DNA of 64,000 bases. It comes from Methanothrix soehngenii GP6. Its GTDB lineage: Archaea > Halobacteriota > Methanosarcinia > Methanotrichales > Methanotrichaceae. This document shows, in pieces, positions 1-64,000 of the stretch. A program made the position numbers and the translations under genes. Positions within the stretch are counted from its first letter, which is position 1. Each line of letters starts with the position of its first letter. Where the stretch lies: assembly GCF_000204415.1 (NCBI RefSeq), contig NC_015416.1, forward strand, positions 62,001-126,000, read 5' to 3'. Under the pieces are notes generated by a model. It was not told the DNA's origin. It was given only the letters and a program-made list of their open reading frames with translations, and searched no databases.

Positions 1-3000
1 TATCGGCTATAATATCGAGAACTTAGAGCTTGATGAGAGCTGCTACGACCTCTTAGCATCCGAGGCCAGACTATGCAGCTATGTGGCCATTGCCCAGGGT
101 CAGCTCCGACAGGAGCACTGGTTTGCTCTGGGTCGCATGCTCACCATAGCAGGGGGAGATTTCGCTCTGCTTTCCTGGGGTGGGACAATGTTTGAGTATC
201 TCATGCCGCTACTGATTATGCCAACTTATGGAAACACCCTTCTTGATCAGACCTGCATATCGATAGTCAAGCGGCAGATCGAATATGGACAACAACGAAA
301 AGTTCCCTGGGGCATCTCAGAATCTGGCTATAGTGTCGTAGATGTCAATCAGATCTATCAATACAGGGCTTTCGGAGTCCCGGGCCTTGGACTGAAACGT
401 GGGCTGGCCAACGACCTGGTAGTAGCGCCTTATGCCTCCGCCATGGCTCTGATGGTCCTTCCTCAAGAGAGCTGCGTCAATCTGAAGCGTTTGGCAGATG
501 AGGGTTATCTGGGAGAATATGGCTTTTATGAAGCTATCGATTATACCCCATCCCGTCTGGCCCAGCATCAGAGAAGCGCAATAGTCCAGTCCTTCATGTC
601 TCACCATCAAGGGATGAGCCTTCTCTCTTTGGCTTATGTCCTGTTGGACCGGCCAATGCAAAGAAGATTCATGGCCAATCCCATCTTCCAGGCTGCAGAT
701 CTGCTTCTTCAGGAAAAGATTCCTCTGGCCAAGGCATTTTATCCTCATGCTGCAGAGGCATCGTCATCAATCTGGAGGGCGGGCATGCTTGAGCGCAAAG
801 GCTCTGTGCGCGTCTTCAGTGATCCGAGCAGTGCCTTTCCCAATGTGCATCTTCTCTCCAATGGCAACTACAACGTGATGATCACCGGTTCTGGCGCAGG
901 CATTAGCCGGTGGAAGGATATTGCAGTCACCCGCTGGCATGGCGATGCTACCCTGGATAATGAGGGACAGTTCTTCTATATCCGTGACCTGGAGAACAAT
1001 GATTTCTGGTCGGCAGGATATCAGCCTGCATGCAGAGATTCAAGGACTTATCAGGTCATATTCGAGGGATCGAAGGCAGAGATTCGGTCAATGATTTGGG
1101 GGATTGATGCCCGTAGCGAAATTGTAGTCTCGCCTGAGGACGACGTTGAGTTAAGGACCATAAGTCTCACCAACCGTTCATCTGCAAAGCGGAAGATTGA
1201 GCTGACAAGCTATGCAGAGGTCGTTCTTACGGCCCTAGCCGCTGACGCGACTCATCCTGCTTTCAGCAACCTATTCGTGGAGACGAAGATCCTGCCCAAA
1301 AATTCTGCTATCCTGTGCACTCGACGACCGAGGTCTGAGGATGAGAAGACGCCCTGGATGTTGCATATGATGGCGTCGAAGAATGTTGCCGATGATTCAA
1401 TCTCTTTTGAGACGGATAGGTCCAGGTTCATAGGCAGAGGAAGAGACGTCGCCGATCCTGTGGCAATGACAGGAACGGCGAGTCTATCAAATAGCGAGGG
1501 CCCCGTCCTGGATCCGATAGTCTCCATCAGGTGCATAGTTTCGATAGATCCAGGCGAGACAATGCGGGTGAACTTCATCACCGGAATTGCAGAGACGGAA
1601 GATGAAGCCATTAAGCTGATCGAAAAATACCATGACGTACGAATGGCCGAGCGCGTACATAATCTGGCCTGGACCCACAATCAAATGATCATGCAGCAGC
1701 TCAACATATCAGATGGCGATGTTCACCTTTATATGCGCCTTGCCAGCGCAATAATCTATCCCAACTCAAACTGGCGGGCAGGCTCGGGCGTTCTCATGAA
1801 AAACCAGCTTGGCCAGTCAGGCCTGTGGGCTTTTGGCATATCAGGCGATTTCCCAATTGTCCTCCTTCGGATCACAGATCGGTCTAATATCAATCTCGCC
1901 CGTGAGTTCCTGAGGGCTCATGCCTACTGGCAGATGATGGGGATTGTCGTGGATCTGGTGATCTGGAATGAGGATAGCTCGGGATATCGGCAGGAGCTTT
2001 ATGATGAAATTATGGGTCTGATCTCCGTCAGCACAAGTGCATTTGATCCGAAGCGATTTGGTGGAGTTTATGTAATACAAGATGACCAGGTATCTGAAGA
2101 GGCCGGAGTCCTGATGGAGGCCGTGGCCAGTGCCATATTCACCGATTATCGGGGAACATTCGAAGAGCAGCTCAAACGCGAAAGGAGACCACGCGCGCCG
2201 GTGCCTCTCTTAAAGCCAGAAAAAACCTTGAAGGTCGAGACCTACAGGCCGATTGAATCTACAGGCCAAGACCTCATCTTCTTTAATGGTCTTGGTGGTT
2301 TCACAAAGGATGGACGCGAATATATAATCCGCTTAGCTCCGGGGGAAGTCACACCTGCCCCCTGGTCGAATGTGATAGCAAATCACAATTTTGGAACGGT
2401 AATATCCGAGTGCGGCAGCTCTTATACCTGGTCAGAAAACTCTCAGCAGTTCCGTCTGACCCCCTGGTACAACGATCCTGTAAGCGATCATAGCGGCGAA
2501 GCGCTATACATTCGAGATGAGTTGAGTGGAGATTTCTGGTCTCCTTCCGCACTTCCTGCCCGGGGCAAGACGCCTTATACCTGCAGGCACGGCTTTGGCT
2601 ACAGCGTCTTCGAGCATAAAGAGTTCGGAATTGCATCCGAGCTGTGGGTATATGTGGCAATGGACGCACCAGTCAAGTTTTGCCGGCTTGTTGTTCGCAA
2701 TGAATCCGGCATCTTCCGCCAGCTTTCCCTGACCTGTTACATCGAGCAGGTCTTGGGAGACCTGCGTTCCAAGACCGGAATGCATGTGGTCACAGAGATC
2801 GATCCAAGGACCGGTGCCCTATTTTCTAGAAACCCGTTCAATACGGATTTCCCGGGAAGAATCGTCTTCTCGGATGTGAATACGAAAATCAACAGCTTCA
2901 CTGGCGACCGGACTGAGTTCCTGGGAAAGAACGGCAGCATGACCAGGCCAGCTGCGTTAGACAGAGAGACGCTATCTAACCGGATTGGTGCGGCCATGGA

Positions 3001-4660
3001 CCCCTGTGCAGCAATTCAGGTCAGAATAGATCTGCAGGATAAAGAGGATGTCGAGATCATATTTACCTGTGGAGCTGGGCAGAATGTGGAAGATGCACGC
3101 AGTCTGGTCAAACGTTTTCGAGGATCGGCTTCCGCTCGCACCGCTCTCGAGCAGGTTTGGAGCTACTGGAATCATACCCTTGGCGTGGTGCACGTGGAGA
3201 CGGAAGATAAAGCTCTTGATGTGCTCACCAATGGCTGGCTCCTCTACCAGACACTATCTTGCCGCATGTGGGCGCGAACCGGATACTACCAGTCGAGCGG
3301 AGCCTATGGCTTCCGGGATCAGCTTCAGGATTCAATGGCTCTCATCTATGCAGAGCCGGAAATTTTCCGTGAGCATCTACTGCGCTGTGCTTCCCATCAG
3401 TTCGTGGAAGGAGATGTTTTGCACTGGTGGCACCCACCATTTGAACGGGGAGTGCGCACGCACAGTTCTGATGATCGCCTCTGGCTGCCGCTGGCAGCTC
3501 ATCGCTACGTAACGACAACAGGAGATGTTGGTGTGCTTAACGAAAGCACCCACTTCATTACGGGTGGGCTCTTAGCTCCCGATGAAGACTCCTGCTACCA
3601 CCTGCCTGCCAGGTCTGCGGAATCGGGCACTCTTTATGAGCACTGCGTCAGATCCATCAAGCGCAGTCTGCAGTTTGGCCGGCACGGCCTGCCTCTAATG
3701 GGAACGGGCGACTGGAACGATGGCATGAATCACGTAGGCTACCAGGGATTGGGCGAAAGCGTCTGGAATGCTTTCTTCCTATACGATGTGCTCGCAAAGT
3801 TCAAGGATATTGCCCATCTCTTTGGCGATTCCGCCTTTGCTGAGCTTTGTGCAAGCGAGGCTGCAACTCTGCGGGAGAATATCAGGCAGAGCGGCTGGGA
3901 TGGCCATTGGTACCTGCGGGCATACTTCGACAATGGAGATCCACTCGGGTCCATTGCCAATGAGGAGTGCCAGATAGATTCAATCCCCCAGAGCTGGTCG
4001 GTTCTATCCGGGGCGGGAGACCCAGAAAGATCAAGGGAAGCAATGGAGGAAGTGGATCATAGACTGGTCAACAGGGACAATTCTGTGATACAGCTTTTGC
4101 AGCCACCATTTGATAGGTCCAGCTTGAATCCCGGATATATCAAAGGATATCTTCCAGGTGTGAGAGAGAATGGCGGGCAGTATACCCATGCCGCCATATG
4201 GGTGATTATGGCTTTTGCCTCTTTGGGCGACAGCGCCCGGGCCTGGGAGCTGTTGGATCTGATCAATCCGGTGATGCATGGCTCGACCCCAAATCAGGTG
4301 GCAATTTACCGGGTTGAGCCTTATATCGTGGCAGCAGATATCTGTGCTCTCCCTCCGAATGCAGGGAGGGGAGGATGGACATGGTACACAGGTGCTTCTG
4401 GCTGGATGTACCGCCTCATATTGGAATCACTGCTCGGTATAACCTTGGAAGTGGACAGGCTGCGATTTCAGCCCTGCATTCCCGACGACTGGAAATCCTT
4501 CAAAGTACATTATCATTATCGTGAGACATTCTATCATATCACTGTTATGCGGATTGGATCCGCGGAAGAAGTGACTGTGGATGGGATTATACAGACCGAT
4601 GGGACTGTACACCTCGTTGACGATAAAAAAGAGCATTTAGTGGAGGTAAGGATAAGCTAG
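1..4660 (+). CDS. Cyclic beta-1,2-glucan synthase-like GH94 protein, 5'-truncated by window edge
   Basis: The reading frame is open from base 2, so the N-terminus lies outside the window; the first in-window start (GTG at 83) is not the true start because the upstream codons already read as family sequence (YYDLLASEARL-like). Order: a glucoamylase-like domain (about 83-760, with SWGGTMFEYLMP and a histidine-rich SHHQGMSLL motif), then two GH94/GT36 sugar-binding domains (around 870-1230 and 2280-2700, each with an IRD...DFWS motif), then an (alpha/alpha)6 catalytic region carrying GTGDWNDGMNHVG near 3705-3740, whose Asp is the expected general acid. This is the C-terminal architecture of NdvB/ChvB, in which the GH94 part is a phosphorylase-like domain controlling ring size. 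More than 1525 residues are visible; NdvB proteins run to about 2800. The glycosyltransferase half should lie to the left. Family assignment is firm; product chemistry is inferred. Confidence 0.88.
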   Translation, partial: IGYNIENLELDESCYDLLASEARLCSYVAIAQGQLRQEHWFALGRMLTIAGGDFALLSWGGTMFEYLMPLLIMPTYGNTLLDQTCISIVKRQIEYGQQRKVPWGISESGYSVVDVNQIYQYRAFGVPGLGLKRGLANDLVVAPYASAMALMVLPQESCVNLKRLADEGYLGEYGFYEAIDYTPSRLAQHQRSAIVQSFMSHHQGMSLLSLAYVLLDRPMQRRFMANPIFQAADLLLQEKIPLAKAFYPHAAEASSSIWRAGMLERKGSVRVFSDPSSAFPNVHLLSNGNYNVMITGSGAGISRWKDIAVTRWHGDATLDNEGQFFYIRDLENNDFWSAGYQPACRDSRTYQVIFEGSKAEIRSMIWGIDARSEIVVSPEDDVELRTISLTNRSSAKRKIELTSYAEVVLTALAADATHPAFSNLFVETKILPKNSAILCTRRPRSEDEKTPWMLHMMASKNVADDSISFETDRSRFIGRGRDVADPVAMTGTASLSNSEGPVLDPIVSIRCIVSIDPGETMRVNFITGIAETEDEAIKLIEKYHDVRMAERVHNLAWTHNQMIMQQLNISDGDVHLYMRLASAIIYPNSNWRAGSGVLMKNQLGQSGLWAFGISGDFPIVLLRITDRSNINLAREFLRAHAYWQMMGIVVDLVIWNEDSSGYRQELYDEIMGLISVSTSAFDPKRFGGVYVIQDDQVSEEAGVLMEAVASAIFTDYRGTFEEQLKRERRPRAPVPLLKPEKTLKVETYRPIESTGQDLIFFNGLGGFTKDGREYIIRLAPGEVTPAPWSNVIANHNFGTVISECGSSYTWSENSQQFRLTPWYNDPVSDHSGEALYIRDELSGDFWSPSALPARGKTPYTCRHGFGYSVFEHKEFGIASELWVYVAMDAPVKFCRLVVRNESGIFRQLSLTCYIEQVLGDLRSKTGMHVVTEIDPRTGALFSRNPFNTDFPGRIVFSDVNTKINSFTGDRTEFLGKNGSMTRPAALDRETLSNRIGAAMDPCAAIQVRIDLQDKEDVEIIFTCGAGQNVEDARSLVKRFRGSASARTALEQVWSYWNHTLGVVHVETEDKALDVLTNGWLLYQTLSCRMWARTGYYQSSGAYGFRDQLQDSMALIYAEPEIFREHLLRCASHQFVEGDVLHWWHPPFERGVRTHSSDDRLWLPLAAHRYVTTTGDVGVLNESTHFITGGLLAPDEDSCYHLPARSAESGTLYEHCVRSIKRSLQFGRHGLPLMGTGDWNDGMNHVGYQGLGESVWNAFFLYDVLAKFKDIAHLFGDSAFAELCASEAATLRENIRQSGWDGHWYLRAYFDNGDPLGSIANEECQIDSIPQSWSVLSGAGDPERSREAMEEVDHRLVNRDNSVIQLLQPPFDRSSLNPGYIKGYLPGVRENGGQYTHAAIWVIMAFASLGDSARAWELLDLINPVMHGSTPNQVAIYRVEPYIVAADICALPPNAGRGGWTWYTGASGWMYRLILESLLGITLEVDRLRFQPCIPDDWKSFKVHYHYRETFYHITVMRIGSAEEVTVDGIIQTDGTVHLVDDKKEHLVEVRIS

Positions 4661-4692
4661 TGAGAGATAGGATCTTCATCCTCCCTTCATCT

Positions 4693-5163
4693 TCAAAAGA
4701 TCAGTATTTTTATCCCCATAACCGTAGCAGTCACAATACTGGCTGCGATCAATATTCCTGTCGCAACGGCAGCAAGGGCGGGCAGGAACCGGAAGCCCAG
4801 GAGGAAGGCAATAGCACAGCCAGTCCAGGCCCCAGTCATAGGAAGGGGTATGGCCACGAAGATGATCAGGGCGATCAATCCAAAGTTCTCATGCTTTTGA
4901 ATATACTTGCTGCGGGTGCGAGCGAATAGCCAGGTGAAGAATCTATCTCCAATGGTATAACGCCGCAGGTAATCGGATACAGGACCCAGAAATAGAAGCA
5001 GAGGAACCACGGGAAGGAGGTTTCCCAGGACGGATATGAGAAATGCCTGGTACCATGAGTATCCGTAATATCCAATGGCTAAAGGTATGGCTCCCCGAAC
5101 CTCGGATACTGGAAGAGCGGCCACCATGAGAGTGACCAGCCACGAGGGAATTATGAGAACCAT
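4693..5163 (-). CDS. Small multidrug export-like membrane protein (COG2426/PF06695 family)
   Basis: The 156-residue protein is almost entirely hydrophobic, with about four membrane segments, and carries the family's early SEVRGAIPLAI motif and the later FVAIPLPMTGAWTG segment. This matches the small-multidrug-export family named after QacE-like activity, although its true substrate is unknown. It converges on the GH94 gene, with 32 bases between the two stops. The ATG at 5163 gives a normal family length. The family call is secure; the export role is only a name inherited from the family. Confidence 0.8.
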   Translation of the reverse strand: MVLIIPSWLVTLMVAALPVSEVRGAIPLAIGYYGYSWYQAFLISVLGNLLPVVPLLLFLGPVSDYLRRYTIGDRFFTWLFARTRSKYIQKHENFGLIALIIFVAIPLPMTGAWTGCAIAFLLGFRFLPALAAVATGILIAASIVTATVMGIKILIF

Positions 5164-5253
5164 CCGTATTTCCTTAAAAGATTGGCAATGCCAATAGCGT
5201 CGGCCTCACCGATATCTTTTCCCTGCTCAGGCTGCATGCTGCTGATGGTCCTC

Positions 5254-5697
5254 TTACTCTCCTATAGTTCCTTTGATCTCCACCTTGAAGACGGTCTCCT
5301 GGGTGGGTGAGGAGACTGAGATGCTCAGGTCCACGGGTACCTTCCCCAGAGCAATGGAAAGGGGCGCATCCGAGGTGGCCACATTCACCTTCACACCCTG
5401 AGATAGCCGGGTGAGAGCGCCGATAATGGATTCAAAGTCCACCGTCCGGGCGACCTCCTTGAGATCCGGGACCACAGTGATTGGAGCCAGCTTGATGGGC
5501 TCGACCGCAATGGGGTTTTGAGAGTCGCCTGATATCCGGGCGGATATGGGGCTAGAGCCATCTCCAGCCACCTGAATGCTCAACGCTCCATCCTTTCCCG
5601 AGCCCTTGACCTTGGCCACTATGGGATACTTTTCCTGGTCCTCCGATCCCTGAACAATAGCCCTTGCATCAGCATCTACTTTGAAGCTCACCATCAT
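5254..5697 (-). CDS. Hypothetical protein, beta-rich, unrecognised
   Basis: No family is recognised. The frame can be opened from 5772, but the preferred start is the ATG at 5697 (147 residues), because the segment upstream contains a TATA-like TTTATATCC on this strand about 30 bases before it, which an archaeal promoter needs. The protein is rich in Ser, Val and Asp with alternating hydrophobic residues, suggesting a beta-sandwich. It has no signal peptide from this start and no obvious catalytic motif. It is divergent from the methanogenesis-marker gene, sharing the short control region between them. A 172-residue version from 5772 cannot be excluded. Confidence 0.55.
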   Translation of the reverse strand: MMVSFKVDADARAIVQGSEDQEKYPIVAKVKGSGKDGALSIQVAGDGSSPISARISGDSQNPIAVEPIKLAPITVVPDLKEVARTVDFESIIGALTRLSQGVKVNVATSDAPLSIALGKVPVDLSISVSSPTQETVFKVEIKGTIGE

Positions 5698-5722
5698 ATC
5701 ACGGGAAGTGATTGGATTTTCT

Positions 5723-5735
5723 CGGATATAAAGGT
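5723..5735 (-). promoter_or_regulatory. Candidate TATA box for the gene at 5254-5697
   Basis: On the minus strand this reads CCTTTATATCCGA. Its centre is about 30 bases upstream of the ATG at 5697, the spacing expected for a leaderless or nearly leaderless archaeal transcript. The position was used to choose the downstream start. No experimental support. Confidence 0.35.
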
Positions 5736-5853
5736 GGTATAGGCCCAGGCGATGGCTCAGGGCAACAGCCATGGATAATAGCCGGAATATGGCCAGAATA
5801 AATGGCCCCGGAGGCGAAAGCCTGATATCTTATGCGACAGTACCTTCCCACTG

Positions 5854-6912
5854 ATGGTTGAAGTAGGATATTTACATATTGATAGTCCCATTGCTGTTAT
5901 TTCTTCCAATAACCGTCCGGAGACTGACAATGCAGTCGGTTTGATCCTGCTGGATGGTTTCGACCTTGATGTCGTCTCCCCTTCTCAGATCCAATCCCGT
6001 CTGAGCGACGTAAAGCAGAGGCTCAGGGAATGGAGGGAGGGCAGGGCTAACTTCCCAGATATCCATGATGGACAGCGAGCAGCAAAAAAAGAGGGAAAAG
6101 AACTAAGGCGCGATGCCGCCCTCGGCCTTTGTGCAACATGCTCCGAGGATGGGCCTCTCTTGGATGCGGCGAGAATTGCTGCCCAGAACCTCTGCCTGCT
6201 TGAGCTGAAGATGTCAAGCATTCGCGATCCCATCCGGTTGCTGGAGCTGATCCCTATTTTGAAGCGCTCTGGAGTCACCCTATCTCTCAGGATCAGGCCA
6301 GAGGATCTCTCCAATACATTGCTGCAAAAGCTCAACGAGAGCGATCTGGACCTGATTCACCTCGACCTGCGCGGCCTTAATGGAGTTAGCCCCAAGCTGG
6401 TCAAGAAAGCAGCTGATATTCGCGGTCCGGCGATAATGGCTCTGGCTGATGTGGGAGATTTTGAGGATGCCAGGACCCTCCTGGCGATGGGGGCAGATGT
6501 GGTATCTCTGCGCGGAGCGGATCCCGAGTTCGTCCAGTGGCTCGCCGGGGCCATGCTCGAATATGATCTTCTCAGCGGCTGGTGCAACGCCCCCAAGCAT
6601 ATTTGTGCGGGCGGAGACCTGCGCGGCCTGACCTTCTGCTGTCCTCCAGTCAAGAACTGCGCGGTGTTCGGCGCCCTTAAGAGAGCGGGCCTCTCGTCGG
6701 AGGAGTTCGTGAACCGGAAGCTCGCTTTTGCCAAAGGAACTCCTCTGGAGAAGGGAGAGGGCACATGCTTTGGAAGCCTGGTCTGGTGCTGCAAGATCAG
6801 CAAGCCCTGCTACCTGCGGGACGAGGCGCTATCCAGGGCGAAGCTCTCCGAAAAGGAATACATGGAACTGAAAAAGAAGCTGGCAGAGAAGATCCTGCAA
6901 AAGATCCATTGA
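5854..6912 (+). CDS. Methanogenesis marker protein 9 (marker-9 domain)
   Basis: The 352-residue protein has an N-terminal TIM-barrel-like part (about 1-240, related in style to dihydroorotate dehydrogenase or radical-free barrels, with repeats of beta-strand/helix such as DLIHLDLRG and MGADVVSLRGADPE). It ends in a cysteine-rich C-terminal domain starting at CAGGDLRGLTFCC and continuing NCAVFGAL, GTCFGSLVWCC and KPCYLRDE. Those clustered Cys pairs are the hallmark of the marker-9 family, which is restricted to methanogens; its biochemical role is not established. The Cys pattern suggests a metal or Fe-S site, which is inference. It is followed after 6 bases by the CitG-like gene, so the two are probably cotranscribed. 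Confidence 0.85.
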   Translation: MVEVGYLHIDSPIAVISSNNRPETDNAVGLILLDGFDLDVVSPSQIQSRLSDVKQRLREWREGRANFPDIHDGQRAAKKEGKELRRDAALGLCATCSEDGPLLDAARIAAQNLCLLELKMSSIRDPIRLLELIPILKRSGVTLSLRIRPEDLSNTLLQKLNESDLDLIHLDLRGLNGVSPKLVKKAADIRGPAIMALADVGDFEDARTLLAMGADVVSLRGADPEFVQWLAGAMLEYDLLSGWCNAPKHICAGGDLRGLTFCCPPVKNCAVFGALKRAGLSSEEFVNRKLAFAKGTPLEKGEGTCFGSLVWCCKISKPCYLRDEALSRAKLSEKEYMELKKKLAEKILQKIH

Positions 6913-6918
6913 TCACAT

Positions 6919-7875
6919 ATGCGCGGGTCATTAGAGAGATCGGATCGAGTGGCTCAGTGCGCAGTTCTCGCCATGCTCTTCGAGCTCTCCTCCAGTCCCA
7001 AGCCAGGTAATGTCGACCGCTGCCACGATTTTTCTGATATCCGGTTTCATCACTTCCTGACCAGCGCAGTCTCTGCTTATCCCGTCTTCAGGAAGGCGGC
7101 GAGTGGCGAAGGAAGCCCCGGGTCGCTCATACTGGAAGGGGTGGCAGCCTGGGGGGACTGGAACCTGAGAAGCAACACCCACTTCGGCTCGCTGGTGCTA
7201 CTGATCCCTCTCGCCCTGGCTGCAGGCCGGATGGCGGGTCATGAACGAGCAGGTCATGAACACGGTCAAGAAACGAAACAGGACGAGAGCCAGGAGAATG
7301 GACCGGATGATGGGGTGGATGATGGGGTGGATGATGGGCTTGAGGAGGAGTTGGCGAGAGTTCTGAGGAGCACCACCGTCCAGGATGCATTAGACTTCTA
7401 TCGGGCCTTCGATCTGGCGGGAGCAAGAGTAGTGCAGGTCGATGATTTCAGCCTGAAGGATCCGGACTGGGAAAGAAAGCTGATTGATGGCAACCAATCC
7501 CTTCTCGAACTGATGAGACTTTCCCTGGATCATGATATCGTTGCTCGCGAATGGGCCACGGACTTTGAGCGATCATTCCAGCTCGCCGGAAGGCTGCGGG
7601 AGATGGTATCCATATACGGCCTCAATGATGGCGTGGTCAGGACCTTCCTTGAAGCCCTGGCCGAGGTGCCAGACAGCCTTATATCCGCCAAGTTCGGAAG
7701 GGAAAGAGCGGTGGAAGTATCCCGTATGGCTGTAGATGCGCTCCTTGATTCCACCCTGAATAAGGCCAGGAAGATGGATTGCGAACTGAACAACAGGGAT
7801 ATGAATCCGGGCTCTACAGCAGACCTGATTGCGGCATCTTTATTTATCTCTCTTCTGAGGAGATTGCGGTTTTGA
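6919..7875 (+). CDS. Triphosphoribosyl-dephospho-CoA synthase family protein (CitG/MdcB-like)
   Basis: The 318-residue protein opens with SSSPKPGNVDR and HFLTSAVSAYPVF, continues with a SNTHFGSLVLLIPLALAAG motif, and has the all-alpha pattern of the CitG family, enzymes that transfer a phosphoribosyl group from ATP to dephospho-CoA. No citrate or malonate lyase genes are visible here, and archaeal members sit near methanogen cofactor genes, so a different substrate in cofactor synthesis is likely (inference). An acidic low-complexity insertion (about residues 108-145), built on a 12-base tandem repeat at 7306-7341, separates the conserved N- and C-terminal parts. It starts at the ATG at 6919, 6 bases after the marker-9 stop, and ends 2 bases before the best start of the DUF447 gene. 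Confidence 0.8.
   Translation: MRGSLERSDRVAQCAVLAMLFELSSSPKPGNVDRCHDFSDIRFHHFLTSAVSAYPVFRKAASGEGSPGSLILEGVAAWGDWNLRSNTHFGSLVLLIPLALAAGRMAGHERAGHEHGQETKQDESQENGPDDGVDDGVDDGLEEELARVLRSTTVQDALDFYRAFDLAGARVVQVDDFSLKDPDWERKLIDGNQSLLELMRLSLDHDIVAREWATDFERSFQLAGRLREMVSIYGLNDGVVRTFLEALAEVPDSLISAKFGRERAVEVSRMAVDALLDSTLNKARKMDCELNNRDMNPGSTADLIAASLFISLLRRLRF
7306..7341 (+). repeat. 12-bp tandem repeat inside the CitG-like gene
   Basis: Three units of gatgatggggtg (the third ends in ctt) encode DDGV-DDGV-DDGL. The repeat is in frame and falls in the variable loop of the CitG-like protein, so copy number could change without breaking the gene. Confidence 0.8.
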
Positions 7876-7877
7876 TC

Positions 7878-8471
7878 ATGTTCTATGGCAAAGAGGCTCT
7901 TGATGAGCTGGGAATACTGGAGGGCATAAACGAGATAATTGCCACCACAGAGACAGGTGGCAGAGTAAATGCTGCTCCTTTAGGAATTATCAGGAGTGAG
8001 GATAGCCTATATATCCGCTTATTTTTAGGAACTCACACCTATGAGAATATCCTCACCAGGAAATGGTTTGTGGCCAATGTCACCCACGATGCCTGGATCT
8101 TCGCGGAGACAGCTTTAGAGGACCTGCCCCAGGAGTACTTCACGCATTGCGATGGCCTGCCGATTCTAAAAGATACTGAGGCCTGGCTGCTATTCAAGTG
8201 CGATCCCTTCGCTTCGGATATCATAATCGCCAATATCGAGCCGGTAAAAGGGGAGCTATTGAGAAAGGACTTCCGGGCAGTCAACCGGGGAGCCAACCTG
8301 GTAGTAGAAGCAGCGGTAGCTGCCACCAGATATATGTCCCTTCGAAGCGATAATTATTTCGAGGAGTTGATGAAGACCCAGAGGATAATAAACCGCTGCG
8401 GCAACCCCAGAGAGAGAGAGGCGATGGAGAGGCTAATGGACCGGATCGATAACTTCGCCCATAAGAGATAG
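7878..8471 (+). CDS. DUF447 family protein (flavin-binding split-barrel type)
   Basis: The conserved family sequence begins at MFYGKEALDELGI, whose ATG is at 7878, two bases after the CitG-like stop. A longer reading from 7779 would overlap the upstream gene by almost 100 bases and adds non-family residues, so the 197-residue form is preferred. Motifs include GGRVNAAPLGI near the N-terminus and KWFVANVTHD, typical of FMN-binding split-barrel folds; structures of family members show bound flavin. The pairing of DUF447 with a CitG-like gene also occurs in bacteria that make tetrahydromethanopterin, which points to C1-cofactor metabolism. That function is inference. Confidence 0.8.
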   Translation: MFYGKEALDELGILEGINEIIATTETGGRVNAAPLGIIRSEDSLYIRLFLGTHTYENILTRKWFVANVTHDAWIFAETALEDLPQEYFTHCDGLPILKDTEAWLLFKCDPFASDIIIANIEPVKGELLRKDFRAVNRGANLVVEAAVAATRYMSLRSDNYFEELMKTQRIINRCGNPREREAMERLMDRIDNFAHKR

Positions 8472-8498
8472 GCGATTAATGATAGAAATTCGATTTCT

Positions 8499-9170
8499 AT
8501 GAGTACCCTTGAACGTTTGCCTGTAGGCTGTCAGAGCCTGGACCTCCTTCTGGGCGGAGGATTTGAGTCGGGCATAATCACTGAGCTCTATGGTGAATCG
8601 GGATCAGGGAAGAGCAACATCGTCCTGCAGCTGGCGGTGGCTGCGGTGGCCAGGGGCTTTCGGGTGATCTTCATCGATACGGAGGGCTTCTCCGCTGAGA
8701 GGTTCAAGCAGATTGCCGGACCTGGTGCTGCAGATATAGCGGCCAAGATAATGATCTTCGAGCCCATGAGCCTCGAGCAGCAGGCAATGGCCATCAGGGA
8801 GGCATCAAAGATCGCAGGAAGGGATCTGGGGCTGGTTATTCTTGATTCGGCGACGTCTCTTTACCGCATGCTCCTGGAGGCGGAGGACAGCCGGCCTGCC
8901 CGTCGAGCTCTGACCGTCCAGCTCTCGGAGCTGCAGGAGATCGCCCGGAGGCACAGGATTCCTGTGGTCATAACCAATCAGGTCTATACCGATATCGAGA
9001 GCAACTCCCTTCGGCCATTAGGCGGCACATATCTGGAGCACATGTGCAAAGCGATAATATTTCTAGAAAAGGCCGGAGAGGGCCTGCGGAGAGCACGGCT
9101 GATGAAGCACCGCTCCCTGCCGGAAAATAGAACTGCAGAGTTTCGTCTGACCGCCCGGGGCCTGGAGTGA
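8499..9170 (+). CDS. radB: DNA repair and recombination protein RadB
   Basis: The 223-residue protein is a RecA/RadA core without the N-terminal helix-hairpin-helix region found in RadA. Visible elements are LPVGCQSLDLLLGGG, Walker A GESGSGKSN (about residues 31-39), FIDTEGFS, and Walker B LGLVILDSAT around residue 110. These and the length fit RadB, the archaeal RadA paralogue thought to act as a recombination mediator at DNA breaks. It starts at the ATG at 8499, 28 bases after the DUF447 stop, and ends 18 bases from the convergent GNAT gene. Confidence 0.9.
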   Translation: MSTLERLPVGCQSLDLLLGGGFESGIITELYGESGSGKSNIVLQLAVAAVARGFRVIFIDTEGFSAERFKQIAGPGAADIAAKIMIFEPMSLEQQAMAIREASKIAGRDLGLVILDSATSLYRMLLEAEDSRPARRALTVQLSELQEIARRHRIPVVITNQVYTDIESNSLRPLGGTYLEHMCKAIIFLEKAGEGLRRARLMKHRSLPENRTAEFRLTARGLE

Positions 9171-9187
9171 TAGCAGACAAGAGGCGG

Positions 9188-9688
9188 CTAAAGGCGGGCC
9201 TTCATGATAAATGCTGCCTCTCCATCGGAGTAGTAAGAGGGACAGATGCCTCTTATCTGAAATCCCAGGTTGGAATAAAGAGATTGAGCCTTCCTGTTGC
9301 TGACTCTTACCTCAAGAGTAGCACCCAGTGCTCCTAAATTGCGGAAGGACTTGAGGACGGCCAGCATCAGCCTCATGCCTATCCCTCGGCCCTGATATCG
9401 CGGCCTTATTGCCAGCCAGAAGACCCGACCTTCGAAGGGAGCATGCTTGAATCCCAGGACGAAGCCTGCCAGTTCCCCGTTCACCTTTGCGGCAAGTGTT
9501 GTGGCAGGATGGTACTCGTAAAAAGCGGCGAATATGTTCGGGTCATAGCCTCCAAAGACCTCTCGGTCGATCTCTAGAGCTGCATTTAAATCACTGGCAC
9601 TCATTCTCCTTATGATCACCGCATCTTTCAGGACCGCTTCTTTTATGCCGTCATCATGCTGCCTTTCGAATAGCTCCTCTGGCCACAT
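9188..9688 (-). CDS. GNAT family N-acetyltransferase (RimI-like)
   Basis: A single 166-residue acetyltransferase domain. It shows the acetyl-CoA binding signature RPRYQGRGIGMRLM (about residues 94-107), preceded by the beta-4 strand VFWLAI and followed by the LEVRVSNRKAQSLYSNLGF segment that ends most RimI-type domains. Such proteins move an acetyl group from acetyl-CoA to an amine, often a protein N-terminus. The substrate cannot be read from sequence. It converges on radB and borders the start of the defence island, so it probably marks the conserved side of the boundary. Confidence 0.85.
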   Translation of the reverse strand: MWPEELFERQHDDGIKEAVLKDAVIIRRMSASDLNAALEIDREVFGGYDPNIFAAFYEYHPATTLAAKVNGELAGFVLGFKHAPFEGRVFWLAIRPRYQGRGIGMRLMLAVLKSFRNLGALGATLEVRVSNRKAQSLYSNLGFQIRGICPSYYSDGEAAFIMKARL

Positions 9689-9825
9689 TATACCATTGCC
9701 TGAGATTTTTCAACGGAAATAGTTTATCCGAAGGAGGTGGCATCTGTTTGTAGAGGAGAGCGCCCACGGAACAGCTTCAATAAGGCAAACGAAGAATCGG
9801 ATCTCAACTATTTCTGCTCCGGCCG

Positions 9826-10029
9826 TTGAGTGTTCTTCAGGCACACCGACGGGCCATGCGCTTTATGTACTTCGAGCTAGACTATGGCCGCGATGCCGCA
9901 GAAATCATGAAGTACAACAGGAACGGCCAGAATTCCCTGATGATGTTCAAGCTGGGAAGGAAAGGCAATTGGAGCAAAAGCTTCATAGTAATAATTACAG
10001 ACTCAATCTTTGAGGAGCTGGGGATTTGA
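9826..10029 (+). CDS. Small unrecognised ORF ending in an hsdM-like tail
   Basis: Sixty-seven residues from a TTG at 9826 (an ATG at 9856 would give 57). No family is recognised. Its last codons read FEELGI followed by TGA, and that 21-base end matches the end of the hsdM remnant at 11189-11209 at 18 of 21 positions. The stop overlaps the TTG start of the DUF1016 gene by four bases. It may be a decayed gene joined to an hsdM 3' end, retained as a translational lead-in. Whether a protein is made is uncertain. Confidence 0.35.
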   Translation: MSVLQAHRRAMRFMYFELDYGRDAAEIMKYNRNGQNSLMMFKLGRKGNWSKSFIVIITDSIFEELGI

Positions 10030-11129
10030 AGGACGAGGAGCGAAGTTATCGTGGGCAACTGCATGACGACGCATCTTTTCCGGTGGCAGCAGGACATAAA
10101 GAGATGCCAGAAAGCTATGCCGTGTTCATTGGTGAGATCAAAGAACGCATACAGAAGGAACGTTTGCGCGTGGTCATGTCCGCCAACTCCTCGATGGTGC
10201 TTCTTTATTGGGACATCGGGCGGACTATCATTGATCGTCAGGAAAAGGAAGGATGGGGGGCAAAGGTCATTGACCGGCTTTCAGCAGATCTGCGAGAGGC
10301 ATTTCCTGACATGCAGGGGCTATCGCCAAGAAATCTGAAATACATGCGCGCATTTGCTGCTGCGTGGCCCGACCGGGAGATTGTGCAAGAGGTGCTTGCA
10401 CAAATCACTTGGTATCATAATATTGCTCTTCTGGAAAAGGTAGCAGATTCACAAGTCCGCCTCTGGTATGCGAAGAAAGGACTGGAAGAAGGCTGGAGCC
10501 GCAGTGTACTGGTAATGCAGATCGAACGCAAGCTACATGACCGGCAGGGCAAGGCACTAAACAATTTTAACCTCACACTGCTGCCTGGCGATTCCGATAT
10601 GGCCGCTCAGATATTCAAAGATCCATATCTGTTTGACTTCCTTGGAACTGCCGATCCACGCCGGGAGCGAGAAGTGGAAAAAGGGCTGATAGACCACATC
10701 CAGCGCTTCCTCCTGGAGCTTGGAGAAGGATTTGCCTTTGTGGGAAGACAGGTTCACCTCGAATTCGCAACTAAGGACTATTACCTTGACCTATTATTTT
10801 ATCATCTGAAGTTGCGCTCCTACGTAGTGGTTGAATTGAAATCTGTTTCTTTTGATCCCGGATTTGTGGGAACTCTTAACATGTATCTTTCAGCGGTTGA
10901 TGATTTGCTCCGCCACCCAGATGATAAACCAAGCATTGGACTCCTGTTATGCCGCAAAGGAAGCAGGATCGAGGTCGAATACGCCCTGCGTGGAATCCAA
11001 AAGCCGATGGGTGTTGCAGGCTGGGAGACAAAGCTTGTGAAGACTCTGCCTGAAGAGCTGCAGAGCAAACTGCCAAGCGTGGCCGAGATCGAGGCTGAAC
11101 TGACCTGGGATGAAAATGAAGGGGCCTGA
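10026..11129 (+). CDS. DUF1016/YhcG-type PD-(D/E)XK nuclease domain protein
   Basis: The 367-residue protein has an N-terminal DUF1016_N region (about 30-180, VLLYWDIGRTIIDRQ and GLSPRNLKYMRAFA) and a C-terminal nuclease-like fold (about 200-345). There YYLDLLFYH supplies the Asp (around residue 252) and VVVELK the E-x-K pair (around 268-270), so the catalytic set looks intact. Family members are common passengers of Type I restriction loci. The TTG start at 10026 overlaps the preceding stop, which suggests coupled translation; the ATG at 10104 (MPESYAVF) is the alternative. It is followed by an hsdM 3' remnant and hsdS. A role in degrading or nicking foreign DNA is inference. Confidence 0.85.
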   Translation: MKDEERSYRGQLHDDASFPVAAGHKEMPESYAVFIGEIKERIQKERLRVVMSANSSMVLLYWDIGRTIIDRQEKEGWGAKVIDRLSADLREAFPDMQGLSPRNLKYMRAFAAAWPDREIVQEVLAQITWYHNIALLEKVADSQVRLWYAKKGLEEGWSRSVLVMQIERKLHDRQGKALNNFNLTLLPGDSDMAAQIFKDPYLFDFLGTADPRREREVEKGLIDHIQRFLLELGEGFAFVGRQVHLEFATKDYYLDLLFYHLKLRSYVVVELKSVSFDPGFVGTLNMYLSAVDDLLRHPDDKPSIGLLLCRKGSRIEVEYALRGIQKPMGVAGWETKLVKTLPEELQSKLPSVAEIEAELTWDENEGA

Positions 11130-11161
11130 CCTCATGGAAGAGGAACAATCCAGGGGGAGTG

Positions 11162-11209
11162 CGACCAGCTTCGAAGATCAAGAAATACTTCGAGGAGCTG
11201 GGGGTATGA
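11162..11209 (+). pseudogene. 3' remnant of hsdM (Type I methylase C-terminus)
   Basis: In the frame that ends with the TGA at 11207-11209 the sequence reads RPASKIKKYFEELGV and stop, a typical HsdM C-terminal helix. The stop overlaps the hsdS ATG at 11206 (ATGA), which is the usual hsdM/hsdS junction. The same frame hits a stop at 11111, so no methylase precedes it; the DUF1016 gene occupies that place instead. Identification rests on about 15 residues plus position. Confidence 0.55.
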
Positions 11210-12444
11210 GCTGGCCTCGCAAGAAGCTTGAGTTGCTTGCTGCTGATGAGCCTTACTCTTTTGTTGGGGGTCCGTTTGGCTCGAAACTTACTTCGCGTGA
11301 TTATTCTGATCAAGGTATTCCTGTGATTCGGGGATCCAATCTAAACAACGGTCGTTTCCTAGATATGAACGAATTCGTTTACGTCTCCGATTCAAAAGTC
11401 CGCAAGGACCTATCCGGCAATCTTGCTAAACCAGGTGACTTAGTTTTCACACAGCGTGGTACCCTTGGCCAAGTAGCAATCATTCCAAAAGAAGGTATAT
11501 CAGATCGATATGTTGTTTCCCAGAGTCAAATGAAGCTGACTGTTGACGACACCAAAGCAGACCAATTCTTTCTGTACTACTATTTTTCCAGCCGTGAAGT
11601 CATTGATAGGATTACGAATTTTACGTCCTCATCTGGTGTTCCCCATATCAATTTGACAGTGCTTCGCAATTTTGAGATTCCGGTTCCTCCACTTGAGATC
11701 CAGAAGTCAATCGCCTCCATCCTTTCCGCCTACGACGACCTGATCGAGAACAACCGGCGGCGCATACAGCTGCTGGAGCAGGCGGCGCGGCTGCTCTACA
11801 GGGAGTGGTTCGTGCACCTGCGCTTCCCCGGCCACGAGCACGTCAGGATTATGGACGGGGTGCCGGAGGGGTGGGAGAGAAAGACCGCATTTGATGAAAT
11901 GGATATTCTGAGCGGCGGGACACCGAAGACAGGCGTACCGGACTATTGGAATGGCGACATACCTTTCTTCACCCCAAAGGACTCCATGGATTATGCATAT
12001 GCTCTCGCCACGGAAAAGCGATTAACTGAGGAGGGTCTTCGCAACTGCAACAGCAAGTTATACCCCAAAGACACCATATTTATCACAGCACGGGGGACGG
12101 TGGGAAAGATCAATCTCGCCCAGACTGCAATGGCTATGAATCAATCGTGTTATGCTCTGATTGGGAAACCTCCCCTCAATCAATACTACCTATATTTTGC
12201 ACTCGTTGATGGAGTGGAACAATTCAGGAGTCGTGCGGTTGGAGCGGTGTTTGATGCAATCATTCGCGAGACATTCAATCAGATTCCATTCATTGTTCCC
12301 GATGACAAGATCATTCAATCATTCACAGAGCATGTAGTCCCAATAATTAAGCAGATAGATGTTCTATCGACAGAGATAAGAATGCTTACCCAAGCCCGCG
12401 ACTTGCTATTGCCACGCTTGATGAATGGAGAGATCAAGATATGA
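11206..12444 (+). CDS. hsdS: Type I restriction enzyme specificity subunit HsdS
   Basis: The start is the ATG at 11206 (MSWPRKKLELL). A longer frame from 11110 only translates the hsdM remnant out of frame. The 412-residue protein has two target-recognition domains, each followed by helical conserved regions: TRD1 to about residue 165, central coiled region with SILSAYDDLIENNRRR and LLYREWFVHLRFPG (about 165-215), TRD2, then a C-terminal helix ending LLLPRLMNGEIKI. HsdS selects the DNA sequence for the HsdM/HsdR complex. The central conserved region is strikingly GC-rich (about 11720-11880) while both TRDs are AT-richer, as expected when TRDs are exchanged by recombination. It overlaps the SIR2 gene by 4 bases. 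Confidence 0.9.
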   Translation: MSWPRKKLELLAADEPYSFVGGPFGSKLTSRDYSDQGIPVIRGSNLNNGRFLDMNEFVYVSDSKVRKDLSGNLAKPGDLVFTQRGTLGQVAIIPKEGISDRYVVSQSQMKLTVDDTKADQFFLYYYFSSREVIDRITNFTSSSGVPHINLTVLRNFEIPVPPLEIQKSIASILSAYDDLIENNRRRIQLLEQAARLLYREWFVHLRFPGHEHVRIMDGVPEGWERKTAFDEMDILSGGTPKTGVPDYWNGDIPFFTPKDSMDYAYALATEKRLTEEGLRNCNSKLYPKDTIFITARGTVGKINLAQTAMAMNQSCYALIGKPPLNQYYLYFALVDGVEQFRSRAVGAVFDAIIRETFNQIPFIVPDDKIIQSFTEHVVPIIKQIDVLSTEIRMLTQARDLLLPRLMNGEIKI

Positions 12445-13766
12445 GTAAGATAATGCAGATTGAGTCCAATAAAGCGTCAATAAAAAGTTCTTCAGAAGCA
12501 ACAGAGAAGCAGATACCCAAATCGACTGCTGGTATCTTGAAGTTCCTTGCCCCGTCTCAAATCAATTGGCAGGAGATTCGCCCAGACACAGCTAGAATTT
12601 CTGATAAAAATAAGAAAAATGAAATAGATGGTAAGGCCAAAGAAGCTAAAAGAACTCTTGACGAAATGCTTCTTTCTTCTCTCCAGATGTCCAATTTAGT
12701 GATATTATCTGGAAGTGGAACATCACTTGGAGATGTCGGTGGCCCTTCCATGAAGGATTTATGGAATTATGCGATAAATAATGAGTTAAATGGGCCTAAT
12801 GAGAAAGCCATAAAAATTATGAATAAGGTCAATTTTGTTGAGGAGAAGGAAGGTAAAAATATCGAAGCGTTCCTATCTCAATGTGAAGCCTATCTTCAGG
12901 TAAAAGAGGACAAGAAGGTACGTGATTTTGTCGAGCATTGCAAAAGAGTCATACTCGATAAATGCAGTGAATTCTTGAAAGATGAAAATGCAGGTGTATG
13001 GTTTGACGAAAAACTAGAAGGCCATTGCACCTTTCTGCACCGCCTTTCTCGTCGCAGGGTCCGTGATCCACGTTTAAAGGTATTTACAACCAATTACGAC
13101 TTATGTTTCGAACGGGCTGCAAGCTTACAAAGCCTTATTATAAATGATGGTTTTTCTTACACCCAGCCACGCATATTTGATCCTCGTTTTTTTGGATATG
13201 ATACAGTCAGACGCTCGCTAGCAGCCGCTGAACGTGGCGACTATTTAGAAGGTGTCTTTCATCTACTAAAGCTTCACGGATCGGTCAATTGGGCGCGAAG
13301 TAGTAATGGTAGGATCGAAGAGAAAAATAATCCGGAACCACCAGAAGCTTGCCTGATTTATCCTGCAAAAGGAAAGTATCAATTATCGTATATTCAGCCT
13401 CATCTAGAACTTATCTCCCAATATCTGACGAGTCTACGCGAGCCTAATACGTGCCTAATAGTCACGGGATTTGGATTCAATGATGATCACTTGTCTGAAC
13501 CCATCCTTGCGGCTGTAAAGATTAATCCCCGACTCCGTCTGATTGTAGTCGATTTCAAGGCAGAGGATTCTATTGAAAAACCATCTGAAGAGACAAGCAG
13601 ATATTGGAAAGAGTTTTCCACTCTCGCTAAAAACGGGGAAGACATTTGGTTTATCAATGCTTCGTTCAAGGATTTCGCCTCTCTTATCCCTGACCTCCGA
13701 TCACTCACTACTGCGCAACAGCTGGAGAAAGTGATCAAGAGAAGTTTAGGAGGCGCAAATGAGTGA
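12441..13766 (+). CDS. SIR2-domain defence protein (SIR2-HerA system)
   Basis: 441 residues. After an N-terminal Lys/Ser/Glu-rich extension of about 80 residues, the SIR2-like fold begins: LVILSGSGTSL (about 86-96, replacing the GAGxS nucleotide loop), VFTTNYDLCFE (about 214-224), LLKLHGSVNW (about 275-284) and LIVTGFGFNDDHL (about 339-351). These are the motifs of the SIR2 branch used in antiviral defence, whose members consume NAD+ once triggered rather than deacetylate proteins. The next gene is HerA, giving the known SIR2-HerA (Nezha-type) pair, in which a SIR2 ring docks on a HerA hexamer. Start ATG overlaps hsdS stop (ATGA); it overlaps HerA by 8 bases. Base composition is AT-richer than hsdR, consistent with separate acquisition. 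Activity here is inferred from family. Confidence 0.85.
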   Translation: MSKIMQIESNKASIKSSSEATEKQIPKSTAGILKFLAPSQINWQEIRPDTARISDKNKKNEIDGKAKEAKRTLDEMLLSSLQMSNLVILSGSGTSLGDVGGPSMKDLWNYAINNELNGPNEKAIKIMNKVNFVEEKEGKNIEAFLSQCEAYLQVKEDKKVRDFVEHCKRVILDKCSEFLKDENAGVWFDEKLEGHCTFLHRLSRRRVRDPRLKVFTTNYDLCFERAASLQSLIINDGFSYTQPRIFDPRFFGYDTVRRSLAAAERGDYLEGVFHLLKLHGSVNWARSSNGRIEEKNNPEPPEACLIYPAKGKYQLSYIQPHLELISQYLTSLREPNTCLIVTGFGFNDDHLSEPILAAVKINPRLRLIVVDFKAEDSIEKPSEETSRYWKEFSTLAKNGEDIWFINASFKDFASLIPDLRSLTTAQQLEKVIKRSLGGANE

Positions 13767-15501
13767 TTTAGATGAACGCCTCCGAAGACTTGCTCAAAAA
13801 GGCATCCTACGCCCGGAGCTGCGCGTGGGTGTAGTGTCATTTGTCAAGTCCTATGTCGCTCATATAAATCTTCGTGATGCTGGAAACCCAAGCGGGACAC
13901 ATTTCGAGGGTGGGCGCTACGGGAAAGGTGAAGTAGGTGAGTTTATTTTAGTTGAGGGACAGCGAAGCATTCTCTTGGGAAGGATTATGGAAGTGCGGCT
14001 GCCTGACGGGGAACGCCAAATCATTGGTCAGGACTATGCTGGATCTAATGAGTTGGATGCAATCGGCCATATTCAACTGCTAGGATCTATTTCAATGGTA
14101 GATTTTCACTTTACTGCAGGTGTCGATACTTATCCGCGTCTTGGGGACCGAGTTTATGCAGCCCCACATCAACTTATTGCCTTGATCCCCTATTTAATGA
14201 TAAGAACGGGGGATGGCGATACTCCTGTTCAGCTGGAGTTGGGCGCTGTGGGAGATGCGAATGAAAGCAAAGTCAGCATCACGCCGGAAAAGCTATTTGG
14301 TCGTCATTGTGCCATCCTCGGCGCCACAGGTGGCGGTAAGAGTTGGACAACGGCACGCATAATTGAAGAATGCATCAAACACAAGGGTAAGATCATCCTC
14401 TTGGATGCAACTGGGGAATATGGAGAGTTTAGTGGTGATGAAGTAATGCATTGCTATTTGGGAATGCCTGTGTATAAGCCAGAGACTTCTATTGCCTGTT
14501 CTTTACCACCAACCAGCTTTCAGGAATCCGATTTTATGGCATTATTCCTGCCTTCCGGCAAAGTCCAGGGTCCAAAATTGAGGGAAGCAATCCGGAGTCT
14601 TCGCCTGGCAATGCTATGTCCTGAATTAGCGGAAGGGGGGCTAATTTTTAAGGCTAATAAATCCAAGATCGATATCAACCAAAGGCTATCTGAAGAAGCT
14701 ATTGGCGAGAGAGTAGACAATCCAAACCAGGGGTTTGATGTGACTCTTCTTGCAAGGCAAATCGAGCAAGAATGTGTCTATCCAACCGAGTTTGGAAAAA
14801 ATTCGCAGAAATGGGGAAATTATGACAGTAGTAGTTATTCATATTGTCTTTCGCTAATAATCCGAATAAATGCCGTGATTTCATCGGCTGCCTATGAATG
14901 CGTATTTGGAAGAAGTACTGATAAGGCAATCACGGATGCAATCTCCGAATTTCTTAGAGAAGACCAAAGACTCCTTTGTATTTGTTTGAGCGGGATTCAG
15001 CACGAATTCAATGCAAGAGAGATCATTGCAAATACGATCGGCCGTTATCTCTTATACCTTGCGCGAAAAGGTGACTTCAAAGCAAATCCTGCGGTGGTTG
15101 TCGTGGATGAAGCTCATCATTTTCTTGGTCGTCAGATCGGATCTGAAGATATGTTCTCGCGATTGGATGCCTTTGAGCTGATCGCCAAGGAAGGGCGAAA
15201 ATTCGGTTTGTGTATTTGCCTGGCTACACAACGACCTCGTGATATTACGGAAGGCGTCCTAAGTCAAATGGGAACTTTGGTCGTCCACCGACTTACAAAT
15301 GATAGAGATCGAGAAATAGTAGAGAGGGCATGTGGAGAAATTGATCTCTCAGCATCCTCATTTTTGCCGAATCTCCAGCCTGGTGAAGCAGCTATCATTG
15401 GTATTGATTTCCCCTTTCCGCTTGCAATCCGGATAAACAAGCCATCTTATCGGCCACGGTCCGACGGACCAAATTATCAGAAGCACTGGAAGGCAGAATG
15501 A
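13759..15501 (+). CDS. HerA-type DNA translocase/ATPase (SIR2-HerA partner)
   Basis: 580 residues. An N-terminal beta-barrel HAS domain (to about 170) is followed by the FtsK/HerA-type ATPase: Walker A ILGATGGGKSWTTARI (about 185-200), then LLDATGEYGEFS, a long helical insertion, Walker B AVVVVDEAHHF (about 445-455), the sensor CLATQRPRDI and the RLTNDRDREIV segment. HerA proteins form hexamers; in SIR2-HerA defence the ATPase partners the NADase and can act on DNA. It starts 8 bases inside the SIR2 gene and its TGA overlaps the start of an hsdR 5' remnant. No NurA nuclease is nearby, which argues against the housekeeping end-resection role and for defence. Confidence 0.87.
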   Translation: MSDLDERLRRLAQKGILRPELRVGVVSFVKSYVAHINLRDAGNPSGTHFEGGRYGKGEVGEFILVEGQRSILLGRIMEVRLPDGERQIIGQDYAGSNELDAIGHIQLLGSISMVDFHFTAGVDTYPRLGDRVYAAPHQLIALIPYLMIRTGDGDTPVQLELGAVGDANESKVSITPEKLFGRHCAILGATGGGKSWTTARIIEECIKHKGKIILLDATGEYGEFSGDEVMHCYLGMPVYKPETSIACSLPPTSFQESDFMALFLPSGKVQGPKLREAIRSLRLAMLCPELAEGGLIFKANKSKIDINQRLSEEAIGERVDNPNQGFDVTLLARQIEQECVYPTEFGKNSQKWGNYDSSSYSYCLSLIIRINAVISSAAYECVFGRSTDKAITDAISEFLREDQRLLCICLSGIQHEFNAREIIANTIGRYLLYLARKGDFKANPAVVVVDEAHHFLGRQIGSEDMFSRLDAFELIAKEGRKFGLCICLATQRPRDITEGVLSQMGTLVVHRLTNDRDREIVERACGEIDLSASSFLPNLQPGEAAIIGIDFPFPLAIRINKPSYRPRSDGPNYQKHWKAE

Positions 15502-15611
15502 GCATCTTTACTGAAGACACCCTCGTCCAGCAAACCACCGCCGATTATCTGGAGCTTCGGCTCGGCTGGAAGTCGTTCAGTGCAGATAACAAACAGGAAG
15601 TAAAGACATGA
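15498..15611 (+). pseudogene. 5' fragment of an hsdR gene (duplicate start)
   Basis: An ATG at 15498 opens a 37-codon frame, MSIFTEDTLVQQTTADYLE..., matching the start of the full hsdR at 17710 (MSTYTEDTLVQQTTADYLE...). The first 72 bases agree at 63 positions, with most differences silent or conservative, so the fragment comes from a related but different hsdR allele. Beyond codon 25 the similarity fades, and the frame ends at a TGA at 15609-15611. Both ends keep four-base ATGA overlaps: with the HerA stop and with the start of the DUF262 gene. It may now serve only as a coupling leader. Confidence 0.85.
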
Positions 15612-17710
15612 AAGCTACCGAAGCCAAGCTACTAGATTTTCTCAAGAAGTCACCGCAGTTTGTCATCCCGATATACCAGCGCACTTACAGCTGGACAGAG
15701 CGCGAGTGCCTCCAGCTCTGGGACGATATTCTGCGCACTGGCAGCAACGATGCCATTGCAGCGCACTTCATCGGCTCCATAGTCTATATCCAGAAAGGTC
15801 TCTACCAGATCTCCGGTATGTCGCCATTGCTAGTTATCGACGGTCAGCAACGCTTGACAACCTTGATGCTGATCATCGAGGCGTTGGCTCGAAATCTTGG
15901 TGAAACCGAGCCTGTGGACGGCTTCTCTGCTAAGAAGCTGCGTAACTATTACCTCCTTAATCCTCTAGAAGATGGGGAGCGTGCTTTCAAATTGCTGCTT
16001 GGGCAGACAGACAAGCAGAGTCTGCTCGCCCTTCTGCAGCAGAAACCTCTGCCGACAGAACCTTCTTTGCGCATCCAAGACAACTTTGCTTTCTTCGAGG
16101 AACACGTGCGTGCATTGGGCTTAGACCTTGCACCCCTGTGTAATGGACTTGCCAAGCTTGTCGTTGTGGACATTGCACTTAGCCGTGATAAGGACAACCC
16201 GCAGCTCATCTTCGAGAGCATGAACTCCACCGGTCGCGAACTGAGCCAGGCAGACCTCATTCGCAACTTCATCCTGATGGGTCTGGAGCCTGCTGACCAG
16301 ACCCGGCTCTACCTGGACCACTGGAGGCCAATGGAAGTCGCCTTCGGACAGGAGGCCTATGGCATCCAATTTGATAGCTTCATGCGTCACTATTTGACAT
16401 TCAAGACTGGCGAGATCCCTAAAGTTAAGGCCGTTTATGAGGCCTTCAAGGACCACGCTCGCGACCCAAAAGTGCAGTCCGCTGGCGTGGATTCACTGGT
16501 CAACGATATCCATACCTTCGCGGACTACTTTTGTGCTATGGCGCTCGGCAAAGAAAAGGACAAGCATCTAGCTATTGCCTTCCAAGATTTGCGTGAGCTT
16601 AAGGTGGATGTCGCTTATCCCTTCCTGCTAGAACTCTACCAAGACTATGCCAATGGCATTTTGCCCAAGTCAGATTTCATTCAGGCGGTGCGTCTTGTTG
16701 AGGCATATGTTTTCCGCCGCGTTGTGTGTGCCATCCCCACCAACTCTCTCAACAAGACGTTTGCCACATTTGGTCGAGCATTGAAGAAGGACCATTACCT
16801 AGAGAGCATCCAGGCGCATCTATTGAACTTGCCGTCCTATCGACGCCTCCCAGGTGATGAGGAGTTCAAGCGCGAACTAATGGTGCGGGATCTCTATAAC
16901 TTCCGCAGCCGATCTTACTGGCTGCGACGCCTGGAGAACCACGGACGAAATGAGCGCGTGCCAGTCGATGAATATACTATTGAGCACATCATGCCGCAGA
17001 ATGAGAATCTCCCTGTCAAATGGCGAGAGTCCCTCGGTCCGGATTGTCAGCGGGTCTGGGAAACATGGCTGCACACTTTAGGCAACCTTACACTGACCGG
17101 ATATAACTCCCGGTATAGCGACCACCCTTTTATTGAGAAGCGCGACATGGAGGGCGGTTTCAAAGAAAGCCCATTGCATCTTAATAAGGAGTTGGGTACG
17201 CTTGATGGCTGGAACGAGACAAAGATCAAACAGCGGGCGGAACGCTTAGCATTTCTGGCATGCGATGTATGGAGAGCACCAAATATATCTTCTGAGGTTT
17301 TGGCGAGCTATCGTCCGAGTGTCCCGAAGCCAGAAGTCTATACTATCGATGACCACATCCATCTCGCTGAGAACAGCCCTGTCCGGCCACTCTTCGATGC
17401 GTTCCGCAAGGAAGTGCTCGCGCTTGATCCATGCGTGACTGAGGAGTTTCTCAAATTGTATGTGGCCTACAAGGCCGAGACGAACTTTGTGGATGTAGTG
17501 CCTCAGGCAAAACGGCTTCGACTTTCATTGAACCTTCAATTTCATGAATTAAGCGATCCGAAAGGGCTAGCTAAAGATGTAACAAACATCGGACGGTGGG
17601 GAAATGGTGATGTGGAAGTCGGCCTCGTTAAGCTAGAGGAGTTGCCATACGTAATGGGCTTAGTACGCCAAGCCTTTGAGAAGCAGATAGGAAATGGATT
17701 CGAGCAATAA
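15608..17710 (+). CDS. GmrSD-like DUF262/DUF1524 restriction protein with C-terminal DUF5655
   Basis: 700 residues in three parts. The N-terminal DUF262 domain carries FVIPIYQRTYSW (about 18-29) and DGQQRLTTL (about 77-85), the ParB-like nucleotide-binding motif. DUF1524, an HNH nuclease, is seen at YTIEHIMPQN (about 456-465) with the downstream HTLGNLTLTGYNSRYSD and PFIEKR. The C-terminal 130 residues (from about HLAENSPVRPLFDAF) resemble DUF5655. DUF262-DUF1524 fusions are Type IV, modification-dependent restriction enzymes (GmrSD, BrxU) that attack phage DNA with modified bases, using NTP hydrolysis. Start overlaps the hsdR remnant stop (ATGA); its TAA shares a base with the hsdR ATG. Catalytic motifs look intact. 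Confidence 0.87.
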   Translation: MKATEAKLLDFLKKSPQFVIPIYQRTYSWTERECLQLWDDILRTGSNDAIAAHFIGSIVYIQKGLYQISGMSPLLVIDGQQRLTTLMLIIEALARNLGETEPVDGFSAKKLRNYYLLNPLEDGERAFKLLLGQTDKQSLLALLQQKPLPTEPSLRIQDNFAFFEEHVRALGLDLAPLCNGLAKLVVVDIALSRDKDNPQLIFESMNSTGRELSQADLIRNFILMGLEPADQTRLYLDHWRPMEVAFGQEAYGIQFDSFMRHYLTFKTGEIPKVKAVYEAFKDHARDPKVQSAGVDSLVNDIHTFADYFCAMALGKEKDKHLAIAFQDLRELKVDVAYPFLLELYQDYANGILPKSDFIQAVRLVEAYVFRRVVCAIPTNSLNKTFATFGRALKKDHYLESIQAHLLNLPSYRRLPGDEEFKRELMVRDLYNFRSRSYWLRRLENHGRNERVPVDEYTIEHIMPQNENLPVKWRESLGPDCQRVWETWLHTLGNLTLTGYNSRYSDHPFIEKRDMEGGFKESPLHLNKELGTLDGWNETKIKQRAERLAFLACDVWRAPNISSEVLASYRPSVPKPEVYTIDDHIHLAENSPVRPLFDAFRKEVLALDPCVTEEFLKLYVAYKAETNFVDVVPQAKRLRLSLNLQFHELSDPKGLAKDVTNIGRWGNGDVEVGLVKLEELPYVMGLVRQAFEKQIGNGFEQ

Positions 17711-20700
17711 TGAGCACCTACACCGAAGACACCCTCGTCCAGCAGACCACCGCCGATTACCTGGAGCAGCAGCTCGGCTGGGAATCGGTCTATGCTTATA
17801 ACAGCGAGGATTTCGGGCCAAAAAGCCTTCTGGGCCGGGCTTCCGATCGGGAGGTGGTGCTGACCCGAATCCTGCGCCAGAAGCTGGCAGAGCTGAACCC
17901 CGGCCTGCCCGGCGCAGCATATGACGACGCTGTGCGCCAGATCACCGCCACCATCGCCTCCCAGACTCTCGCATCCACTAACCGGGAGAAGTACGGCCAG
18001 ATAAGAGAGGGCGTGCAGGTAGCATTCCGCAACGATGAAGGCGAGCTGGTGAAAGAGCGGATGCAGCTCTTCGATTTCAACGAGCCGGGCAACAACCATT
18101 TTTTAGCTGTACGAGAGCTATGGATACGTGGCGACCTCTACCGTCGCCGGGCGGATATCGTCGGCTTCGTAAACGGCCTGCCGCTCTTGTTCATCGAGTG
18201 CAAGAACATCCACAAGAACCTCAAAGCCGCCTTCGAGAAAAACTTCTCCGACTACCTGGACACCATCCCTCACATCTTCCATCATAACGCCATTGTGATG
18301 TTCGGCAACGGCCAGCAGGCAAAGATCGGCACCATCACCAGCAAATGGGAGCACTTCCACGAGTGGAAACGCCTGGCTGAAGAGGAGCCGGGAGCTGTGG
18401 ACATGGAAACTTTGCTCAAAGGCATCTGCGACAAAGGCAACTTCCTGGATCTACTGGAAAACTTCATACTCTTTGACGAGTCCAGGGGCGAACCTAAGAA
18501 GATCCTGGCCAAAAATCACCAGTTCCTCGGAGTCAACCGGGCCATTGAAGCGGTCTGTAAGCGCAAAGAGCTGCATGGAAAGCTGGGGGTCTTCTGGCAC
18601 ACCCAGGGCGCAGGAAAGAGCTATTCCATGGTGATGTTCACCCGCAAGGTCCATCGCAAACTCGGCGGCAACTTCACCTTTCTGGTGCTCACCGATCGAG
18701 ACGACCTGGATACTCAGATCTACAAGACCTTCGCCGGCTGCGGCGTGGTTGACAACGATCAGGTTCAATGCCGCGCTTCCAGCGGCAGCCACCTGAGCCG
18801 ACTGCTGGCCGAGCACAAGGCCTTCATCTTCTCACTGATACAGAAATTTAATCAAAAAATTGACCCCGGCGAGGGATATACCCAAAGAGACGACATCATC
18901 GTAATCACCGATGAGGCGCACCGAACTCAGTATGGCACCCTGGCCGAAAATATGCGCAACGCTCTGCCCCATGCCAGCTTCATCGGTTTCACAGGCACCC
19001 CGCTCTTCAAAGAAGATCAGATCACCCGAAAGGTATTCGGCGATTATGTTTCTACCTATGACTTCCAGCGGGCAGTGGAGGACAAGGCCACCGTTCCACT
19101 ATACTACGATGCCCGCGGCGAGAAGCTGGGCGTGGCCATCGGCGACCTCAACGAGCGCGTCGCAGAAAAACTAGAGGAGTTTGAGATAGACGATATCAAC
19201 GTCGAGCAGCGTCTGGAAAAGGAGCTCAAGCGTGAATATCATATTATCACCGCGGAGAAGCGGCTGGATCAGGTAGCTCGGGACTTCGTGCAGCACTATT
19301 CCACTGCCTGGGAAAATGGGAAGTCGATGATGGTCTGCATCGACAAGATAACCTGTGTGCGGATGTATAACCTGATCAACAGTCACTGGGAAGAACGGAT
19401 AGCTGAGCTGGAGGCAGGACTCTCTTCTACCTCAGATGATCAGGAGGAGATCTATCTTAAGCGTCAGATAGAATGGATGCGCGAGACTCGGGCGGCTGTA
19501 GTGGTTAGCGAAGAGCAGGGTGAGGTCGATAAGTTCCGCAAGAGCGGCCTGGACATAACTCCCCATCGCAGACTCATCAAGGAAGGCATCGACCTGTCTG
19601 AGTCAATGCGCAGCAAGCCCCAGTTCCATAACATGCAGCGGATTAGTCTTGACGACGCCTTCAAAACCGATGAACATCCGTTTCGCATCGCCATAGTCTG
19701 CGCCATGTGGCTGACAGGATTTGATGTGCCGAGCCTCTCTACTCTCTACCTGGACAAGCCTCTGAAGGCCCATACTTTGATGCAGGCCATAGCTCGCGCC
19801 AACCGCGTGAACGAGGGCAAGAACAACGGCTTGATCGTCGACTACTGCGGCATCCTAAAGCACTTGCGTCGAGCGCTGGCAACCTTTGCAGGTCCCCGCC
19901 CAGATGATGGTGAACCGGGCGGTGAGATCGATCCGGCCAGGCCAGAGGAGGAGCTACTGTCCGATCTGGCCGAGGCGATCAGCTTTGTGCGGGCCTTCCT
20001 CGATGAGCGGAATGCTCCTCTGGATGACATAATCCATAAGACAGGCTTTGAGCGCAATGCCGCTATTGCGGCCTGCAAAGAGGCGGCCAACGAAAATGAT
20101 GAGACGCGCAAGCGCTTTGAAATCATGTGCCGGGAGGTCTTCAAAAAATTCAGAGCTTGCATCACCCTTCAGGACATAAACGCCTATCGTGATGATCGGG
20201 ATGCGGTCAACATCGTTTACAAGAGCCTCCAGCAGGATCGAGAAAAGGCTGACATCACAGACATCATGAGGCAACTCCAACATCTAGTGGATGAAGCAAT
20301 CGATGTCCAATCTGACACAGCGACAAAGCCTGGGGAGCCGTACGATATCAGTAAAATCGACTTTGTCCGGCTCAAACAAGAGTTCGAGAGATACAAGAAC
20401 ACAGTGGTTCAGAACTTGCGTCAGGCAGTGGAGATCCGATTGCAGAGACTGCTACAACAGAATCCCTTGCGCACAGACTTCCAGCAACACTACGAGAAGA
20501 TCGTTGCCGAGTATAACCGCGAGAAGGACCGGGCAACAATTGAACAGACCTTCGAGGCATTGCTCAAGCTCGTCCAAGGACTCGACGAAGAAGAAAGCCG
20601 AGCAGTACGAGAGGGGCTCGATGAAGAATCTTTGGCCATCTTCGACCTGCTGAAAAAGCCAGATCTTAAGGGCGTTGATATCAAGCGCATCAAAAAAGTT

Positions 20701-20946
20701 GCAGCTGAATTGTTGAAAACGCTTAAGGAGGAAAAGCTCCGAGTTGACCAATGGCGCGATAAGGAAGCGACCCGTGATGCTGTGCGAGTGACTATTCATA
20801 ACTTTTTATGGAATGAAGATATAGGCCTTCCCGTTGGCCTGTATTCAGAAGCTGATGTGGCACAAAGGGCTGAAGATGTATTCAGACACATCTTTTGGGC
20901 TTATCCCACATTGCCATCTCCTTACTATAGTGCATCGGTGGCATAG
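17710..20946 (+). CDS. hsdR: Type I restriction endonuclease subunit HsdR
   Basis: 1078 residues, normal for HsdR. The nuclease domain (about 1-230) has the PD-(D/E)XK set RADIVGFVNGLPLLFIECKN near residues 146-166. The SF2 translocase follows, with Walker A HTQGAGKSYSM (about 297-307), LVLTDRDDLDTQ, ITDEAHRTQYG (DEAH, about 400-410), FTGTPLF, and IVCAMWLTGFDVPSLSTLYLD and QAIARANRVN in the second helicase lobe. The C-terminal 250 residues are helical and would bind the methylase core. HsdR pulls unmodified DNA and cuts it at a distance, but needs HsdM2HsdS; no hsdM is in this island, so activity depends on an hsdM elsewhere. It is the last gene of the coupled run. Confidence 0.93.
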   Translation: MSTYTEDTLVQQTTADYLEQQLGWESVYAYNSEDFGPKSLLGRASDREVVLTRILRQKLAELNPGLPGAAYDDAVRQITATIASQTLASTNREKYGQIREGVQVAFRNDEGELVKERMQLFDFNEPGNNHFLAVRELWIRGDLYRRRADIVGFVNGLPLLFIECKNIHKNLKAAFEKNFSDYLDTIPHIFHHNAIVMFGNGQQAKIGTITSKWEHFHEWKRLAEEEPGAVDMETLLKGICDKGNFLDLLENFILFDESRGEPKKILAKNHQFLGVNRAIEAVCKRKELHGKLGVFWHTQGAGKSYSMVMFTRKVHRKLGGNFTFLVLTDRDDLDTQIYKTFAGCGVVDNDQVQCRASSGSHLSRLLAEHKAFIFSLIQKFNQKIDPGEGYTQRDDIIVITDEAHRTQYGTLAENMRNALPHASFIGFTGTPLFKEDQITRKVFGDYVSTYDFQRAVEDKATVPLYYDARGEKLGVAIGDLNERVAEKLEEFEIDDINVEQRLEKELKREYHIITAEKRLDQVARDFVQHYSTAWENGKSMMVCIDKITCVRMYNLINSHWEERIAELEAGLSSTSDDQEEIYLKRQIEWMRETRAAVVVSEEQGEVDKFRKSGLDITPHRRLIKEGIDLSESMRSKPQFHNMQRISLDDAFKTDEHPFRIAIVCAMWLTGFDVPSLSTLYLDKPLKAHTLMQAIARANRVNEGKNNGLIVDYCGILKHLRRALATFAGPRPDDGEPGGEIDPARPEEELLSDLAEAISFVRAFLDERNAPLDDIIHKTGFERNAAIAACKEAANENDETRKRFEIMCREVFKKFRACITLQDINAYRDDRDAVNIVYKSLQQDREKADITDIMRQLQHLVDEAIDVQSDTATKPGEPYDISKIDFVRLKQEFERYKNTVVQNLRQAVEIRLQRLLQQNPLRTDFQQHYEKIVAEYNREKDRATIEQTFEALLKLVQGLDEEESRAVREGLDEESLAIFDLLKKPDLKGVDIKRIKKVAAELLKTLKEEKLRVDQWRDKEATRDAVRVTIHNFLWNEDIGLPVGLYSEADVAQRAEDVFRHIFWAYPTLPSPYYSASVA

Positions 20947-21110
20947 GGAAAAGATGCTGACTATGATATTGTGATTGATGGCAGGCTGCAGAGACAAATC
21001 CTTCCAATCGTCTTCATGTTGACGATCTGCCAGGATTTTCTTCTACTCAATCCAGCCCAAAAAAAAGGAAGACTTGAGAAAAGGATAGAATTCTAGATCC
21101 TTCCTCAATT

Positions 21111-24100
21111 CTACTTTATATCACTGTGGTACTCCTGCAGCGATTTCGCTGCTGAATGGCCTGCTCTTGAGGCACTAATCCCCTTTGCCGCCGCCGAAGC
21201 AGCAGCAATGGTGGTAATATAGGGCACCTTGTATTTGATTGCTGCCTTTCGGATATAAGAATCATCATACTGGCTGGCCTTGCCGATGGGGGTGTTTATC
21301 ACCAGCTGAATCTCCTTGTTTTTGATGGCATCATCGATATTGGGCCGGCCCTCATAGATCTTCTTGATCATCTCCGACGGGATGCCATTCTCTTTCAGGA
21401 CCGCTCTGGTCCCGCTGGTGGCCATAATTCTAAAGCCGAGCTTCTGAAACTCCCGCGCAACCTCCACCAGCTCCATAGATCTGTCCTTGGCGGCCACGGT
21501 GATCATGACCGTCCCCTCCTGGGGAAGCGAGGGCTTGGCAGCCTCCTCCGCTTTATAGAAGGCCATGCCGAATGAGTCGGCAAGCCCCAGGACCTCTCCA
21601 GTGGATCTCATCTCCGGGCCCAAGAGGGGGTCGACCTCAGGGAACATATTGAAGGGGAAGACAGACTCTTTGACACCATAATGAGGGATATTTCTCTTCT
21701 TCAGCCCCAGCTCGTCCATTCTTTTGTTCATCATCATCTGGGTGGCTATCCTGGCCATCGATACATTGCACACTTTGGATACCAGCGGCACCGTCCGGGA
21801 AGCACGGGGATTGGCCTCCAGCACATAGACCACATCGTGGCTGATGGCATACTGCATATTCATCAAGCCCACCACATGCAGCTTCTGAGCTATCTTGCGG
21901 GTGTACTCCTCAATGGTCTGCAGATGCTCGCCGGAGATGCTCACTGGCGGAATTACGCAAGCCGAATCGCCGGAATGAATGCCCGCCTGCTCGATATGCT
22001 CCATCACTGCGGGCACAAAGGCCTCTTTGCCGTCGGAGAGGGCATCTGCCTCCGTCTCCAGAGCATTCTCGAGGAATCGGTCGATGAGAATGGGCCTCTC
22101 TGGGGTGACGTCCACTGCCGCGGCAACGTACCGCTCCAGCATCTCCTCGTCGTATATCACCTCCATCCCCCGTCCCCCCAGGACGTATGAAGGCCGCACC
22201 ATGAGGGGATAGCCGATCCTCTTGGCAACCTCCAGCGCCTGGTCGAGGTTGCTTGCCATTCCCGATTCCGGCATGGGTATGTCCAGCTCCTCCATCATCA
22301 TCCTGAATCGATCTCTGTCCTCGGCCAGGTCTATGGCATCCACAGATGTCCCCAGGATCTTCACCCCTGCATCCTCCAGCTCCCGGGAGATATTGAGAGG
22401 CGTCTGGCCGCCGAACTGGACGATGACCCCCTCAGGCTTCTCCTTCTCATAGATGCTGAGCACATCCTCGACCGTCAAGGGCTCGAAGTACAGCTTATCC
22501 GAAGTGTCATAATCGGTGGAGACCGTCTCTGGATTGCAGTTGACCATGATGGTCTCAATGCCCATATCCCTCAGGGCAAAAGCGGCATGAACGCAGCAGT
22601 AGTCGAACTCAATGCCCTGGCCGATGCGGTTGGGCCCTCCACCCAAGACCATGACCTTGCGCCTGCTGCTGCTCGGGGTCCTATCGGGAGCATTGTATGT
22701 AGAGTAATAGTAGAAGGCATTCTCCACCCCGCTTACAGGTACCGGCTCCCAGCCCTGAACAATTCCCAGGGACTTGCGCCGCGCCCGGATCTCAGCCTCT
22801 GGGACGGCCAGAAGCTTCGAGAGGTATCGGTCTGCAAAGCCATCTTTTTTGGCCTGACTGAGAAGCTCATCTGGGAGATCGACCAGTGGTTTACCCTTGT
22901 AGGCCAATATCTCTTCTTCCAGCTGGACCAATTCCTTCATCTGCTGGAGGAACCAGGGCTTGATATGGGTCAACTGATAGAGCTTTTGGATGTCGGCACC
23001 CTTTCGGATCGCTTCATAGAGAATGAACTGCCGCTCGCTTGAAGTCTCCTTAAGAAGCATCATAAGCTCTTCCGGAGATCTGCTGTTGTAATCCCTGGCA
23101 AAGCCCAGGCCGTACCTGCTGTTCTCCAAAGAGCGTATGGCCTTCTGGAAGGCTTCCTTGTAGCTCTTGCCGATGCTCATCGCCTCGCCCACTGCCTTCA
23201 TCTGGGTGCCGAGTACGTCCTTTGAGCCCCGGAACTTCTCGAAGGCCCAGCGGGGGAACTTGACCACAACATAATCTCCCGAGGGCGTGTATTTTTCCAG
23301 TGTCCCCTCTTTCCAGTAGGGTATCTCATCCATGGTCAGACCAGAGGCAAGCTTTGCCGAGATCAAGGCGATGGGAAAGCCGGTGGCCTTGGAGGCGAGG
23401 GCGGATGAGCGGGATGTCCTTGGATTGATCTCTATAACCACCACCCTTCCGGTTTTCGGATCGTGGGCGAACTGGATATTGGTCCCGCCGATGACCTTGA
23501 TGGCCTCAACGATCCGGTAGGAGTAGTCCTGCAGCTTATCCTGAAGCTCCTGGGATATGGTTAGCATGGGGGCGGTACAGAAGGAATCGCCGGTATGAAC
23601 TCCCATGGCGTCCACGTTCTCTATGAAGCAGACGGTGATCATATGATTCTTGGAATCCCTGACCACCTCCAGCTCCAGCTCCTCCCATCCTGCGACCGAC
23701 TCCTCGATGAGCACCTGGCCGATCAGGCTGGCGGCAATTCCCCGGCTGACCACGGTCCTCAGCTCTTCGGCGTTATAGACCAGACCGCCTCCTGTTCCCC
23801 CCATGGTGTAGGCCGGCCGGACGACCACCGGGTAGCCGAGATCCAGGGCTACCTTTTCTGCGTCCTCCACCGTATAGATCGCGGTGCTCTTGGGTACCTC
23901 GATCCCCAGGGAGTTCATAGTCTCCTTGAAGATGATCCTGTCTTCCCCCCGCTCAATGGCATCCAGCTTCACCCCTATGACCATAACATTGAACTTGTCC
24001 AGGATGCCTGCGCGGGCGAGCTCAAGGCTCAGGTTGAGGCCGTTCTGCCCGCCCAGGTTCGGTAGCAGGGCATCAGGCCGCTCCTTTTCGATGATCTGGG

Positions 24101-24323
24101 CCAGCCTCTCGACATTGAGTGGCTCGATATAGGTGGCATCTGCCATGCCCGGATCGGTCATAATGGTGGCCGGATTGGAGTTGACAAGGACTATTTTGTA
24201 TCCCAGGGCCTTGAGCGCTTTGCAGGCCTGGGTGCCAGAGTAATCGAATTCGCAGGCCTGCCCGATTACGATAGGGCCAGACCCGATGATCATGATCTTG
24301 TTTATATCTTCACGCTTCGGCAT
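21111..24323 (-). CDS. carB: Carbamoyl-phosphate synthase large chain
   Basis: The start is set at the ATG at 24323 (MPKREDINKIMIIGSGP), giving 1070 residues; an upstream ATG at 24359 adds 12 residues of non-family sequence. Two homologous ATP-grasp halves are visible: the first with GSGPIVIGQACEFDYSGTQA and VVRPAYTMGGTGGG, the second with GGGPNRIGQGIEFDYCCVHA and MVRPSYVLGGRGMEVI. An MGS-like allosteric domain ends the protein. CarB makes carbamoyl phosphate from bicarbonate, ATP and ammonia delivered by CarA, feeding arginine and pyrimidine synthesis. No carA is in the window; the 2.7-kb IS cluster lies about 120 bases upstream of the start and may have separated it from its former neighbours. 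Confidence 0.96.
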   Translation of the reverse strand: MPKREDINKIMIIGSGPIVIGQACEFDYSGTQACKALKALGYKIVLVNSNPATIMTDPGMADATYIEPLNVERLAQIIEKERPDALLPNLGGQNGLNLSLELARAGILDKFNVMVIGVKLDAIERGEDRIIFKETMNSLGIEVPKSTAIYTVEDAEKVALDLGYPVVVRPAYTMGGTGGGLVYNAEELRTVVSRGIAASLIGQVLIEESVAGWEELELEVVRDSKNHMITVCFIENVDAMGVHTGDSFCTAPMLTISQELQDKLQDYSYRIVEAIKVIGGTNIQFAHDPKTGRVVVIEINPRTSRSSALASKATGFPIALISAKLASGLTMDEIPYWKEGTLEKYTPSGDYVVVKFPRWAFEKFRGSKDVLGTQMKAVGEAMSIGKSYKEAFQKAIRSLENSRYGLGFARDYNSRSPEELMMLLKETSSERQFILYEAIRKGADIQKLYQLTHIKPWFLQQMKELVQLEEEILAYKGKPLVDLPDELLSQAKKDGFADRYLSKLLAVPEAEIRARRKSLGIVQGWEPVPVSGVENAFYYYSTYNAPDRTPSSSRRKVMVLGGGPNRIGQGIEFDYCCVHAAFALRDMGIETIMVNCNPETVSTDYDTSDKLYFEPLTVEDVLSIYEKEKPEGVIVQFGGQTPLNISRELEDAGVKILGTSVDAIDLAEDRDRFRMMMEELDIPMPESGMASNLDQALEVAKRIGYPLMVRPSYVLGGRGMEVIYDEEMLERYVAAAVDVTPERPILIDRFLENALETEADALSDGKEAFVPAVMEHIEQAGIHSGDSACVIPPVSISGEHLQTIEEYTRKIAQKLHVVGLMNMQYAISHDVVYVLEANPRASRTVPLVSKVCNVSMARIATQMMMNKRMDELGLKKRNIPHYGVKESVFPFNMFPEVDPLLGPEMRSTGEVLGLADSFGMAFYKAEEAAKPSLPQEGTVMITVAAKDRSMELVEVAREFQKLGFRIMATSGTRAVLKENGIPSEMIKKIYEGRPNIDDAIKNKEIQLVINTPIGKASQYDDSYIRKAAIKYKVPYITTIAAASAAAKGISASRAGHSAAKSLQEYHSDIK

Positions 24324-24498
24324 CTTTCCCGACCTCTTACTTGAACGATAATAGAGCAAACGAATTCCTATTTTATCCCTTCCATCCTTCGATGCGCCTG
24401 ATCCGGTTGAAAAAGATTATTGGTTTAAAAATTTTCACATCATGTTCTGTACTTTCCAAGTTTCTCCTTTGTTTATAATTTTTAATTTATCTTATTAT

Positions 24499-24922
24499 TC
24501 ATATCTTCATTCCAAGGCTCTTGAGTATATATAGCAATCCCCCATCAGGTACAGGCAAATTAAAATATGTCATGACAAATTCAAATGTTTCTCCAACAGC
24601 TTGCATTTTTACTCTATCGACCATGTCGCCCATCGTTCTTGATTTTGAGCCATCTTTAGGTGGCGGATTATCTATTTCCCATAAGAGAATTGCAGTCCAT
24701 ACTGAAAAAACCATTTGAATAAATCTTTCAATTGAGTGTTTATCTCTTAATTGGTAATCTTTAAATCCTAATTTTTGATTTGCCTCTCTATGAGCTGTTT
24801 CTATATCCCATCTGTCCTCGTAAATTGAGAGTATTTCTTTCAATGAAAGCGATCCATTAGTGCTGATTATATATTTTGTCGTGCTATCTTTTTTTCTCTT
24901 GGAGATAACAAGCTTAACTTCG
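24499..24922 (-). pseudogene. IS4-like transposase, C-terminal part (split by IS3 element)
   Basis: This is the 3' part of the transposase, from GEVKLVISKRKK to the stop. It holds the RWDIETAHREANQKLGF segment, which supplies the catalytic Glu (residue 322 of the rebuilt protein). Joined to the part at 26223-27064, with one CCTA copy removed, the frame is continuous across the junction (IIDKVG-EVKLVI) and totals 421 residues. So the break is recent and caused only by the IS3 insertion. Confidence 0.85.
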
Positions 24923-24956
24923 CCTATGGACTGCACCCCTGATAATGGACAAATAG

Positions 24957-25835
24957 TTAAGCAATGGTATTTAAGGCAACCTCCACTTCGAACTGAACCG
25001 GAGATCTGTAATTGAGAGCTGAATGCAGCCTCTTATGGTTGTACACATTTTCAATAAAGTTGCATATGTTCCTGAATGCATCTTCAAATGTCTCATATTC
25101 ATTGAGATATACCTCCTCGACCTTCAGTGTTTTTATAAAACTCTCAGCAAAAGCATTGTCATAAGGATTTCCTTTTCTCGACATGCTGATCTGGATGTCA
25201 TGCGCCTTAAGACAGTCTACATAATCCTTGGACGCATACTGAACGCCTTGATCAGAATGATGAATAAGACCCTCAAGGGATTCCTTGGAACGGTTCTTCA
25301 ATGCCTTTGCCAGAGCACTCATGGCCAGATCGCTTCTTATGCTCCTGCTCAGCTCCCACCCGATGCACTTTCTGCTGTAGAGATCCAGGATAACCGCGAG
25401 AAAGATATGCTCGTGCTGCAGCTGGACATAAGTGATATCAGAAGCCCATGCCTGGTTCAGTCCCGTGATTTCCCTGCCTTTTAGAAGGTTAGGATAGACC
25501 GGCAGACCATGAGTGGAATCGGTTGTTACCGGCTTGAACTTCTTCTTATAGCAAAGCAACTTCTCCTGGCGCATGAGCCTCAGCACGCGCTTATGGTTGA
25601 CCGCATAGCCGCGATTTTGAAGTTCTGCTGTAATTCTCCTGTACCCGTAATAAGGAAACTCCAAAGCTATCTCTTGAATCTGGTTAACCAGATCCGAAGA
25701 TTCGCTATTCTCCGCAGTGAACTTTTCGGACCGCTTCAACCACTCGTAGTAACCGCTGCGACTCACATCCAGCGCCAAGCAGGAGTGAGATATTGGCAAC
25801 AGAAGGCCATCTGATTGAGCTTCCTGAATGATCAT
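24957..25835 (-). CDS. IS3-family transposase OrfB (DDE integrase domain)
   Basis: 292 residues. An N-terminal HTH_21 region (SRSGYYEWLKR, then YYGYRRITAELQNRGYAVNHKRVLRLM) is followed by the retroviral-integrase-type rve core. The three catalytic acidic residues are all visible: Asp in WASDITYVQL, Asp in HHSDQGVQYAS, and Glu in NPYDNAFAESFIKTLK. It overlaps orfA by 4 bases (ATGA), so translation is probably coupled, rather than relying only on the frameshift used by many IS3 elements. It appears intact. Confidence 0.93.
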   Translation of the reverse strand: MIIQEAQSDGLLLPISHSCLALDVSRSGYYEWLKRSEKFTAENSESSDLVNQIQEIALEFPYYGYRRITAELQNRGYAVNHKRVLRLMRQEKLLCYKKKFKPVTTDSTHGLPVYPNLLKGREITGLNQAWASDITYVQLQHEHIFLAVILDLYSRKCIGWELSRSIRSDLAMSALAKALKNRSKESLEGLIHHSDQGVQYASKDYVDCLKAHDIQISMSRKGNPYDNAFAESFIKTLKVEEVYLNEYETFEDAFRNICNFIENVYNHKRLHSALNYRSPVQFEVEVALNTIA

Positions 25836-26161
25836 ATGTCGTCCCTCAACATCGGCTTTCGTCTCTCCTCGCGGACCTTCTTCTGGGTCATGGCGAAGGC
25901 TTTTTTTAAAAGGTCAATTTCAGCATGAGCCTGGCCCAGAAGTCTCTCCAATTCTGCAATCTTCGCCTGATCTTTGTACTTGTTTCCGTTACCCATGAAT
26001 GCTTTTTCGGGATTTTCAGCCAGCTCTACCTTCCATCGGCAAGGAAGACTCGGATGGATGCCATATTCGCGGGCGATCTGAGCAAGTGGCTTGCCTGCCT
26101 CAAGTTCGGCTAATACTGATATCTTGAAGTCCCGGTCGTAACGCCGCCTGGTCTTCTTCAT
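25832..26161 (-). CDS. IS3-family transposase OrfA (HTH)
   Basis: About 109 residues from the ATG at 26161 (MKKTRRRYDRDFK); an ATG at 26185 would add eight residues. The HTH_8/IS3 OrfA pattern is clear: FKISVLAELEAGKPLAQIAREYGIHPSLPCRW, followed by a leucine-zipper-like helix (KIAELERLLGQAHAEIDLLKKAF) for multimerisation. It binds the element's ends and works with OrfB. Confidence 0.9.
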   Translation of the reverse strand: MKKTRRRYDRDFKISVLAELEAGKPLAQIAREYGIHPSLPCRWKVELAENPEKAFMGNGNKYKDQAKIAELERLLGQAHAEIDLLKKAFAMTQKKVREERRKPMLRDDI

Positions 26162-26222
26162 GCACTTCCCTCCATGAGTCGGCATTGCTTAACTTTTTGT
26201 CCACTCGGAGGGGTTCACTCCA

Positions 26223-27064
26223 CCTACCTTGTCTATGATTACCTTCTTTTCAAATGCATAATAGGTCTTCTTTTTTCCACGAACACTAACTGTTGTCTTA
26301 ATAAAAAATTTATCTTCAATTTGATTCGCTAGATCTCTGACTTGGAAATACATATCCCTATTTATTCCGACTTTCTTATCAGACTTGATTTGGCATACGA
26401 TATTATGCCCTAGCTTAAGGCACTTGCTAAATAGATCAGAAGAAAACCACCAGCTATCGAAAACGATATAAAGATCGATGCTTTTTGGTACAACTAATGG
26501 TTTGATGATCTCTTCAAAGGCAATCTCCATTTTTGTTTTAAAATTCTCATTTTCGTCATCATTCTTAATATACATCTTAGCTTTATGTGGAATAAATAGT
26601 CCTTTTGATTGGACAACAGAGGTAACGAAATTGTTACCCCAAATATAGGCTTCTTTACTATGATCGTAAAATTTGCCCACACCATCTGTTTGGTTTCCTT
26701 CTTTCTCATTGTATGTATCATCAATTATTAATAATAGTTTATCGTTCTCTTTCAAACATAAACTATCGATGAAAAGATCCACCTTGCGTTGTGCAACTTC
26801 ATTTTCATCCCAATTCGCATCGCTAAAGAACCAATTATATGAAGAACGTGATTTTTTCCCTTTGCTGCAATCTGCCATAGTATCACAAAGGTTAGAAACG
26901 GTCTTGGATTTATCACATACGCTCAACGCGCCACACAGATCTCGAAATGATCCGTAACTCGGTTTTGTGAAGAGATCCCTAAACTTATCTAAAAACGGCT
27001 CCAATTGCAACGGTACCTTTACTATTTTGATCATTTTACTCCCGAAGAAGGGATTCTGATCCAA
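26223..27064 (-). pseudogene. IS4-like transposase, N-terminal part (split by IS3 element)
   Basis: The 5' part of the interrupted transposase. It includes the first catalytic Asp in LLLIIDDTYNEKEG (about 115-116) and the second in LYIVFDSWWFSSD (about 203). Reading on into the inserted IS3 element adds a short artificial tail ending SEWTKS. The gene would start at the ATG at 27064 or at 27034. Together with 24499-24922 it forms a complete DDE set. Confidence 0.85.
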
Positions 27065-27214
27065 GTATAAAAGCTTTAATTTTCTATGGGAAATTTATGG
27101 TTTGAGTTAACAGGAGAATATTATAAATCTGTTAAAAAGTTGGAAAGTACAGTCATGTTGAGATAAATTATACCATAAATATTAAGTAATGATATATATA
27201 TTTTAAATGAGTGC

Positions 27215-27352
27215 ATGAGCAAATCTGAGATCATTCGGCAACTTCAAGATCAAAATGAGCAATTAAGATTTGAGAATGAATCTCTCAAGGCCAAGATCCG
27301 TGAGCAGAAGCCCGTTTCCCCACCGCCAGGGTCAGGTTCCCGTAAGGCATGA
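27215..27352 (+). pseudogene. 5' fragment of a coiled-coil transposase-like gene
   Basis: An ATG at 27215 begins MSKSEIIRQLQDQNEQLRFE and continues as a leucine-zipper-like helix for about 31 codons. It then runs into the antisense strand of the larA 3' end and stops at 27352. Such N-terminal zippers occur in IS66-type and related transposases, but the identity is not certain. It lies 55 bases beyond the IS4-like element and marks this as a repeated insertion site next to larA. Confidence 0.35.
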
Positions 27353-28538
27353 CCAGCATCCTCGCATCCTTGCCCTGCCTCGCTTTGGCCATGGCCAAAG
27401 CCTCATCCAGAGTCTTTGCCGGATTCATAAAGCACATCTCGACCTTATCCCTGGGCATGGAAGAGACCAGAATCAGATGGTGCTCCATCGACTCCCTGGC
27501 CAGGAAGGCCGCCTTGTGCCCTCCAAACTCGTACTCCCTGCCGAACCGCTCCCAGCAGTCCTCGGCAGACGAGGCCTCGCAGGCCCAGCGCTCGAATGCC
27601 GGATGGCCCAGCCCCTCGCAACATTCCGCTAAGAGGATGATGGTACCGCCGGGAAGGGCGGCATTCTTGGCATTGTCCAAAGCCTTCTGGGCCTGGAATA
27701 AATTGAGGTCCTTGGGCCTGCCTCCGGCGCAGCTGACTACGATCTCCGCCGGCTCCACATAACGGCGATACATCCGGTCAACTGCCGCCGCCCCCACTCT
27801 ATGCGCCTTTATGAAGTCTCCAGCGGTAGACAGGACGATCTCCTTTTGGCTATTCAAGACAGTGTTAAGTATGAAATCCAGATCCGCGATTCGGGCAGCA
27901 TCCTCCATATCCAGGCGGACGGGGCTTTTCAGGTTCCCGGTAGTTGCCGCAGGATCCCTCATCAGCTCGTGATTCCTGACCACAGAGGGCTCGGAGCTAA
28001 CCCCGGGGAGAATGGCCTTTGCCCCGCCGCTGAAGCCGGCATAATAGTGATACTCGATATTTCCCGTAGCCACTATCAGGTCAGAGGAGGCGACCGCCTC
28101 CAGAACCTCCACCGGAGTTCCCCGCTCAGTCCATCCCAGGGGAACGCAGCCTTTGGAGTCGTGCTGAACATGAGGCAAGCAAATGCAGTCCTTTAAGAGA
28201 TACTCCTCCTCGGCAACGGTCATCCTTCGATGGGTGCCCAGAGCGAAGACAACAAACAGACTCCTGATACCCAGCTCCCGGATCCTCTTGACAAGCGGAG
28301 GAAGCATGAGGTGGCTGGGAGCAGGGCGGGTGATATCGCTGACCAGAATGGAAGCCGACCTTGCCCCTGCAAAATCCTCCAGCCTCCTTCCAACCGCCTG
28401 ATCTAAGGATCTCTCGACCTCCCCGGAGCCGGCTGGCGGAAGCTCCTGGGGAAGGACGACCTTTGCCTCCTCGCCTGCAAGAAGATCGAGGCAACCCTGG
28501 CCGTAATTGAGCTTAATGGTATTGTTATTCGGTTTCAT
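27285..28538 (-). CDS. LarA-type nickel-dependent racemase family protein (DUF2088)
   Basis: 417 residues with the LarA fold: SILVSDITRPAPSH (N-terminal domain), FALGTHRRMT carrying the catalytic-type His, and YYAGFSGGAKAILPGVSS, whose Lys binds the nickel-pincer cofactor in lactate racemase. LarA enzymes racemise or epimerise 2-hydroxy acids by hydride transfer. No larB, larC or larE cofactor genes are in the window, so substrate and metallation are unknown. The last nine residues (RASAHGSWP) fall in the transposase-fragment sequence, so the native C-terminus may have been slightly altered. It follows the DUF58 gene by 62 bases on the same strand. Confidence 0.85.
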   Translation of the reverse strand: MKPNNNTIKLNYGQGCLDLLAGEEAKVVLPQELPPAGSGEVERSLDQAVGRRLEDFAGARSASILVSDITRPAPSHLMLPPLVKRIRELGIRSLFVVFALGTHRRMTVAEEEYLLKDCICLPHVQHDSKGCVPLGWTERGTPVEVLEAVASSDLIVATGNIEYHYYAGFSGGAKAILPGVSSEPSVVRNHELMRDPAATTGNLKSPVRLDMEDAARIADLDFILNTVLNSQKEIVLSTAGDFIKAHRVGAAAVDRMYRRYVEPAEIVVSCAGGRPKDLNLFQAQKALDNAKNAALPGGTIILLAECCEGLGHPAFERWACEASSAEDCWERFGREYEFGGHKAAFLARESMEHHLILVSSMPRDKVEMCFMNPAKTLDEALAMAKARQGKDARMLVMPYGNLTLAVGKRASAHGSWP

Positions 28539-28600
28539 TGGCGTGGCAGTCCGCTATTCATCTTATATTATCCAGAGATGGTTTTGAATATATATATGAC

Positions 28601-29458
28601 CTATGTCTTCCAGACCACCGCTCGGGTGAGCATCTCAGAGAAGGCATCGAATATCGGCCGGTCCGTCTGGAAGAGGAAATAGTTCGCACCGACCTGGTCA
28701 CATGCTTCTCTGATCTTTTCGTTATGCTCTGCCAGTCTCGTCTGGTAGTCCGCCCGCTCTCCCTCAGTCACCCGGGTGATGACGGAAAGGCCGCTCTCCA
28801 TATCTACGAATTTAACATCCCCGCCGAATCCCATCCCCATCTCATCCGGGGAGAGGACCTGAATGACCACCAGCTCATGTCCGGAGAGGCGAAAGATGCT
28901 GGTTATCACATCCTCGGTATCCTCCAGGAGGTCGGATATCAGCACCACCAGGCTGGTGGTCTTGATCTGGGAGGCAAAAAGCTCTGAGACCAGCTTCAGG
29001 TTGGTTCTTCCTCGGGGCAGAGTATCATCAAGCATGGCAATGGATGAAATCAGGTTCCTCCTCCCTCGCTTTGGCTCTCCGGGATAGAACCGGTGGCAGA
29101 AACGCGACAAAGTGTATTTCTCGTTCTCCATGGTGGCCAGATAGGCAAAGCCCGCAGCCAGGCGGGAGGAATAGGCATACTTTCCGGCATAGCCCATGCT
29201 GGCGCTGCTGTCTAAGAGGATATGGACCACAAGGCTTCTCTCCTCCTCATGCTCCCGGATGAAGAGCTTCTCCGTCCTTCCGTAGACCTTCCAGTCCACC
29301 AGCTTGAAGTCGTCCCCCTTGCGATACTCCCGATAGCCCACCGGGCTGATGCCGTGGCCAAATCGCATCGATTTCCTCCCACCGCTATATGCCGTGGAGA
29401 CGCGCTTCCGGACGAGCAGAGTGAATCGCTCCAGCTCTTTGAAGAAATCAGTATCCAT
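28601..29458 (-). CDS. DUF58 domain protein (VWA-like, MoxR partner)
   Basis: 285 residues. The family block GISPVGYREYRKGDDFKLVDWKVYGRTEKLFIREHEEE is complete (about 35-72), followed by a VWA-like fold with the metal-site motif LLDSSASMGYAGK. DUF58 proteins occur beside MoxR AAA ATPases, which are thought to use them as metal-dependent adaptors when assembling enzyme complexes. It begins 8 bases after the moxR stop, so the two are one operon. The client complex is unknown; larA immediately downstream is one possibility (inference). Confidence 0.88.
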   Translation of the reverse strand: MDTDFFKELERFTLLVRKRVSTAYSGGRKSMRFGHGISPVGYREYRKGDDFKLVDWKVYGRTEKLFIREHEEERSLVVHILLDSSASMGYAGKYAYSSRLAAGFAYLATMENEKYTLSRFCHRFYPGEPKRGRRNLISSIAMLDDTLPRGRTNLKLVSELFASQIKTTSLVVLISDLLEDTEDVITSIFRLSGHELVVIQVLSPDEMGMGFGGDVKFVDMESGLSVITRVTEGERADYQTRLAEHNEKIREACDQVGANYFLFQTDRPIFDAFSEMLTRAVVWKT

Positions 29459-29466
29459 AATTCATC

Positions 29467-30423
29467 TCATAGCGATAGGCTCTTCAGGATGTCACCTACC
29501 ACCTGATCGCGGGTGAGGCCCTTCCTCTCCGCCTCGAATCCCAATATTATTCTATGCCTGAGTACAGGATAGGCCATTACATGCAGGTCTTCTTTGGATA
29601 CATAGTTCCTCCCCTGCAGAAATGCTCTGGCCTTAGCCGATAAGATGAGGCCGATGGAGGCCCTGGGGCTTGCACCATACTGGACCCCGTCCCAGTTACG
29701 TGTGGCCAGGACCAGGTTAACCACCGCCCGTTTCAGATCATCCGCGATCGGTATATCGCGACAGAGCTTCTGAAGGGCAATAACCTCCTCCTTGCTCACT
29801 TGAGGTGAGACCTTGGGCTCCGCCCGGATGGTATACCGCTCCAGGATCTCCAGCTCCTCATCCATCGTGGGATACTCCATGAAGATCTTGAGCAGGAACC
29901 TGTCCAGCTGAGCCTCGGGCAATGGGAAGGTTCCTTCCATCTCTATGGGATTCTGGGTGGCCAAAATGAAGAAGGGCCTGTCCAGAGCATAGGTTTTGTT
30001 GCCCACGGTTACCTGTTTTTCCTGCATGGCCTCTAAAAGGGCGCTCTGAGTCTTGGGCGAAGCCCGGTTGATCTCGTCCGCCAAGACGATATTAGAGAAG
30101 ACTGGCCCCGGCTCGAAGCGGAACTTCTTTCCCCCGCCGATCTCGTCTATAATGGTGGTGCCGGTGATATCCGCCGGCATCAAATCCGGCGTGCACTGAA
30201 TTCTGCTGAAGTCCAGGCCCATGCAAGAAGCAGTGGTCTTCACAAGCAGAGTCTTGGCCAGACCCGGATTGCTCTCCAAAAGGGCATGACCTCCGGCGAT
30301 AATCGACACCAAAAGCTGCTCTATGGCCCTGTCCTGGCCGACGATCACCTTATCGATCTCTTTTCGGAGCCTCTGGAAAATCTCCGGAGCTCGGCTGTAG
30401 ACTGATCTGAGATCCTCCGACAT
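29467..30423 (-). CDS. MoxR-family AAA+ ATPase
   Basis: The start is the ATG at 30423 (MSEDLRSVYSRAPEIF), giving 318 residues; a frame from 30495 adds an improbable hydrophobic leader. Motifs: GHALLESNPGLAKTLLV (Walker A with Ser-Asn where most MoxR proteins have Gly-Val), IVLADEINRASPKTQ (Walker B), FILATQNPIEMEGTFPLPEAQLDRFLLK (sensor and arginine-finger region). MoxR ATPases act as chaperones for metal-enzyme or surface complexes. It heads a moxR-DUF58-larA run and is divergent from the gerW-like gene, with a short shared control region. Confidence 0.92.
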   Translation of the reverse strand: MSEDLRSVYSRAPEIFQRLRKEIDKVIVGQDRAIEQLLVSIIAGGHALLESNPGLAKTLLVKTTASCMGLDFSRIQCTPDLMPADITGTTIIDEIGGGKKFRFEPGPVFSNIVLADEINRASPKTQSALLEAMQEKQVTVGNKTYALDRPFFILATQNPIEMEGTFPLPEAQLDRFLLKIFMEYPTMDEELEILERYTIRAEPKVSPQVSKEEVIALQKLCRDIPIADDLKRAVVNLVLATRNWDGVQYGASPRASIGLILSAKARAFLQGRNYVSKEDLHVMAYPVLRHRIILGFEAERKGLTRDQVVGDILKSLSL

Positions 30424-30519
30424 TATTCTCTTCTGAAGAGATTTTGGTCTAATTATACCTTTTCCAGCAATCCAGAAGATGTAAATATAGTGCATACTAT
30501 CTTATTAATGGAGACATAG

Positions 30520-30939
30520 ATGACGAGCACCGATGCCATAAGGGCTACAGTGGATGAGCTTCTAAGGGTGCTCTCCGCCAGGAACATAATTGGGGAGCCT
30601 ATGGACTTGGAGGACAAGATCATCATACCCATCACCAAGATGGGGATGGGATTTGGCACTGGCCAGGAACCAGGGGAGAGCGAGGCCATTAAAGTCAAGG
30701 CAGGCGGAGGGGTGGGAGTTATACCCATCGCCATAGTGGTAGTGTTCAAAGGGATTCCCGGTGAGGATGGTGTCAAGGTGATTCCTTTATCCGGCCATAT
30801 CTCAGGCAACCAGCCCCTGGCTGAGATGGCCAGTGCTGCCCAATCTATCCTGGAGAGATTTGCTGCCTCCCAGGAGAGAAAAGAAAAAGATAGGAAAGAG
30901 AAGAGATCCTCTCGAGAGACTGCGGTGCTCGTCGAATAG
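30520..30939 (+). CDS. GerW/YtfJ family protein
   Basis: 139 residues with the YtfJ pattern: KIIIPITKMGMGFGTG, a glycine-rich KAGGGVGVIPIAIVVVF, then a charged C-terminal tail of Lys and Glu. In Bacillus, YtfJ (GerW) is a spore protein, but the family is widespread in non-sporulating archaea, where its function is unknown. It is followed after 24 bases by a DUF2953 gene. The same ytfI-ytfJ pairing exists in Bacillus, supporting a conserved functional link. Confidence 0.88.
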   Translation: MTSTDAIRATVDELLRVLSARNIIGEPMDLEDKIIIPITKMGMGFGTGQEPGESEAIKVKAGGGVGVIPIAIVVVFKGIPGEDGVKVIPLSGHISGNQPLAEMASAAQSILERFAASQERKEKDRKEKRSSRETAVLVE

Positions 30940-30963
30940 AGGGCCATTGATAGATGCCTTATA

Positions 30964-31875
30964 ATGGATTTCAAAGGACAATTTCAGGATCTAACTCAGC
31001 GTGAGGCATTCTTGATGCCACTGACCCTACAAATTCTGACAGGGATATCGTCCCCTAGCCTTTTGACATCAGCCGCATTAATCCTAATGCTTTTTATCGC
31101 CCTCCTGCTAATCCTTCTGATAATTCCCTTAAGTCTATGCCTGTTCCTCTGCAAAGAGGGGCAACTGGTTGAGGGAAAGCTGAGAGGATCATGGCTGGGA
31201 ATATCTGCAGGCGGTGACTTGAGAAGCAAGGAGACCCAGCTTCTGGGAAGGCTCTGGATATCGTGGCATAACATCAGACTGCTATATAGAGAGACTTCCG
31301 CTCCATCAGCCCTCGATCTTATTGCATCGATAACCGGGGGTGAAAAGGAAAAAGATGAGGAAAAAGAGATTAAGAAAGTTAAAAAAGGCAGCGCAGGAAT
31401 AGCGAAAAGAGGATCACCAGACAAGAGAAAGTATAAAGAAGGGCAAGATGAAAGCCATCCTGGCTCGGATGAAAAGGGCGGAGAATTGGAGGTTATTGAA
31501 GAGGGCGATGCCGATGGAATAAGCGTTCACCGGATCCGGTCTGTGCTGGCAGCCATGCCCGCCTTTATCGATTTTATTCGGGATCTTTTCAGATCATTCC
31601 ACTTCAAGACCATCCGCTGCCACCTGCAGTTAGGGCTTGATGATCCTTCCGAGACTGCCATATTAACTGGAAGGCTCTGGTCTATAGCAGCTTTTCTCAG
31701 TTATCTTGGAGCGGATATCCAGATCGAGCCATTCTTTGAAGAAGAGCGATTGGAGGGAGAGCTTCTGGCAGAGGCCAGAATGCGTCCCATCCGTATCCCA
31801 GCAGCGGTTATCTCCGCCCTGCGGGAGAAGGAGATGAGATCGCTGTTAAAGGATGCTATCGGCTGGGGGCGCTGA
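30964..31875 (+). CDS. DUF2953 (YtfI-like) membrane-anchored protein
   Basis: 303 residues. A strong membrane segment (about residues 35-65, rich in Leu and Ile) precedes the DUF2953 body. A highly charged Lys/Glu linker (about 120-185) divides it, and the C-terminal half has the family's HLQLGLDDPSETAILTGRLWSI motif. It would be anchored in the membrane with the bulk in the cytoplasm or outside (topology not determined). It sits directly after the gerW-like gene, matching the bacterial ytfI-ytfJ arrangement. Confidence 0.85.
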   Translation: MDFKGQFQDLTQREAFLMPLTLQILTGISSPSLLTSAALILMLFIALLLILLIIPLSLCLFLCKEGQLVEGKLRGSWLGISAGGDLRSKETQLLGRLWISWHNIRLLYRETSAPSALDLIASITGGEKEKDEEKEIKKVKKGSAGIAKRGSPDKRKYKEGQDESHPGSDEKGGELEVIEEGDADGISVHRIRSVLAAMPAFIDFIRDLFRSFHFKTIRCHLQLGLDDPSETAILTGRLWSIAAFLSYLGADIQIEPFFEEERLEGELLAEARMRPIRIPAAVISALREKEMRSLLKDAIGWGR

Positions 31876-31956
31876 ATGAAAATGCGGGATGCAAATGAGC
31901 TATATGAGAATGGGCTGTATGAGAATGGGCTGTATGGAGAGGTGCCTCATAGATGA
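31876..31956 (+). CDS. Possible mini-ORF with internal 15-bp repeats
   Basis: An ATG immediately after the DUF2953 stop opens 26 codons (MKMRDANELYENGLYENGLY...) ending in a TGA that overlaps the next gene's ATG (31953). Two tandem copies of tatgagaatgggctg lie inside. The perfect coupling at both ends suggests a translated spacer, but chance cannot be excluded. Confidence 0.3.
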   Translation: MKMRDANELYENGLYENGLYGEVPHR

Positions 31957-32288
31957 ATAAAAATACTAAAAATAAATGGATCCCCAAGATGCAGACGCAT
32001 ATACTGGCAGGAGCAGAGATCAGGGCAGGATCCAGAGTGCTCTATCCCATCATCAAGATCCTGGTCATCGCCGCTGGAGATCGGCTGCTGGGATTCAGAT
32101 TAAGCCCGATTGCATTACTGATTGCGGAGCCCGGAATGCGATATGCGATCTCCATGGAAGGAAAGCAATTGGCCTTGGATGAGGTCTACAAGCTGGCTCC
32201 ATCTCTGAGAGATCTTGATCTCAAAACGGCTGATCAGCGCATCCATAGGATATGCGAATCCTCCTGGGGAATAAACGCATCCGGATGA
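31953..32288 (+). CDS. Hypothetical protein, third gene of the GerW/DUF2953 cluster
   Basis: 111 residues with no recognised family. It has a basic N-terminus, a short hydrophobic stretch (VLYPIIKILVIAAGDRLLGF) and a central region SPIALLIAEPGMRYAISMEG that suggests an alpha/beta fold. The start ATG overlaps the stop of the preceding mini-ORF. Its last 55 bases overlap, in the opposite orientation, the 3' end of the phosphorylase gene. Position suggests it works with the gerW-like and DUF2953 proteins (inference). Confidence 0.6.
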   Translation: MNKNTKNKWIPKMQTHILAGAEIRAGSRVLYPIIKILVIAAGDRLLGFRLSPIALLIAEPGMRYAISMEGKQLALDEVYKLAPSLRDLDLKTADQRIHRICESSWGINASG

Positions 32289-34777
32289 TAGGGCACAATC
32301 CGAGGTGTATAATCCTCTGCATGCCTGTTTGCCGGAACATCAGCGCAGTAAACGAACCCATTGACCGAGCCAGTAAGCGTCCCTCTCTGATCCATAAGGA
32401 TCCTCGCCGGCTTCATCTGCTCTCCCCGGCTGGATTGGGGCAGAGGATCGGCATAAAGCTCCACCTGAATATCATCTGGATAGACATCACCTAAATATAT
32501 CTCTATCTGGAAGTGCCACCGATCCTCCTCGTCCCCGGTCACCTTCAGGTGGCCAAAATGAACGCCTCTCCAGCATTGGTTGATCCGCTTCTGCCAACCC
32601 ACCAGCTCCTTCGCCAGCTTTGCACCCTCTTTTGCCCTCTTTCTATAGGCGTCAGCCGCCGGCTGGTAGACCTTCTCTACATACTCTTTCATCATACGGT
32701 TGCCGCTATAGCGCGGGGTTAGCTCAGTCATGCTGGCCTTGATCTTTGCCACCCAGGATGATGGAACTCCCTGATCGTCCCGCTGGTAGAAGAGCGGTAT
32801 TACCTCCTCCTCCAGCAGACGGTAAAGGTTCCGGGCATCTAAATCATCTCTTTCCGGCCCAAAGCCTGCAGGGGACTCAATCTCATCCCCCTCATCTCCC
32901 AGCAGCCAGCCCACCCGTGGTTCATAGGCCTCATCCCACCATCCGTCGAGAGTGGAGAGGTTCAGCCCGCCATTGGCCAGAACCTTCATGCCGCTCGTCC
33001 CGCAGGCCTCATTGGGACGGAGTGGAGTGTTAATCCATAAATCCACTCCCGCCTGCAGATGCTGGGCCAGATCGATATCGTAATCCTCGAGAAATATCAC
33101 CCGATCCGTTATATCCGGCCGATCGGCGAAGTTGGCCATCTGCTTGACCATCTCCTTCCCAGCGATATCGGCAGGATGAGCCTTGGCGGCCATCAAGAGC
33201 TGAACCGGCCTATCATGATTGGTCAGAATACTGACCAGCTTCTCCTCGTCCCTGAGGAGAAGATTTGTGCGCTTGTAGGCGGTTGCCCTTCTGGCAAAGC
33301 CTATGGTGAGGGTATTGGGGTCCAAGACATGCCTTGCGGCCTCGATCTCCTCAGGCGAGGCTCCGTGCTCCTGCATCTGCCGGGCGTGACGCCTGCGAGC
33401 ATAATCGATTAGGTCTTTTCTGGCAAGAGCTCTGAAGTTCCAGATATCCTGGTCGCTCTGCCTGGCGATCTTTCCTGCCTCGTAATCGATGCTTTCCGGA
33501 CCGCATCCGGTCGGACAGCTCAAAGACCACAATCTCTGGGCCACAGGAGAATCCCAGGTGGGAATATGGACCCCGTTGGTAATATAATCAATTGGCACCT
33601 CATTCTCCGGCCAGCGGGGATAGCGGGACTGAAAGATCCTCTTGCTCACCTGGGCATGAAGCCTGCTCACTCCATTAACAAAGCAGCTCCCGCTAATGGC
33701 GAGAAAGGCGATGTTAAATGGGCTGCTGTAATCCTTCTCGGTCTTCAATCCCATTATAACCAGATCATTCGGAAAGAGGCCTTGAGCGTCTGTATAATGC
33801 TTTGCATATTTTTTCAAAAGATCTCTATCAAATCGATCGAAACCCGCCTCCACCGGGGTATGAGTGGTGAATACATTTCCCGCCCGGGTGGCCCAGAGAG
33901 CCTCCAGGAATGAGCAGCCTTCCTCATGCATGAAGCTATAGGCTCTGGCCAGGACTACAAATGCAGCATGGCCCTCGTTCATATGGCAGACAATAGGCTT
34001 TATTCCCATCTTTTTTAAGGCCAGCCAGCCGCCCACGCCCAGGATGATCTCCTGGATGAGGCGCAGCTCCTGTCCGGGAGCATAAAGGCTGGCGGTGATC
34101 GCCCTATCCCATGGGCTGTTTAGAGGATCGTTGGAGTCCAGGAGAAAGAGGTTCACCCGGCCCACCTGAGCCCTCCAGACCCTTAAGTACAGATGTCTCC
34201 CCGGAAGGCTGATCTTGATTCTGAGCCTGCCTCCCTCCTCGTCCTGGACCGGCTCTATGGGAAGGCTGTTTGGATCGTTATAAGGAAAGGCCTCGATCTG
34301 AGATCCGTCCTGGGCCAAAACCTGACGGAAGTATCCCTGCTGGTAGAGGAGGCCTACTCCGACCAGTGGGACTCCCAGGTCGCTGGCCGTCTTCAGGTGG
34401 TCTCCAGCCAGGATTCCCAGGCCTCCAGAGTAGATGGGAAGGGCCTCAGAAAGGCCGAATTCCATACTGAAGTAGGCCACAGAGTCCAGATTGAAATGCT
34501 CCTCGCACCATCCTGGCTGTGCCAGAAATTTCGTGTTTCTCTCCTGCCAATCTCTTATCTCCGTTCTCAGAGCATCGTCTTGTGCCAGCTCGTTTAGTCG
34601 GCTTTTTGAGATGTTTTGCAGGATGAGATAGGGATTTTTGGTCTTCTCCCAGGCCTCGGGATCCAGCAGCTCCCAGACCCTGTCTGTCGTCAACCGAACT
34701 GTCCAGCGCAAATCTAAGGCCAGATCAGCAAGACCTTCCAGTCCTGAGGGCAATTGCAGGTCCGTATGGCTTTTCAT
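32234..34777 (-). CDS. glgP: Alpha-glucan (glycogen/maltodextrin) phosphorylase
   Basis: 847 residues of the short GlgP subfamily (with the N-terminal DUF3417-type region LADLALDLRWTVRLTTDRVWELLDPEAWEKT rather than the animal-type N-terminus). Visible signatures: VAYFSMEFGLSEALPIYSGGLGILAGDHLK, HMNEGHAAF, ATAYKRTNLLL and the pyridoxal-phosphate site EACGTSGMKVLANGGLNLSTLDG, whose Lys anchors PLP. It releases glucose 1-phosphate from storage glucan, consistent with glycogen storage in methanogens. It is monocistronic on this strand; its 3' end overlaps a convergent gene. Divergent from the HicB-like gene. Confidence 0.95.
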   Translation of the reverse strand: MKSHTDLQLPSGLEGLADLALDLRWTVRLTTDRVWELLDPEAWEKTKNPYLILQNISKSRLNELAQDDALRTEIRDWQERNTKFLAQPGWCEEHFNLDSVAYFSMEFGLSEALPIYSGGLGILAGDHLKTASDLGVPLVGVGLLYQQGYFRQVLAQDGSQIEAFPYNDPNSLPIEPVQDEEGGRLRIKISLPGRHLYLRVWRAQVGRVNLFLLDSNDPLNSPWDRAITASLYAPGQELRLIQEIILGVGGWLALKKMGIKPIVCHMNEGHAAFVVLARAYSFMHEEGCSFLEALWATRAGNVFTTHTPVEAGFDRFDRDLLKKYAKHYTDAQGLFPNDLVIMGLKTEKDYSSPFNIAFLAISGSCFVNGVSRLHAQVSKRIFQSRYPRWPENEVPIDYITNGVHIPTWDSPVAQRLWSLSCPTGCGPESIDYEAGKIARQSDQDIWNFRALARKDLIDYARRRHARQMQEHGASPEEIEAARHVLDPNTLTIGFARRATAYKRTNLLLRDEEKLVSILTNHDRPVQLLMAAKAHPADIAGKEMVKQMANFADRPDITDRVIFLEDYDIDLAQHLQAGVDLWINTPLRPNEACGTSGMKVLANGGLNLSTLDGWWDEAYEPRVGWLLGDEGDEIESPAGFGPERDDLDARNLYRLLEEEVIPLFYQRDDQGVPSSWVAKIKASMTELTPRYSGNRMMKEYVEKVYQPAADAYRKRAKEGAKLAKELVGWQKRINQCWRGVHFGHLKVTGDEEDRWHFQIEIYLGDVYPDDIQVELYADPLPQSSRGEQMKPARILMDQRGTLTGSVNGFVYCADVPANRHAEDYTPRIVPYHPDAFIPQEDSHILWMR

Positions 34778-34898
34778 TTATCCGCCTCGATCAATTTCCA
34801 TAGCAGGGCTTTCTGGAGCGCTTAAGTAACTTGTGTTCCTTTGCATTATTTTAAAAAGGCTCCTCGCTAAATACATATCCATCATTATAGGTCTTTCC

Positions 34899-35249
34899 AT
34901 GTTTACAGAGTATATTCAGGCAGCCTTGGAGAAAGTGCAGTATAAGGTCATAGATAATGGCGATGAGCCATATTTTGCAGATGTCCCAGAACTCGATGGT
35001 GTGTGGGCCACAGGTCATACCGTTGAGGATGCACGCAGAAATTTCATTGAGGCTCTGGAAGAGTGGATCGCAGCTCGCCTGCAATGGGGCCTGCTCATTC
35101 CACCAATAGGCGGCCAGACCATCGAGGTCTCTAAGGAGCCGGTTCCAGTTGTCCAGGCTCGGTATTCACAAATCCAGCGTTCTAGCCTACGGCGACATAG
35201 GCAGCCAGTTCCAAATCCATCCCATCACAAAAGCAGCGGCTGCATCTGA
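34899..35249 (+). CDS. HicB-like antitoxin, orphan, C-terminus possibly altered
   Basis: From the ATG at 34899 the protein starts MFTEYIQAALEKVQYKVI and shows the HicB fold: PYFADVPELDGVWATGHTVEDARRNFIEALEEWI, then GLLIPPIGGQTIEV. Normal HicB-type proteins end around residue 75; this frame continues 40 residues with low-complexity Ser/Arg/His sequence. That tail overlaps, in another frame, a conserved-looking fragment shared with 36490-36600. No HicA toxin is next to it. The antitoxin domain is well supported, the tail is doubtful. Confidence 0.7.
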   Translation: MFTEYIQAALEKVQYKVIDNGDEPYFADVPELDGVWATGHTVEDARRNFIEALEEWIAARLQWGLLIPPIGGQTIEVSKEPVPVVQARYSQIQRSSLRRHRQPVPNPSHHKSSGCI

Positions 35250-35398
35250 TGCGTAAGCCTTCCAGGCATCTCACTCTTTTCTTTTTTTGCCTTTATTCTT
35301 CTTTTGGATTCCGGTAGGAGAAGGCAGCATGCAGGGCAATGCCGTCCCTTTACTTGTGAGGATTGAGATTTCGATATTCTATCACCAGACTTCTTGAT

Positions 35399-35608
35399 CT
35401 ACTCCTTTCTTTTCCTCTTAATCTCTTCGAGGATCTCATCAAGGCTCTGGTCCAGCCATCCCGCCCTCTCCTTCGTATAATCGCCGCTCCCTAGATCAAA
35501 GCTTTGCAGGAACCTGGCCATATCCACAGGCCCCAGGGCTTCAGCTAGAGCATCTATCCCCAGCTTCCTGATCTCATTGATGCTTCTGACATCTACTTTA
35601 GAGGACAT
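35399..35608 (-). CDS. Small partner protein of PIN-domain toxin (putative antitoxin)
   Basis: 69 residues: VDVRSINEIRKLGIDALAEALGPVDMARFLQSF, then GDYTKERAGWLDQSLDEILEEIKRKRK. This compact helical pattern recurs beside PIN-domain genes in many genomes. It overlaps the PIN gene by 11 bases and is read after it, so the toxin is encoded first. It would bind and neutralise the PIN ribonuclease (inference). Confidence 0.65.
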   Translation of the reverse strand: MSSKVDVRSINEIRKLGIDALAEALGPVDMARFLQSFDLGSGDYTKERAGWLDQSLDEILEEIKRKRKE

Positions 35609-36035
35609 CTAACAACCACCTTGCAGGGTTCATGACTATGACTTTGATGTCCGCGCTCATCCTAATCGCTGCTCTCAAGATCTCATCATCCGTGGTCAGC
35701 ATAACATCCGCTGATCTCTCCGCACAGGCCAGATGCAAAGCATCCATGGGCTTTATTAGCCCTTGCATCTCGATCTCCCGAACTCTGGAGACGATAGACT
35801 CATCCACAATGGTCTTTTCTCTTGATATCGAGGCAATTTGTTCCACTTTGCTTCGCCTCTCGGCATCTGGTATTCTGGAGATTTCGTAATCTATGGCTTC
35901 GCTGCCTATGAGAGTCCACTCCAAGAGGCACCTCTTTAATATGGCCAGGACTGCTTCTGATTCCATCCTGATTATCTCTTCGGTTTGGTCATCAAAAGGC
36001 CGGTTGATGCAGCAGACGTCCAGGTAGATTTTCAT
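35598..36035 (-). CDS. PIN-domain toxin (VapC-like ribonuclease)
   Basis: The start is the ATG at 36035 (MKIYLDVCCINRPFDDQ), 145 residues; a frame from 36116 adds a 27-residue leader unlike the family. Acidic residues expected in a PIN active site are present: Asp in YLDVCC, Glu in GSEAIDYEIS, Asp in MDALHLACAE and TTDDEILR. VapC-type proteins cleave RNA, often tRNA, when not bound by antitoxin. The partner gene follows with an 11-base overlap. Confidence 0.85.
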   Translation of the reverse strand: MKIYLDVCCINRPFDDQTEEIIRMESEAVLAILKRCLLEWTLIGSEAIDYEISRIPDAERRSKVEQIASISREKTIVDESIVSRVREIEMQGLIKPMDALHLACAERSADVMLTTDDEILRAAIRMSADIKVIVMNPARWLLDVL

Positions 36036-36770
36036 GAGTATCTTGGCCGTATTTGATATCTTTTTTGCAGTTGATTGGTTTGCCCAACTATTAAATCTTT
36101 GGACAAATTTGCTCATCGAGATTGGAAAGAAGTGATCTTTGTTAGTCGATTTCCAGAATCTTGTCAGGATTAAAGGTTAGTATCAATAAATGCGATCTCT
36201 TTTTTCAGTGGGCGCCGCGAGTCGGCCCTCTGGGCCTCCCGCGCTAATGCCCTGGCCCCCTCAACGCCGGGGAGGCTTGGATACAATTGGGCAGGCCGTT
36301 GAGGATTTGAGAGGTGGGACACAATTGTTCTCCGGATGTAGAATGAAAAGGCAATATGAGATTTGTCCAGGAAGCGAATTAGTAACACTGATCTTCAGAT
36401 CCCTATAACCATCGCCAGCTTCGCTGCCACAAGCCCAGAGAAGGAGAATCTGCATGAATAAAATACTGAACTTTCCGATCGATTACGAAGACAATCGCAA
36501 ACCAGTGGTTTTAGCTGATGGCGAACGGGGCAGCCTGTCCCGATCCATCCCATTATGAAGGCAGCGGCCACATCTGATATCTTCCAGATCATCATGAATC
36601 TTGTGGGAATTCCCTGGCTTCCGGCCCTGTTCTATGGCCGCGGCCGCTCCAGCTCCTTTCATCTCCACCGCAATTATCCTGGGCGCACTGCAGCATTCAT
36701 GGCCAGGGAAAGCCCCCTCGCAGAAACCCAACAAATCATTTTATATATTTAGAGACACTAATAGAAAAAT
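36036..36770. other. Gene-poor, apparently decayed stretch
   Basis: About 735 bases without a convincing gene. A GC-rich patch (36205-36300) has open frames but no recognisable protein. Around 36454-36600 a short frame (MNKILNFPIDYEDNRK...) breaks by a one-base deletion and then continues in another frame as HPIMKAAATSD, resembling a fragment at 35185-35256. I read this as remains of one or more lost genes. Confidence 0.5.
36454..36752 (+). pseudogene. Frameshifted remnant of an unrecognised gene
   Basis: The frame starting at 36454 reads VVLADGERGSL and stops at 36558. Shifting frame by one base near 36530-36540 restores IHPIMKAAATSD and continues to 36752. A second, truncated copy of the motif (VLAYGDIGSQFQIHPITKAAAASDA) lies at 35179-35259, out of frame inside the HicB-like tail. 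The two DNA copies align over about 50 bases with one gap. The parent protein is not recognised. Confidence 0.4.
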
Positions 36771-37082
36771 ATGGCTCGCAATGAGCGACATGTGGTAAAG
36801 AATTCCCGAAACGGATGGGATATCAAGAAGCCCCATGCATGGAGGCCTTGTGGTCACGCTCAGACCAAGGCCGAGGCGATCAGGCTGGCACGAGAGATAT
36901 GCAGGAAAGAGAAGGCTGAGTGCATCATCCATAGTGAAGATGGAAAATTCGAGGTCTACGATAGCTATGGAAGGTGCCTGGACGCGTCCAGGTATATGAA
37001 GACAAGTCCATTTAAGGGATTTGTTAACTGGATGAGCAAGCTCTTTCAGTCAATAATGCACTCATCAAGGTTTCGGCAATAG
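36771..37082 (+). CDS. DUF2188 domain protein
   Basis: 103 residues. The first 60 match DUF2188: HVVKNSRNGWDIKKP, then TKAEAIRLAREICRKEKAECIIHSEDGKFEVYDSYG. The family is small, soluble and of unknown function. A C-terminal extension of about 35 residues (KTSPFKGFVNWMSKLFQ) is amphipathic. It is isolated and convergent with the SWIM-domain gene. Confidence 0.8.
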   Translation: MARNERHVVKNSRNGWDIKKPHAWRPCGHAQTKAEAIRLAREICRKEKAECIIHSEDGKFEVYDSYGRCLDASRYMKTSPFKGFVNWMSKLFQSIMHSSRFRQ

Positions 37083-37148
37083 CTTTCAGCAGTCTTTTGC
37101 CTTCCAGCATCCAGCTCGTGAAGTGTGGCATAGCCAGTGCCATCTTTA

Positions 37149-38042
37149 CTACTGCATCTCTTTGCTTTCAGTCTCGCCAGTTGCCCTCTGAAGTGCTGCT
37201 TTGCCTGCTTTTTCATAGGCCTTGGGGAGCAATGCTGCCAAATTGACGCCTGCTATGTAAAAAGGGCTCGGCCCCAGTCTCTCCAAAACTGCCCCCTTTA
37301 CATCAGGGGCTCTTGGATTGATCTCCAGCAGATCAAGCTCGCCACCTCCCCGCCAGTAGCAATCCAAACACTCCTCCAAGGGCTTGAATTGCTCCCGTGC
37401 GTCCTGGCTTGATCTCGAAATCCCATCTGCCTCCTCAACAGCCTCAGCGGAACGCATCTTGCGCATCGCTTCCATGATCTGCTCTTTGCTTCGCCCTCGA
37501 AGCTTGAAGATCAGGAAAGGATCGCAGTCAAACTGCTCTGCCAGAAGATAGTAGACCGCAGCTATATGCTTGCAGGGATTAGACCAGTCCGGGCAGGAGC
37601 AATCTGTCTTCAGGTCCCTGCCCTTACTGGGAAAGAGGGATAGACCTGACTCGGAGAAGGCCTCTTCGATGTTCTGCGGCATCTCCCCGCCCAGCAGCCG
37701 GGCTGCAAATACTGCTTTTGAGGCCATAGTCGAGGCAGCCTTATCCCACTCAGCATCCGACAGTGGCTTCAGCTTTATCACCACATCATAAGGCTCCGAT
37801 CCGGTCCCCTGCACCCTGGCCCTCACTATGCCGGGATTGACATCTATGGATATAACCTGCCCTTTTCGAGCATAGCTTTTTCCTCGAGTGAGCCTGGCTC
37901 CCAGATTGAAGGATTCAAGGGTCTTGACCCAGCGCTTGGACCACCATGTTTCTCCTATGCATCCTCGTTTACTCTTGGCTTTTAGCCCGTTCTTGACCTC
38001 TTTTGGCTTGGCTGGTTCATAGTAGCTCCAGTAGGGGCTCAT
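37149..38042 (-). CDS. SWIM zinc-finger protein, helicase partner
   Basis: 297 residues. The N-terminal half has GETWWSKRWVKTLESF and a beta-rich region. The SWIM zinc site is DCSCPDWSNPCKHIAAVYYLLA (about 146-167; the C-x-C-xn-C-x-H pattern is complete). SWIM proteins paired with SNF2-type helicases are common in bacteria and archaea and are thought to bind DNA or proteins for the ATPase. Its ATG overlaps the SNF2 stop (ATGA), so the two are translationally coupled. Confidence 0.88.
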   Translation of the reverse strand: MSPYWSYYEPAKPKEVKNGLKAKSKRGCIGETWWSKRWVKTLESFNLGARLTRGKSYARKGQVISIDVNPGIVRARVQGTGSEPYDVVIKLKPLSDAEWDKAASTMASKAVFAARLLGGEMPQNIEEAFSESGLSLFPSKGRDLKTDCSCPDWSNPCKHIAAVYYLLAEQFDCDPFLIFKLRGRSKEQIMEAMRKMRSAEAVEEADGISRSSQDAREQFKPLEECLDCYWRGGGELDLLEINPRAPDVKGAVLERLGPSPFYIAGVNLAALLPKAYEKAGKAALQRATGETESKEMQ

Positions 38043-41000
38043 TTTCTATCGCTCCGATCGCTGCTATCGCTCCCATTGCTCACTGCCTCCTGCCTCAGAA
38101 CAAGCAGCTCTCTCAAGCTATCATCAGACAGCTCAGTCAGCCAGGCTTCGCCTGTCCCTATCACCGATTCTGCCAGCGCTTTCTTCTGTTCTATCATCTG
38201 GTCTATTCTCTCCTCAAGCGTTCCAGCACAGACGAACTTATGCACAAAGACGTTCTTCTTCTGGCCGATGCGGAAGGCGCGGTCAGTAGCCTGATTCTCC
38301 ACCGCAGGATTCCACCAGCGATCGAAGTGGAATACATGGTTGGCAGCAGTCAGATTAAGGCCGAAGCCTCCGGCCTTTAGTGATAGTATGAATATTGGAG
38401 AGCTTCCCTGCTGGAACCTTTGGATCATCTCCTCTCTCTGCTTCCGGCTGGTCTTGCCGTGCAGGAAGAGGACTTCAACCCCGAGCTTTTCCTGCAGCTG
38501 ATGTCTGAGCATCGCCCCCATGCCGGCGAACTGAGTGAATATCAAGGCCCTGTCACCAACAGAAATGGCCTCGTCGAGCATCTCCTCCAGACGGGACAGC
38601 TTTCCAGAGCGGCCCTCCAGCGGGCTTCCGTCCTGCAGGAAGAGCGCCGGGTGGTTGCAGATCTGCTTGAGCTTGGTCAGTGCAGCCAGAATCTGACCTC
38701 TGCGCTTCATGCCTTCAGAAGACTCGATCCTGGATAACATATCCTCCACCACCGCAGCATAAAGGCTCGCCTGCTCCGGCGTCAAATTATAGCCCACCTT
38801 CATCTCCGTCTTTTCTGGGAGGTCCTTTATCACTGTGGTGTCGGTTTTTAGCCGGCGCAGGACAAAGGGCTGGATGAGAGATCGCAGGGCCTCGGAATGA
38901 GCTCTATTATTGTATCTTTCTATGGGCAGCACGAAATCCCTGCGGAAGGATTCGAATGAGCCCAGATAGCCGGGATTGAGGAAATCCATGATCGACCATA
39001 GCTCAGAGAGCCTGTTCTCCACGGGCGTTCCTGTCAGAGCGATCTTTTGGGTGGCTTTCAGGCGCTTTATGGACTGGGTCTGCCGGGCAGACTGGTTCTT
39101 GATGCTCTGCGCCTCGTCCAGTACTATGTGACCCCAGGATACGGCATTAAGCTCTTCTTCATCCCTCTGGGCAAGGGAGTAGGTGGTGATAACCACATCT
39201 GCCTTTTCCGCCGCCTTCTCGAAGTCCTGGCCGGAGAGGCGTCCCAGGCCGTGATGCATGAGGACCTTCAGCCCGGGGGCAAAGCGCTCGATCTCTCGCT
39301 CCCAGTTGCCGGCAACAGACATGGGACAGATGAGAAGAGTGGGGCCGGGGCCCTTCATAGTCTCTCTCTCATGCAGAAGGAATGCAATCAACTCTATCGT
39401 TTTTCCCAGACCCATATCATCCGCCAGACAGGCTCCCAGGCCGAGCCGGTTCAGGTACATGAGCCAGGATACGCCCCGTAGCTGATAGGGCCGCAGTGTG
39501 CCCTGGAAATCTCGGGGTGAAGGGAGTTGCTCCATATGGCCGCTGGGGTCAGAAAGGGCGGAAAGCATCTCTTTGATCTTGCCCTCGGCCTCAATGCCGT
39601 GCACGGGAAGGGTGGTTTTCGCTTCAGGCAAAGGATGGCCGGCTGGATTCAAGCCCAGCTGCAGAGCCTCAGCCAGGGTCATCTCATGGTTTCTGTTCTT
39701 ATGGAAAAAATCAATGGCCGCCTCGATATCCTGAGGCCTCAGCTCCATCCACTCTCCCCTTATTTGAATGAGAGGGATCTTGAGGTGAGAGAGCTGTGCG
39801 AACTCCTCTCGAGAGATAACATAGTCGCCTAAAGATAGCTGCCAGTCGTATTCCACAACCGAGTTCAGGCCGAAGAAAGCAGAACCAGCATTGCCCTCTT
39901 TTCTGGGTGCGTCCCTCAGCTGCAGCTTCACACCCAGGCGTGTGCCGGGTCGCTGCCACCAGGCGGGCAGCATTACTCCGAAGCCATTCTGCTCTAAAAG
40001 AGGAGCCGATTGGCGCAGGAATGAATAAGCTTCTGTGGTTTCCATCTCCAGTTCTGCAGGCCTGGCCGTCTCCAGGCTCTTTTCCAGCTGGGGAAAGAGT
40101 CGCGCTGCTCTGCCCAGGTCAGCGAGAAGCTGCTCTTGCGGATTCTTTATGCTCTTTTTCAAGAGGGTGAGAGCATCCGACTTTGTCCTCCATACCTCTC
40201 CCGCCGGGACCATCAGGCTGCGGTCGTCTTTTGCCTGGAGGAAGAAGCTCAATCTCCAGGTCTCCTCTTCCGCCGGGGCTTGCAGCCGGAAGCAGGTGCG
40301 AAATGGTACAGACACCGCTTTCGGCTCGAGTTCACTGATCCAGGAGTTCATCTTCTTGGCGAAGGCGGCGACCTCCTCAGTCGAGGCTTCAAGCGTTGGG
40401 TCCTTTGAGGTAAGAGACAGCAAGAACTGCTGGGGCAGAGGAATCACTCGCGGTCTGCGCCCTCTCTTGGGTGGGAGGAGTGTAAGCTGTTCCAGGCTGC
40501 CGCGCACCAGAGAGTCGGCCATTTCATCCACGAAGCTTCTCGCCAGATCTTTTGGAGAGGATTTATCTGTGGGGAACAATCTGAGAGCCTGGCAGCTTGG
40601 TGGCATGGCTTTTGAGAAGCGATCAAGCCGTTCCAGATCGGTCTCATCCATCACCGCCTTCCATAGAGAGTATCTTTCTCTGACCGCAGGCACAAACTGC
40701 TCTTTTGCCACCAGCTCCAGGGAATAGAGGGCGAGCCTGGACCAAAACCGCATTGAATCAGCATAAACAACTCCCTTGAGCGGATGTATGGGAAGATCCA
40801 GAAGAAATTTGGCTGCCAGGTCAGGCGCAAGGGCTAGAACATCAACAGCGCATTCGATCAGCCCAGCAGGCTTTTGTGAGATATAATCCTCTCTCAATAG
40901 CCAGGGCGAGGGAAGAGGTCCATTTTTGCCGGAAGGAATCCTGAGAATCAGTGCTCGAGTCTTGGCGCCATTCAGATGAAATGCCCTGGAAATTTGCGTT

Positions 41001-41146
41001 TTCAGCTCCTTTCCCGGCAAGGAGAATGGATGAGCTGGAATCCCTTCGCTGCTAACTGAATAGCCCTGATTGACCAGAGGTAGAGCTGAGGATTCAGCCC
41101 AGATATAAAATGCCTCGGTATCCCAGAGAGAGTGCAAGACGTACAT
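38039..41146 (-). CDS. SNF2-family DEAD/DEAH-box helicase
   Basis: 1035 residues. The N-terminal half (to about 540) is the bacterial-type SNF2 N-terminal region (SNF2_assoc-like). The motor follows: motif I LADDMGLGKTIELIAFLL, II HIVLDEAQSIKN, III ALTGTPVENRLSELWSIMDFL, then in the second lobe LFLHGKTSRKQREEMIQRFQ, LSLKAGGFGLNLTAANHVFHFDRWWNPAVENQATDRAFRIGQ. All ATPase motifs are intact. These proteins remodel protein-DNA complexes or RNA polymerase; the specific target is not known. It is followed by the coupled SWIM gene. Confidence 0.93.
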   Translation of the reverse strand: MYVLHSLWDTEAFYIWAESSALPLVNQGYSVSSEGIPAHPFSLPGKELKTQISRAFHLNGAKTRALILRIPSGKNGPLPSPWLLREDYISQKPAGLIECAVDVLALAPDLAAKFLLDLPIHPLKGVVYADSMRFWSRLALYSLELVAKEQFVPAVRERYSLWKAVMDETDLERLDRFSKAMPPSCQALRLFPTDKSSPKDLARSFVDEMADSLVRGSLEQLTLLPPKRGRRPRVIPLPQQFLLSLTSKDPTLEASTEEVAAFAKKMNSWISELEPKAVSVPFRTCFRLQAPAEEETWRLSFFLQAKDDRSLMVPAGEVWRTKSDALTLLKKSIKNPQEQLLADLGRAARLFPQLEKSLETARPAELEMETTEAYSFLRQSAPLLEQNGFGVMLPAWWQRPGTRLGVKLQLRDAPRKEGNAGSAFFGLNSVVEYDWQLSLGDYVISREEFAQLSHLKIPLIQIRGEWMELRPQDIEAAIDFFHKNRNHEMTLAEALQLGLNPAGHPLPEAKTTLPVHGIEAEGKIKEMLSALSDPSGHMEQLPSPRDFQGTLRPYQLRGVSWLMYLNRLGLGACLADDMGLGKTIELIAFLLHERETMKGPGPTLLICPMSVAGNWEREIERFAPGLKVLMHHGLGRLSGQDFEKAAEKADVVITTYSLAQRDEEELNAVSWGHIVLDEAQSIKNQSARQTQSIKRLKATQKIALTGTPVENRLSELWSIMDFLNPGYLGSFESFRRDFVLPIERYNNRAHSEALRSLIQPFVLRRLKTDTTVIKDLPEKTEMKVGYNLTPEQASLYAAVVEDMLSRIESSEGMKRRGQILAALTKLKQICNHPALFLQDGSPLEGRSGKLSRLEEMLDEAISVGDRALIFTQFAGMGAMLRHQLQEKLGVEVLFLHGKTSRKQREEMIQRFQQGSSPIFILSLKAGGFGLNLTAANHVFHFDRWWNPAVENQATDRAFRIGQKKNVFVHKFVCAGTLEERIDQMIEQKKALAESVIGTGEAWLTELSDDSLRELLVLRQEAVSNGSDSSDRSDRK

Positions 41147-41190
41147 GCTTTAAGTCCTTTGGCCCAATCGGGCTTAGGTTATATTGTTAT

Positions 41191-41748
41191 TTAAAAGCTT
41201 AGCCAGCGCAGCACGGCGACTATCAAGACTGCCACGGCAGCAATGACGATTATCGGCCTGATGCCTATAAGCTCCGGTATTGTGCCCTCTGGAAGGGGGC
41301 CCCATTTCAGCACCGACCGGTTCAGGACAGGATAGAGGCGGGCGAACATCCCCGCTCCAATAATGATGCCAACCATCCCCACCAGGGCATCAATCGCTCC
41401 TGACCCAAATGCAGCAGCAGCGGTTCCTGGACAGTAGCCCAGAATAGCAAACCCCGCCCCGAATATCAGCCCGCCGATAACGGTAGATCCGATCGATCCG
41501 GGTTTGATGTGCAGACGGACAAGCCCCGCATACCTCATGATATGGATCCCTATCATCCCTACCAGAATGGCTGTGAGCATAACCCTGACCACGGTGAAGT
41601 CGGTGAGCTGGAGCTGGCCAACTATCACCCCATAGTCGGTCAGCCCTCCCTTTTGGAGGAGGAATCCGAAGATAACGCCGAATAAGAAACCGAGGGCGAC
41701 CTGTGCCCTTCCATTTGACCTGATCGTCTCAAAAGGCATCTTTATCAC
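41191..41748 (-). CDS. YeeE/YedE-family sulfur transport protein (second copy)
   Basis: 185 residues, multi-spanning. It contains the family motifs RAQVALGFLFGVIFGFLLQKGG near the N-terminus and GGLIFGAGFAILGYCPGTAAAAFGSG, in which the Cys of GYCPGT corresponds to the pathway residue of thiosulfate/sulfane transporters of the TsuA/YeeE type. It starts 3 bases after the sister gene, last of a four-gene run. Import of thiosulfate or another sulfur anion is the family role; substrate here is inferred. Confidence 0.85.
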   Translation of the reverse strand: MIKMPFETIRSNGRAQVALGFLFGVIFGFLLQKGGLTDYGVIVGQLQLTDFTVVRVMLTAILVGMIGIHIMRYAGLVRLHIKPGSIGSTVIGGLIFGAGFAILGYCPGTAAAAFGSGAIDALVGMVGIIIGAGMFARLYPVLNRSVLKWGPLPEGTIPELIGIRPIIVIAAVAVLIVAVLRWLSF

Positions 41749-41751
41749 CCC

Positions 41752-42276
41752 TCATTTGATCCCCAATCCAAAGATCAGTGCGGCGACTGCAATCCCTGAG
41801 ACAAAAAAGCATACCACCGCAATCCAGCTTACCAGCGATAGCTGAAGAGTGCCGGATATGCCATGACCGGAGGTGCAGCCATCAGCCCAACGGGCCCCCA
41901 GACCGATCAGAATCCCCCCGATCAGAGCTATGGCGAACCGGAATAGCGCATCAGCTCCGAAGGCCTCAGCGAATATCGGGGGCACAATCAGAACCGCAAG
42001 ACGGCCAGAGAGGAATGATGACAGAAGCGATCCAATTATCATGCCGAAGACGATCATCCACTGCCAATCAATTTTGGGCTTGATCTTCTGGTAGTAGGAC
42101 ATCTGGTCCGCATTTTCCCGGTTAATCGCCGATTCGATCATACCGGCAGACTTGGCAAACGCCGTCGAGGCACCCAGGGGGCGATCGGAGAGAAGGAAGG
42201 CGATCCAGGAGAGGACCCCTATCCCCGCTCCCACAACATACGGCGACCATGAATCCATCGTTATCCAATCGATCAT
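41752..42276 (-). CDS. YeeE/YedE-family sulfur transport protein (first copy)
   Basis: 174 residues with about four membrane segments. FALIGGILIGLGARWADGCTSGHGISGTLQLS carries the Cys-containing motif (DGCTSGHG) of the YeeE/YedE family. Together with the following gene it would form the two halves of a full transporter, a split arrangement common in this family. The start is 6 bases after the metallo-beta-lactamase/rhodanese stop. Confidence 0.87.
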   Translation of the reverse strand: MIDWITMDSWSPYVVGAGIGVLSWIAFLLSDRPLGASTAFAKSAGMIESAINRENADQMSYYQKIKPKIDWQWMIVFGMIIGSLLSSFLSGRLAVLIVPPIFAEAFGADALFRFAIALIGGILIGLGARWADGCTSGHGISGTLQLSLVSWIAVVCFFVSGIAVAALIFGLGIK

Positions 42277-42282
42277 AAGAGA

Positions 42283-43668
42283 TCAGTCGTTAAGGGCGCA
42301 GATACCCAGCTTCTGGTACGCGGTGAATCCGCCCGCCATATTAAAGACGTTATTAAATCCGTTCATCTTCAGGATGGATGCCGCAATGCTCGCCCTCTGT
42401 CCTCCTCTGCACATCACAATGTACTTCCTATCCCTGGATAGCTCTTTATGTCTGGTTCTGAGGTCGTGCCAGGGGATCTGAATCGATCCGATGACGCAAT
42501 CGTCAGTCTTCTCCTCCGCTGACCGGACATCGATGATAACCGCCTTTTCCGATGCAACCAGATCATTTGCCATATTGGGGGTTATTATTGGAACAGTATC
42601 TACTGGCATAGCGTTCACTCCCCAGGCCAGCATGCCCCTTTCGAGGAACGCTTCCACGCTATCCAGACCTACCCGGCGCAGCTGCATAGCAGCCTCGTCC
42701 ACCTGTTCATTCCCTTCAACCACCAGGAAGATGTCCTTTTTCGGGGGTATGACCCAGCCTGCCTGGGTGGCGAAGCTGCCGGCAAGATCGATATGCCAGG
42801 ATCCAGGTATATGCAGGCCGGAGAATGCCGGATAGCTTCGTACGTCCAAGATCGCCGCCTTTTCGGATTTTATGCTATTGGAAAAGGCCTTCGGATCCAA
42901 AGGTTTAGGAGTTTTGAGGCTCCTCATGAGATTGGGCCCCACCCTGTTGATCTCTGAGCAGCGAGCGAAATGGTCCGGGGCAGCTGGCATATCCGAGGTG
43001 AGGGAATGTATGAACTCCTGGCGATCGGATATCTGCAGGGCATAGTTGTATTTTCTTTCAAAGCCAATGGTGCTGCTCCTCTTTGCGCTTATCGCCCGTC
43101 CGCAGAGCGATCCCATGCTATGAGCAGGATAGACCTCGCAGTGGTCCGGAAGCTTAAGGATCTTCTCGTGCAGGCTATCATAGAGGGATGATGCAAGCTC
43201 CTCTGCTCTGCCCGGAAAGAGGTCCGGCCTGCCAACGTCTCCTACAAAGAGAGTGTCACCGCAAAAGAGGGATACAGGGTCATCTGCCCTGCTGGTGTCA
43301 GCAGCTATGTAGGAGATGTGCTCTGGGGTGTGGCCTGGGGTCTCGATCACCGAGAATATGATATCCTCCAGCTTTATCCTGTCCCCTTCTTTTAGGGGTT
43401 CATGGGGAAAAGCGCAGTTCGCAGATGCTGGAGCATAAATCCTGGCTCCAGTCGCTTCTTCCAGATCGAGGTGGCCGGAGATGAAATCAGCATGCAGGTG
43501 CGTCTCCAGGATATGAGTTATCTTAAGACCCATCTTCTTGGCAGAATCCAGATAGGGACGGATGTTTCGTTCTGGGTCGATGACTGCACAGATGTTATTC
43601 CCGGCTACCATGTAGGAGCTATGGGCGATGCCGGGGACGAAAAATTGATGGATGATCATCATTCTCAC
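42283..43668 (-). CDS. Metallo-beta-lactamase fold protein with two rhodanese domains
   Basis: 461 residues. The MBL domain (about 1-240) has the metal motif ETHLHADFISGHLD, then GHTPEHISYIA, FCGDTLFVGDVGRPDLFPG and YPAHSMGSLCG, typical of persulfide-dioxygenase-like hydrolases. The first rhodanese domain (about 265-355) has LVVEGNEQ where the active Cys should be, so it is probably inactive. The second (about 365-455) keeps the Cys in YIVMCRGGQRAS. Such proteins move or hydrolyse sulfane sulfur (GSSH-like or polysulfide). In a strict anaerobe oxygenation is unlikely, so transfer or hydrolysis is more plausible (inference). Confidence 0.9.
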   Translation of the reverse strand: MRMMIIHQFFVPGIAHSSYMVAGNNICAVIDPERNIRPYLDSAKKMGLKITHILETHLHADFISGHLDLEEATGARIYAPASANCAFPHEPLKEGDRIKLEDIIFSVIETPGHTPEHISYIAADTSRADDPVSLFCGDTLFVGDVGRPDLFPGRAEELASSLYDSLHEKILKLPDHCEVYPAHSMGSLCGRAISAKRSSTIGFERKYNYALQISDRQEFIHSLTSDMPAAPDHFARCSEINRVGPNLMRSLKTPKPLDPKAFSNSIKSEKAAILDVRSYPAFSGLHIPGSWHIDLAGSFATQAGWVIPPKKDIFLVVEGNEQVDEAAMQLRRVGLDSVEAFLERGMLAWGVNAMPVDTVPIITPNMANDLVASEKAVIIDVRSAEEKTDDCVIGSIQIPWHDLRTRHKELSRDRKYIVMCRGGQRASIAASILKMNGFNNVFNMAGGFTAYQKLGICALND

Positions 43669-43674
43669 CTCTTA

Positions 43675-45450
43675 TCAGATTAACAAATAGATGAATGTTG
43701 TTTCAATGCATATGAAAAGAACGGTCATAACGCCTCCCGCCTTGAGGTAATCCCTGATGGTATATCCACCGGGATCCATCAGCAGAGCGTTCACCTGATG
43801 GGTGGGAAGGATAAAGGAGTTCTGAGATGAGACTGCCACCAGCAGAGCCAGAGCCCTGGGATCCGCCCCTATGCCTGCGCTCAAAAGTAGCACCAGAGGA
43901 ACTAAGAGGACTGTTGCCGCCACATTGGATATGATCAAAGAGAGAGCGGTTGTGAGGATGGCTAGGGAGAGCATGACTGCAATTGGGTGGGCGCCAGCCA
44001 GAAGATCGACAAAAGAGCTGGCGATGAGCCTGGAAGCTCCAGTGTTCTCCATCGCTATTCCGAAGGGAATCAGGCCGCCTATGAGAATTACGCTCTTCCA
44101 GTCTATGGCGTGATAAGCCTCGTCCGGAGTGAGAATCTCCGCCAGAATCATGGCCACAGCTCCAGTGAGAAGAGCGATAGAGATCGGCATTCCTGTAAAG
44201 GTAAGGGCCAGGGAAGCAATGAATATCATGACGGCCAAAGGCCCCTTCTTATAGCGAATCTCCTCTCCTTCGGGATGAGTGAGCAGCAGAAGATCCTGGT
44301 GGCTGGCAAGAAGCCTCAGGGTGTCCCATGATCCAAAGGCGATGATGGTATCGCCGGCTGCAAGAGGGGTATCATAGAAATCCGATCTTGACTCCCTCAT
44401 TTTGCTATAGTGAACGATCGGTTCTATGGAGAACTTCTGGCGAAATCCGATCTCCCGCAGGGTTTTGTCTATGATCGAGGCCTTTGGCCGGACGATCAGC
44501 TCAGCCAGGCCAAATCCTCCGCTATCCAGGATGGACTTCAATCTGCTCCGGTTTTCAGTGGGCACACAGCCGGAAGCCGAAATAAAATCATTAAAATCCT
44601 CTTTGGATCCGAGGAAGGCCAGCTCCTGGCCGGACTCCAGGCGAGCATATCGGGAAGGGGCTACAGTCACCTCAGTATTCTTCCGGATGGCAAGCAGATT
44701 GAGGTCATATTTGATCTTGAATGATGCCTCTTCCCTTGTCTTTCCAGAGAGATTGGATGATCGGGGGAGAATGCAAGTCTTGATAGCGTAGTCGATGCCC
44801 CAGATCTCAGCCACTGTAAGCTGGCATTTCTTTTCCTTTTTATTCGGGAAGATGCGAGATCCAGCCAGGGCGAAGAGGGCGACCCCGGCTATGAGCAGAG
44901 GCAGTCCTACCGGAGTTACGGCAAACATGGAGAAGGGCTCCATCCCGTTCTGGCGCAAGAGATCATTGAGGACGATAAGAGGTCCAGAGCCGATCATTGT
45001 TACTGTGCCACCCAGGATGGCGGCAAAGCCCATGGGCATCATCAGGTGGGAAGTGGGGATTGAGGTCTGCTGACCTATCCTTCTTATCGCCGGCAGGAAT
45101 AGGGCGGCTGCTCCGATATTTTGCATCACTGAGGAGAGCAAGCCCACGGTCATGGATACAGTAGAGATGATCCTTTTCTCATTCGTCCCAGCATATTTGA
45201 TAATAGTGCTGGCCAGGCGGGATGTTACCCCGGTTCTCTCGATTCCGTATCCCAGGATCATCACCGATGCCATTGCCACCACGGCATTTGAGGCGAAGCC
45301 TGATATCGCTTCCAATGGGCTGATAAGGCTCAGCCAGGCTAAAGCGAGGCAGGCCACTATGGCGACAAGATCGAGCCGTATACGGTTGCTTATAAAGAGG
45401 ACGAGCATGGCTGCGATCACCATGCTGAGGAGAAGGATGCTATTATCCAT
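43675..45450 (-). CDS. SLC13/DASS-family anion permease with RCK_C domains
   Basis: From the ATG at 45450 (MDNSILLLSMVIA) it has 591 residues; a frame from 45531 adds a 27-residue tail-like leader. There are about 11 membrane segments and, between the two halves, two RCK_C (TrkA-C) regions (AIRKNTEVTVAPSRYARLESGQELAFLGS and AAGDTIIAFGSWDTLRLLA), the layout of the SLC13 permeases (sulfate, phosphate or dicarboxylates). It is the first gene of the sulfur operon, 6 bases before the rhodanese gene, so sulfur oxyanion uptake is likely (inference). Confidence 0.88.
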   Translation of the reverse strand: MDNSILLLSMVIAAMLVLFISNRIRLDLVAIVACLALAWLSLISPLEAISGFASNAVVAMASVMILGYGIERTGVTSRLASTIIKYAGTNEKRIISTVSMTVGLLSSVMQNIGAAALFLPAIRRIGQQTSIPTSHLMMPMGFAAILGGTVTMIGSGPLIVLNDLLRQNGMEPFSMFAVTPVGLPLLIAGVALFALAGSRIFPNKKEKKCQLTVAEIWGIDYAIKTCILPRSSNLSGKTREEASFKIKYDLNLLAIRKNTEVTVAPSRYARLESGQELAFLGSKEDFNDFISASGCVPTENRSRLKSILDSGGFGLAELIVRPKASIIDKTLREIGFRQKFSIEPIVHYSKMRESRSDFYDTPLAAGDTIIAFGSWDTLRLLASHQDLLLLTHPEGEEIRYKKGPLAVMIFIASLALTFTGMPISIALLTGAVAMILAEILTPDEAYHAIDWKSVILIGGLIPFGIAMENTGASRLIASSFVDLLAGAHPIAVMLSLAILTTALSLIISNVAATVLLVPLVLLLSAGIGADPRALALLVAVSSQNSFILPTHQVNALLMDPGGYTIRDYLKAGGVMTVLFICIETTFIYLLI

Positions 45451-45527
45451 AGGGAAGAGGATATTTGCAGCCAAAGAGGATAAAAAGGTTCTCTCCTTGT
45501 TGGCGGGATGATTGCGTGAAATGCTAC

Positions 45528-45584
45528 ACAAAAAAATGAAAAATAAACAAAAAAATGAAAAATAAACAAAAAAATGAAAAAAAT
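45528..45584. repeat. 19-bp tandem repeat (3 units), A-rich
   Basis: Three units with the pattern acaaaaaaatgaaaaataa, the last slightly changed, lie between the SLC13 gene and the next gene. They are purely A-rich on the plus strand (T-rich on the operon's coding strand). They may act as a transcription-ending tract for the upstream secreted-protein gene's antisense side or as a slipping site; function unknown. Confidence 0.7.
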
Positions 45585-45599
45585 GCTCAGATCGTCAGA

Positions 45600-46694
45600 T
45601 CAAATGGTAAACCTGTATGCTGCACCACTTAAGAATGTCCCTGTCTCCCAATAGCTCTCGCCATCCTTGCTGATCACTATGGTATGCCACATATTCCCAG
45701 GCACATTAAATCTGTAAATGCCATCGGAAAGATCCTTTCCGAATCCCTCTGTGCCTATATATTCTCCATCAAGGTATACATCATAGCCTAAAAGCCAGCT
45801 TGACCTGAGGGTCACAGCAGCTGTCCCGCTGAGCGGCACTGGAACATATGAATTCCGATCTGTCCAGGTGCCGGAGCCCTGGCCGTAGACATATACGTAG
45901 ATATAGTTGCTCCATCCATTGCAGTAATACTGGAGGATATGCCAGCCAGGAACATCTCCATTGAACCATTTCTTATTCCATCCGGCAGAGGAATAGCCCA
46001 GATATTTTACACTCAGCTCTCCATTGGGGTACCACTCATAGATCCATAATGGGCCGGAAGAGGAAATCTGCAGCCACATAGGCTGCCAGCCAAATAACCT
46101 GCAAGCTCCTGTCGTCTGAGGAACATAGCTCAAATAGAGCTCATTTCTTGCTATCACTCCACCTGGGACTGCGGCGCTGATACTGGATGGATAAGTGGAC
46201 TTTTCGCTTGATGTCGCTCTTCTCTGCTGGCCGGAAGAGAATCCAGTTGCAGAAGTGTCAGCCCTATCGATGCCTGCTTTAGCGAAGTCGGTCGGAGCAA
46301 AGTCAGTTGCGGCGATCAGTGAGTCTTCAGCCCCGGCAGAACTGGGCGCCTCTTTATAGTCCACTATAGATGATTCTGGAGGTATATCCAGCCCCAGGAT
46401 GTCCGGGCTGCTGGGAGCAACAGGAACAGGAGCGCCAGAAGGAGCCGCGGTCTGGTAGACTGTGCTCTCCTTGGAGCTTGAGCCTGTCTCAGTTAATTCG
46501 AATCCATCGAACTCGGAGTATTGATTCAGGCTTCCATCGACATAATACTGGCCTTCTGAGATATATGGTACCATCGCAGACGGACTGTCCGTATAAGCCT
46601 GGTCAAAGCCCTGCTGGCCATGGGCAGATATCGCCATGAATATGACAAAAATGCTCAACATTGCTAGAAAAATGTCTTTTTTCATCCACTTCAC
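45600..46694 (-). CDS. Secreted hypothetical protein
   Basis: 364 residues. A signal peptide is clear (MKWMKKDIFLAMLSIFVIFMA, cleavage likely near SAHGQ). A low-complexity Ser/Ala/Pro/Thr-rich region (to about 190) precedes a C-terminal, Trp/Tyr-rich beta domain with WYPNGELSVKYLGYSS and WHILQYYCNGWSNYIYVYVYG. The final part, DVYLDGEYIGTEG, resembles a PEGA-like beta domain. It is probably cell-surface; function unknown. Confidence 0.65.
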   Translation of the reverse strand: MKWMKKDIFLAMLSIFVIFMAISAHGQQGFDQAYTDSPSAMVPYISEGQYYVDGSLNQYSEFDGFELTETGSSSKESTVYQTAAPSGAPVPVAPSSPDILGLDIPPESSIVDYKEAPSSAGAEDSLIAATDFAPTDFAKAGIDRADTSATGFSSGQQRRATSSEKSTYPSSISAAVPGGVIARNELYLSYVPQTTGACRLFGWQPMWLQISSSGPLWIYEWYPNGELSVKYLGYSSAGWNKKWFNGDVPGWHILQYYCNGWSNYIYVYVYGQGSGTWTDRNSYVPVPLSGTAAVTLRSSWLLGYDVYLDGEYIGTEGFGKDLSDGIYRFNVPGNMWHTIVISKDGESYWETGTFLSGAAYRFTI

Positions 46695-46842
46695 CTCGAT
46701 TTTAATATGATATTACACTCCCCTTTGATTCTTGATCTCCATCGACTATCCCGATGGATAATATTTCGATCGCTCTCATGATGTAAAAAAGTATGTTTTG
46801 TATGAACCTTATGAAGATCCTTTAAAGGTCCATCACCAGTTG

Positions 46843-48798
46843 TCAGGGAAACATGGCCACCAGCTCATAGACCCCGGAATCGCGCCTCTTGCTGACTGCA
46901 AAACCCATTTTTTTAAATAGATGGAATACGGGATCATTTCCTGCCAGGACCTCAGCGGTAAATCCGAGGAGCCCCTGCCTTTTCGCGAGGTATGTCAGAT
47001 ATGCCAAGAGCTCGCCTCCTATTCCATGGTTCTGGCAGTCATCCCTTACTACCAAAGCCACATCTGCGGTGAACATATCGCTGTTAATGCCATACTGGCC
47101 CAGGCCGCAGATGGACTCGATACCATCCTCTTCTACAGTTGCCACCAGAACCATCTTCTGGAAGTAATCCACCGCAGCAAACTTCTGAAGCTCCTGGTGG
47201 GGAATATCTCTCCGGGCGGAGATGAACCTCTGGTACATGCTCTCGTCGGACAGGGAGTAGAAGAAGTCTTTGAGAAGGGGCTCATCGCTGATCTTCACCG
47301 GCCGCAACAGGATTCCGAGACCCGTCCTGGTGGTCTTCCATGCCTCCAGCTCTTCCGGATACTCTCCCTGCACTCCGGGAATGAAGGCTTGGTCCGGATA
47401 GATCAGATGCATCCTCTTAGCCTCCTCAATCAACCAGAGGCGGAATAAGGGATGAGCGATGGCGATTAGGGCCATGGCTCTCTCTCGGATGCTCTTTCCA
47501 TGTAGATAGGCGATACCGTATTCAGTTACCACATAATGAATATCTCCCCTAGTCAATGTGACCCCTGCCCCCTCCCCAAGGAATGGAACTATTCGGGAGA
47601 CTCGTCCCCCTTTCTGGGAAGCCTCATCATCTGAGGAATCAGCGCAGGTGACTAGAGCGGTAGAGGGCAGAGCGAGGACGGTCTTTCCTCCTGGTGCAAT
47701 AGCCGTGCCCCTCATGAAATCGGCCTGGCCGCCAATACCGCTATAGAAGCTATGGCCCAAAGACTCTGCTGTGGCCTGGCCGGTGAGATCGATCTCCAGG
47801 GCGCTGTTGATAGCTATCATTTTGCTGTTCTGGGCGATGATCAGGGGGTTGTTGGTGTAGTCGATGGTCCTGAACTCTATGCTATCGTTATTTCGCAGAA
47901 AATCATATGTCGAGCGGTGGCCCATGCAGAAGGTGGCGATGGTCTTTCCAGGATTGATGCTTTTATTGCTGTTGTCCACCACCCCATCCCTTATGAGCCC
48001 GGCTATGCCATCGCTCAGTAGCTCAGAATGCACCCCTAGATGCTTTTTCTTCTTCAGGCTGGAGACGATGGCATTGGGAATGCTGCCGTATCCCACCTGG
48101 ATGGTCGAGCCGTCTTCCACTATTCTAGCCACATATTTTCCTATTCTCTGGGCGATCTCACCTGGGACATCCTCTATGTACTCCAGAAGGGGCTCATCCC
48201 AGGGGATCAGATAGTCCACGTCGTCCATCCGGATCCAGCCATCGCCATTAATGGCGGGCATATGAGAGTTGGGCTGGGCGATGACTATTCCCGCTTTCTC
48301 CACCGCCGTGCGGACGATATCGACGCTCACTCCCAGGTTCAATCTGCCATCCTTGTCCGGCAGGGTGGTCTGGATGAGGGCCACATCCAGCGGTATTCTC
48401 TCCGATCGGATCAGCTGGGGAAGATTGGAGAGGAATATGGGGGTATAATCAGCTTCGCCCCGATTGACGGCGTTTCTAGTATGGTCGCCTATGAAAAAGG
48501 AGTTGAGCCGAAAGTTGCTCTGGAACTTCTCGTCCGTGTATGGTGCCACCCCAAGGGTGACTATGTTTATGAGCTCAGCGTCAAGAAAGGCTTTGGGTCG
48601 CTCTTTGACGAATTCAAGAAGCGATCTGACCAGATGCTGGGGCTCCCCGCAACCTGTTCCCACGAATATCCTGTTGCCGGGGCGAATTTCCTGGAAGATG
48701 AAGCGCTCCAGATCTCTGAACTTGCCCGGCCACTTTTCCTTGATATCATGCCAGAAGGCTTCTCTATCATATGATTCTGAATTGAGTGATTCCTGCAT
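46843..48798 (-). CDS. Acetyl-CoA hydrolase/CoA-transferase family protein fused to a GNAT domain
   Basis: 651 residues. Residues to about 480 form the two-domain Cat1-type CoA transferase: RPGNRIFVGTGCGEPQHL, LGVHSELLSDG (candidate catalytic Glu), SGIGGQADFMRGTAIAPGGK and VVTEYGIAYLHGKSIRERA. A GNAT acetyltransferase domain follows (about 500-651, DVALVVRDDCQNHGIGGELLAYL, EVLAGNDPVFHLFKKMGF). The fusion is known in bacteria and archaea. It would move CoA between acyl groups, possibly acetate, with the GNAT part sensing acetyl-CoA or modifying a protein; both are inferences. It has an AAGGAG ribosome-binding site, and its upstream region is cut short by a TnpB element. Confidence 0.9.
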   Translation of the reverse strand: MQESLNSESYDREAFWHDIKEKWPGKFRDLERFIFQEIRPGNRIFVGTGCGEPQHLVRSLLEFVKERPKAFLDAELINIVTLGVAPYTDEKFQSNFRLNSFFIGDHTRNAVNRGEADYTPIFLSNLPQLIRSERIPLDVALIQTTLPDKDGRLNLGVSVDIVRTAVEKAGIVIAQPNSHMPAINGDGWIRMDDVDYLIPWDEPLLEYIEDVPGEIAQRIGKYVARIVEDGSTIQVGYGSIPNAIVSSLKKKKHLGVHSELLSDGIAGLIRDGVVDNSNKSINPGKTIATFCMGHRSTYDFLRNNDSIEFRTIDYTNNPLIIAQNSKMIAINSALEIDLTGQATAESLGHSFYSGIGGQADFMRGTAIAPGGKTVLALPSTALVTCADSSDDEASQKGGRVSRIVPFLGEGAGVTLTRGDIHYVVTEYGIAYLHGKSIRERAMALIAIAHPLFRLWLIEEAKRMHLIYPDQAFIPGVQGEYPEELEAWKTTRTGLGILLRPVKISDEPLLKDFFYSLSDESMYQRFISARRDIPHQELQKFAAVDYFQKMVLVATVEEDGIESICGLGQYGINSDMFTADVALVVRDDCQNHGIGGELLAYLTYLAKRQGLLGFTAEVLAGNDPVFHLFKKMGFAVSKRRDSGVYELVAMFP

Positions 48799-48811
48799 TT
48801 CGAGCTCCTTG

Positions 48812-48990
48812 GTATTGATTATTATATCTGGTGACTACTCCCCTGCCTAGAAGACCGGGGCTTCTACGGATTTGATGCCGACAGATTGTAGTCCCAATCT
48901 GAGTATGTTGATTGCAGCATTCCAGTCTCGATCCATTGAAAGACCGCATTGAGGGCAATTGTGGACTCGATCTGAAAGCGTCTTTCCGAC
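48812..48990 (-). ncRNA. Predicted omega RNA for TnpB (3' end and flank guide)
   Basis: In TnpB systems the guide RNA is processed from the 3' end of the tnpB transcript, includes the right-end hairpin, and carries the first 16-20 bases outside the element as guide. Here that flank is roughly 48830 down to 48812, directly in front of the CoA-transferase gene. The 5' boundary is a guess; only the element end is seen. Confidence 0.45.
48818..48828 (-). promoter_or_regulatory. TATA-like box at the TnpB element edge, upstream of CoA-transferase gene
   Basis: On the minus strand the sequence reads GATATAATAAT, ending about 20 bases before the ATG at 48798. It lies only a few bases outside the element's right end (48831). 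If used, the transcript would be nearly leaderless. Otherwise the gene depends on transcription coming through the TnpB gene. Confidence 0.3.
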
Positions 48991-50060
48991 TAGGATACCA
49001 CACCTAGAACACATCTTTGACGTATTTCTTGGATCTACTAAGACAACCATCGAACCGGCACTCTCAGCCTTGTACGAGGTCAGAGTCACAAGCATATTCC
49101 AAGCCACGTCTGAGATGGATTTTGCCAGGCAATGGTTTTTGAGCATATTTTGAATACTAAGATCTTCAAAAGCGATCAATCCGAACCTGTTAACCAGATA
49201 TCGACTAACCTTATGGGCAAAATCGTATCGCTTGTTAGCGATCCTTTCATGGACCCGCTCAACCATCCGAAGAGCTTTCTTTCTTTCTGGAGTGCCTTTC
49301 GGTGCTTTTGAGAGCTTCCTTTGGACTCTGGCGAGTTCCTTTTCCTCTTCTCGGAAAGTCTCACCATTGGAAAGAGTCGCAAAGCTTTCCAGACCAACAT
49401 CTACACCAACGAGAGAACCGACTTTCCAGGGAGGCTTAAGTTGATCTTCGATCTCCACAGAAAAGCAGGCAAACCATTTACCTGTCGCAGCTCTCCTTAC
49501 GGTCAGCCGTTTGATTTTGCCTTCTATGGATCTATGGAGCTTGATCTTGATATTACCAATCTTGGAAAGATAGAGCTTACCAGCATTTAGCTTGAACCCC
49601 TTCTGAGGATAGGTAAAAGAATCGTACCAACCTCTTCCCCGAAATCTTGGATATCCAGGATTCTCTCCGGCTTTGACTCTTCGGAAGAACGCCTTCAAGC
49701 CAAGATCCACCCTTTCCTGGGCATTCTGAAGGGTTTGGGAAAAGACATCGTTAAGTTCAGGCTTCTCTTCTTTCCAAGCTGGAAGAAGATTGTGCGTCTC
49801 GTACTTGGATACGGATTTGCCTTCTTTCTCCCAAGCATCTTTTCGGTATGCTAAGGTCTGATTGTATGTCCACCGGCATAGATCTATGGTCCTCTCCATC
49901 TTCGTCCTTTGGGACTTTGTTGGATAGATCCTAAATTTATATGCCTTGAGCATAGATACTTTTTATGCGGTTGATTGTGTTTATAGTTTTCTGCACAACG
50001 GTGGGGCACGATTCATCCCCTCCCCTGAAGGAGAGGGGTCTTCTCTGCCCCTACACCCCG
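48831..50060 (-). mobile_element. IS200/IS605-group element carrying only tnpB
   Basis: The right end is recognisable on the minus strand as GAAGCCCCGG...GGGGAGTAGTCAC, a hairpin typical for this group, ending at 48831. At the other side, a hairpin CCCCTCTCC-TTCA-GGGGAGGGG lies at about 50010-50040; the exact left boundary (about 50040-50060) is not certain. There is no terminal inverted repeat, as expected, and no tnpA, so the element cannot move alone. Confidence 0.75.
48847..49953 (-). CDS. tnpB: TnpB, RNA-guided nuclease of IS200/IS605 group
   Basis: 368 residues. Order: helical N-terminus (MLKAYKFRIYPTKSQ), the wedge region, then the split RuvC: Asp in GVDVGLESFATLSNG (about 204), Glu in LIAFEDLSIQNML (about 288), Asp in DRDWNAAINILRLG (about 350), and the zinc ribbon CSRCG...CPQCG between them. 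All catalytic residues are present, so it may be an active nuclease. TnpB is guided by the omega RNA from the element's 3' end and cuts the empty target site, favouring retention. The stop lies 16 bases inside the right end, so the omega RNA overlaps the gene's 3' end. Confidence 0.93.
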   Translation of the reverse strand: MLKAYKFRIYPTKSQRTKMERTIDLCRWTYNQTLAYRKDAWEKEGKSVSKYETHNLLPAWKEEKPELNDVFSQTLQNAQERVDLGLKAFFRRVKAGENPGYPRFRGRGWYDSFTYPQKGFKLNAGKLYLSKIGNIKIKLHRSIEGKIKRLTVRRAATGKWFACFSVEIEDQLKPPWKVGSLVGVDVGLESFATLSNGETFREEEKELARVQRKLSKAPKGTPERKKALRMVERVHERIANKRYDFAHKVSRYLVNRFGLIAFEDLSIQNMLKNHCLAKSISDVAWNMLVTLTSYKAESAGSMVVLVDPRNTSKMCSRCGILVGKTLSDRVHNCPQCGLSMDRDWNAAINILRLGLQSVGIKSVEAPVF

Positions 50061-50089
50061 ATGTTATTATTTGATTTGAAAGCTATTTA

Positions 50090-50866
50090 TTATCCGATGA
50101 TCTGCAGAAAGGCCTTGATCCGGGCAGATATGCGGGGGATCATTGTCTCATCTGGAGACGCTACTCGAATGCTGCATCCCTCCGCTCCGGCATACTCCAA
50201 TCCAATCCGGGAGAACTTGACGAAAAACTCGATGGATTGATCGCTAAAGGACGAAGGAATCTCTTTAGGGATGGTGGCCATCATGTGCCAGCATAATACC
50301 GTCCAGCCGAGACTTTTCGCAGTGCAGAAGATCTCCTCTGCCGCATCCTTTTCTTCTGGAGAAGTGAAAGGAGGATCTATAAAGAGAAGACCGGGAGAAG
50401 AACTCTTCAATAGGGACATAACACCAGAAAAGCCATCATCCAGATGAAACGATATAGGAGAATGATCGAGGCATTCATTCCAGGCCGCCCCGACTGCAGG
50501 ATCGATATCCCAGATATTGATCAAGAGATCCGCCTTCTTTCTCTTCGCTAGTTCTGCCACCAATAGGGCAGATCCAGGATAGAATTCTATCTGCAGAGAG
50601 CTAAGCGATTCGATGGAATTGAATTCCGCTAGAATATTGAAATAAGGAAAATCTTTTAGGAGAGGCAGAGCCGGCCAGATTCTGCCGATTCCGCTCTCCC
50701 AATCACCAGATGGCTTTAAGGCATATTTCGGGCGTCCTACATGGCTTTCTGCATAAACCAGGCTGCTATCGGGGGTGAGGAGGCAATTTGCCACCTCCAG
50801 CAACAGGAAATGCTTCCAGACATCGCCTGCATTGCCTACATGCGCTCTGTGATCGTAAGGGCCCAT
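50090..50866 (-). CDS. RlmJ-like rRNA adenine-N6 methyltransferase
   Basis: 258 residues. It starts MGPYDHRAHVGNAGDVWKHF, close to the RlmJ opening YRHxFHAGNxADVxKH, and has a catalytic FIDPPF motif (equivalent to the DPPY-type site) near residue 156. RlmJ methylates the N6 of A2030 in 23S rRNA. Whether this archaeal version has the same substrate is inferred. It shares one base with the upstream membrane-protein gene and is followed by the TnpB element. Confidence 0.78.
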   Translation of the reverse strand: MGPYDHRAHVGNAGDVWKHFLLLEVANCLLTPDSSLVYAESHVGRPKYALKPSGDWESGIGRIWPALPLLKDFPYFNILAEFNSIESLSSLQIEFYPGSALLVAELAKRKKADLLINIWDIDPAVGAAWNECLDHSPISFHLDDGFSGVMSLLKSSSPGLLFIDPPFTSPEEKDAAEEIFCTAKSLGWTVLCWHMMATIPKEIPSSFSDQSIEFFVKFSRIGLEYAGAEGCSIRVASPDETMIPRISARIKAFLQIIG

Positions 50867-51348
50867 CAGGACCGAGGTTGCTCATTCTGGTACATCTTCT
50901 TGGCGATATTGAAGGCCTGGGCGGGAGTGGCTATGGCGATCTTCCGGGATTCCTCGAAGTTCGCTTTGGAGGCGGCGGCAGCGGTGGCGGCTGTGCGGAG
51001 CAGCTTCTTGTCCACCTCATTTGTCAGCCAGCGAGCCCCTCCTATTCCCACCAATAGAGCGCCGGCGATGGAGGAGATGGAAACGGAGATCTCTTCGGTT
51101 CCAATTCCCGTGACCGTGCCGAATAGAGCGGTATTGGCAAAGGCTCCATAGAGGCCCCAGGAGACGAAGGCGGCAACTGCTCCCAGGAGGACGTTGCCGG
51201 CAAATCCTGGACGGATTATTGTGACCTCTCCCGCACTCTCCTCGCTGGGCTTGATGAAGCCATTGTCGCTTACAAGCGCATTCACAATTCCTCCCACCGC
51301 ACCACTCAGCATGATAACTCCAATAGGTACTAACATCGTCATCGGCAT
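50866..51348 (-). CDS. Hypothetical membrane protein
   Basis: 160 residues with three probable membrane segments (MLVPIGVIMLSGAVGGIVNAL, LLGAVAAFVSWGLYG, and IAGALLVGIGGA), then a charged helical C-terminal tail of about 45 residues. No family recognised. Its stop overlaps the RlmJ-like ATG, forming an operon. Confidence 0.65.
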   Translation of the reverse strand: MPMTMLVPIGVIMLSGAVGGIVNALVSDNGFIKPSEESAGEVTIIRPGFAGNVLLGAVAAFVSWGLYGAFANTALFGTVTGIGTEEISVSISSIAGALLVGIGGARWLTNEVDKKLLRTAATAAAASKANFEESRKIAIATPAQAFNIAKKMYQNEQPRS

Positions 51349-51816
51349 TTGCGTCCTCCCTCATATCAGCAGAATTCCGAACAGATTTCACATCTTAATA
51401 GGGTCATACCCTTATTAGAGTGAAAGGATCCGGATCCAAGCATATATCTCTCTAATTTTTTTGAGAATATTAAGATTTTATACTATTTGAACTTTGCGTT
51501 TATTATTTTGATCAATGCATTATCTTTTGATAATTCATATGTCATTGGAGGCGACAACAAGGGTTCATGCCATAAGACAAATTCCAGAAGTGATTCTTTT
51601 TGATGGCAAACCAGGTTTTTATAATGGCTGGTTATAGATGGGAGCGGGATAAGGTGAATTCAAATCGCCCAAGAACTAAATGAATATAATACCTTAGAGC
51701 CATCCAAGAATGGTATATCTTAGGTATGAGGTATGAATGACTTGGCTGACAACTACAATTGGCTGCTAATTGCAGTCTTTAGATCATATGATGCGATAGA
51801 AAGGGAGCAATAGATC
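51349..51816. promoter_or_regulatory. 468-bp intergenic region with repeats upstream of feoB
   Basis: No gene is apparent. An imperfect hairpin (TAATAGGGT-CAT-ACCCTTATTA) lies at about 51398-51419. Nearer feoB, an inverted repeat ATACCTTAGA (51689-51698) / TCTTAGGTAT (51718-51727) and three direct copies of GGTAT (51712, 51723, 51730) cluster. These may bind an iron-responsive repressor of the DtxR type; that is only inference. A ribosome-binding site AAGGGAG precedes the TTG start at 51817. Confidence 0.4.
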
Positions 51817-53517
51817 TTGAAGATCCTTTTGATGGGAAACCCAAATGTGGGAAAGAGCGTTATCTTTTCCCGGCTTACAGGAATTGAGGTGGTCTCAGCC
51901 AATTACCCCGGAACCACGATCGAGTATACGGAGGGACGAATGAAGCTGGGAGAGAAGATGGCCACCCTCATCGATCCGCCTGGCGTATACTCGCTCGAGC
52001 CCACATCCAAGGTAGAGGAGGTGACAGGCCACATTCTGGAGCAAGGGGCAGATGTGGTGGTTAATGTGATCGATTCCACCAATCTGGAGAGAAATCTCAA
52101 CCTAACCCTTAAAATCCTGGAGAAAGGCCTTCCCACCGTAGTGGCCCTCAACCTCTGGGATGTGGCCACCCGCAAAGGAATCGAGATCGATACCGCCATC
52201 CTAGCAGAGGCGCTGGGGGTGGATGTGATTCCCACAGTAGCTGTCAGCGGTCAGGGAATCTACGATCTGGTGGAGGCCATTGGAAAAGCTAAAACCCCTC
52301 CGCCAGTGCAGTTTGAATCCTCTGACCAGCGCTGGGCGCGGATTGGGGAGATAGCTGAGAAGAGTCAGAAGGTTCTGCATCGGCATCCATCCCTCTTTGA
52401 CCGGCTGGAGGACATCTCGCTCAAGCCCCTAACGGGCATTCCCATTGCCTTGTTGCTTTTATATCTCTCCTTCAGTCTGGTAATCGAGGTGGGCGAAACT
52501 CTGCAGTTGAAGGTCACCGATCCCCTATTCATCGCATATTCCAATTTCATAACCGATTTAGTGCATAGATACGTCAGCTCAGAGCTCTTAAGGGAGATAT
52601 TGATTGGCAGCAGTCCAGAGCTCTTAAAGTCCTTTGGAATTCTGACCACCGGCCTCTATATTCCTTTAGGGATAGTCTTGCCATTTTTAATTCCCTTTTA
52701 TCTGCTGCTGGGCATACTGGAGGATATCGGCTACCTTCCCAGGCTGAGCGTCATCCTGGATGCCTTCATGCACAGGATAGGCCTTCATGGTGCTGCTATC
52801 CTGCCTTGTGTATTGGGAATGGGCTGCAGCGTTCCTGCTGTTCTCTCGGTCAGAATACTGGAGTCGGCCAAGCAGAGGTATCTAGCTGCGACTCTGATGA
52901 CCATGGCCATTCCCTGCGCCTCTCAGAGCGCCATGATATTCGGCATACTCGCTCCCTATGGCCTGAGGTATATCTTCATAGTCTATGCCACCTTATTTCT
53001 CTCCTTTGTGATCACAGGCTATCTGCTCCACAGGTTCATTGGCGGTGAGTCGCCGGAGATCTTCCTGGAGATCCCTCCCTACCGCATGCCAAATCTACAA
53101 GCCCTTTTGAAGAAGACCTTTATTCGGGTGCGGGAGTTCCTGAAAGAGGCAGTGCCTTATATCGGTCTAGGCATGATCATAATGAACTTCTTCTATCTGA
53201 CCGGACTGATGCATCTGATAGGCGAGGAGCTGAAGCCGGTTGTATCCGGGCTTCTGGGTCTTCCCAGCGATGCTGCCACTGCATTGATTATCGGCTTTCT
53301 CCGCAAGGACGTTGGGATAGGCATGTTCGCTCCCCTGGATATGACTCCGGTGCAGTATGTTATTGCTGCCGTGGTTTTGGCCATGTATATGCCCTGTGTA
53401 GCAACATTCATGGTGATGCTCAAGGAGCTTGGCGTCTCGGGAACGGCAAAATCAGTGGCTTTGAGGCTTGTCGCTGCCCTTGTGGTTGGGACAGCTCTAA
53501 ACCTAATTCTCAGCTAG
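51817..53517 (+). CDS. feoB: FeoB-type ferrous iron transporter
   Basis: 566 residues from a TTG at 51817, preceded by a good ribosome-binding site. The G domain shows GNPNVGKSVIFSRLTG (G1), DPPGVYSLEP (G3, with Pro where most FeoB have Leu) and ALNLWD (G4). The two Gate domains follow with LPCVLGMGCSVPAVLSVR and the closing helices MYMPCVATFMVMLKELG. It is shorter than bacterial FeoB (about 770), as many archaeal ones are. It imports Fe2+ using GTP as switch. No feoA is next to it. A T-rich terminator follows. Confidence 0.93.
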   Translation: MKILLMGNPNVGKSVIFSRLTGIEVVSANYPGTTIEYTEGRMKLGEKMATLIDPPGVYSLEPTSKVEEVTGHILEQGADVVVNVIDSTNLERNLNLTLKILEKGLPTVVALNLWDVATRKGIEIDTAILAEALGVDVIPTVAVSGQGIYDLVEAIGKAKTPPPVQFESSDQRWARIGEIAEKSQKVLHRHPSLFDRLEDISLKPLTGIPIALLLLYLSFSLVIEVGETLQLKVTDPLFIAYSNFITDLVHRYVSSELLREILIGSSPELLKSFGILTTGLYIPLGIVLPFLIPFYLLLGILEDIGYLPRLSVILDAFMHRIGLHGAAILPCVLGMGCSVPAVLSVRILESAKQRYLAATLMTMAIPCASQSAMIFGILAPYGLRYIFIVYATLFLSFVITGYLLHRFIGGESPEIFLEIPPYRMPNLQALLKKTFIRVREFLKEAVPYIGLGMIIMNFFYLTGLMHLIGEELKPVVSGLLGLPSDAATALIIGFLRKDVGIGMFAPLDMTPVQYVIAAVVLAMYMPCVATFMVMLKELGVSGTAKSVALRLVAALVVGTALNLILS

Positions 53518-53552
53518 ATACCTGCTATGCTCAAGGGAGTATCTCACCCTCT

Positions 53553-53562
53553 ATTTTTTTTT
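53553..53562 (+). terminator. Poly-T terminator after feoB
   Basis: An uninterrupted T run starts about 35 bases after the feoB stop. Archaeal transcription ends at such tracts without needing a hairpin. Confidence 0.5.
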
Positions 53563-54875
53563 AGTGATTGATTCTCCTGCAACTGAATATCTCTTGGCCT
53601 CATGACGGAATAACTCTTGGCTAGTCATCTAGCGTAGAACACTCCCTTTTTAAAATCTAAGCTGCCCTGACCCCTGCACACGATTTTCCCTTCATTCATT
53701 TGCTCAGCTCGGCTTTAATTGCCTCGTTATCTCTGCCTTTTTAACTCTAACTTTTTGCCTGAATTATAGCTTCAATGAAAAGAATCTTAAAATTTTATTT
53801 AAAAAATGATCTGTTTATTAATTATTTTTAAATGTATTATGTCTAAATAACATTTATTTTTTTATTTGATTTTATGATAATATCACAACATAATCAATTC
53901 GATGTAATTATAAATAAATAACGTTATAAAACATTTGCAAATTATGTAAAATCATTATAATTATAGCTTATATTTTTATAATTAAATCGGGTTGATACCT
54001 GAAAGTTTTAAATTTGTTATTTTTATAAATAGCTTTTTAGTCTATAAAGTATAGAGCATTTGGTCAGTTTAATAGTTTATAAAAATTTTTACATTATTTT
54101 CTCTGAAGCCTTTAAATCTTATAGTATATGTGAATGAATGGAGCTAGAATGCTGATTTAGCTTGTAGAACCATTCTCTCTCTGGTAAATGATGAGGATAG
54201 GCGGCAAGAGGGGCATATTCGTATAGTATATGGAATAAAGTGATTAACAAAACTGGGCTTTTCGAGGGGGTAATAAAATCATACCTATAGTTTATAGTAT
54301 CCAGTTCCATTTAAAGGATTTTGATATTCTATTCGGATCTAGCGTGAAATTTCTTGAAAAATAAATAATATCTAATTAACTTTAAACTCATAAATTTATA
54401 TAACAAATTTACTATTCTTCAATTTATCGGCATTTTCTATTTTTTTACATAATTAATTTTTTTAAAAATTTTGTACATATTAATTATTATTATCAAAATT
54501 TAAATTCTATAGATAATAAGATATCTAAAAAAGAGAAATATTTAAATTTGTTAGAAAATTTTATTATTTATTGATTTTTATTTTTAATCTCACACACCAT
54601 CTGAGTGAGAAGTGAGGATAGATTAATAAACTCTTTTTATTATATTTTTAATATTATTATATATTTGTGGGAGTGGGTTGGTCAATGGATAAAATGATAC
54701 GAAAAGGCTCGAATATTCCCCTGTTGAATCCCTGAGGAAGCTTTCTTTTGGAGAGTTGGAACTGAGAAAAGGGAAATCACCTCTTTCGCGAACATTATAG
54801 CTTCATAGCGAAAATTTGCTCCTCGCTATTTATCATGGGTGAACTCTAATCGTATATTCTCTGTATCTTTTCGCC

Positions 54876-54922
54876 TCTGTGGTGAACCGCGGTGCTCTGA
54901 CCTAAACACAGAGGAACAGAGG
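54876..54922. repeat. Inverted repeat, CTCTGTG-type intergenic element
   Basis: CCTCTGTGGTGAA and, 23 bases later, CACAGAGGAACAGAGG form a hairpin. Sequences of the type CTCTGTG..CCTCTGTGGTGAA are seen in many intergenic regions of unrelated genomes, so this may be a member of a dispersed mini-element family. Confidence 0.45.
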
Positions 54923-54980
54923 CCATATTCTCTGCCTGACCTCACCCACACAATTCAGCGCAGAGCCCGAAAATTATACA

Positions 54981-56117
54981 TCAGCTAGCTTTCTGGAGGA
55001 GATCGCCAGGAACTGATCTCTTAATGGTGGGAAGAAAGCTGGCAGATACAGCCAGCATTGGTCCCAGTATCACGCCCGATCCTCCCAGGAGAGCTATAGT
55101 CCCGATCACTGCCAGAAGAGATCTCTGCAGAATTCCTGCCTCCCCCCTGGCCAGGCGGATAGATGCCACTCCCAAGAGAGCATGGAACAGGATTATGGCC
55201 ATGGTGATATAGACCTCCGGACCATAAGGAGCGCGGCTGAGGCTGTAGATCATTTGAGTTATGACCAGAGAGCTGGTGCCGAGAAACAGAAAGCCTGCTA
55301 AAGTCCCCGTCAGGCTGAACAAGCTGCGACGACTTCCTCTCCAGTATATGAGCCCTCCAGCGATTAAAGCCACCAGATAGGGAATGAAGATCATAATGAC
55401 GCTCTGCCCCTCCCAGATGTAAACCGATGCGATCTGGATCGGAGCGATCATCCTGTCGGTGAAGCTGAACTCCTCGCGATATCCTACCACTAAACAATAG
55501 TGGCCTCCTTTCTCATCTGCTTCTGCTGCTCTTAATGATGCCCCTTCATTCGAGCCGTTCCTGGTGTTCTCATAGATCGCGGCATAATACCGGCCCGATT
55601 GAGGGGCAGAGAGGTTGATCTCTGCCAGCCCGATGAAGCTGCTTGGACCAAAGGGCTCATAGGTCGCTATTCCTTCCCTTCCATCGGCTGCAAGAGCACC
55701 CAGATCCTTAAGGCTTTCAGGAAGGATTATGTTCTTGGGAATAGCAGAATTCTCAAGAAGAACGGCGCCCTCGAGGGAGGTGTTCCCCTCAGGCTGCTGG
55801 GCGGATGAGCCGCTCTGAACCCCGATACCCGGCCCTATCAAGAGAAGGTCTGGCAGAAAGCCCTCGTCTGCCGGGTCTGTGGATTTGAGCAGCCCCATAT
55901 AGATTCTCTCTCCTTCTCTGACATCAAAGCTGAAATAATGAACGGTTTCGTTCTCTAAAACGGCATAAACCGCCCAGGATTTAGCCGGATTAGAGATATG
56001 CAGGGCAGAGGATATATCCTCATTTCCTCCTCCTATGAGAGGCACATGTCCGGCAGCGGTAAATGGAAGCAGGAGCATGACCAGCAACAAGGCAAAGATG
56101 ACTCTCTCGGGCGACAC
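54981..56117 (-). CDS. Signal-peptide membrane protein, unknown function
   Basis: 378 residues. A signal peptide (VIFALLLVMLLLPFTAAG) precedes an external region with ENETVHYFSFDVREGERIYMGL, a domain resembling pre-peptidase-type beta sandwiches that face the outside. The C-terminal 140 residues hold about four membrane segments. It likely sits in the membrane with a large outside domain. It is divergent from the fasciclin gene, only 106 bases away. No specific family recognised. Confidence 0.65.
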   Translation of the reverse strand: MSPERVIFALLLVMLLLPFTAAGHVPLIGGGNEDISSALHISNPAKSWAVYAVLENETVHYFSFDVREGERIYMGLLKSTDPADEGFLPDLLLIGPGIGVQSGSSAQQPEGNTSLEGAVLLENSAIPKNIILPESLKDLGALAADGREGIATYEPFGPSSFIGLAEINLSAPQSGRYYAAIYENTRNGSNEGASLRAAEADEKGGHYCLVVGYREEFSFTDRMIAPIQIASVYIWEGQSVIMIFIPYLVALIAGGLIYWRGSRRSLFSLTGTLAGFLFLGTSSLVITQMIYSLSRAPYGPEVYITMAIILFHALLGVASIRLARGEAGILQRSLLAVIGTIALLGGSGVILGPMLAVSASFLPTIKRSVPGDLLQKAS

Positions 56118-56223
56118 ATCCTCGCATAGCCGTTCTATCAGTATTGAATATTTCGGCTTATGCAGAAGGTTTATCTTTTATCCAGTTGATAAACTATCCA
56201 GCGAAATGAGTGGAGGTTATGAT

Positions 56224-57165
56224 ATGACAAGGAAAAATTTGATATTCCTGAGTCTGTTGTTCATTACGGGATGGCTTTGCATGGGTTCATGCCTGGCACA
56301 AAATAATACAACTGCCCATGGAGTCCTGGATGCTGCCGGGGAATTGGGCCTGACTGAGTTCTCAGAATTGGCTGAAAGCACGGGTTTTGCCAGTACTCTG
56401 GACAATCAGGGTGTCCTCCTCTTCGATTCCGGATCTTTTGTGATCTTCGCCCCCAGCGATGATGCTTTTTCCGCAATTGACGACATGGACATGAACATCC
56501 TCATTGAGAATCAGACGGAGCTTGAGCGGGTTCTCTCCTATCATGCGGTCTGGAACAGCGGTTCCTTTGTGAATATCTCCGATATTGATAGCGCAAGGAC
56601 TCTGCAGGGTGAGAACCTCAGCATCAACAGCACCGATGGTCTGATGGTGAATGGGGCCAATGTAACAGAGAGCATTCAATACGATAACGGTGTCATCTAT
56701 GTAATCGACAAGGTGCTCATGCCTGAAAAGAGCTCGATGGCTGGCGCGGCCAAGGCAGCAGAGAATCTGGGTGCAAAGGATTTTGCCTCTGCCATTGTCG
56801 CTGAAGGGCTGGAGGATAGGCTGAATGGCCAGGGGCTTATGGGAATCACCACCCTGGGAGAAGGGCCATTTACCATCTTCGCTCCCAGTGATGAGGCATT
56901 TGATGCCGCCAAGTCCACTGTCGATTCGATCAAAAAGCAGGATATGGGAATGATAGACCTGCTTGGCTATCATATGGTTGAGGCAAAGGATCTCATCAAT
57001 ATGACCGAATCCGGCTCCGCCAAAACCCTGCAGGGAGAATCTCTGGCAGTAGATTCCGCCACAGGCTATGTGAGCATGGCCAGGGTATCGGGATCCGAGA
57101 GGTACAGCAATGGCGTCGTCTATCTGATCGATCAGGTTTTAGTGCCTATAAGCCTGAGCATGTGA
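56224..57165 (+). CDS. Secreted protein with two fasciclin (FAS1) domains
   Basis: The start is the ATG at 56224, with GGAGGT 7 bases upstream; 313 residues. A signal peptide (NLIFLSLLFITGWLCMGSCLA) is followed by two FAS1 domains. Each has the family motif FVIFAPSDDAFSAI / FTIFAPSDEAFDAA, the YH histidine (LSYHAVW / LGYHMVEA), and the ending GVIYVIDKVLMP / GVVYLIDQVLVP. FAS1 proteins act in adhesion at the cell surface. The role in a methanogen, possibly in aggregates, is inference. Confidence 0.92.
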   Translation: MTRKNLIFLSLLFITGWLCMGSCLAQNNTTAHGVLDAAGELGLTEFSELAESTGFASTLDNQGVLLFDSGSFVIFAPSDDAFSAIDDMDMNILIENQTELERVLSYHAVWNSGSFVNISDIDSARTLQGENLSINSTDGLMVNGANVTESIQYDNGVIYVIDKVLMPEKSSMAGAAKAAENLGAKDFASAIVAEGLEDRLNGQGLMGITTLGEGPFTIFAPSDEAFDAAKSTVDSIKKQDMGMIDLLGYHMVEAKDLINMTESGSAKTLQGESLAVDSATGYVSMARVSGSERYSNGVVYLIDQVLVPISLSM

Positions 57166-57267
57166 GGCCATTCAGGCTGCATCGAAATTTTTTAATTGGG
57201 ATCGAGATCGATAACGATACTCGATTCTCATCTTCTTTTGATCTGCGGAATTCGGATCTGCTCAATT

Positions 57268-57987
57268 TCAGCTGCATTTGAGGCATTTGAATATCTCATC
57301 TGCGCTGAATGACACTGGCTTTGATGGAATGAATCTCAAATAAACGCTGTCATAACCCAGCCAGCTGTAGTTTTCTCCCTGAATTATATAATTGCTCTTT
57401 ATGGTCATATTCCTTGATATGTGAAATGTGCCGATGTATTCCTCTTCCATCATCAGGGCCGGGTCTCTCCAGGGATTGCTCGTTTTTCTGCTGCTCTCCA
57501 AATCCGTGCCATCCTGAGAGGAGAGATCAGCCTGAAACGCACCAATGCTGACCTTGCCTTCGGTTACAGTCTCGTCGATCCTCATACCAATGGAATTGGA
57601 GCTGATACGTGTCGAATCTCCCTCCTGATAGCTTCTCTCCGAGACTGTATACTCCGATGATCCTGAGATCTCATGCGCTGACTGGATAGAGTGATGCAGG
57701 GATGTGCCAGAAAAGCCCTTGCTGAGCACCTGAGTCCTGCTGGCGATGGGTGAATAGAATAATATGGGATGCGACGAAGAATATCCATTAAGCGAAGAAT
57801 TGACAATAGGAGAAGTCGGGTCGGGTGAAGCGGCAATTCGGTCCAGCAGATCCTCTTGAGATGCCCCTGCACAGCCTATCAAGGGCGATTGGATTGCCGC
57901 CAGGAGGCAGATTATAACAGAACACTGCACTGCAGCATTCCAACTTATCCGGAGAGGAATGAGGTGCATTTTACCTTTTGCAGCCAT
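57268..57987 (-). CDS. Secreted hypothetical protein, Ser-rich
   Basis: From the ATG at 57987 (MAAKGKMHLIPLRI) it has 239 residues. A hydrophobic segment (AAVQCSVIICLLAAIQSPLIG) looks like a signal peptide or anchor, followed by Ser/Thr/Ile-rich sequence with no recognised motif and a closing CLKCS pair. An ATG at 58029 would add 14 charged residues. Convergent with the FAS1 gene. Confidence 0.6.
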   Translation of the reverse strand: MAAKGKMHLIPLRISWNAAVQCSVIICLLAAIQSPLIGCAGASQEDLLDRIAASPDPTSPIVNSSLNGYSSSHPILFYSPIASRTQVLSKGFSGTSLHHSIQSAHEISGSSEYTVSERSYQEGDSTRISSNSIGMRIDETVTEGKVSIGAFQADLSSQDGTDLESSRKTSNPWRDPALMMEEEYIGTFHISRNMTIKSNYIIQGENYSWLGYDSVYLRFIPSKPVSFSADEIFKCLKCS

Positions 57988-58071
57988 TTGATCTTCATCT
58001 TCCTGCAAGCACCCTTGGCTCCGGAGCATATATTTTAATCGGTTGAATCTTGAATTAACCTTGGCGAACCA

Positions 58072-58479
58072 TTATGCATTGATCTTTGGGTGATATATGA
58101 CCAGATTTCGGCCGCCAGTCAGGACCTTTGAAATAATCCAGTACATCAGGTCTGGCAGTCGGCAGAGAGTATCCTCCAGTTTAGAGGATATGGGATAATC
58201 CCTTCCGTCAGGAGTTCGCCTCTCCCATTTGCAGCCATTCAAAATGGAATCGTTGATCCCATCATCAAAAATAGGGCATAGCTTGCTGTCCTTATTTAAG
58301 GCGAAACCATTAATGATATGCGTATTTATGTCATCTCCTTGAAAATCGCAGGTTTGAATGCATAGTGCTGCCCGACCGCCTTCGGATAGAATAAAGAAGT
58401 ACCGGCCGGGATTATCCAGGAGGTCGTAGAGCAACTTTCTGCGGCTAACCTCGATCCCGATCTTTATCATAATCCCCAA
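58072..58479 (-). CDS. Hypothetical protein
   Basis: 135 residues, soluble, with mixed alpha/beta pattern and four or five cysteines spread over it (ALCIQTCDF, DSKLCPIF, NGCKWERR, TLCRLPDL). No family recognised. It is isolated between two secreted-protein genes. A start further downstream (MIKIGIEVSRRK) is possible. Confidence 0.5.
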   Translation of the reverse strand: MGIMIKIGIEVSRRKLLYDLLDNPGRYFFILSEGGRAALCIQTCDFQGDDINTHIINGFALNKDSKLCPIFDDGINDSILNGCKWERRTPDGRDYPISSKLEDTLCRLPDLMYWIISKVLTGGRNLVIYHPKINA

Positions 58480-58728
58480 ACCCCATATAGCCTATAATGT
58501 AATGTTAAATAATTAACAATAAAGGGTTATATGTTTTTTGGTCAGATGGATCCAAGAACGCATATATTGGATAATTATTCTGTCGAACATCGTTTTGACG
58601 GATGGATAAAAAATCGTCACTGAAATGAAAAAACAGAAAAATTTTGGGGTGTCTGATCTTTCGCCTGAAATTTTTGGGGGCTAAGTTTATATTGTTGCCA
58701 GACGGGATTTACATTTTGAGGTAAACAA

Positions 58729-59481
58729 ATGCGTCACATGAAATTGGCGATTTTGGTCTCAGCACTATGCTCTTTGGCTTTTATTGGTGCTGTGTCCTGC
58801 GCGGAGATGGCCGCGAATGAGACAGAATTGGATGAGATGGAATTGAATGAGATGGAATTGAATGAGACGGAAATGAATCGGACGACATTCATCTTCATTC
58901 AGGAGGGGACTGGTGGCACCTTTGTAAAGGATGAGTCAGGAAACTACACGCTAACCATCACTGGCGTGGTGCCATATACCATTTACTTCTCAGACCGTCC
59001 TGAACGAGTAGTTGGGTTCGCACCAATGGATAAATTCCTCGATGGATTTTGCTTTGGTGCCATAGACCCACCCAATGCAGCGGTGATGCTCAGGGAGGGA
59101 GAGAACGAGAGCGATGTAGTCGTGGCGGAGCTGACCTCGCCCCAGTTTGATGAGACAAACAGCACTCTGACATACACAGCGAAAGTCCTCGATGATTACA
59201 CATTTAATTCCGACTGGTCGCATATCATCTCCAAAGCGGATGACGCGATTCCAGAGGCCTTCGGTAATGTCTCAATTGTTATTGATGACTGTCCAGATAG
59301 TTTTGTAGGATGCGATAAGAGTTGGGATGAAGGCTGCGGCAGGATCAAAACGGGCTGTTGCTGGCATACATGGGATTTTACTTGCGAGGCATGCCACAAC
59401 GATGAGTATTATGTGAACAAATGTATCGAGAAATATGGCGAGGAGTGTTCGCGTACTGGTGATTATTGTGGCGCATTCTAA
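58729..59481 (+). CDS. Secreted protein with Glu/Asn repeat and Cys-rich C-terminus
   Basis: 250 residues. A signal peptide (LAILVSALCSLAFIGAVSC) is followed at once by a four-unit tandem repeat of 15 bases (58819-58878) encoding ETELD-EMELN-EMELN-ETEMN. A beta-rich region follows, and the C-terminal 60 residues carry about ten cysteines (VGCDKSWDEGCGRIKTGCCW, FTCEACHND, CSRTGDYC), likely disulfide-bonded outside the cell. The Cys of VSC could be a lipobox-like site, but archaeal lipidation is uncertain. Function unknown. Confidence 0.65.
   Translation: MRHMKLAILVSALCSLAFIGAVSCAEMAANETELDEMELNEMELNETEMNRTTFIFIQEGTGGTFVKDESGNYTLTITGVVPYTIYFSDRPERVVGFAPMDKFLDGFCFGAIDPPNAAVMLREGENESDVVVAELTSPQFDETNSTLTYTAKVLDDYTFNSDWSHIISKADDAIPEAFGNVSIVIDDCPDSFVGCDKSWDEGCGRIKTGCCWHTWDFTCEACHNDEYYVNKCIEKYGEECSRTGDYCGAF
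58819..58878 (+). repeat. 15-bp tandem repeat in secreted-protein gene
   Basis: Four in-frame units of the type gagatggaattgaat; units two and three are identical. It lies just after the signal peptide and could vary in copy number between strains. Confidence 0.85.
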
Positions 59482-59597
59482 GGTCATTGTTGACGGAGAG
59501 AAATAATATCGCTTAGCCTTGAAGCAGAGGTTCAAAGTCAACTCCTTTTTTTGGGCATCAATGATATCGACCGGATATCTTAAGTGAGCTTGATCTT

Positions 59598-59825
59598 TTG
59601 CACGTGCATCTCGCTCGTTGTGGGCTTCTTTGCGGGCTCGTCACCGTGGCGATCGGCACTCTGGTGAGCCTCTTCTCCCGCTACCTGCGCGGCGCAGCCG
59701 ACGAGGTGCTATTGGGCTTAGCATATATTATCCACATCTTGAAGGCCTTTCCCCTCATAATAATACTCGCTGCTCATATCAACCCCATTAACTGGAATAG
59801 CATTTTAGGGGCAGGCCATATTTAA
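59598..59825 (+). pseudogene. Fragment of an ABC transporter permease (DppC-like)
   Basis: 75 codons reading GLVTVAIGTLVSLFSRYLRGAADEVLLGLAYIIHILKAFPLIIILAAHI, which resembles the central membrane part of oligopeptide/dipeptide permeases. Both ends of the gene are missing and no other transporter genes are near, so it is a remnant. Confidence 0.55.
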
Positions 59826-59934
59826 ATATTGAATATATTTTAAAATACAAGAGAATGAGAGATATGCCTGGAAGCGCTATAGGAAAGGCGCAAATGCGGA
59901 TCGATTTAAAAACAATGACTATAGGTCAGATGGC

Positions 59935-60540
59935 ATGAAGCTGATTGAGATATTCCGTTCGTTGCAGGGAGAAGGGCCCGCCATGGGAAGGCCGGCACTG
60001 TTTATAAGGCTCTCGGGCTGCAATCTGAATTGCGAGGGCTGCGACACCGATCTGAAGCCATCGCTTGATCTATCCGTCCTTGAGCTGCTGAAGAGAATTG
60101 AGGGCCAGGGCAAGAGGGTGATCATTACCGGCGGTGAGCCAACCTTGCAGATGAATGAATTGGTGGATCTGATCTGCAGGCTTTACAGCCGGGGGATGGA
60201 GATTCACATCGAGAGCAATGGCACCAATACAATTCCCCTGGATATTCTGGAGAAGATTTGTTGCGCTGTGGTAAGCCCCAAGAGAGGATCTGACTTTAAT
60301 CTCGGCTTTTGGGCGAATAAGAGCAATGTCCACCTCAAATTCGTCCTCGGAAAGCCAGACTGGTGCTGGAATGAGAAGGAGCTGAAACAACTCATTCCCA
60401 TTCTCGATCGAGAGAGAGTATGGATAATGGCCTATGGGACGGACCAGGGAATGCAGAATGCTAGTGAGGCCTGGGACCTGGCGCTGAAGCTGGGAACAAA
60501 CTACTCCGATCGCCTGCATATAAGATTAAAACGAAGCTGA
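59935..60540 (+). CDS. queE: 7-carboxy-7-deazaguanine synthase-like radical SAM enzyme
   Basis: 201 residues. It starts MKLIEIFRSLQGEGPAMGRPALFIRLSGCNLNCEGCDT, with the 4Fe-4S triad C-x3-C-x2-C (about 29-36), then the RVIITGGEPTLQ motif for SAM binding (about 62-73) and HIESNGTNTIP. These are the QueE signatures. QueE makes the 7-deazaguanine ring used in archaeosine of archaeal tRNA. Other queuosine/archaeosine genes are not in the window. Start ATG is at 59935. Confidence 0.9.
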   Translation: MKLIEIFRSLQGEGPAMGRPALFIRLSGCNLNCEGCDTDLKPSLDLSVLELLKRIEGQGKRVIITGGEPTLQMNELVDLICRLYSRGMEIHIESNGTNTIPLDILEKICCAVVSPKRGSDFNLGFWANKSNVHLKFVLGKPDWCWNEKELKQLIPILDRERVWIMAYGTDQGMQNASEAWDLALKLGTNYSDRLHIRLKRS

Positions 60541-60713
60541 TAGGGGATGGATCCGCCCGCAGGGAGTAATCAGAAGGGTATCTAGGCACGGGCGGTCTAA
60601 CTCATAGTAATGTCGGTGGATATGAATAGCTTGGCCGTGCAGTGCGAAAGTATTCGCAAGGATGGGATGAGAGAGGACAAGTCAAAGCAAATGGACATGA
60701 CAGTGAGGGTTTA

Positions 60714-61073
60714 ATGAAGGCGATTATAATCGAGGTCTATGGAAAGGGGAGCGCCTTGGCAGAAATGGATGAGCGAAACCCCATCATCAGGGAAGCCATA
60801 TGGCAGGCTCTGCCGATAGAGGGCAGGGCCATCCTCTGGGGCGAAGAGGTCTACTTCGATCTGGATATGAAATTGAAAGATGAGAATCCATCGGCTTCTT
60901 CAGAGGCAGGAGACATCTGCTATTGGTCCCCAGGGCCTGCATTATGCATATTCTTCGGCCAAACCCAGCCCTATTCCAGGGTCAACCACATCGGAAAGGT
61001 GGTGCAGGGTCTGGACCTATTCGAAAGGATCAATGCAGCAGACCGGATAGTCCTGAGGAAAAAGGAGCTTTAA
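60714..61073 (+). CDS. Cyclophilin-like family protein (COG2164/PF04126)
   Basis: The ATG at 60714 (MKAIIIEVYGKGSALAEM) gives 119 residues; an upstream frame from 60642 adds non-family sequence. Motifs WGEEVYFDL, SEAGDICYWSPGPALCIFFGQT and NHIGKVVQGLDLF match the archaeal cyclophilin-like family, which has a cyclophilin-type barrel but no proven prolyl isomerase activity. Function unknown. Confidence 0.85.
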   Translation: MKAIIIEVYGKGSALAEMDERNPIIREAIWQALPIEGRAILWGEEVYFDLDMKLKDENPSASSEAGDICYWSPGPALCIFFGQTQPYSRVNHIGKVVQGLDLFERINAADRIVLRKKEL

Positions 61074-61270
61074 GGCCAAAAAAGAGCTTGGAGACCAGAC
61101 CCCTGTAAAGACCAACCCAGAGACATGTTTGGAGGGATGCGGGCAATGGCATCATTTCGCTTTCTTTGAGCGGGGGGGTGCGCATGGGAGCGATGTGCCA
61201 GTTAAGGGGAGGAGGTTTCTCTCCTGCCCCAAAGGGCTGGTCGCAGCAGAAGGGGCCCGAATCCTATAAC

Positions 61271-61280
61271 CTTTAAATAT
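61271..61280 (+). promoter_or_regulatory. TATA box upstream of tRNA-Gly
   Basis: CTTTAAATAT lies about 46-55 bases before the mature tRNA. This would start a transcript roughly 20 bases ahead of the tRNA, a normal leader for archaeal tRNA genes. Confidence 0.45.
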
Positions 61281-61325
61281 TGGAAGCTGAGAAAGGGAAG
61301 CACGTCGTATGTTCTGCGACAAGGA

Positions 61326-61397
61326 GCGGCTGTGGTCCAGCGGTTATGACATGAGCTTCCCAAGCTCGTAACCCGGGTTCGAATCCCGGCAGCCGCA
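61326..61397 (+). tRNA. tRNA-Gly (anticodon CCC)
   Basis: The acceptor stem GCGGCTG pairs with CAGCCGC. The anticodon arm GAGC-TTCCCAA-GCTC gives the loop TTCCCAA and anticodon CCC. The T arm contains GGGTTCGAATCCC. The discriminator is A; the CCA end is not fully encoded (the sequence continues CCT). No intron. An adjacent gene remnant begins right after it. Confidence 0.96.
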
Positions 61398-61399
61398 CC

Positions 61400-61558
61400 T
61401 GGTATATTTTTGGCTTTGATGACCCAAGAGAGCACCTGGGCGGGAGCTATCAGCCCATCGGCCAGGATTTCGCAGGGGCAAACCTCACCGTCCCCGCCGG
61501 CTCAAATCAGGTCCCCGGCCTTGAGGAAGCGCTTAAAGCATTCTTGAATAAGGGCTAA
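61400..61558 (+). pseudogene. 3' remnant of an unrecognised protein gene next to tRNA-Gly
   Basis: A frame from 61400 to a TAA at 61558 reads FGFDDPREHLGGSYQPIGQD and goes on to PGLEEALKAFLNKG. It has no start codon and begins two bases after the tRNA, in the manner of a gene cut off when DNA was gained or lost at a tRNA 3' end. Family unknown. Confidence 0.45.
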
Positions 61559-61591
61559 GTGGCCGGGCGCATATAGTCCATTTTCCCATTC

Positions 61592-61599
61592 TTTTTTTT
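61592..61599 (+). terminator. T-tract, possible terminator
   Basis: Eight T residues about 190 bases beyond the tRNA and ahead of glnA. They would end transcription entering from the tRNA side. Confidence 0.35.
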
Positions 61600-61760
61600 C
61601 ATCACCCGCGCTTTTAAATCCCAGAGCATTTTCTTTCCGATCACTTTTTATTATGAGTTATTCATAGCCATCATATTCCTTTTCAATACAATTGCACGCC
61701 TTAGAAATGAACAACATGCGATCATAAATTTTCATAATTTTTCTGCCTTATTCTCAAATA

Positions 61761-61770
61761 TCTATAAATT
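61761..61770 (+). promoter_or_regulatory. glnA TATA box
   Basis: TCTATAAATT lies about 40 bases before the glnA ATG, leaving room for a short leader with the GGAGGT ribosome-binding site at 61794-61799. I see no clear GGAA-N6-TTCC operator of the NrpR type here. Confidence 0.45.
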
Positions 61771-61806
61771 CCGCTTAACGTTACCTTCTATTTGGAGGTA
61801 AGAAAA

Positions 61807-63141
61807 ATGGCCCTGCAAACAAGAAATAAAGAGGAAGTCTTTGAGGCAATAGACGAATTTAATGTAAGATTTGTCCGAATTTGGTTTACAGATATACTGG
61901 GAATCCCCAAGAGCTTCGCCATCAACCCCAATGAGTTAGATGGAGCATTCTCAGAGGGCATGGGCTTTGATGGCTCATCCATCGAGGGCTTCGCCAGAAT
62001 TCACGAGTCGGATATGGTTGCCAAGCCCGATCCAACCACCTTCCAGCTCATCCCCTGGAGGCAGCAGGAGAACGCCGTGGCCAGGATGTTCTGTGACATC
62101 CAGAACCCCGATGGCACCCCGTATGAGGGCGACCCCAGAAATGTGCTCAAAAGGAACCTCAGCCGAATCAAAGATGACGGCTATAGCTTCCTGGTAGGCC
62201 CGGAGCTGGAGTTCTTCTACTTCAAGGGAGAGAACAACACCGATGTCCTGGATAACGGCGGATATTTCGACCTGACCACGGCAGACAACGCTACCGACCT
62301 GAGGAGGGACACCATTCTCGCCCTGGACTCCATGGGCATCGATGTGGAGTACAGCCACCACGAGGTCGCTCCCTCTCAGCATGAGATCGACCTTCGGTAC
62401 AAGGATGCCCTCTCCATGGCGGACACGGTGATGACCTACAAGATCACCGTCAAGGAGATCGCCCGCAGATACGGCTATCATGCCAGCTTCATGCCCAAAC
62501 CCATCTTCGGCCAGAACGGCAGCGGAATGCACGTCCACCAGTCTCTCTTCCAGGGCAAGAGGAATGTGATGTTCGATCCAGGCAACGAGTTCAATCTATC
62601 CGATGAGGGCAGATACTATATCGCCGGCCTTCTCAGGCACGCTCCCGAGATCACTGCCGTCACCAACCAGTGGGTTAACTCCTACAAGAGGCTGGTCCCC
62701 GGCTACGAGGCTCCCGTCTACATCGCCTGGGCAAGGAGGAACAGATCCTCTCTGGTCAGAGTGCCCATGTACAAGCCCGGAAAAGAGGCGGCCACGAGGG
62801 TGGAGTATCGCAGCCCGGATCCGGCAGCCAATCCCTACCTGGCCTTCTCTGTCATGCTGGCCGCAGGGCTCGCCGGCATTGCCAACAAATACGATCTCCC
62901 CTCGCCCCAGGAGCAGGACATATATCACATGACTGATGAACAGAGGGCGAAAGCAGGAATCACGTCCCTTCCCGGCAGCCTGAACGATGCCATCCACATC
63001 ACCGAGAAGAGCACCCTCGTCCGGGAGGCTTTAGGCGAGCACGTCTTCCGGGCCTTCATCGCCAACAAGAGGGCAGAGTGGGATGCCTACCGCATGAACG
63101 TCACCCAGTGGGAGCTTAACCGCTACCTTCCACTACTGTGA
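61807..63141 (+). CDS. glnA: Glutamine synthetase type I
   Basis: The ATG at 61807 (MALQTRNKEEVFEAI) follows GGAGGT by 7 bases; 444 residues, the GSI-alpha length. Signatures: GMGFDGSSIEGFARIHESDM, VGPELEFFYF, EVAPSQHEIDLRY, FMPKPIFGQNGSGMHVHQSL, and RIEYRSPDP-like RVEYRSPDPAANPYLAFS. The adenylylation-site segment of beta-type enzymes (NLYDLP) is absent, with DLPSPQEQDIYHMT instead, so control is likely by effectors and transcription. It makes glutamine from glutamate, ammonia and ATP. The next gene is a class II glutamine amidotransferase. Confidence 0.97.
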   Translation: MALQTRNKEEVFEAIDEFNVRFVRIWFTDILGIPKSFAINPNELDGAFSEGMGFDGSSIEGFARIHESDMVAKPDPTTFQLIPWRQQENAVARMFCDIQNPDGTPYEGDPRNVLKRNLSRIKDDGYSFLVGPELEFFYFKGENNTDVLDNGGYFDLTTADNATDLRRDTILALDSMGIDVEYSHHEVAPSQHEIDLRYKDALSMADTVMTYKITVKEIARRYGYHASFMPKPIFGQNGSGMHVHQSLFQGKRNVMFDPGNEFNLSDEGRYYIAGLLRHAPEITAVTNQWVNSYKRLVPGYEAPVYIAWARRNRSSLVRVPMYKPGKEAATRVEYRSPDPAANPYLAFSVMLAAGLAGIANKYDLPSPQEQDIYHMTDEQRAKAGITSLPGSLNDAIHITEKSTLVREALGEHVFRAFIANKRAEWDAYRMNVTQWELNRYLPLL

Positions 63142-63232
63142 GCATTCTGGGGACGAATCTGGCTGCTCGATTAAGCCCCGGGGAATCGTCTATAAGAGAT
63201 AGCAAGGTCGATGACTGGAGTTTTTGGTTGCT

Positions 63233-64000
63233 ATGCCAAGGAACAGAAGAGAGCTTTACAATAAGGAGATCTGCGCTTGCTCCATCTTCGGGGCAATGAA
63301 CCGGGATGGTGAACGCTTCAACGCTGCCGGGGTCATGAAGGCCATAGCCAACATGCATGTGCGGGGCAACGGCCTGGGCGGGGGCTTTGCAGCCTACGGC
63401 ATATATCCGCAGTATCGAGACTACTATGCCTTCCATCTCATGTTCAACGGCAAAACCCTCCAGTCCCAGATATCGGCCAAAGCGGAATTCGAGCAATACC
63501 TCAACCAGAGGTTCGATGTGGTCCATGATGAGGAGATCCCTCACCGCCCTCAAACCCAGCTTCGAGATCCCCCCCTGATATGGCGCTACTTCGCCTCCCC
63601 AAAAAAAATGGGAGAGGACGCCAGCCTGTCAGACGACGAGTACGTGGTGAGAACGGTGATGCAGACCAACAGCAGAGCAGAGGACGCCTACATATTCTCC
63701 TCTGGAATGAATATGGGCTGCTTCAAGGGAGTGGGCTATCCTGAGGAGATCGGTGAGTACTTCATGCTCGACCAACTCTACTCTGCCTATGCCTGGACGG
63801 CTCATGGCCGGTTTCCTACCAACACCCAGGCCTGGTGGGGGGGAGCCCATCCCTTCAGCCTGCTGGATACGAGCGTGGTGCACAACGGCGAGATCTCCTC
63901 TTACGGCACCAATCGCTGGTACCTGGAGATGTACGGCTATGCCTGCACCCTTCAGACCGATACCGAGGTCATAGCCTATGCTGCAGACCTGCTCCTCAGA
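63233..64000 (+). CDS. Class II glutamine amidotransferase (glutamate synthase domain 1-like), cut by window edge
   Basis: The ATG at 63233 opens a frame that stays open to the last base, so the C-terminus is outside the window; 256 residues are visible. Near the N-terminus CSIFGAMNRDG matches the Ntn cysteine loop (usually CGIFG), here with Ser after the Cys; Cys16 is the best candidate nucleophile after removal of a 15-residue pro-sequence. Downstream are AWTAHGRFPTNTQAWWGGAHPFSLL and VVHNGEISSYGTNRWYLE, the glutamine-binding motifs of the GltB amidotransferase domain. Archaea encode this as a separate protein. With glnA 90 bases upstream it completes ammonia assimilation. Confidence 0.9.
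   Translation, partial: MPRNRRELYNKEICACSIFGAMNRDGERFNAAGVMKAIANMHVRGNGLGGGFAAYGIYPQYRDYYAFHLMFNGKTLQSQISAKAEFEQYLNQRFDVVHDEEIPHRPQTQLRDPPLIWRYFASPKKMGEDASLSDDEYVVRTVMQTNSRAEDAYIFSSGMNMGCFKGVGYPEEIGEYFMLDQLYSAYAWTAHGRFPTNTQAWWGGAHPFSLLDTSVVHNGEISSYGTNRWYLEMYGYACTLQTDTEVIAYAADLLLR

Follow-up and report, generated by a model that had tools for sequence, protein, structure and literature searches.

Defence genes that lie inside restriction operons are a rich source of new antiviral systems, and several examples are known from Type I loci. TgvAB consists of GmrSD-type Type IV genes that lie within a five-gene Type I operon on VPI-2 of Vibrio cholerae and are active against phages with modified DNA (PMC11411939). 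In the coli RptR island, DarTG2 occupies the hsdS/hsdR junction, which was termed a potential recombination hotspot (PMC12255303). RloF, a DUF262 protein, has been placed between hsdS and hsdR, with GmrSD genes enriched near Type I genes (PMC4619093); the R-linked ORFs of Campylobacter jejuni, RloF among them, were described by Miller et al. (2005, cited in PMC4619093), and PrrC is a passenger in the ecoprrI Type I locus (PMC12707154). The principle has been called 'guilt-by-embedding' (Payne et al., 2024 preprint, cited in PMC12255303 and PMC12988326), and several of the PDC families are enriched in archaea (PMC12988326). The accessible portions of this literature hold no account of how embedded defences enter beyond the potential recombination hotspot, and a literature search combining hsdR remnants, defence islands, Type I systems and recombination, which did not cover the Payne preprint, found none.

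The locus described here is of this known kind, the embedding of defence modules in Type I operons being well documented. It lies in the window, by which we mean the whole 64,000-nt stretch of the Methanothrix soehngenii GP6 chromosome that was analysed, and comprises six frames between 10026 and 20946 (+) encoding, in order, a DUF1016 nuclease, HsdS, SIR2, HerA, a fusion of a GmrSD-type enzyme with DUF5655, and HsdR, all with intact catalytic motifs and with Pfam matches far past the cut-off. The composite is no sequencing accident, because a 6,136-base metagenome contig of Methanosaeta sp. PtaU1.Bin112 (L004) is 99.98% identical to the window from hsdS to hsdR. All passengers share the strand of the hsd genes. 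The first (10026–11129, +), at the one-time hsdM/hsdS junction, encodes a protein with DUF1016_N and a YhcG PD-(D/E)XK domain (PF06250, 1.9e-63; PF17761, 6.7e-45; ELK motif) that corresponds to PADLOC PDC-S02 (7e-143) and had no match in the PDB. The specificity gene hsdS (11206–12444, +; PF01420, 1.6e-41; ORF open from 11110) has two stretches matching PF01420, the target recognition domains. Between hsdS and hsdR lie a predicted SIR2-like NADase (12441–13766, +; PF13289; PADLOC SIR2, 3.7e-85; PDB 8j4u_A, 1.1e-21 over 306 residues), in which the putative NADase core residues are present (TNYD 217, KLHG 277), and, adjoining it, a HerA ATPase (13759–15501, +; PF01935, 2e-22; PADLOC HerA, 8.5e-157; chains of the SIR2/HerA complex in the PDB) with Walker A (GATGGGKS 188) and Walker B (VVVVDEA 446) motifs. 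The third passenger (15608–17710, +) is a putative GmrSD-type enzyme fused to DUF5655 (PF03235, 1e-33; PF07510, 4e-25; PF18899, 1.8e-15), combining DUF262 with the (I/V)DGQQR motif (DGQQRLT 78) and a DUF1524 HNH domain (HIMP 460, GNLTL 492). The operon ends with a full-length hsdR (17710–20946, +; PF04313, PF18766, PF22679 and PF11867; PDB EcoR124 HsdR, 6e-29) encoding both the PD-(D/E)XK nuclease and the SF2 motor (motifs ECK, GAGKS and DEAH). Compared with the 82%-identical HsdR of G001, a genome of another genus, its dN/dS is 0.07, indicating purifying selection.

With TgvAB the GP6 operon shares GmrSD-type genes inside a Type I operon, in an RloF-like position between hsdS and hsdR, but the Type I system around TgvAB is complete and active, two proteins take the place of the one fusion, SIR2–HerA is absent, and the accessible portion of that account reports no hsd fragments such as those at the GP6 seams (PMC11411939). 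The RptR island likewise has a separate, independent module for defence at that junction, but its available description gives one passenger module, a complete Type I system and the regulator RptR, and no evidence of seams. RloF and PrrC are passengers in Type I loci, as in GP6, and have been known since at least 2005, RloF resembling the GP6 GmrSD protein as a DUF262 protein between hsdS and hsdR; both are single passengers, however, and a missing hsdM or hsd fragments go unmentioned in the accessible parts of the sources. The general principle of guilt-by-embedding is common to GP6, where DUF1016 matches PDC-S02 and the GmrSD protein matches the PADLOC models Orf5 and HEC-06. Each chain of the SIR2–HerA complex solved from antiphage defence (PDB 8j4u and related entries) is matched by a GP6 protein; unlike the setting of the solved complex, the GP6 pair lies inside an hsd operon. 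A preliminary description of this DNA had presented the ordered chain as unfamiliar; embedding between hsdS and hsdR is already documented (TgvAB, DarTG2, RloF, PrrC), and as far as could be checked the new parts are a stack that lacks hsdM and the directional gene-end seams described below. We consider it likely that this composite operon for defence grew by the illegitimate joining of Type I operon parts.

The same description counted seven same-strand frames, joined by overlaps of 1–8 nt, in a Type I restriction operon. Six of the frames stand, but the remaining one (9826–10029, +) is a pseudo-frame, a chimera without a match in Pfam or PADLOC that we ruled out as a genuine gene; HsdS and HsdR are present, but hsdM is missing, so that the Type I operon is incomplete. 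Residues 10–46 of the pseudo-frame resemble part of an unrelated chromosomal protein of ~430 aa. Its last six codons, FEELGI before the stop, are the 3' end of the deleted hsdM: FEELGI is the HsdM C-terminus of L091, L097 and L098, relatives with hsdM ahead of DUF1016, and the stop/start overlap with DUF1016 is 4 nt, as it is in them. Because the frame ends in this way, we conclude that hsdM has been deleted and its tail alone left. The R2M2S1 Type I complex requires HsdM, so no complete Type I complex can be encoded by the GP6 locus, and its Type I arm is probably inactive unless helped in trans.

Such help could come if an HsdM encoded elsewhere served both HsdS proteins of the genome, the remote hsdM–hsdS pair in turn using the HsdR of the operon. 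A PF02384 search of the GP6 genome (contigs of 3,008,626 bases and 18 kb) returned one full HsdM, at C1:635318-636271, ~0.5 Mb off and beside its own HsdS, and the HSDR_N_2 profile (PF13588) had no match in the same genome. There is thus one complete HsdM without an adjacent HsdR and one complete HsdR without an adjacent HsdM, and a full-length HsdR with intact motifs, a point against the joining model, could mean use of HsdM in trans. However, the remote HsdM is 33% identical over 313 residues to HsdM_L098, of the family that accompanies GP6-type HsdR, and the two HsdS are 27% identical over the aligned part; subunits are not generally known to be exchanged between Type I families. A Type I system kept alive in trans is therefore unlikely. 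At the remote locus (L027:3801-10342, C1 ~630.3–636.8 kb), genes for an OLD-type ATPase/TOPRIM protein and a UvrD helicase, a Gabija-like pair, come after hsdM and hsdS; no hsdR was found beside them, making this a second hsd locus short of a different subunit.

Damaged hsdM genes were also seen in relatives. In G001 (L091:2776-4278) an in-frame deletion of residues 138–339 removes the catalytic motifs, and in G011 (L097:5504-6553) there are four in-frame deletions, one of which takes out NPPF; both frames are open downstream, into hsdS or DUF1016, and may reflect selection for translational coupling. We dropped the idea that every genome with a GP6-type HsdR lacks a working HsdM, as hsdM of G017 is nearly intact; its split is due to a frameshift of one base, possibly an error of the metagenome assembly.

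Three of the joins inside the GP6 operon are the short overlaps previously claimed (HsdS–SIR2, 4 nt; SIR2–HerA, 8 nt; GmrSD–HsdR, 1 nt), but the HerA–GmrSD and DUF1016–HsdS joins hold hsd fragments. The 106-nt gap between HerA and GmrSD is bridged by hsdR' (15498–15611, +), a truncated hsdR 5' end in which the first ~27–34 codons are followed by unrelated ones. It shares 69 of 81 nt with the beginning of hsdR at 17710 (tblastn E 4e-12 to 7e-10) and overlaps both HerA and GmrSD by 4 nt. Since stop/start overlaps continue through hsdR', translation could still run from HerA to GmrSD. Because hsdR' abuts HerA with a normal ATGA overlap, SIR2–HerA was probably in place ahead of GmrSD, which would have come with a second hsdR. 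DUF1016 and the HsdS ORF opening at 11110 nominally overlap by 20 nt, and at this seam lies hsdM' (11147–11209, +), an hsdM 3'-end fragment of ~20 codons and a stop that is 60% identical in amino acids to residues 685–704 of HsdM_L098 (53 nt at 87%, E 9e-9). To judge from the L091 and L097 junctions, the true hsdS start is most likely ATG 11206, in a 4-nt overlap with the hsdM' stop, and for this reason DUF1016 and hsdS would be separated by a gap holding hsdM'. The entry of DUF1016 is an event apart from the entries of SIR2–HerA and GmrSD.

How common such occupation is was assessed by a census of the best 80 of ~155 listed HSDR_N matches, in rank order, from 238 genomes of the class Methanosarcinia, together with ~20 Methanotrichaceae loci; hsdS and hsdM were located by iterated profiles and a junction was called occupied when the gap exceeded 300 nt. 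In this sample, which is non-random, enters some genomes twice, includes one doubtful hsdS (L126) and draws on many metagenomic assemblies, 70 of 92 hsdS/hsdR junctions (76%) and 50 of 83 hsdM/hsdS junctions (60%) were occupied. Embedding is, on these counts, the rule in Methanosarcinia. Another possibility is ordinary accumulation of a defence island with no preference for hsd junctions, as might be supposed because many bacteria, and also L005, a locus of Methanothrix MAG 280, have SIR2–HerA away from hsd operons; against this stand the occupancy of both junctions across a class-wide sample and the directional hsd-end seams, and with the census and the seam controls largely refuting it we regard it as extremely unlikely.

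Junctions were then searched with the gene ends of the same operon; L124 and L126 were discarded, as their hsdR' fragments align only to a frame extended upstream of hsdR, and the 'hsdS' fragments of L126 look like a RhuM-type gene. Of the 70 archaeal hsdS/hsdR junctions that are occupied, 14 had seams, all lying on the coding strand: hsdR 5' fragments in L092, L104, L138, L145, L150, L177, L183 and the window, and hsdS 3' fragments in L131, L136, L138, L150, L156, L162, L174, L177 and L197. In the hsdM/hsdS junctions, hsdM 3' fragments occur in L097, L147, L153 and the window. At L131 the hsdS 3' fragment (7158-7211) lies directly upstream of a GmrSD gene (7267-9057), an independent instance of GmrSD behind an hsd seam. 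As a control for placement, HsdR N-terminal fragments numbered 8 in 150 kb of hsdS/hsdR junctions, against none in 619 kb upstream of hsdS and none in 79 kb downstream of hsdR. When the junctions were searched with full-length proteins, seven of the eight HsdR fragments belonged to the initial 10% of HsdR and all eight HsdS fragments to the final 16% of HsdS, and the opposite strand gave none. The remaining HsdR fragment, a C-terminal piece in L148, is compatible with the remains of an adjacent operon. The other 56 occupied hsdS/hsdR junctions had no recognisable seam, and other entry routes must therefore exist, whether clean joins or seams that have decayed or fall below detection.

These results confirm the observation of the preliminary description in part and support its interpretation in part. 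Its view of hsd junctions as preferred sites is supported by the census of Methanosarcinia, with occupancy far above that of a scattered arrangement, and start/stop overlaps are mostly preserved. Placement exactly at gene junctions was not upheld, with broken hsd ends at two of the three GP6 passenger entries as well as at the archaeal seams counted above, and recombination between Type I operons, with subsequent selection, accounts better for what was taken as a deliberate layout.

In L138, L150 and L177 an hsdR 5' fragment runs straight into an hsdS 3' fragment, and two of these three fusions are in frame; such a fusion is the joint to be expected if an operon hsdS-P1-hsdR were joined with an operon hsdS-P2-hsdR. 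Such a fusion needs an hsdS on the incoming side, and the partner must therefore have been another Type I operon. The seams also bear on whether a dedicated transposon- or integron-like mobile element carries the passengers as cassettes, targeting hsd ends and restoring them. Repeated entry at the same junctions and re-created gene ends do resemble target-restoring islands; however, the seams vary in gene, side and length (16 to ~80 codons), no integrase or transposase is among the annotated genes of the GP6 operon, and the fused seams call for hsdS on the incoming side. We find such an element very unlikely, and the evidence instead suggests that Type I operons swap passengers among themselves.

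The passenger set is freely swapped among relatives, as a comparison of junctions makes plain. G001 has a bare hsdM–hsdS–hsdR operon with ATGA joins; contig C67 of G017 has the end of DUF1016, hsdM', hsdS, a gene for a 561-aa protein and hsdR in that order, its hsdR start being identical to that of GP6 at 80 of 81 nt; and in GP6 the same hsdS/hsdR interval holds SIR2–HerA–hsdR'–GmrSD. The 561-aa passenger (L094:411-2093, −) has no Pfam or PADLOC match and is a candidate new defence gene. In L097, hsdM' follows DUF1016 as it does in GP6. SIR2–HerA recurs between hsdS and hsdR in L009, L016, L021 and L023, and in L005 (4206-11746) a pair 76% and 82% identical to that of the window adjoins a 1385-aa Eco57I-type methylase/nuclease protein, with no hsd genes recognised nearby. 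Since it is present both within hsd operons and without recognised hsd genes, SIR2–HerA is a portable module.

It might be argued that the GP6 genes form a functional system of layers, designed so that Type I and Type IV restriction cooperate with abortive infection through NAD depletion. The single strand, the tight coupling, the intact motifs of HsdR, SIR2, HerA and GmrSD and the purifying selection on HsdR between genera would all suit such a system, and TgvAB was proposed as a complementary pairing of Type I and GmrSD-like activities (PMC11411939). Nevertheless, hsdM is deleted with no close HsdM elsewhere in the genome, leaving R2M2S1 short of a subunit, passengers are exchanged freely among relatives, and SIR2–HerA is also found alone in L005. 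Cooperation by design is quite unlikely, and the layering with Type I restriction that was first suggested is doubtful. SIR2–HerA, predicted to deplete NAD on infection, GmrSD, predicted to cleave modified DNA, and the DUF1016 nuclease probably act independently of one another as modules.

We propose, in preference, that the GP6 locus began as hsdM–hsdS–hsdR with 4-nt overlaps, an order still present in a related genus, that DUF1016 entered at hsdM/hsdS and SIR2–HerA, later GmrSD–DUF5655, at hsdS/hsdR, and that a deletion spared no more of hsdM than its last ~6 codons. The operon would have grown as parts of two related Type I operons with different passengers were joined illegitimately and one set of hsd genes was kept, the partner being either an incoming copy or one of neighbouring tandem copies that collapsed by deletion. 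A joint inside an hsd gene would leave an hsdR 5' or an hsdS or hsdM 3' fragment at the seam, and selection would have retained products with intact hsdS and hsdR and with open, coupled frames. The seams appear to fit homology-facilitated illegitimate recombination (HFIR), a process described previously (PMC3240628), and tandem-operon collapse equally well. Collapsed tandem Type I operons are the apparent origin of L098:3178-9295, where several DUF1016 copies are followed by an HsdR C-terminal fragment (its last 79 residues), directly by an hsdM 3' fragment encoding the HsdM C-terminus, and by another DUF1016. Two bacterial loci form a before/after pair: L023 has a HerA–hsdR joint, and L009 (5696-18901, Nitrosomonadaceae MAG) an insert at the same joint, giving hsdM–hsdS–SIR2–HerA–hsdR'–DUF3800–hsdR'–DarT–macro–RhuM–hsdR with two serial hsdR seams; HerA is 93% and HsdR 92% identical between the two, and their DNA is near-identical at the HerA/hsdR joint. 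One L009 hsdR' carries a stop, so coupling through seams is not always kept. No donor operon was found for the GmrSD half of the GP6 locus, so that the reconstruction of the GP6 join stops short of single bases; it also weighs against the joining model that many of the loci are metagenome assemblies. What was seen directly is the gene content, the seams with their recurrence and orientation, and the lack of hsdM; the recombination route, the sequence of events, the activity of the passengers and the inactivity of Type I are inferred.

Stacks with broken restriction-gene ends at their seams, in many relatives, suggest an origin in the joining of parts of similar operons. As a generalization, which we favour with some reserve, Type I operons would grow by the joining of parts, with hsd genes as shared ends between which passengers are stacked and seams as the record of their order, and restriction itself could be lost while the stack persists. 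What is annotated as 'Type I restriction' may then be a mere frame for other defences, and gene-end seams, which can be searched for, record directly each acquisition and the direction it took.

Two further features of the surroundings were considered and set aside: a GNAT–carB flank as a conserved insertion site, as carB was not found near GNAT among the relatives checked, and a link to plasmids, for which there was one weak HsdS match only. Near the operon, downstream of carB, positions 24499–27064 of the window carry transposase genes or fragments (ISC1217-like DDE and an rve integrase core).

What the first reader, a model, noticed from the sequence alone, without database searches (positions are those of the whole stretch)
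48798..49953. TnpB guide likely drawn from the leader of a CoA-transferase gene
Seen: a catalytically complete tnpB without tnpA ends 32 bases before the ATG of a CoA-transferase-GNAT gene on the same strand. Known: the omega RNA guide is the first 16-20 bases outside the right end. Inference: the guide therefore equals the TATA/leader of this metabolic gene, and the transposon transcript runs into the gene. The nuclease could protect the insertion by cutting empty alleles, and the RNA could influence expression of the downstream gene.
Basis: partly seen in the sequence, partly recalled or inferred. Interest (0 to 1): 0.6.

Follow-up and report, generated by a model that had tools for sequence, protein, structure and literature searches.

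The report
Ordinary TnpB insertion before CoA-transferase gene
A common jumping-gene element carrying an RNA-guided nuclease sits just in front of a metabolic gene in a methane-making archaeon, so its guide sequence is borrowed from that gene's start; this is how all such elements work, and this copy is a patchwork that has lost a small conserved piece.

Summary
Anatomy confirmed, regulatory reading not supported. Aligning 45 TnpB right ends from the same genome (about 3.03 Mb, by size probably Methanothrix soehngenii GP6) fixes this element at 48831-50065, minus strand, ending ...GTCAC exactly 32 nt before the ATG of an acetyl-CoA hydrolase/transferase-GNAT gene. By the known TnpB rule the guide is CAGATATAATAATCAATACC, from that leader. 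This is ordinary: at least six other TnpB elements here also end within 100 nt of a same-strand ORF. The guide has no second match in the genome. At the occupied site it follows GTCAC, not the T(T/A)AT seen at left ends, so action on its own locus is unlikely; a sense guide also cannot pair with the sense mRNA.

(1) The copy is mosaic: about 1,000 bp are 98% identical to sister copies, the last 232 bp (C-terminus plus omega-RNA region) only about 83%. (2) Its TnpB keeps the D-E-D triad but lacks six residues, IANPRF, conserved in its close homologues; it may be impaired. (3) It occupies the place where relatives carry a K+-channel gene, absent from this genome. Recombination between two TnpB copies would explain (1) and (3) together but is not proven.

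The parts
48831..50065 (-). IS200/IS605 (IS1341-type) tnpB-only element, 1235 bp, left end to right end
   Evidence: Ends defined by divergence of multi-copy alignments
50066..50069 (-). Candidate TAM / left cleavage site TAAT (TTAT in most sister copies)
   Evidence: T(T/A)AT precedes AAC in all eight left ends compared; the base before it varies. In L073, joining the flanks with one TTAT restores an open reading frame
50001..50064 (-). Left-end imperfect palindrome (GGGGCA...CCCCTCTCC TTCA GGGGAGGGG...TGCCCC)
   Evidence: Sequence and sister copies
48847..49953 (-). tnpB, 368 aa; RuvC D185, E263, D343 present; lacks IANPRF after about residue 199
48831..49062 (-). Divergent module of the mosaic: TnpB C-terminus (zinc finger, third RuvC Asp) plus omega-RNA region; breakpoint near 49063
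   Evidence: About 98% to sister copies left of the breakpoint, 82.5-84% right of it, Fisher p 4e-20 to 4e-14
48840..48860 (-). Right-end hairpin CCCCGGTC-TTCTA-GGCAGGGG, last scaffold stem of the predicted omega RNA
   Evidence: 7 of 8 pairs standard here; compensatory changes across copies
48811..48830 (-). Predicted guide CAGATATAATAATCAATACC
   Evidence: First 20 nt outside the right end; its last 19 nt occur once in the genome with up to 3 mismatches
46843..48798 (-). Acetyl-CoA hydrolase/transferase-GNAT gene, ATG at 48798, SD-like AAGGAG upstream
   Evidence: Pfam; orthologues in most genus genomes
50090..50866 (-). RlmJ/RsmJ-like methyltransferase gene upstream of the element; in relatives followed by a K+-channel gene and then the CoA-transferase
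   Evidence: Pfam PF04378; synteny

Best explanation
This is an ordinary tnpB-only IS200/IS605 (IS1341-type) element, one of about 46 TnpB loci in the genome, that lies in the leader of a CoA-transferase gene. Its omega RNA would carry a 16-20 nt guide read from that leader. If active, it would act as published for other TnpBs: cut the TAM-plus-guide donor joint left after excision, so that repair restores the element. It does not regulate the neighbour through this guide. The copy is a recombinant (5' 1.0 kb of one sub-lineage, 3' 0.23 kb of another) and its TnpB has a six-residue deletion, so it may be impaired. Shown: ends, gene order, mosaic structure, deletion, absence of the K+-channel gene. 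Inferred: guide use, TAM, activity, and how the mosaic arose.
For: Sharp common right end in 45 of 46 loci. Left ends share T(T/A)AT. Right-end hairpin with compensatory changes across copies. Homology to ISDra2 TnpB, E 9e-59, with D/E/D aligned in 19 TnpBs. Guide unique in the genome. At least six other elements end within 100 nt of a same-strand ORF. Consistent mosaic breakpoint at 49063 against four sister copies. IANPRF missing only in this copy among the close homologues aligned. K+-channel gene between RlmJ and the CoA-transferase in relatives, absent here; the closest orthologue in the tree, G024, has it.
Against: No RNA data; no Rfam family matches the element. The exact empty site was not found in any of the 25 other genus genomes held. 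Two of eight left ends (this one and L072) have TAAT instead of TTAT, so the TAM is an inference. Most codon differences from the sister copies are synonymous (30 against 12), so the protein was under selection until recently, which argues against long-standing decay.
Confidence: 0.85

Rival explanations
1. One reading: the omega RNA or the transcript running out of tnpB controls CoA-transferase expression (promoter supply by read-through, or cleavage of the joint transcript during omega RNA processing).
For: Same strand, 32 nt apart, and the mapped guide overlaps the leader. TnpB makes omega RNA from its own mRNA by 5' processing (PMC10278001). An SD-like AAGGAG before the ATG, with similar sites in relatives, suggests a leadered mRNA that would have to start inside or upstream of the element.
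Against: A TATA-like ATATAATA remains outside the element, about 28 nt before the ATG, so an independent, nearly leaderless start is possible. There is no TAM next to the guide at the occupied locus, the guide is sense to the mRNA, and relatives show no conserved leader. [quoted passage not shown]
Confidence: 0.15
2. Domesticated TnpB (TldR-like): a nuclease-impaired TnpB kept for RNA-guided repression of a promoter.
For: The six-residue deletion in the RuvC region could weaken cleavage while the rest of the protein stays intact; TldRs are TnpBs with an inactivated nuclease domain that became associated with host genes (PMC13418256).
Against: RuvC D/E/D retained. No second target in the genome. 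Of the relatives' CoA-transferase loci examined, only one (G008) has a TnpB remnant directly upstream, and from another family. Both transposon ends are still present.
Confidence: 0.03
3. For the origin of the mosaic: gene conversion in place. One older element in front of the CoA-transferase gene had its 5' 1.0 kb overwritten by a recent sister copy; the K+-channel gene was lost independently.
For: Sister copies 98-99% identical to each other are present. The channel gene is scattered in its presence across the genus (five changes needed, at least three forced by well-supported branches).
Against: Does not explain why the recombinant element sits exactly where the channel gene is missing.
Confidence: 0.45

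Closest known systems
ISDra2 TnpB / reRNA (omega RNA) system
   Same: HTH, RuvC D/E/D, zinc finger; right end marks the scaffold end, guide taken from the flank; phmmer E 9e-59 over nearly the full length
   Different: No tnpA in cis; TAM inferred as T(T/A)AT rather than TTGAT; right end GTCAC; lacks the NPK-containing stretch that ISDra2 TnpB has
Haloarchaeal IS200/IS605 elements with sense overlapping transcripts (sotRNAs, Rfam RF02656/RF02657; cited in PMC12558985)
   Same: Archaeal tnpB-containing elements with an RNA overlapping the 3' end of tnpB
   Different: No Rfam match here; expression in this archaeon unknown
TldR, TnpB-like nuclease-dead repressors (PMC13418256)
   Same: TnpB-derived protein near a host gene
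   Different: RuvC residues intact, no second guide target in the genome, no conserved association

Membership tests
IS200/IS605, IS1341-type (tnpB only) | TnpB domains (PF12323, PF01385, PF07282) | tested here: met
IS200/IS605, IS1341-type (tnpB only) | RuvC D, E, D and zinc-finger cysteines | tested here: met
   D185, E263, D343 and C315/C318/C333/C336 invariant in 19 sequences
IS200/IS605, IS1341-type (tnpB only) | Subterminal hairpins and sharp ends shared by several copies | tested here: met
IS200/IS605, IS1341-type (tnpB only) | Insertion 3' of a short fixed target motif | tested here: inconclusive
   T(T/A)AT at eight left ends; no empty allele of this element seen
IS200/IS605, IS1341-type (tnpB only) | No tnpA in the element | tested here: met
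   Y1_Tnp matches lie elsewhere in the genome
Active TnpB nuclease | Intact protein core | tested here: inconclusive
   Catalytic residues present but IANPRF deleted
Active TnpB nuclease | Omega RNA made and target cut | not testable with these tools
   needs RNA sequencing and in vitro cleavage
TldR | Inactivated RuvC catalytic residues | tested here: not met
TldR | Guide matches a promoter elsewhere in the same genome | tested here: not met
   only the occupied site matches within 3 mismatches

The most novel reading that the evidence does not exclude
Two related TnpB elements, one behind the RlmJ gene and one in front of the CoA-transferase gene, recombined inside tnpB, deleting the K+-channel gene between them and producing a hybrid nuclease whose C-terminus and omega RNA come from one lineage and whose body comes from another: a natural case of omega-RNA module exchange coupled to gene loss.
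Probability: 0.35. Interest if true: 0.4.

Novelty: new member of a known kind. Interest (0 to 1): 0.25.

Why it matters
It shows that guide-from-flank anatomy can be read reliably in an archaeal genome with dozens of TnpB loci, and that lying next to a gene is not by itself evidence of regulation. The mosaic structure suggests that TnpB elements can exchange the protein's C-terminus together with the omega RNA as one block, and that recombination between copies may remove genes; both can be tested by sequencing more strains.

Tried and rejected
Rfam search of the element: no match. Search for the empty site: I found no genus genome in which RlmJ and the CoA-transferase gene are direct neighbours without an intervening gene, so the junction could not be read directly. 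Search for a close source of the 3' module: none in the genus (best full-length match outside this genome 78%, inside it 84-88%). Regulation in trans: no second guide match. A hotspot in front of the CoA-transferase gene: one other genome (G008, L052) has a remnant of a different TnpB family 26 nt before the orthologous ATG; suggestive but a single case. TnpB as the cause of channel-gene loss: the channel gene is scattered on the tree, so an association cannot be claimed.

Full report
OBSERVATION. The tnpB ORF lies at 48847-49953 on the minus strand and the CoA-transferase gene at 46843-48798 on the same strand. Pfam finds the three TnpB domains in the first, and acetyl-CoA hydrolase/transferase plus GNAT domains in the second. 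The genome is 3,026,645 bases in two contigs; from its size I take it to be Methanothrix soehngenii GP6, from memory, not from a tool. It has 49 matches to the TnpB TNB domain, about 46 loci, and a few Y1 transposase genes elsewhere.

ENDS. A DNA search with the element finds sister copies that match from query position 30-34 to 1270-1271, i.e. window 50071-48830. Right ends of 45 of 46 loci stop at a fixed ...GTCAC, GTTCAC, GTTTAC or GTTGAC, beyond which the sequences differ. Here that is 48831, leaving 32 nt (48799-48830) before the ATG. Left ends in the closest group begin AACGTCGGGG after T(T/A)AT; the base before that varies. In one sister copy, joining the flanks with a single TTAT restores an open reading frame, as expected for an insertion after this motif (L073). 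The right-end hairpin is supported by compensatory changes across copies; 7 of 8 pairs are standard in this copy.

GUIDE. In TnpB systems the guide is the sequence just outside the right end (PMC8612924; PMC10278001), so here CAGATATAATAATCAATACC. Its last 19 nt occur once in the genome even with 3 mismatches allowed. At the occupied site it is preceded by GTCAC, not T(T/A)AT. If a TAM is needed, as for ISDra2 (PMC8612924), the complex should not act on its own locus; it would recognise the joint formed by excision. The guide is the same strand as the mRNA, so it cannot act as antisense (inference from orientation).

NOT SPECIAL. Listing ORFs of 120 aa or more downstream of every right end, at least six other elements end within 100 nt of a same-strand ORF start (loci 1762555, 792827, 1529755, 2662425, 1168330, 2699251). 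These ORFs are mechanical, not curated.

MOSAIC. Against four sister copies the element is 97.6-98.6% identical over the first 1,001 compared positions and 82.5-84.2% over the last 234, with the same best breakpoint (element bp 1002, window 49063) each time; Fisher p 4e-20 to 4e-14, not corrected for choosing the breakpoint (alignment). Over the whole tnpB, 30 codons differ synonymously and 12 change the residue, so the divergent part looks like another functional lineage rather than decay. No close source of the 3' module was found in the genus. The predicted omega RNA lies wholly in this module.

DELETION. Relative to its sister copies the protein lacks IANPRF, an 18-nt in-frame loss. The NPR core is present in the other full-length members of this TnpB branch in the genome and in three from other genomes, and ISDra2 TnpB has NPK at the same place. 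The catalytic residues are intact. Activity is therefore open.

GENE LOSS. In several relatives the order is RlmJ - K+ channel with RCK domains (about 550-565 aa) - CoA-transferase, all on one strand (the channel is named from my reading of its sequence, including the TLGYGD filter motif). The channel is 66-74% identical to the query across the genus genomes that have it in full, and is missing from this complete genome, whose best matches are weak and local. In a tree of the CoA-transferase this genome pairs with G024, which has the channel (support 94/89). The simplest reading is loss in this lineage, but the gene is scattered, with at least three changes forced. Recombination between two elements flanking the channel gene would explain both the hybrid element and the loss; gene conversion plus an independent loss explains them as well.

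PROMOTER. Upstream of the ATG there is an SD-like AAGGAG and, about 28 nt away, a TATA-like ATATAATA that lies outside the element. Several relatives also have purine-rich SD-like sites but no conserved leader sequence. Whether the gene is transcribed from its own start or from tnpB cannot be decided from sequence.

VERDICT. The regulatory suggestion lacks support. The element is a new copy of a known kind, with two small points of interest: it is a natural mosaic at a gene-loss site, and its nuclease may be impaired.

Noticed in passing
L052:490-674 (genome G008), CoA-transferase start just after: Remnant of a different TnpB family ends 26 nt before the ATG of the orthologous CoA-transferase gene; that genome also has no strong match to the K+-channel gene (best E 1.2e-5).
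   Followed up: partly
L096 (G000:C1:2078245-2078303 match): A left end and a right end about 100 bp apart with no tnpB between them: a mini-element of the MITE/PATE kind.
   Followed up: no
G000:C1:671674-672036 and 733609-733971: Two Y1 tnpA genes next to related tnpB genes whose right ends also finish GGTCAC, possible suppliers of transposase in trans; their left ends look different.
   Followed up: partly
L144:1292-2989: K+ channel with RCK domains between RlmJ and CoA-transferase in relatives, absent from this genome.
   Followed up: yes
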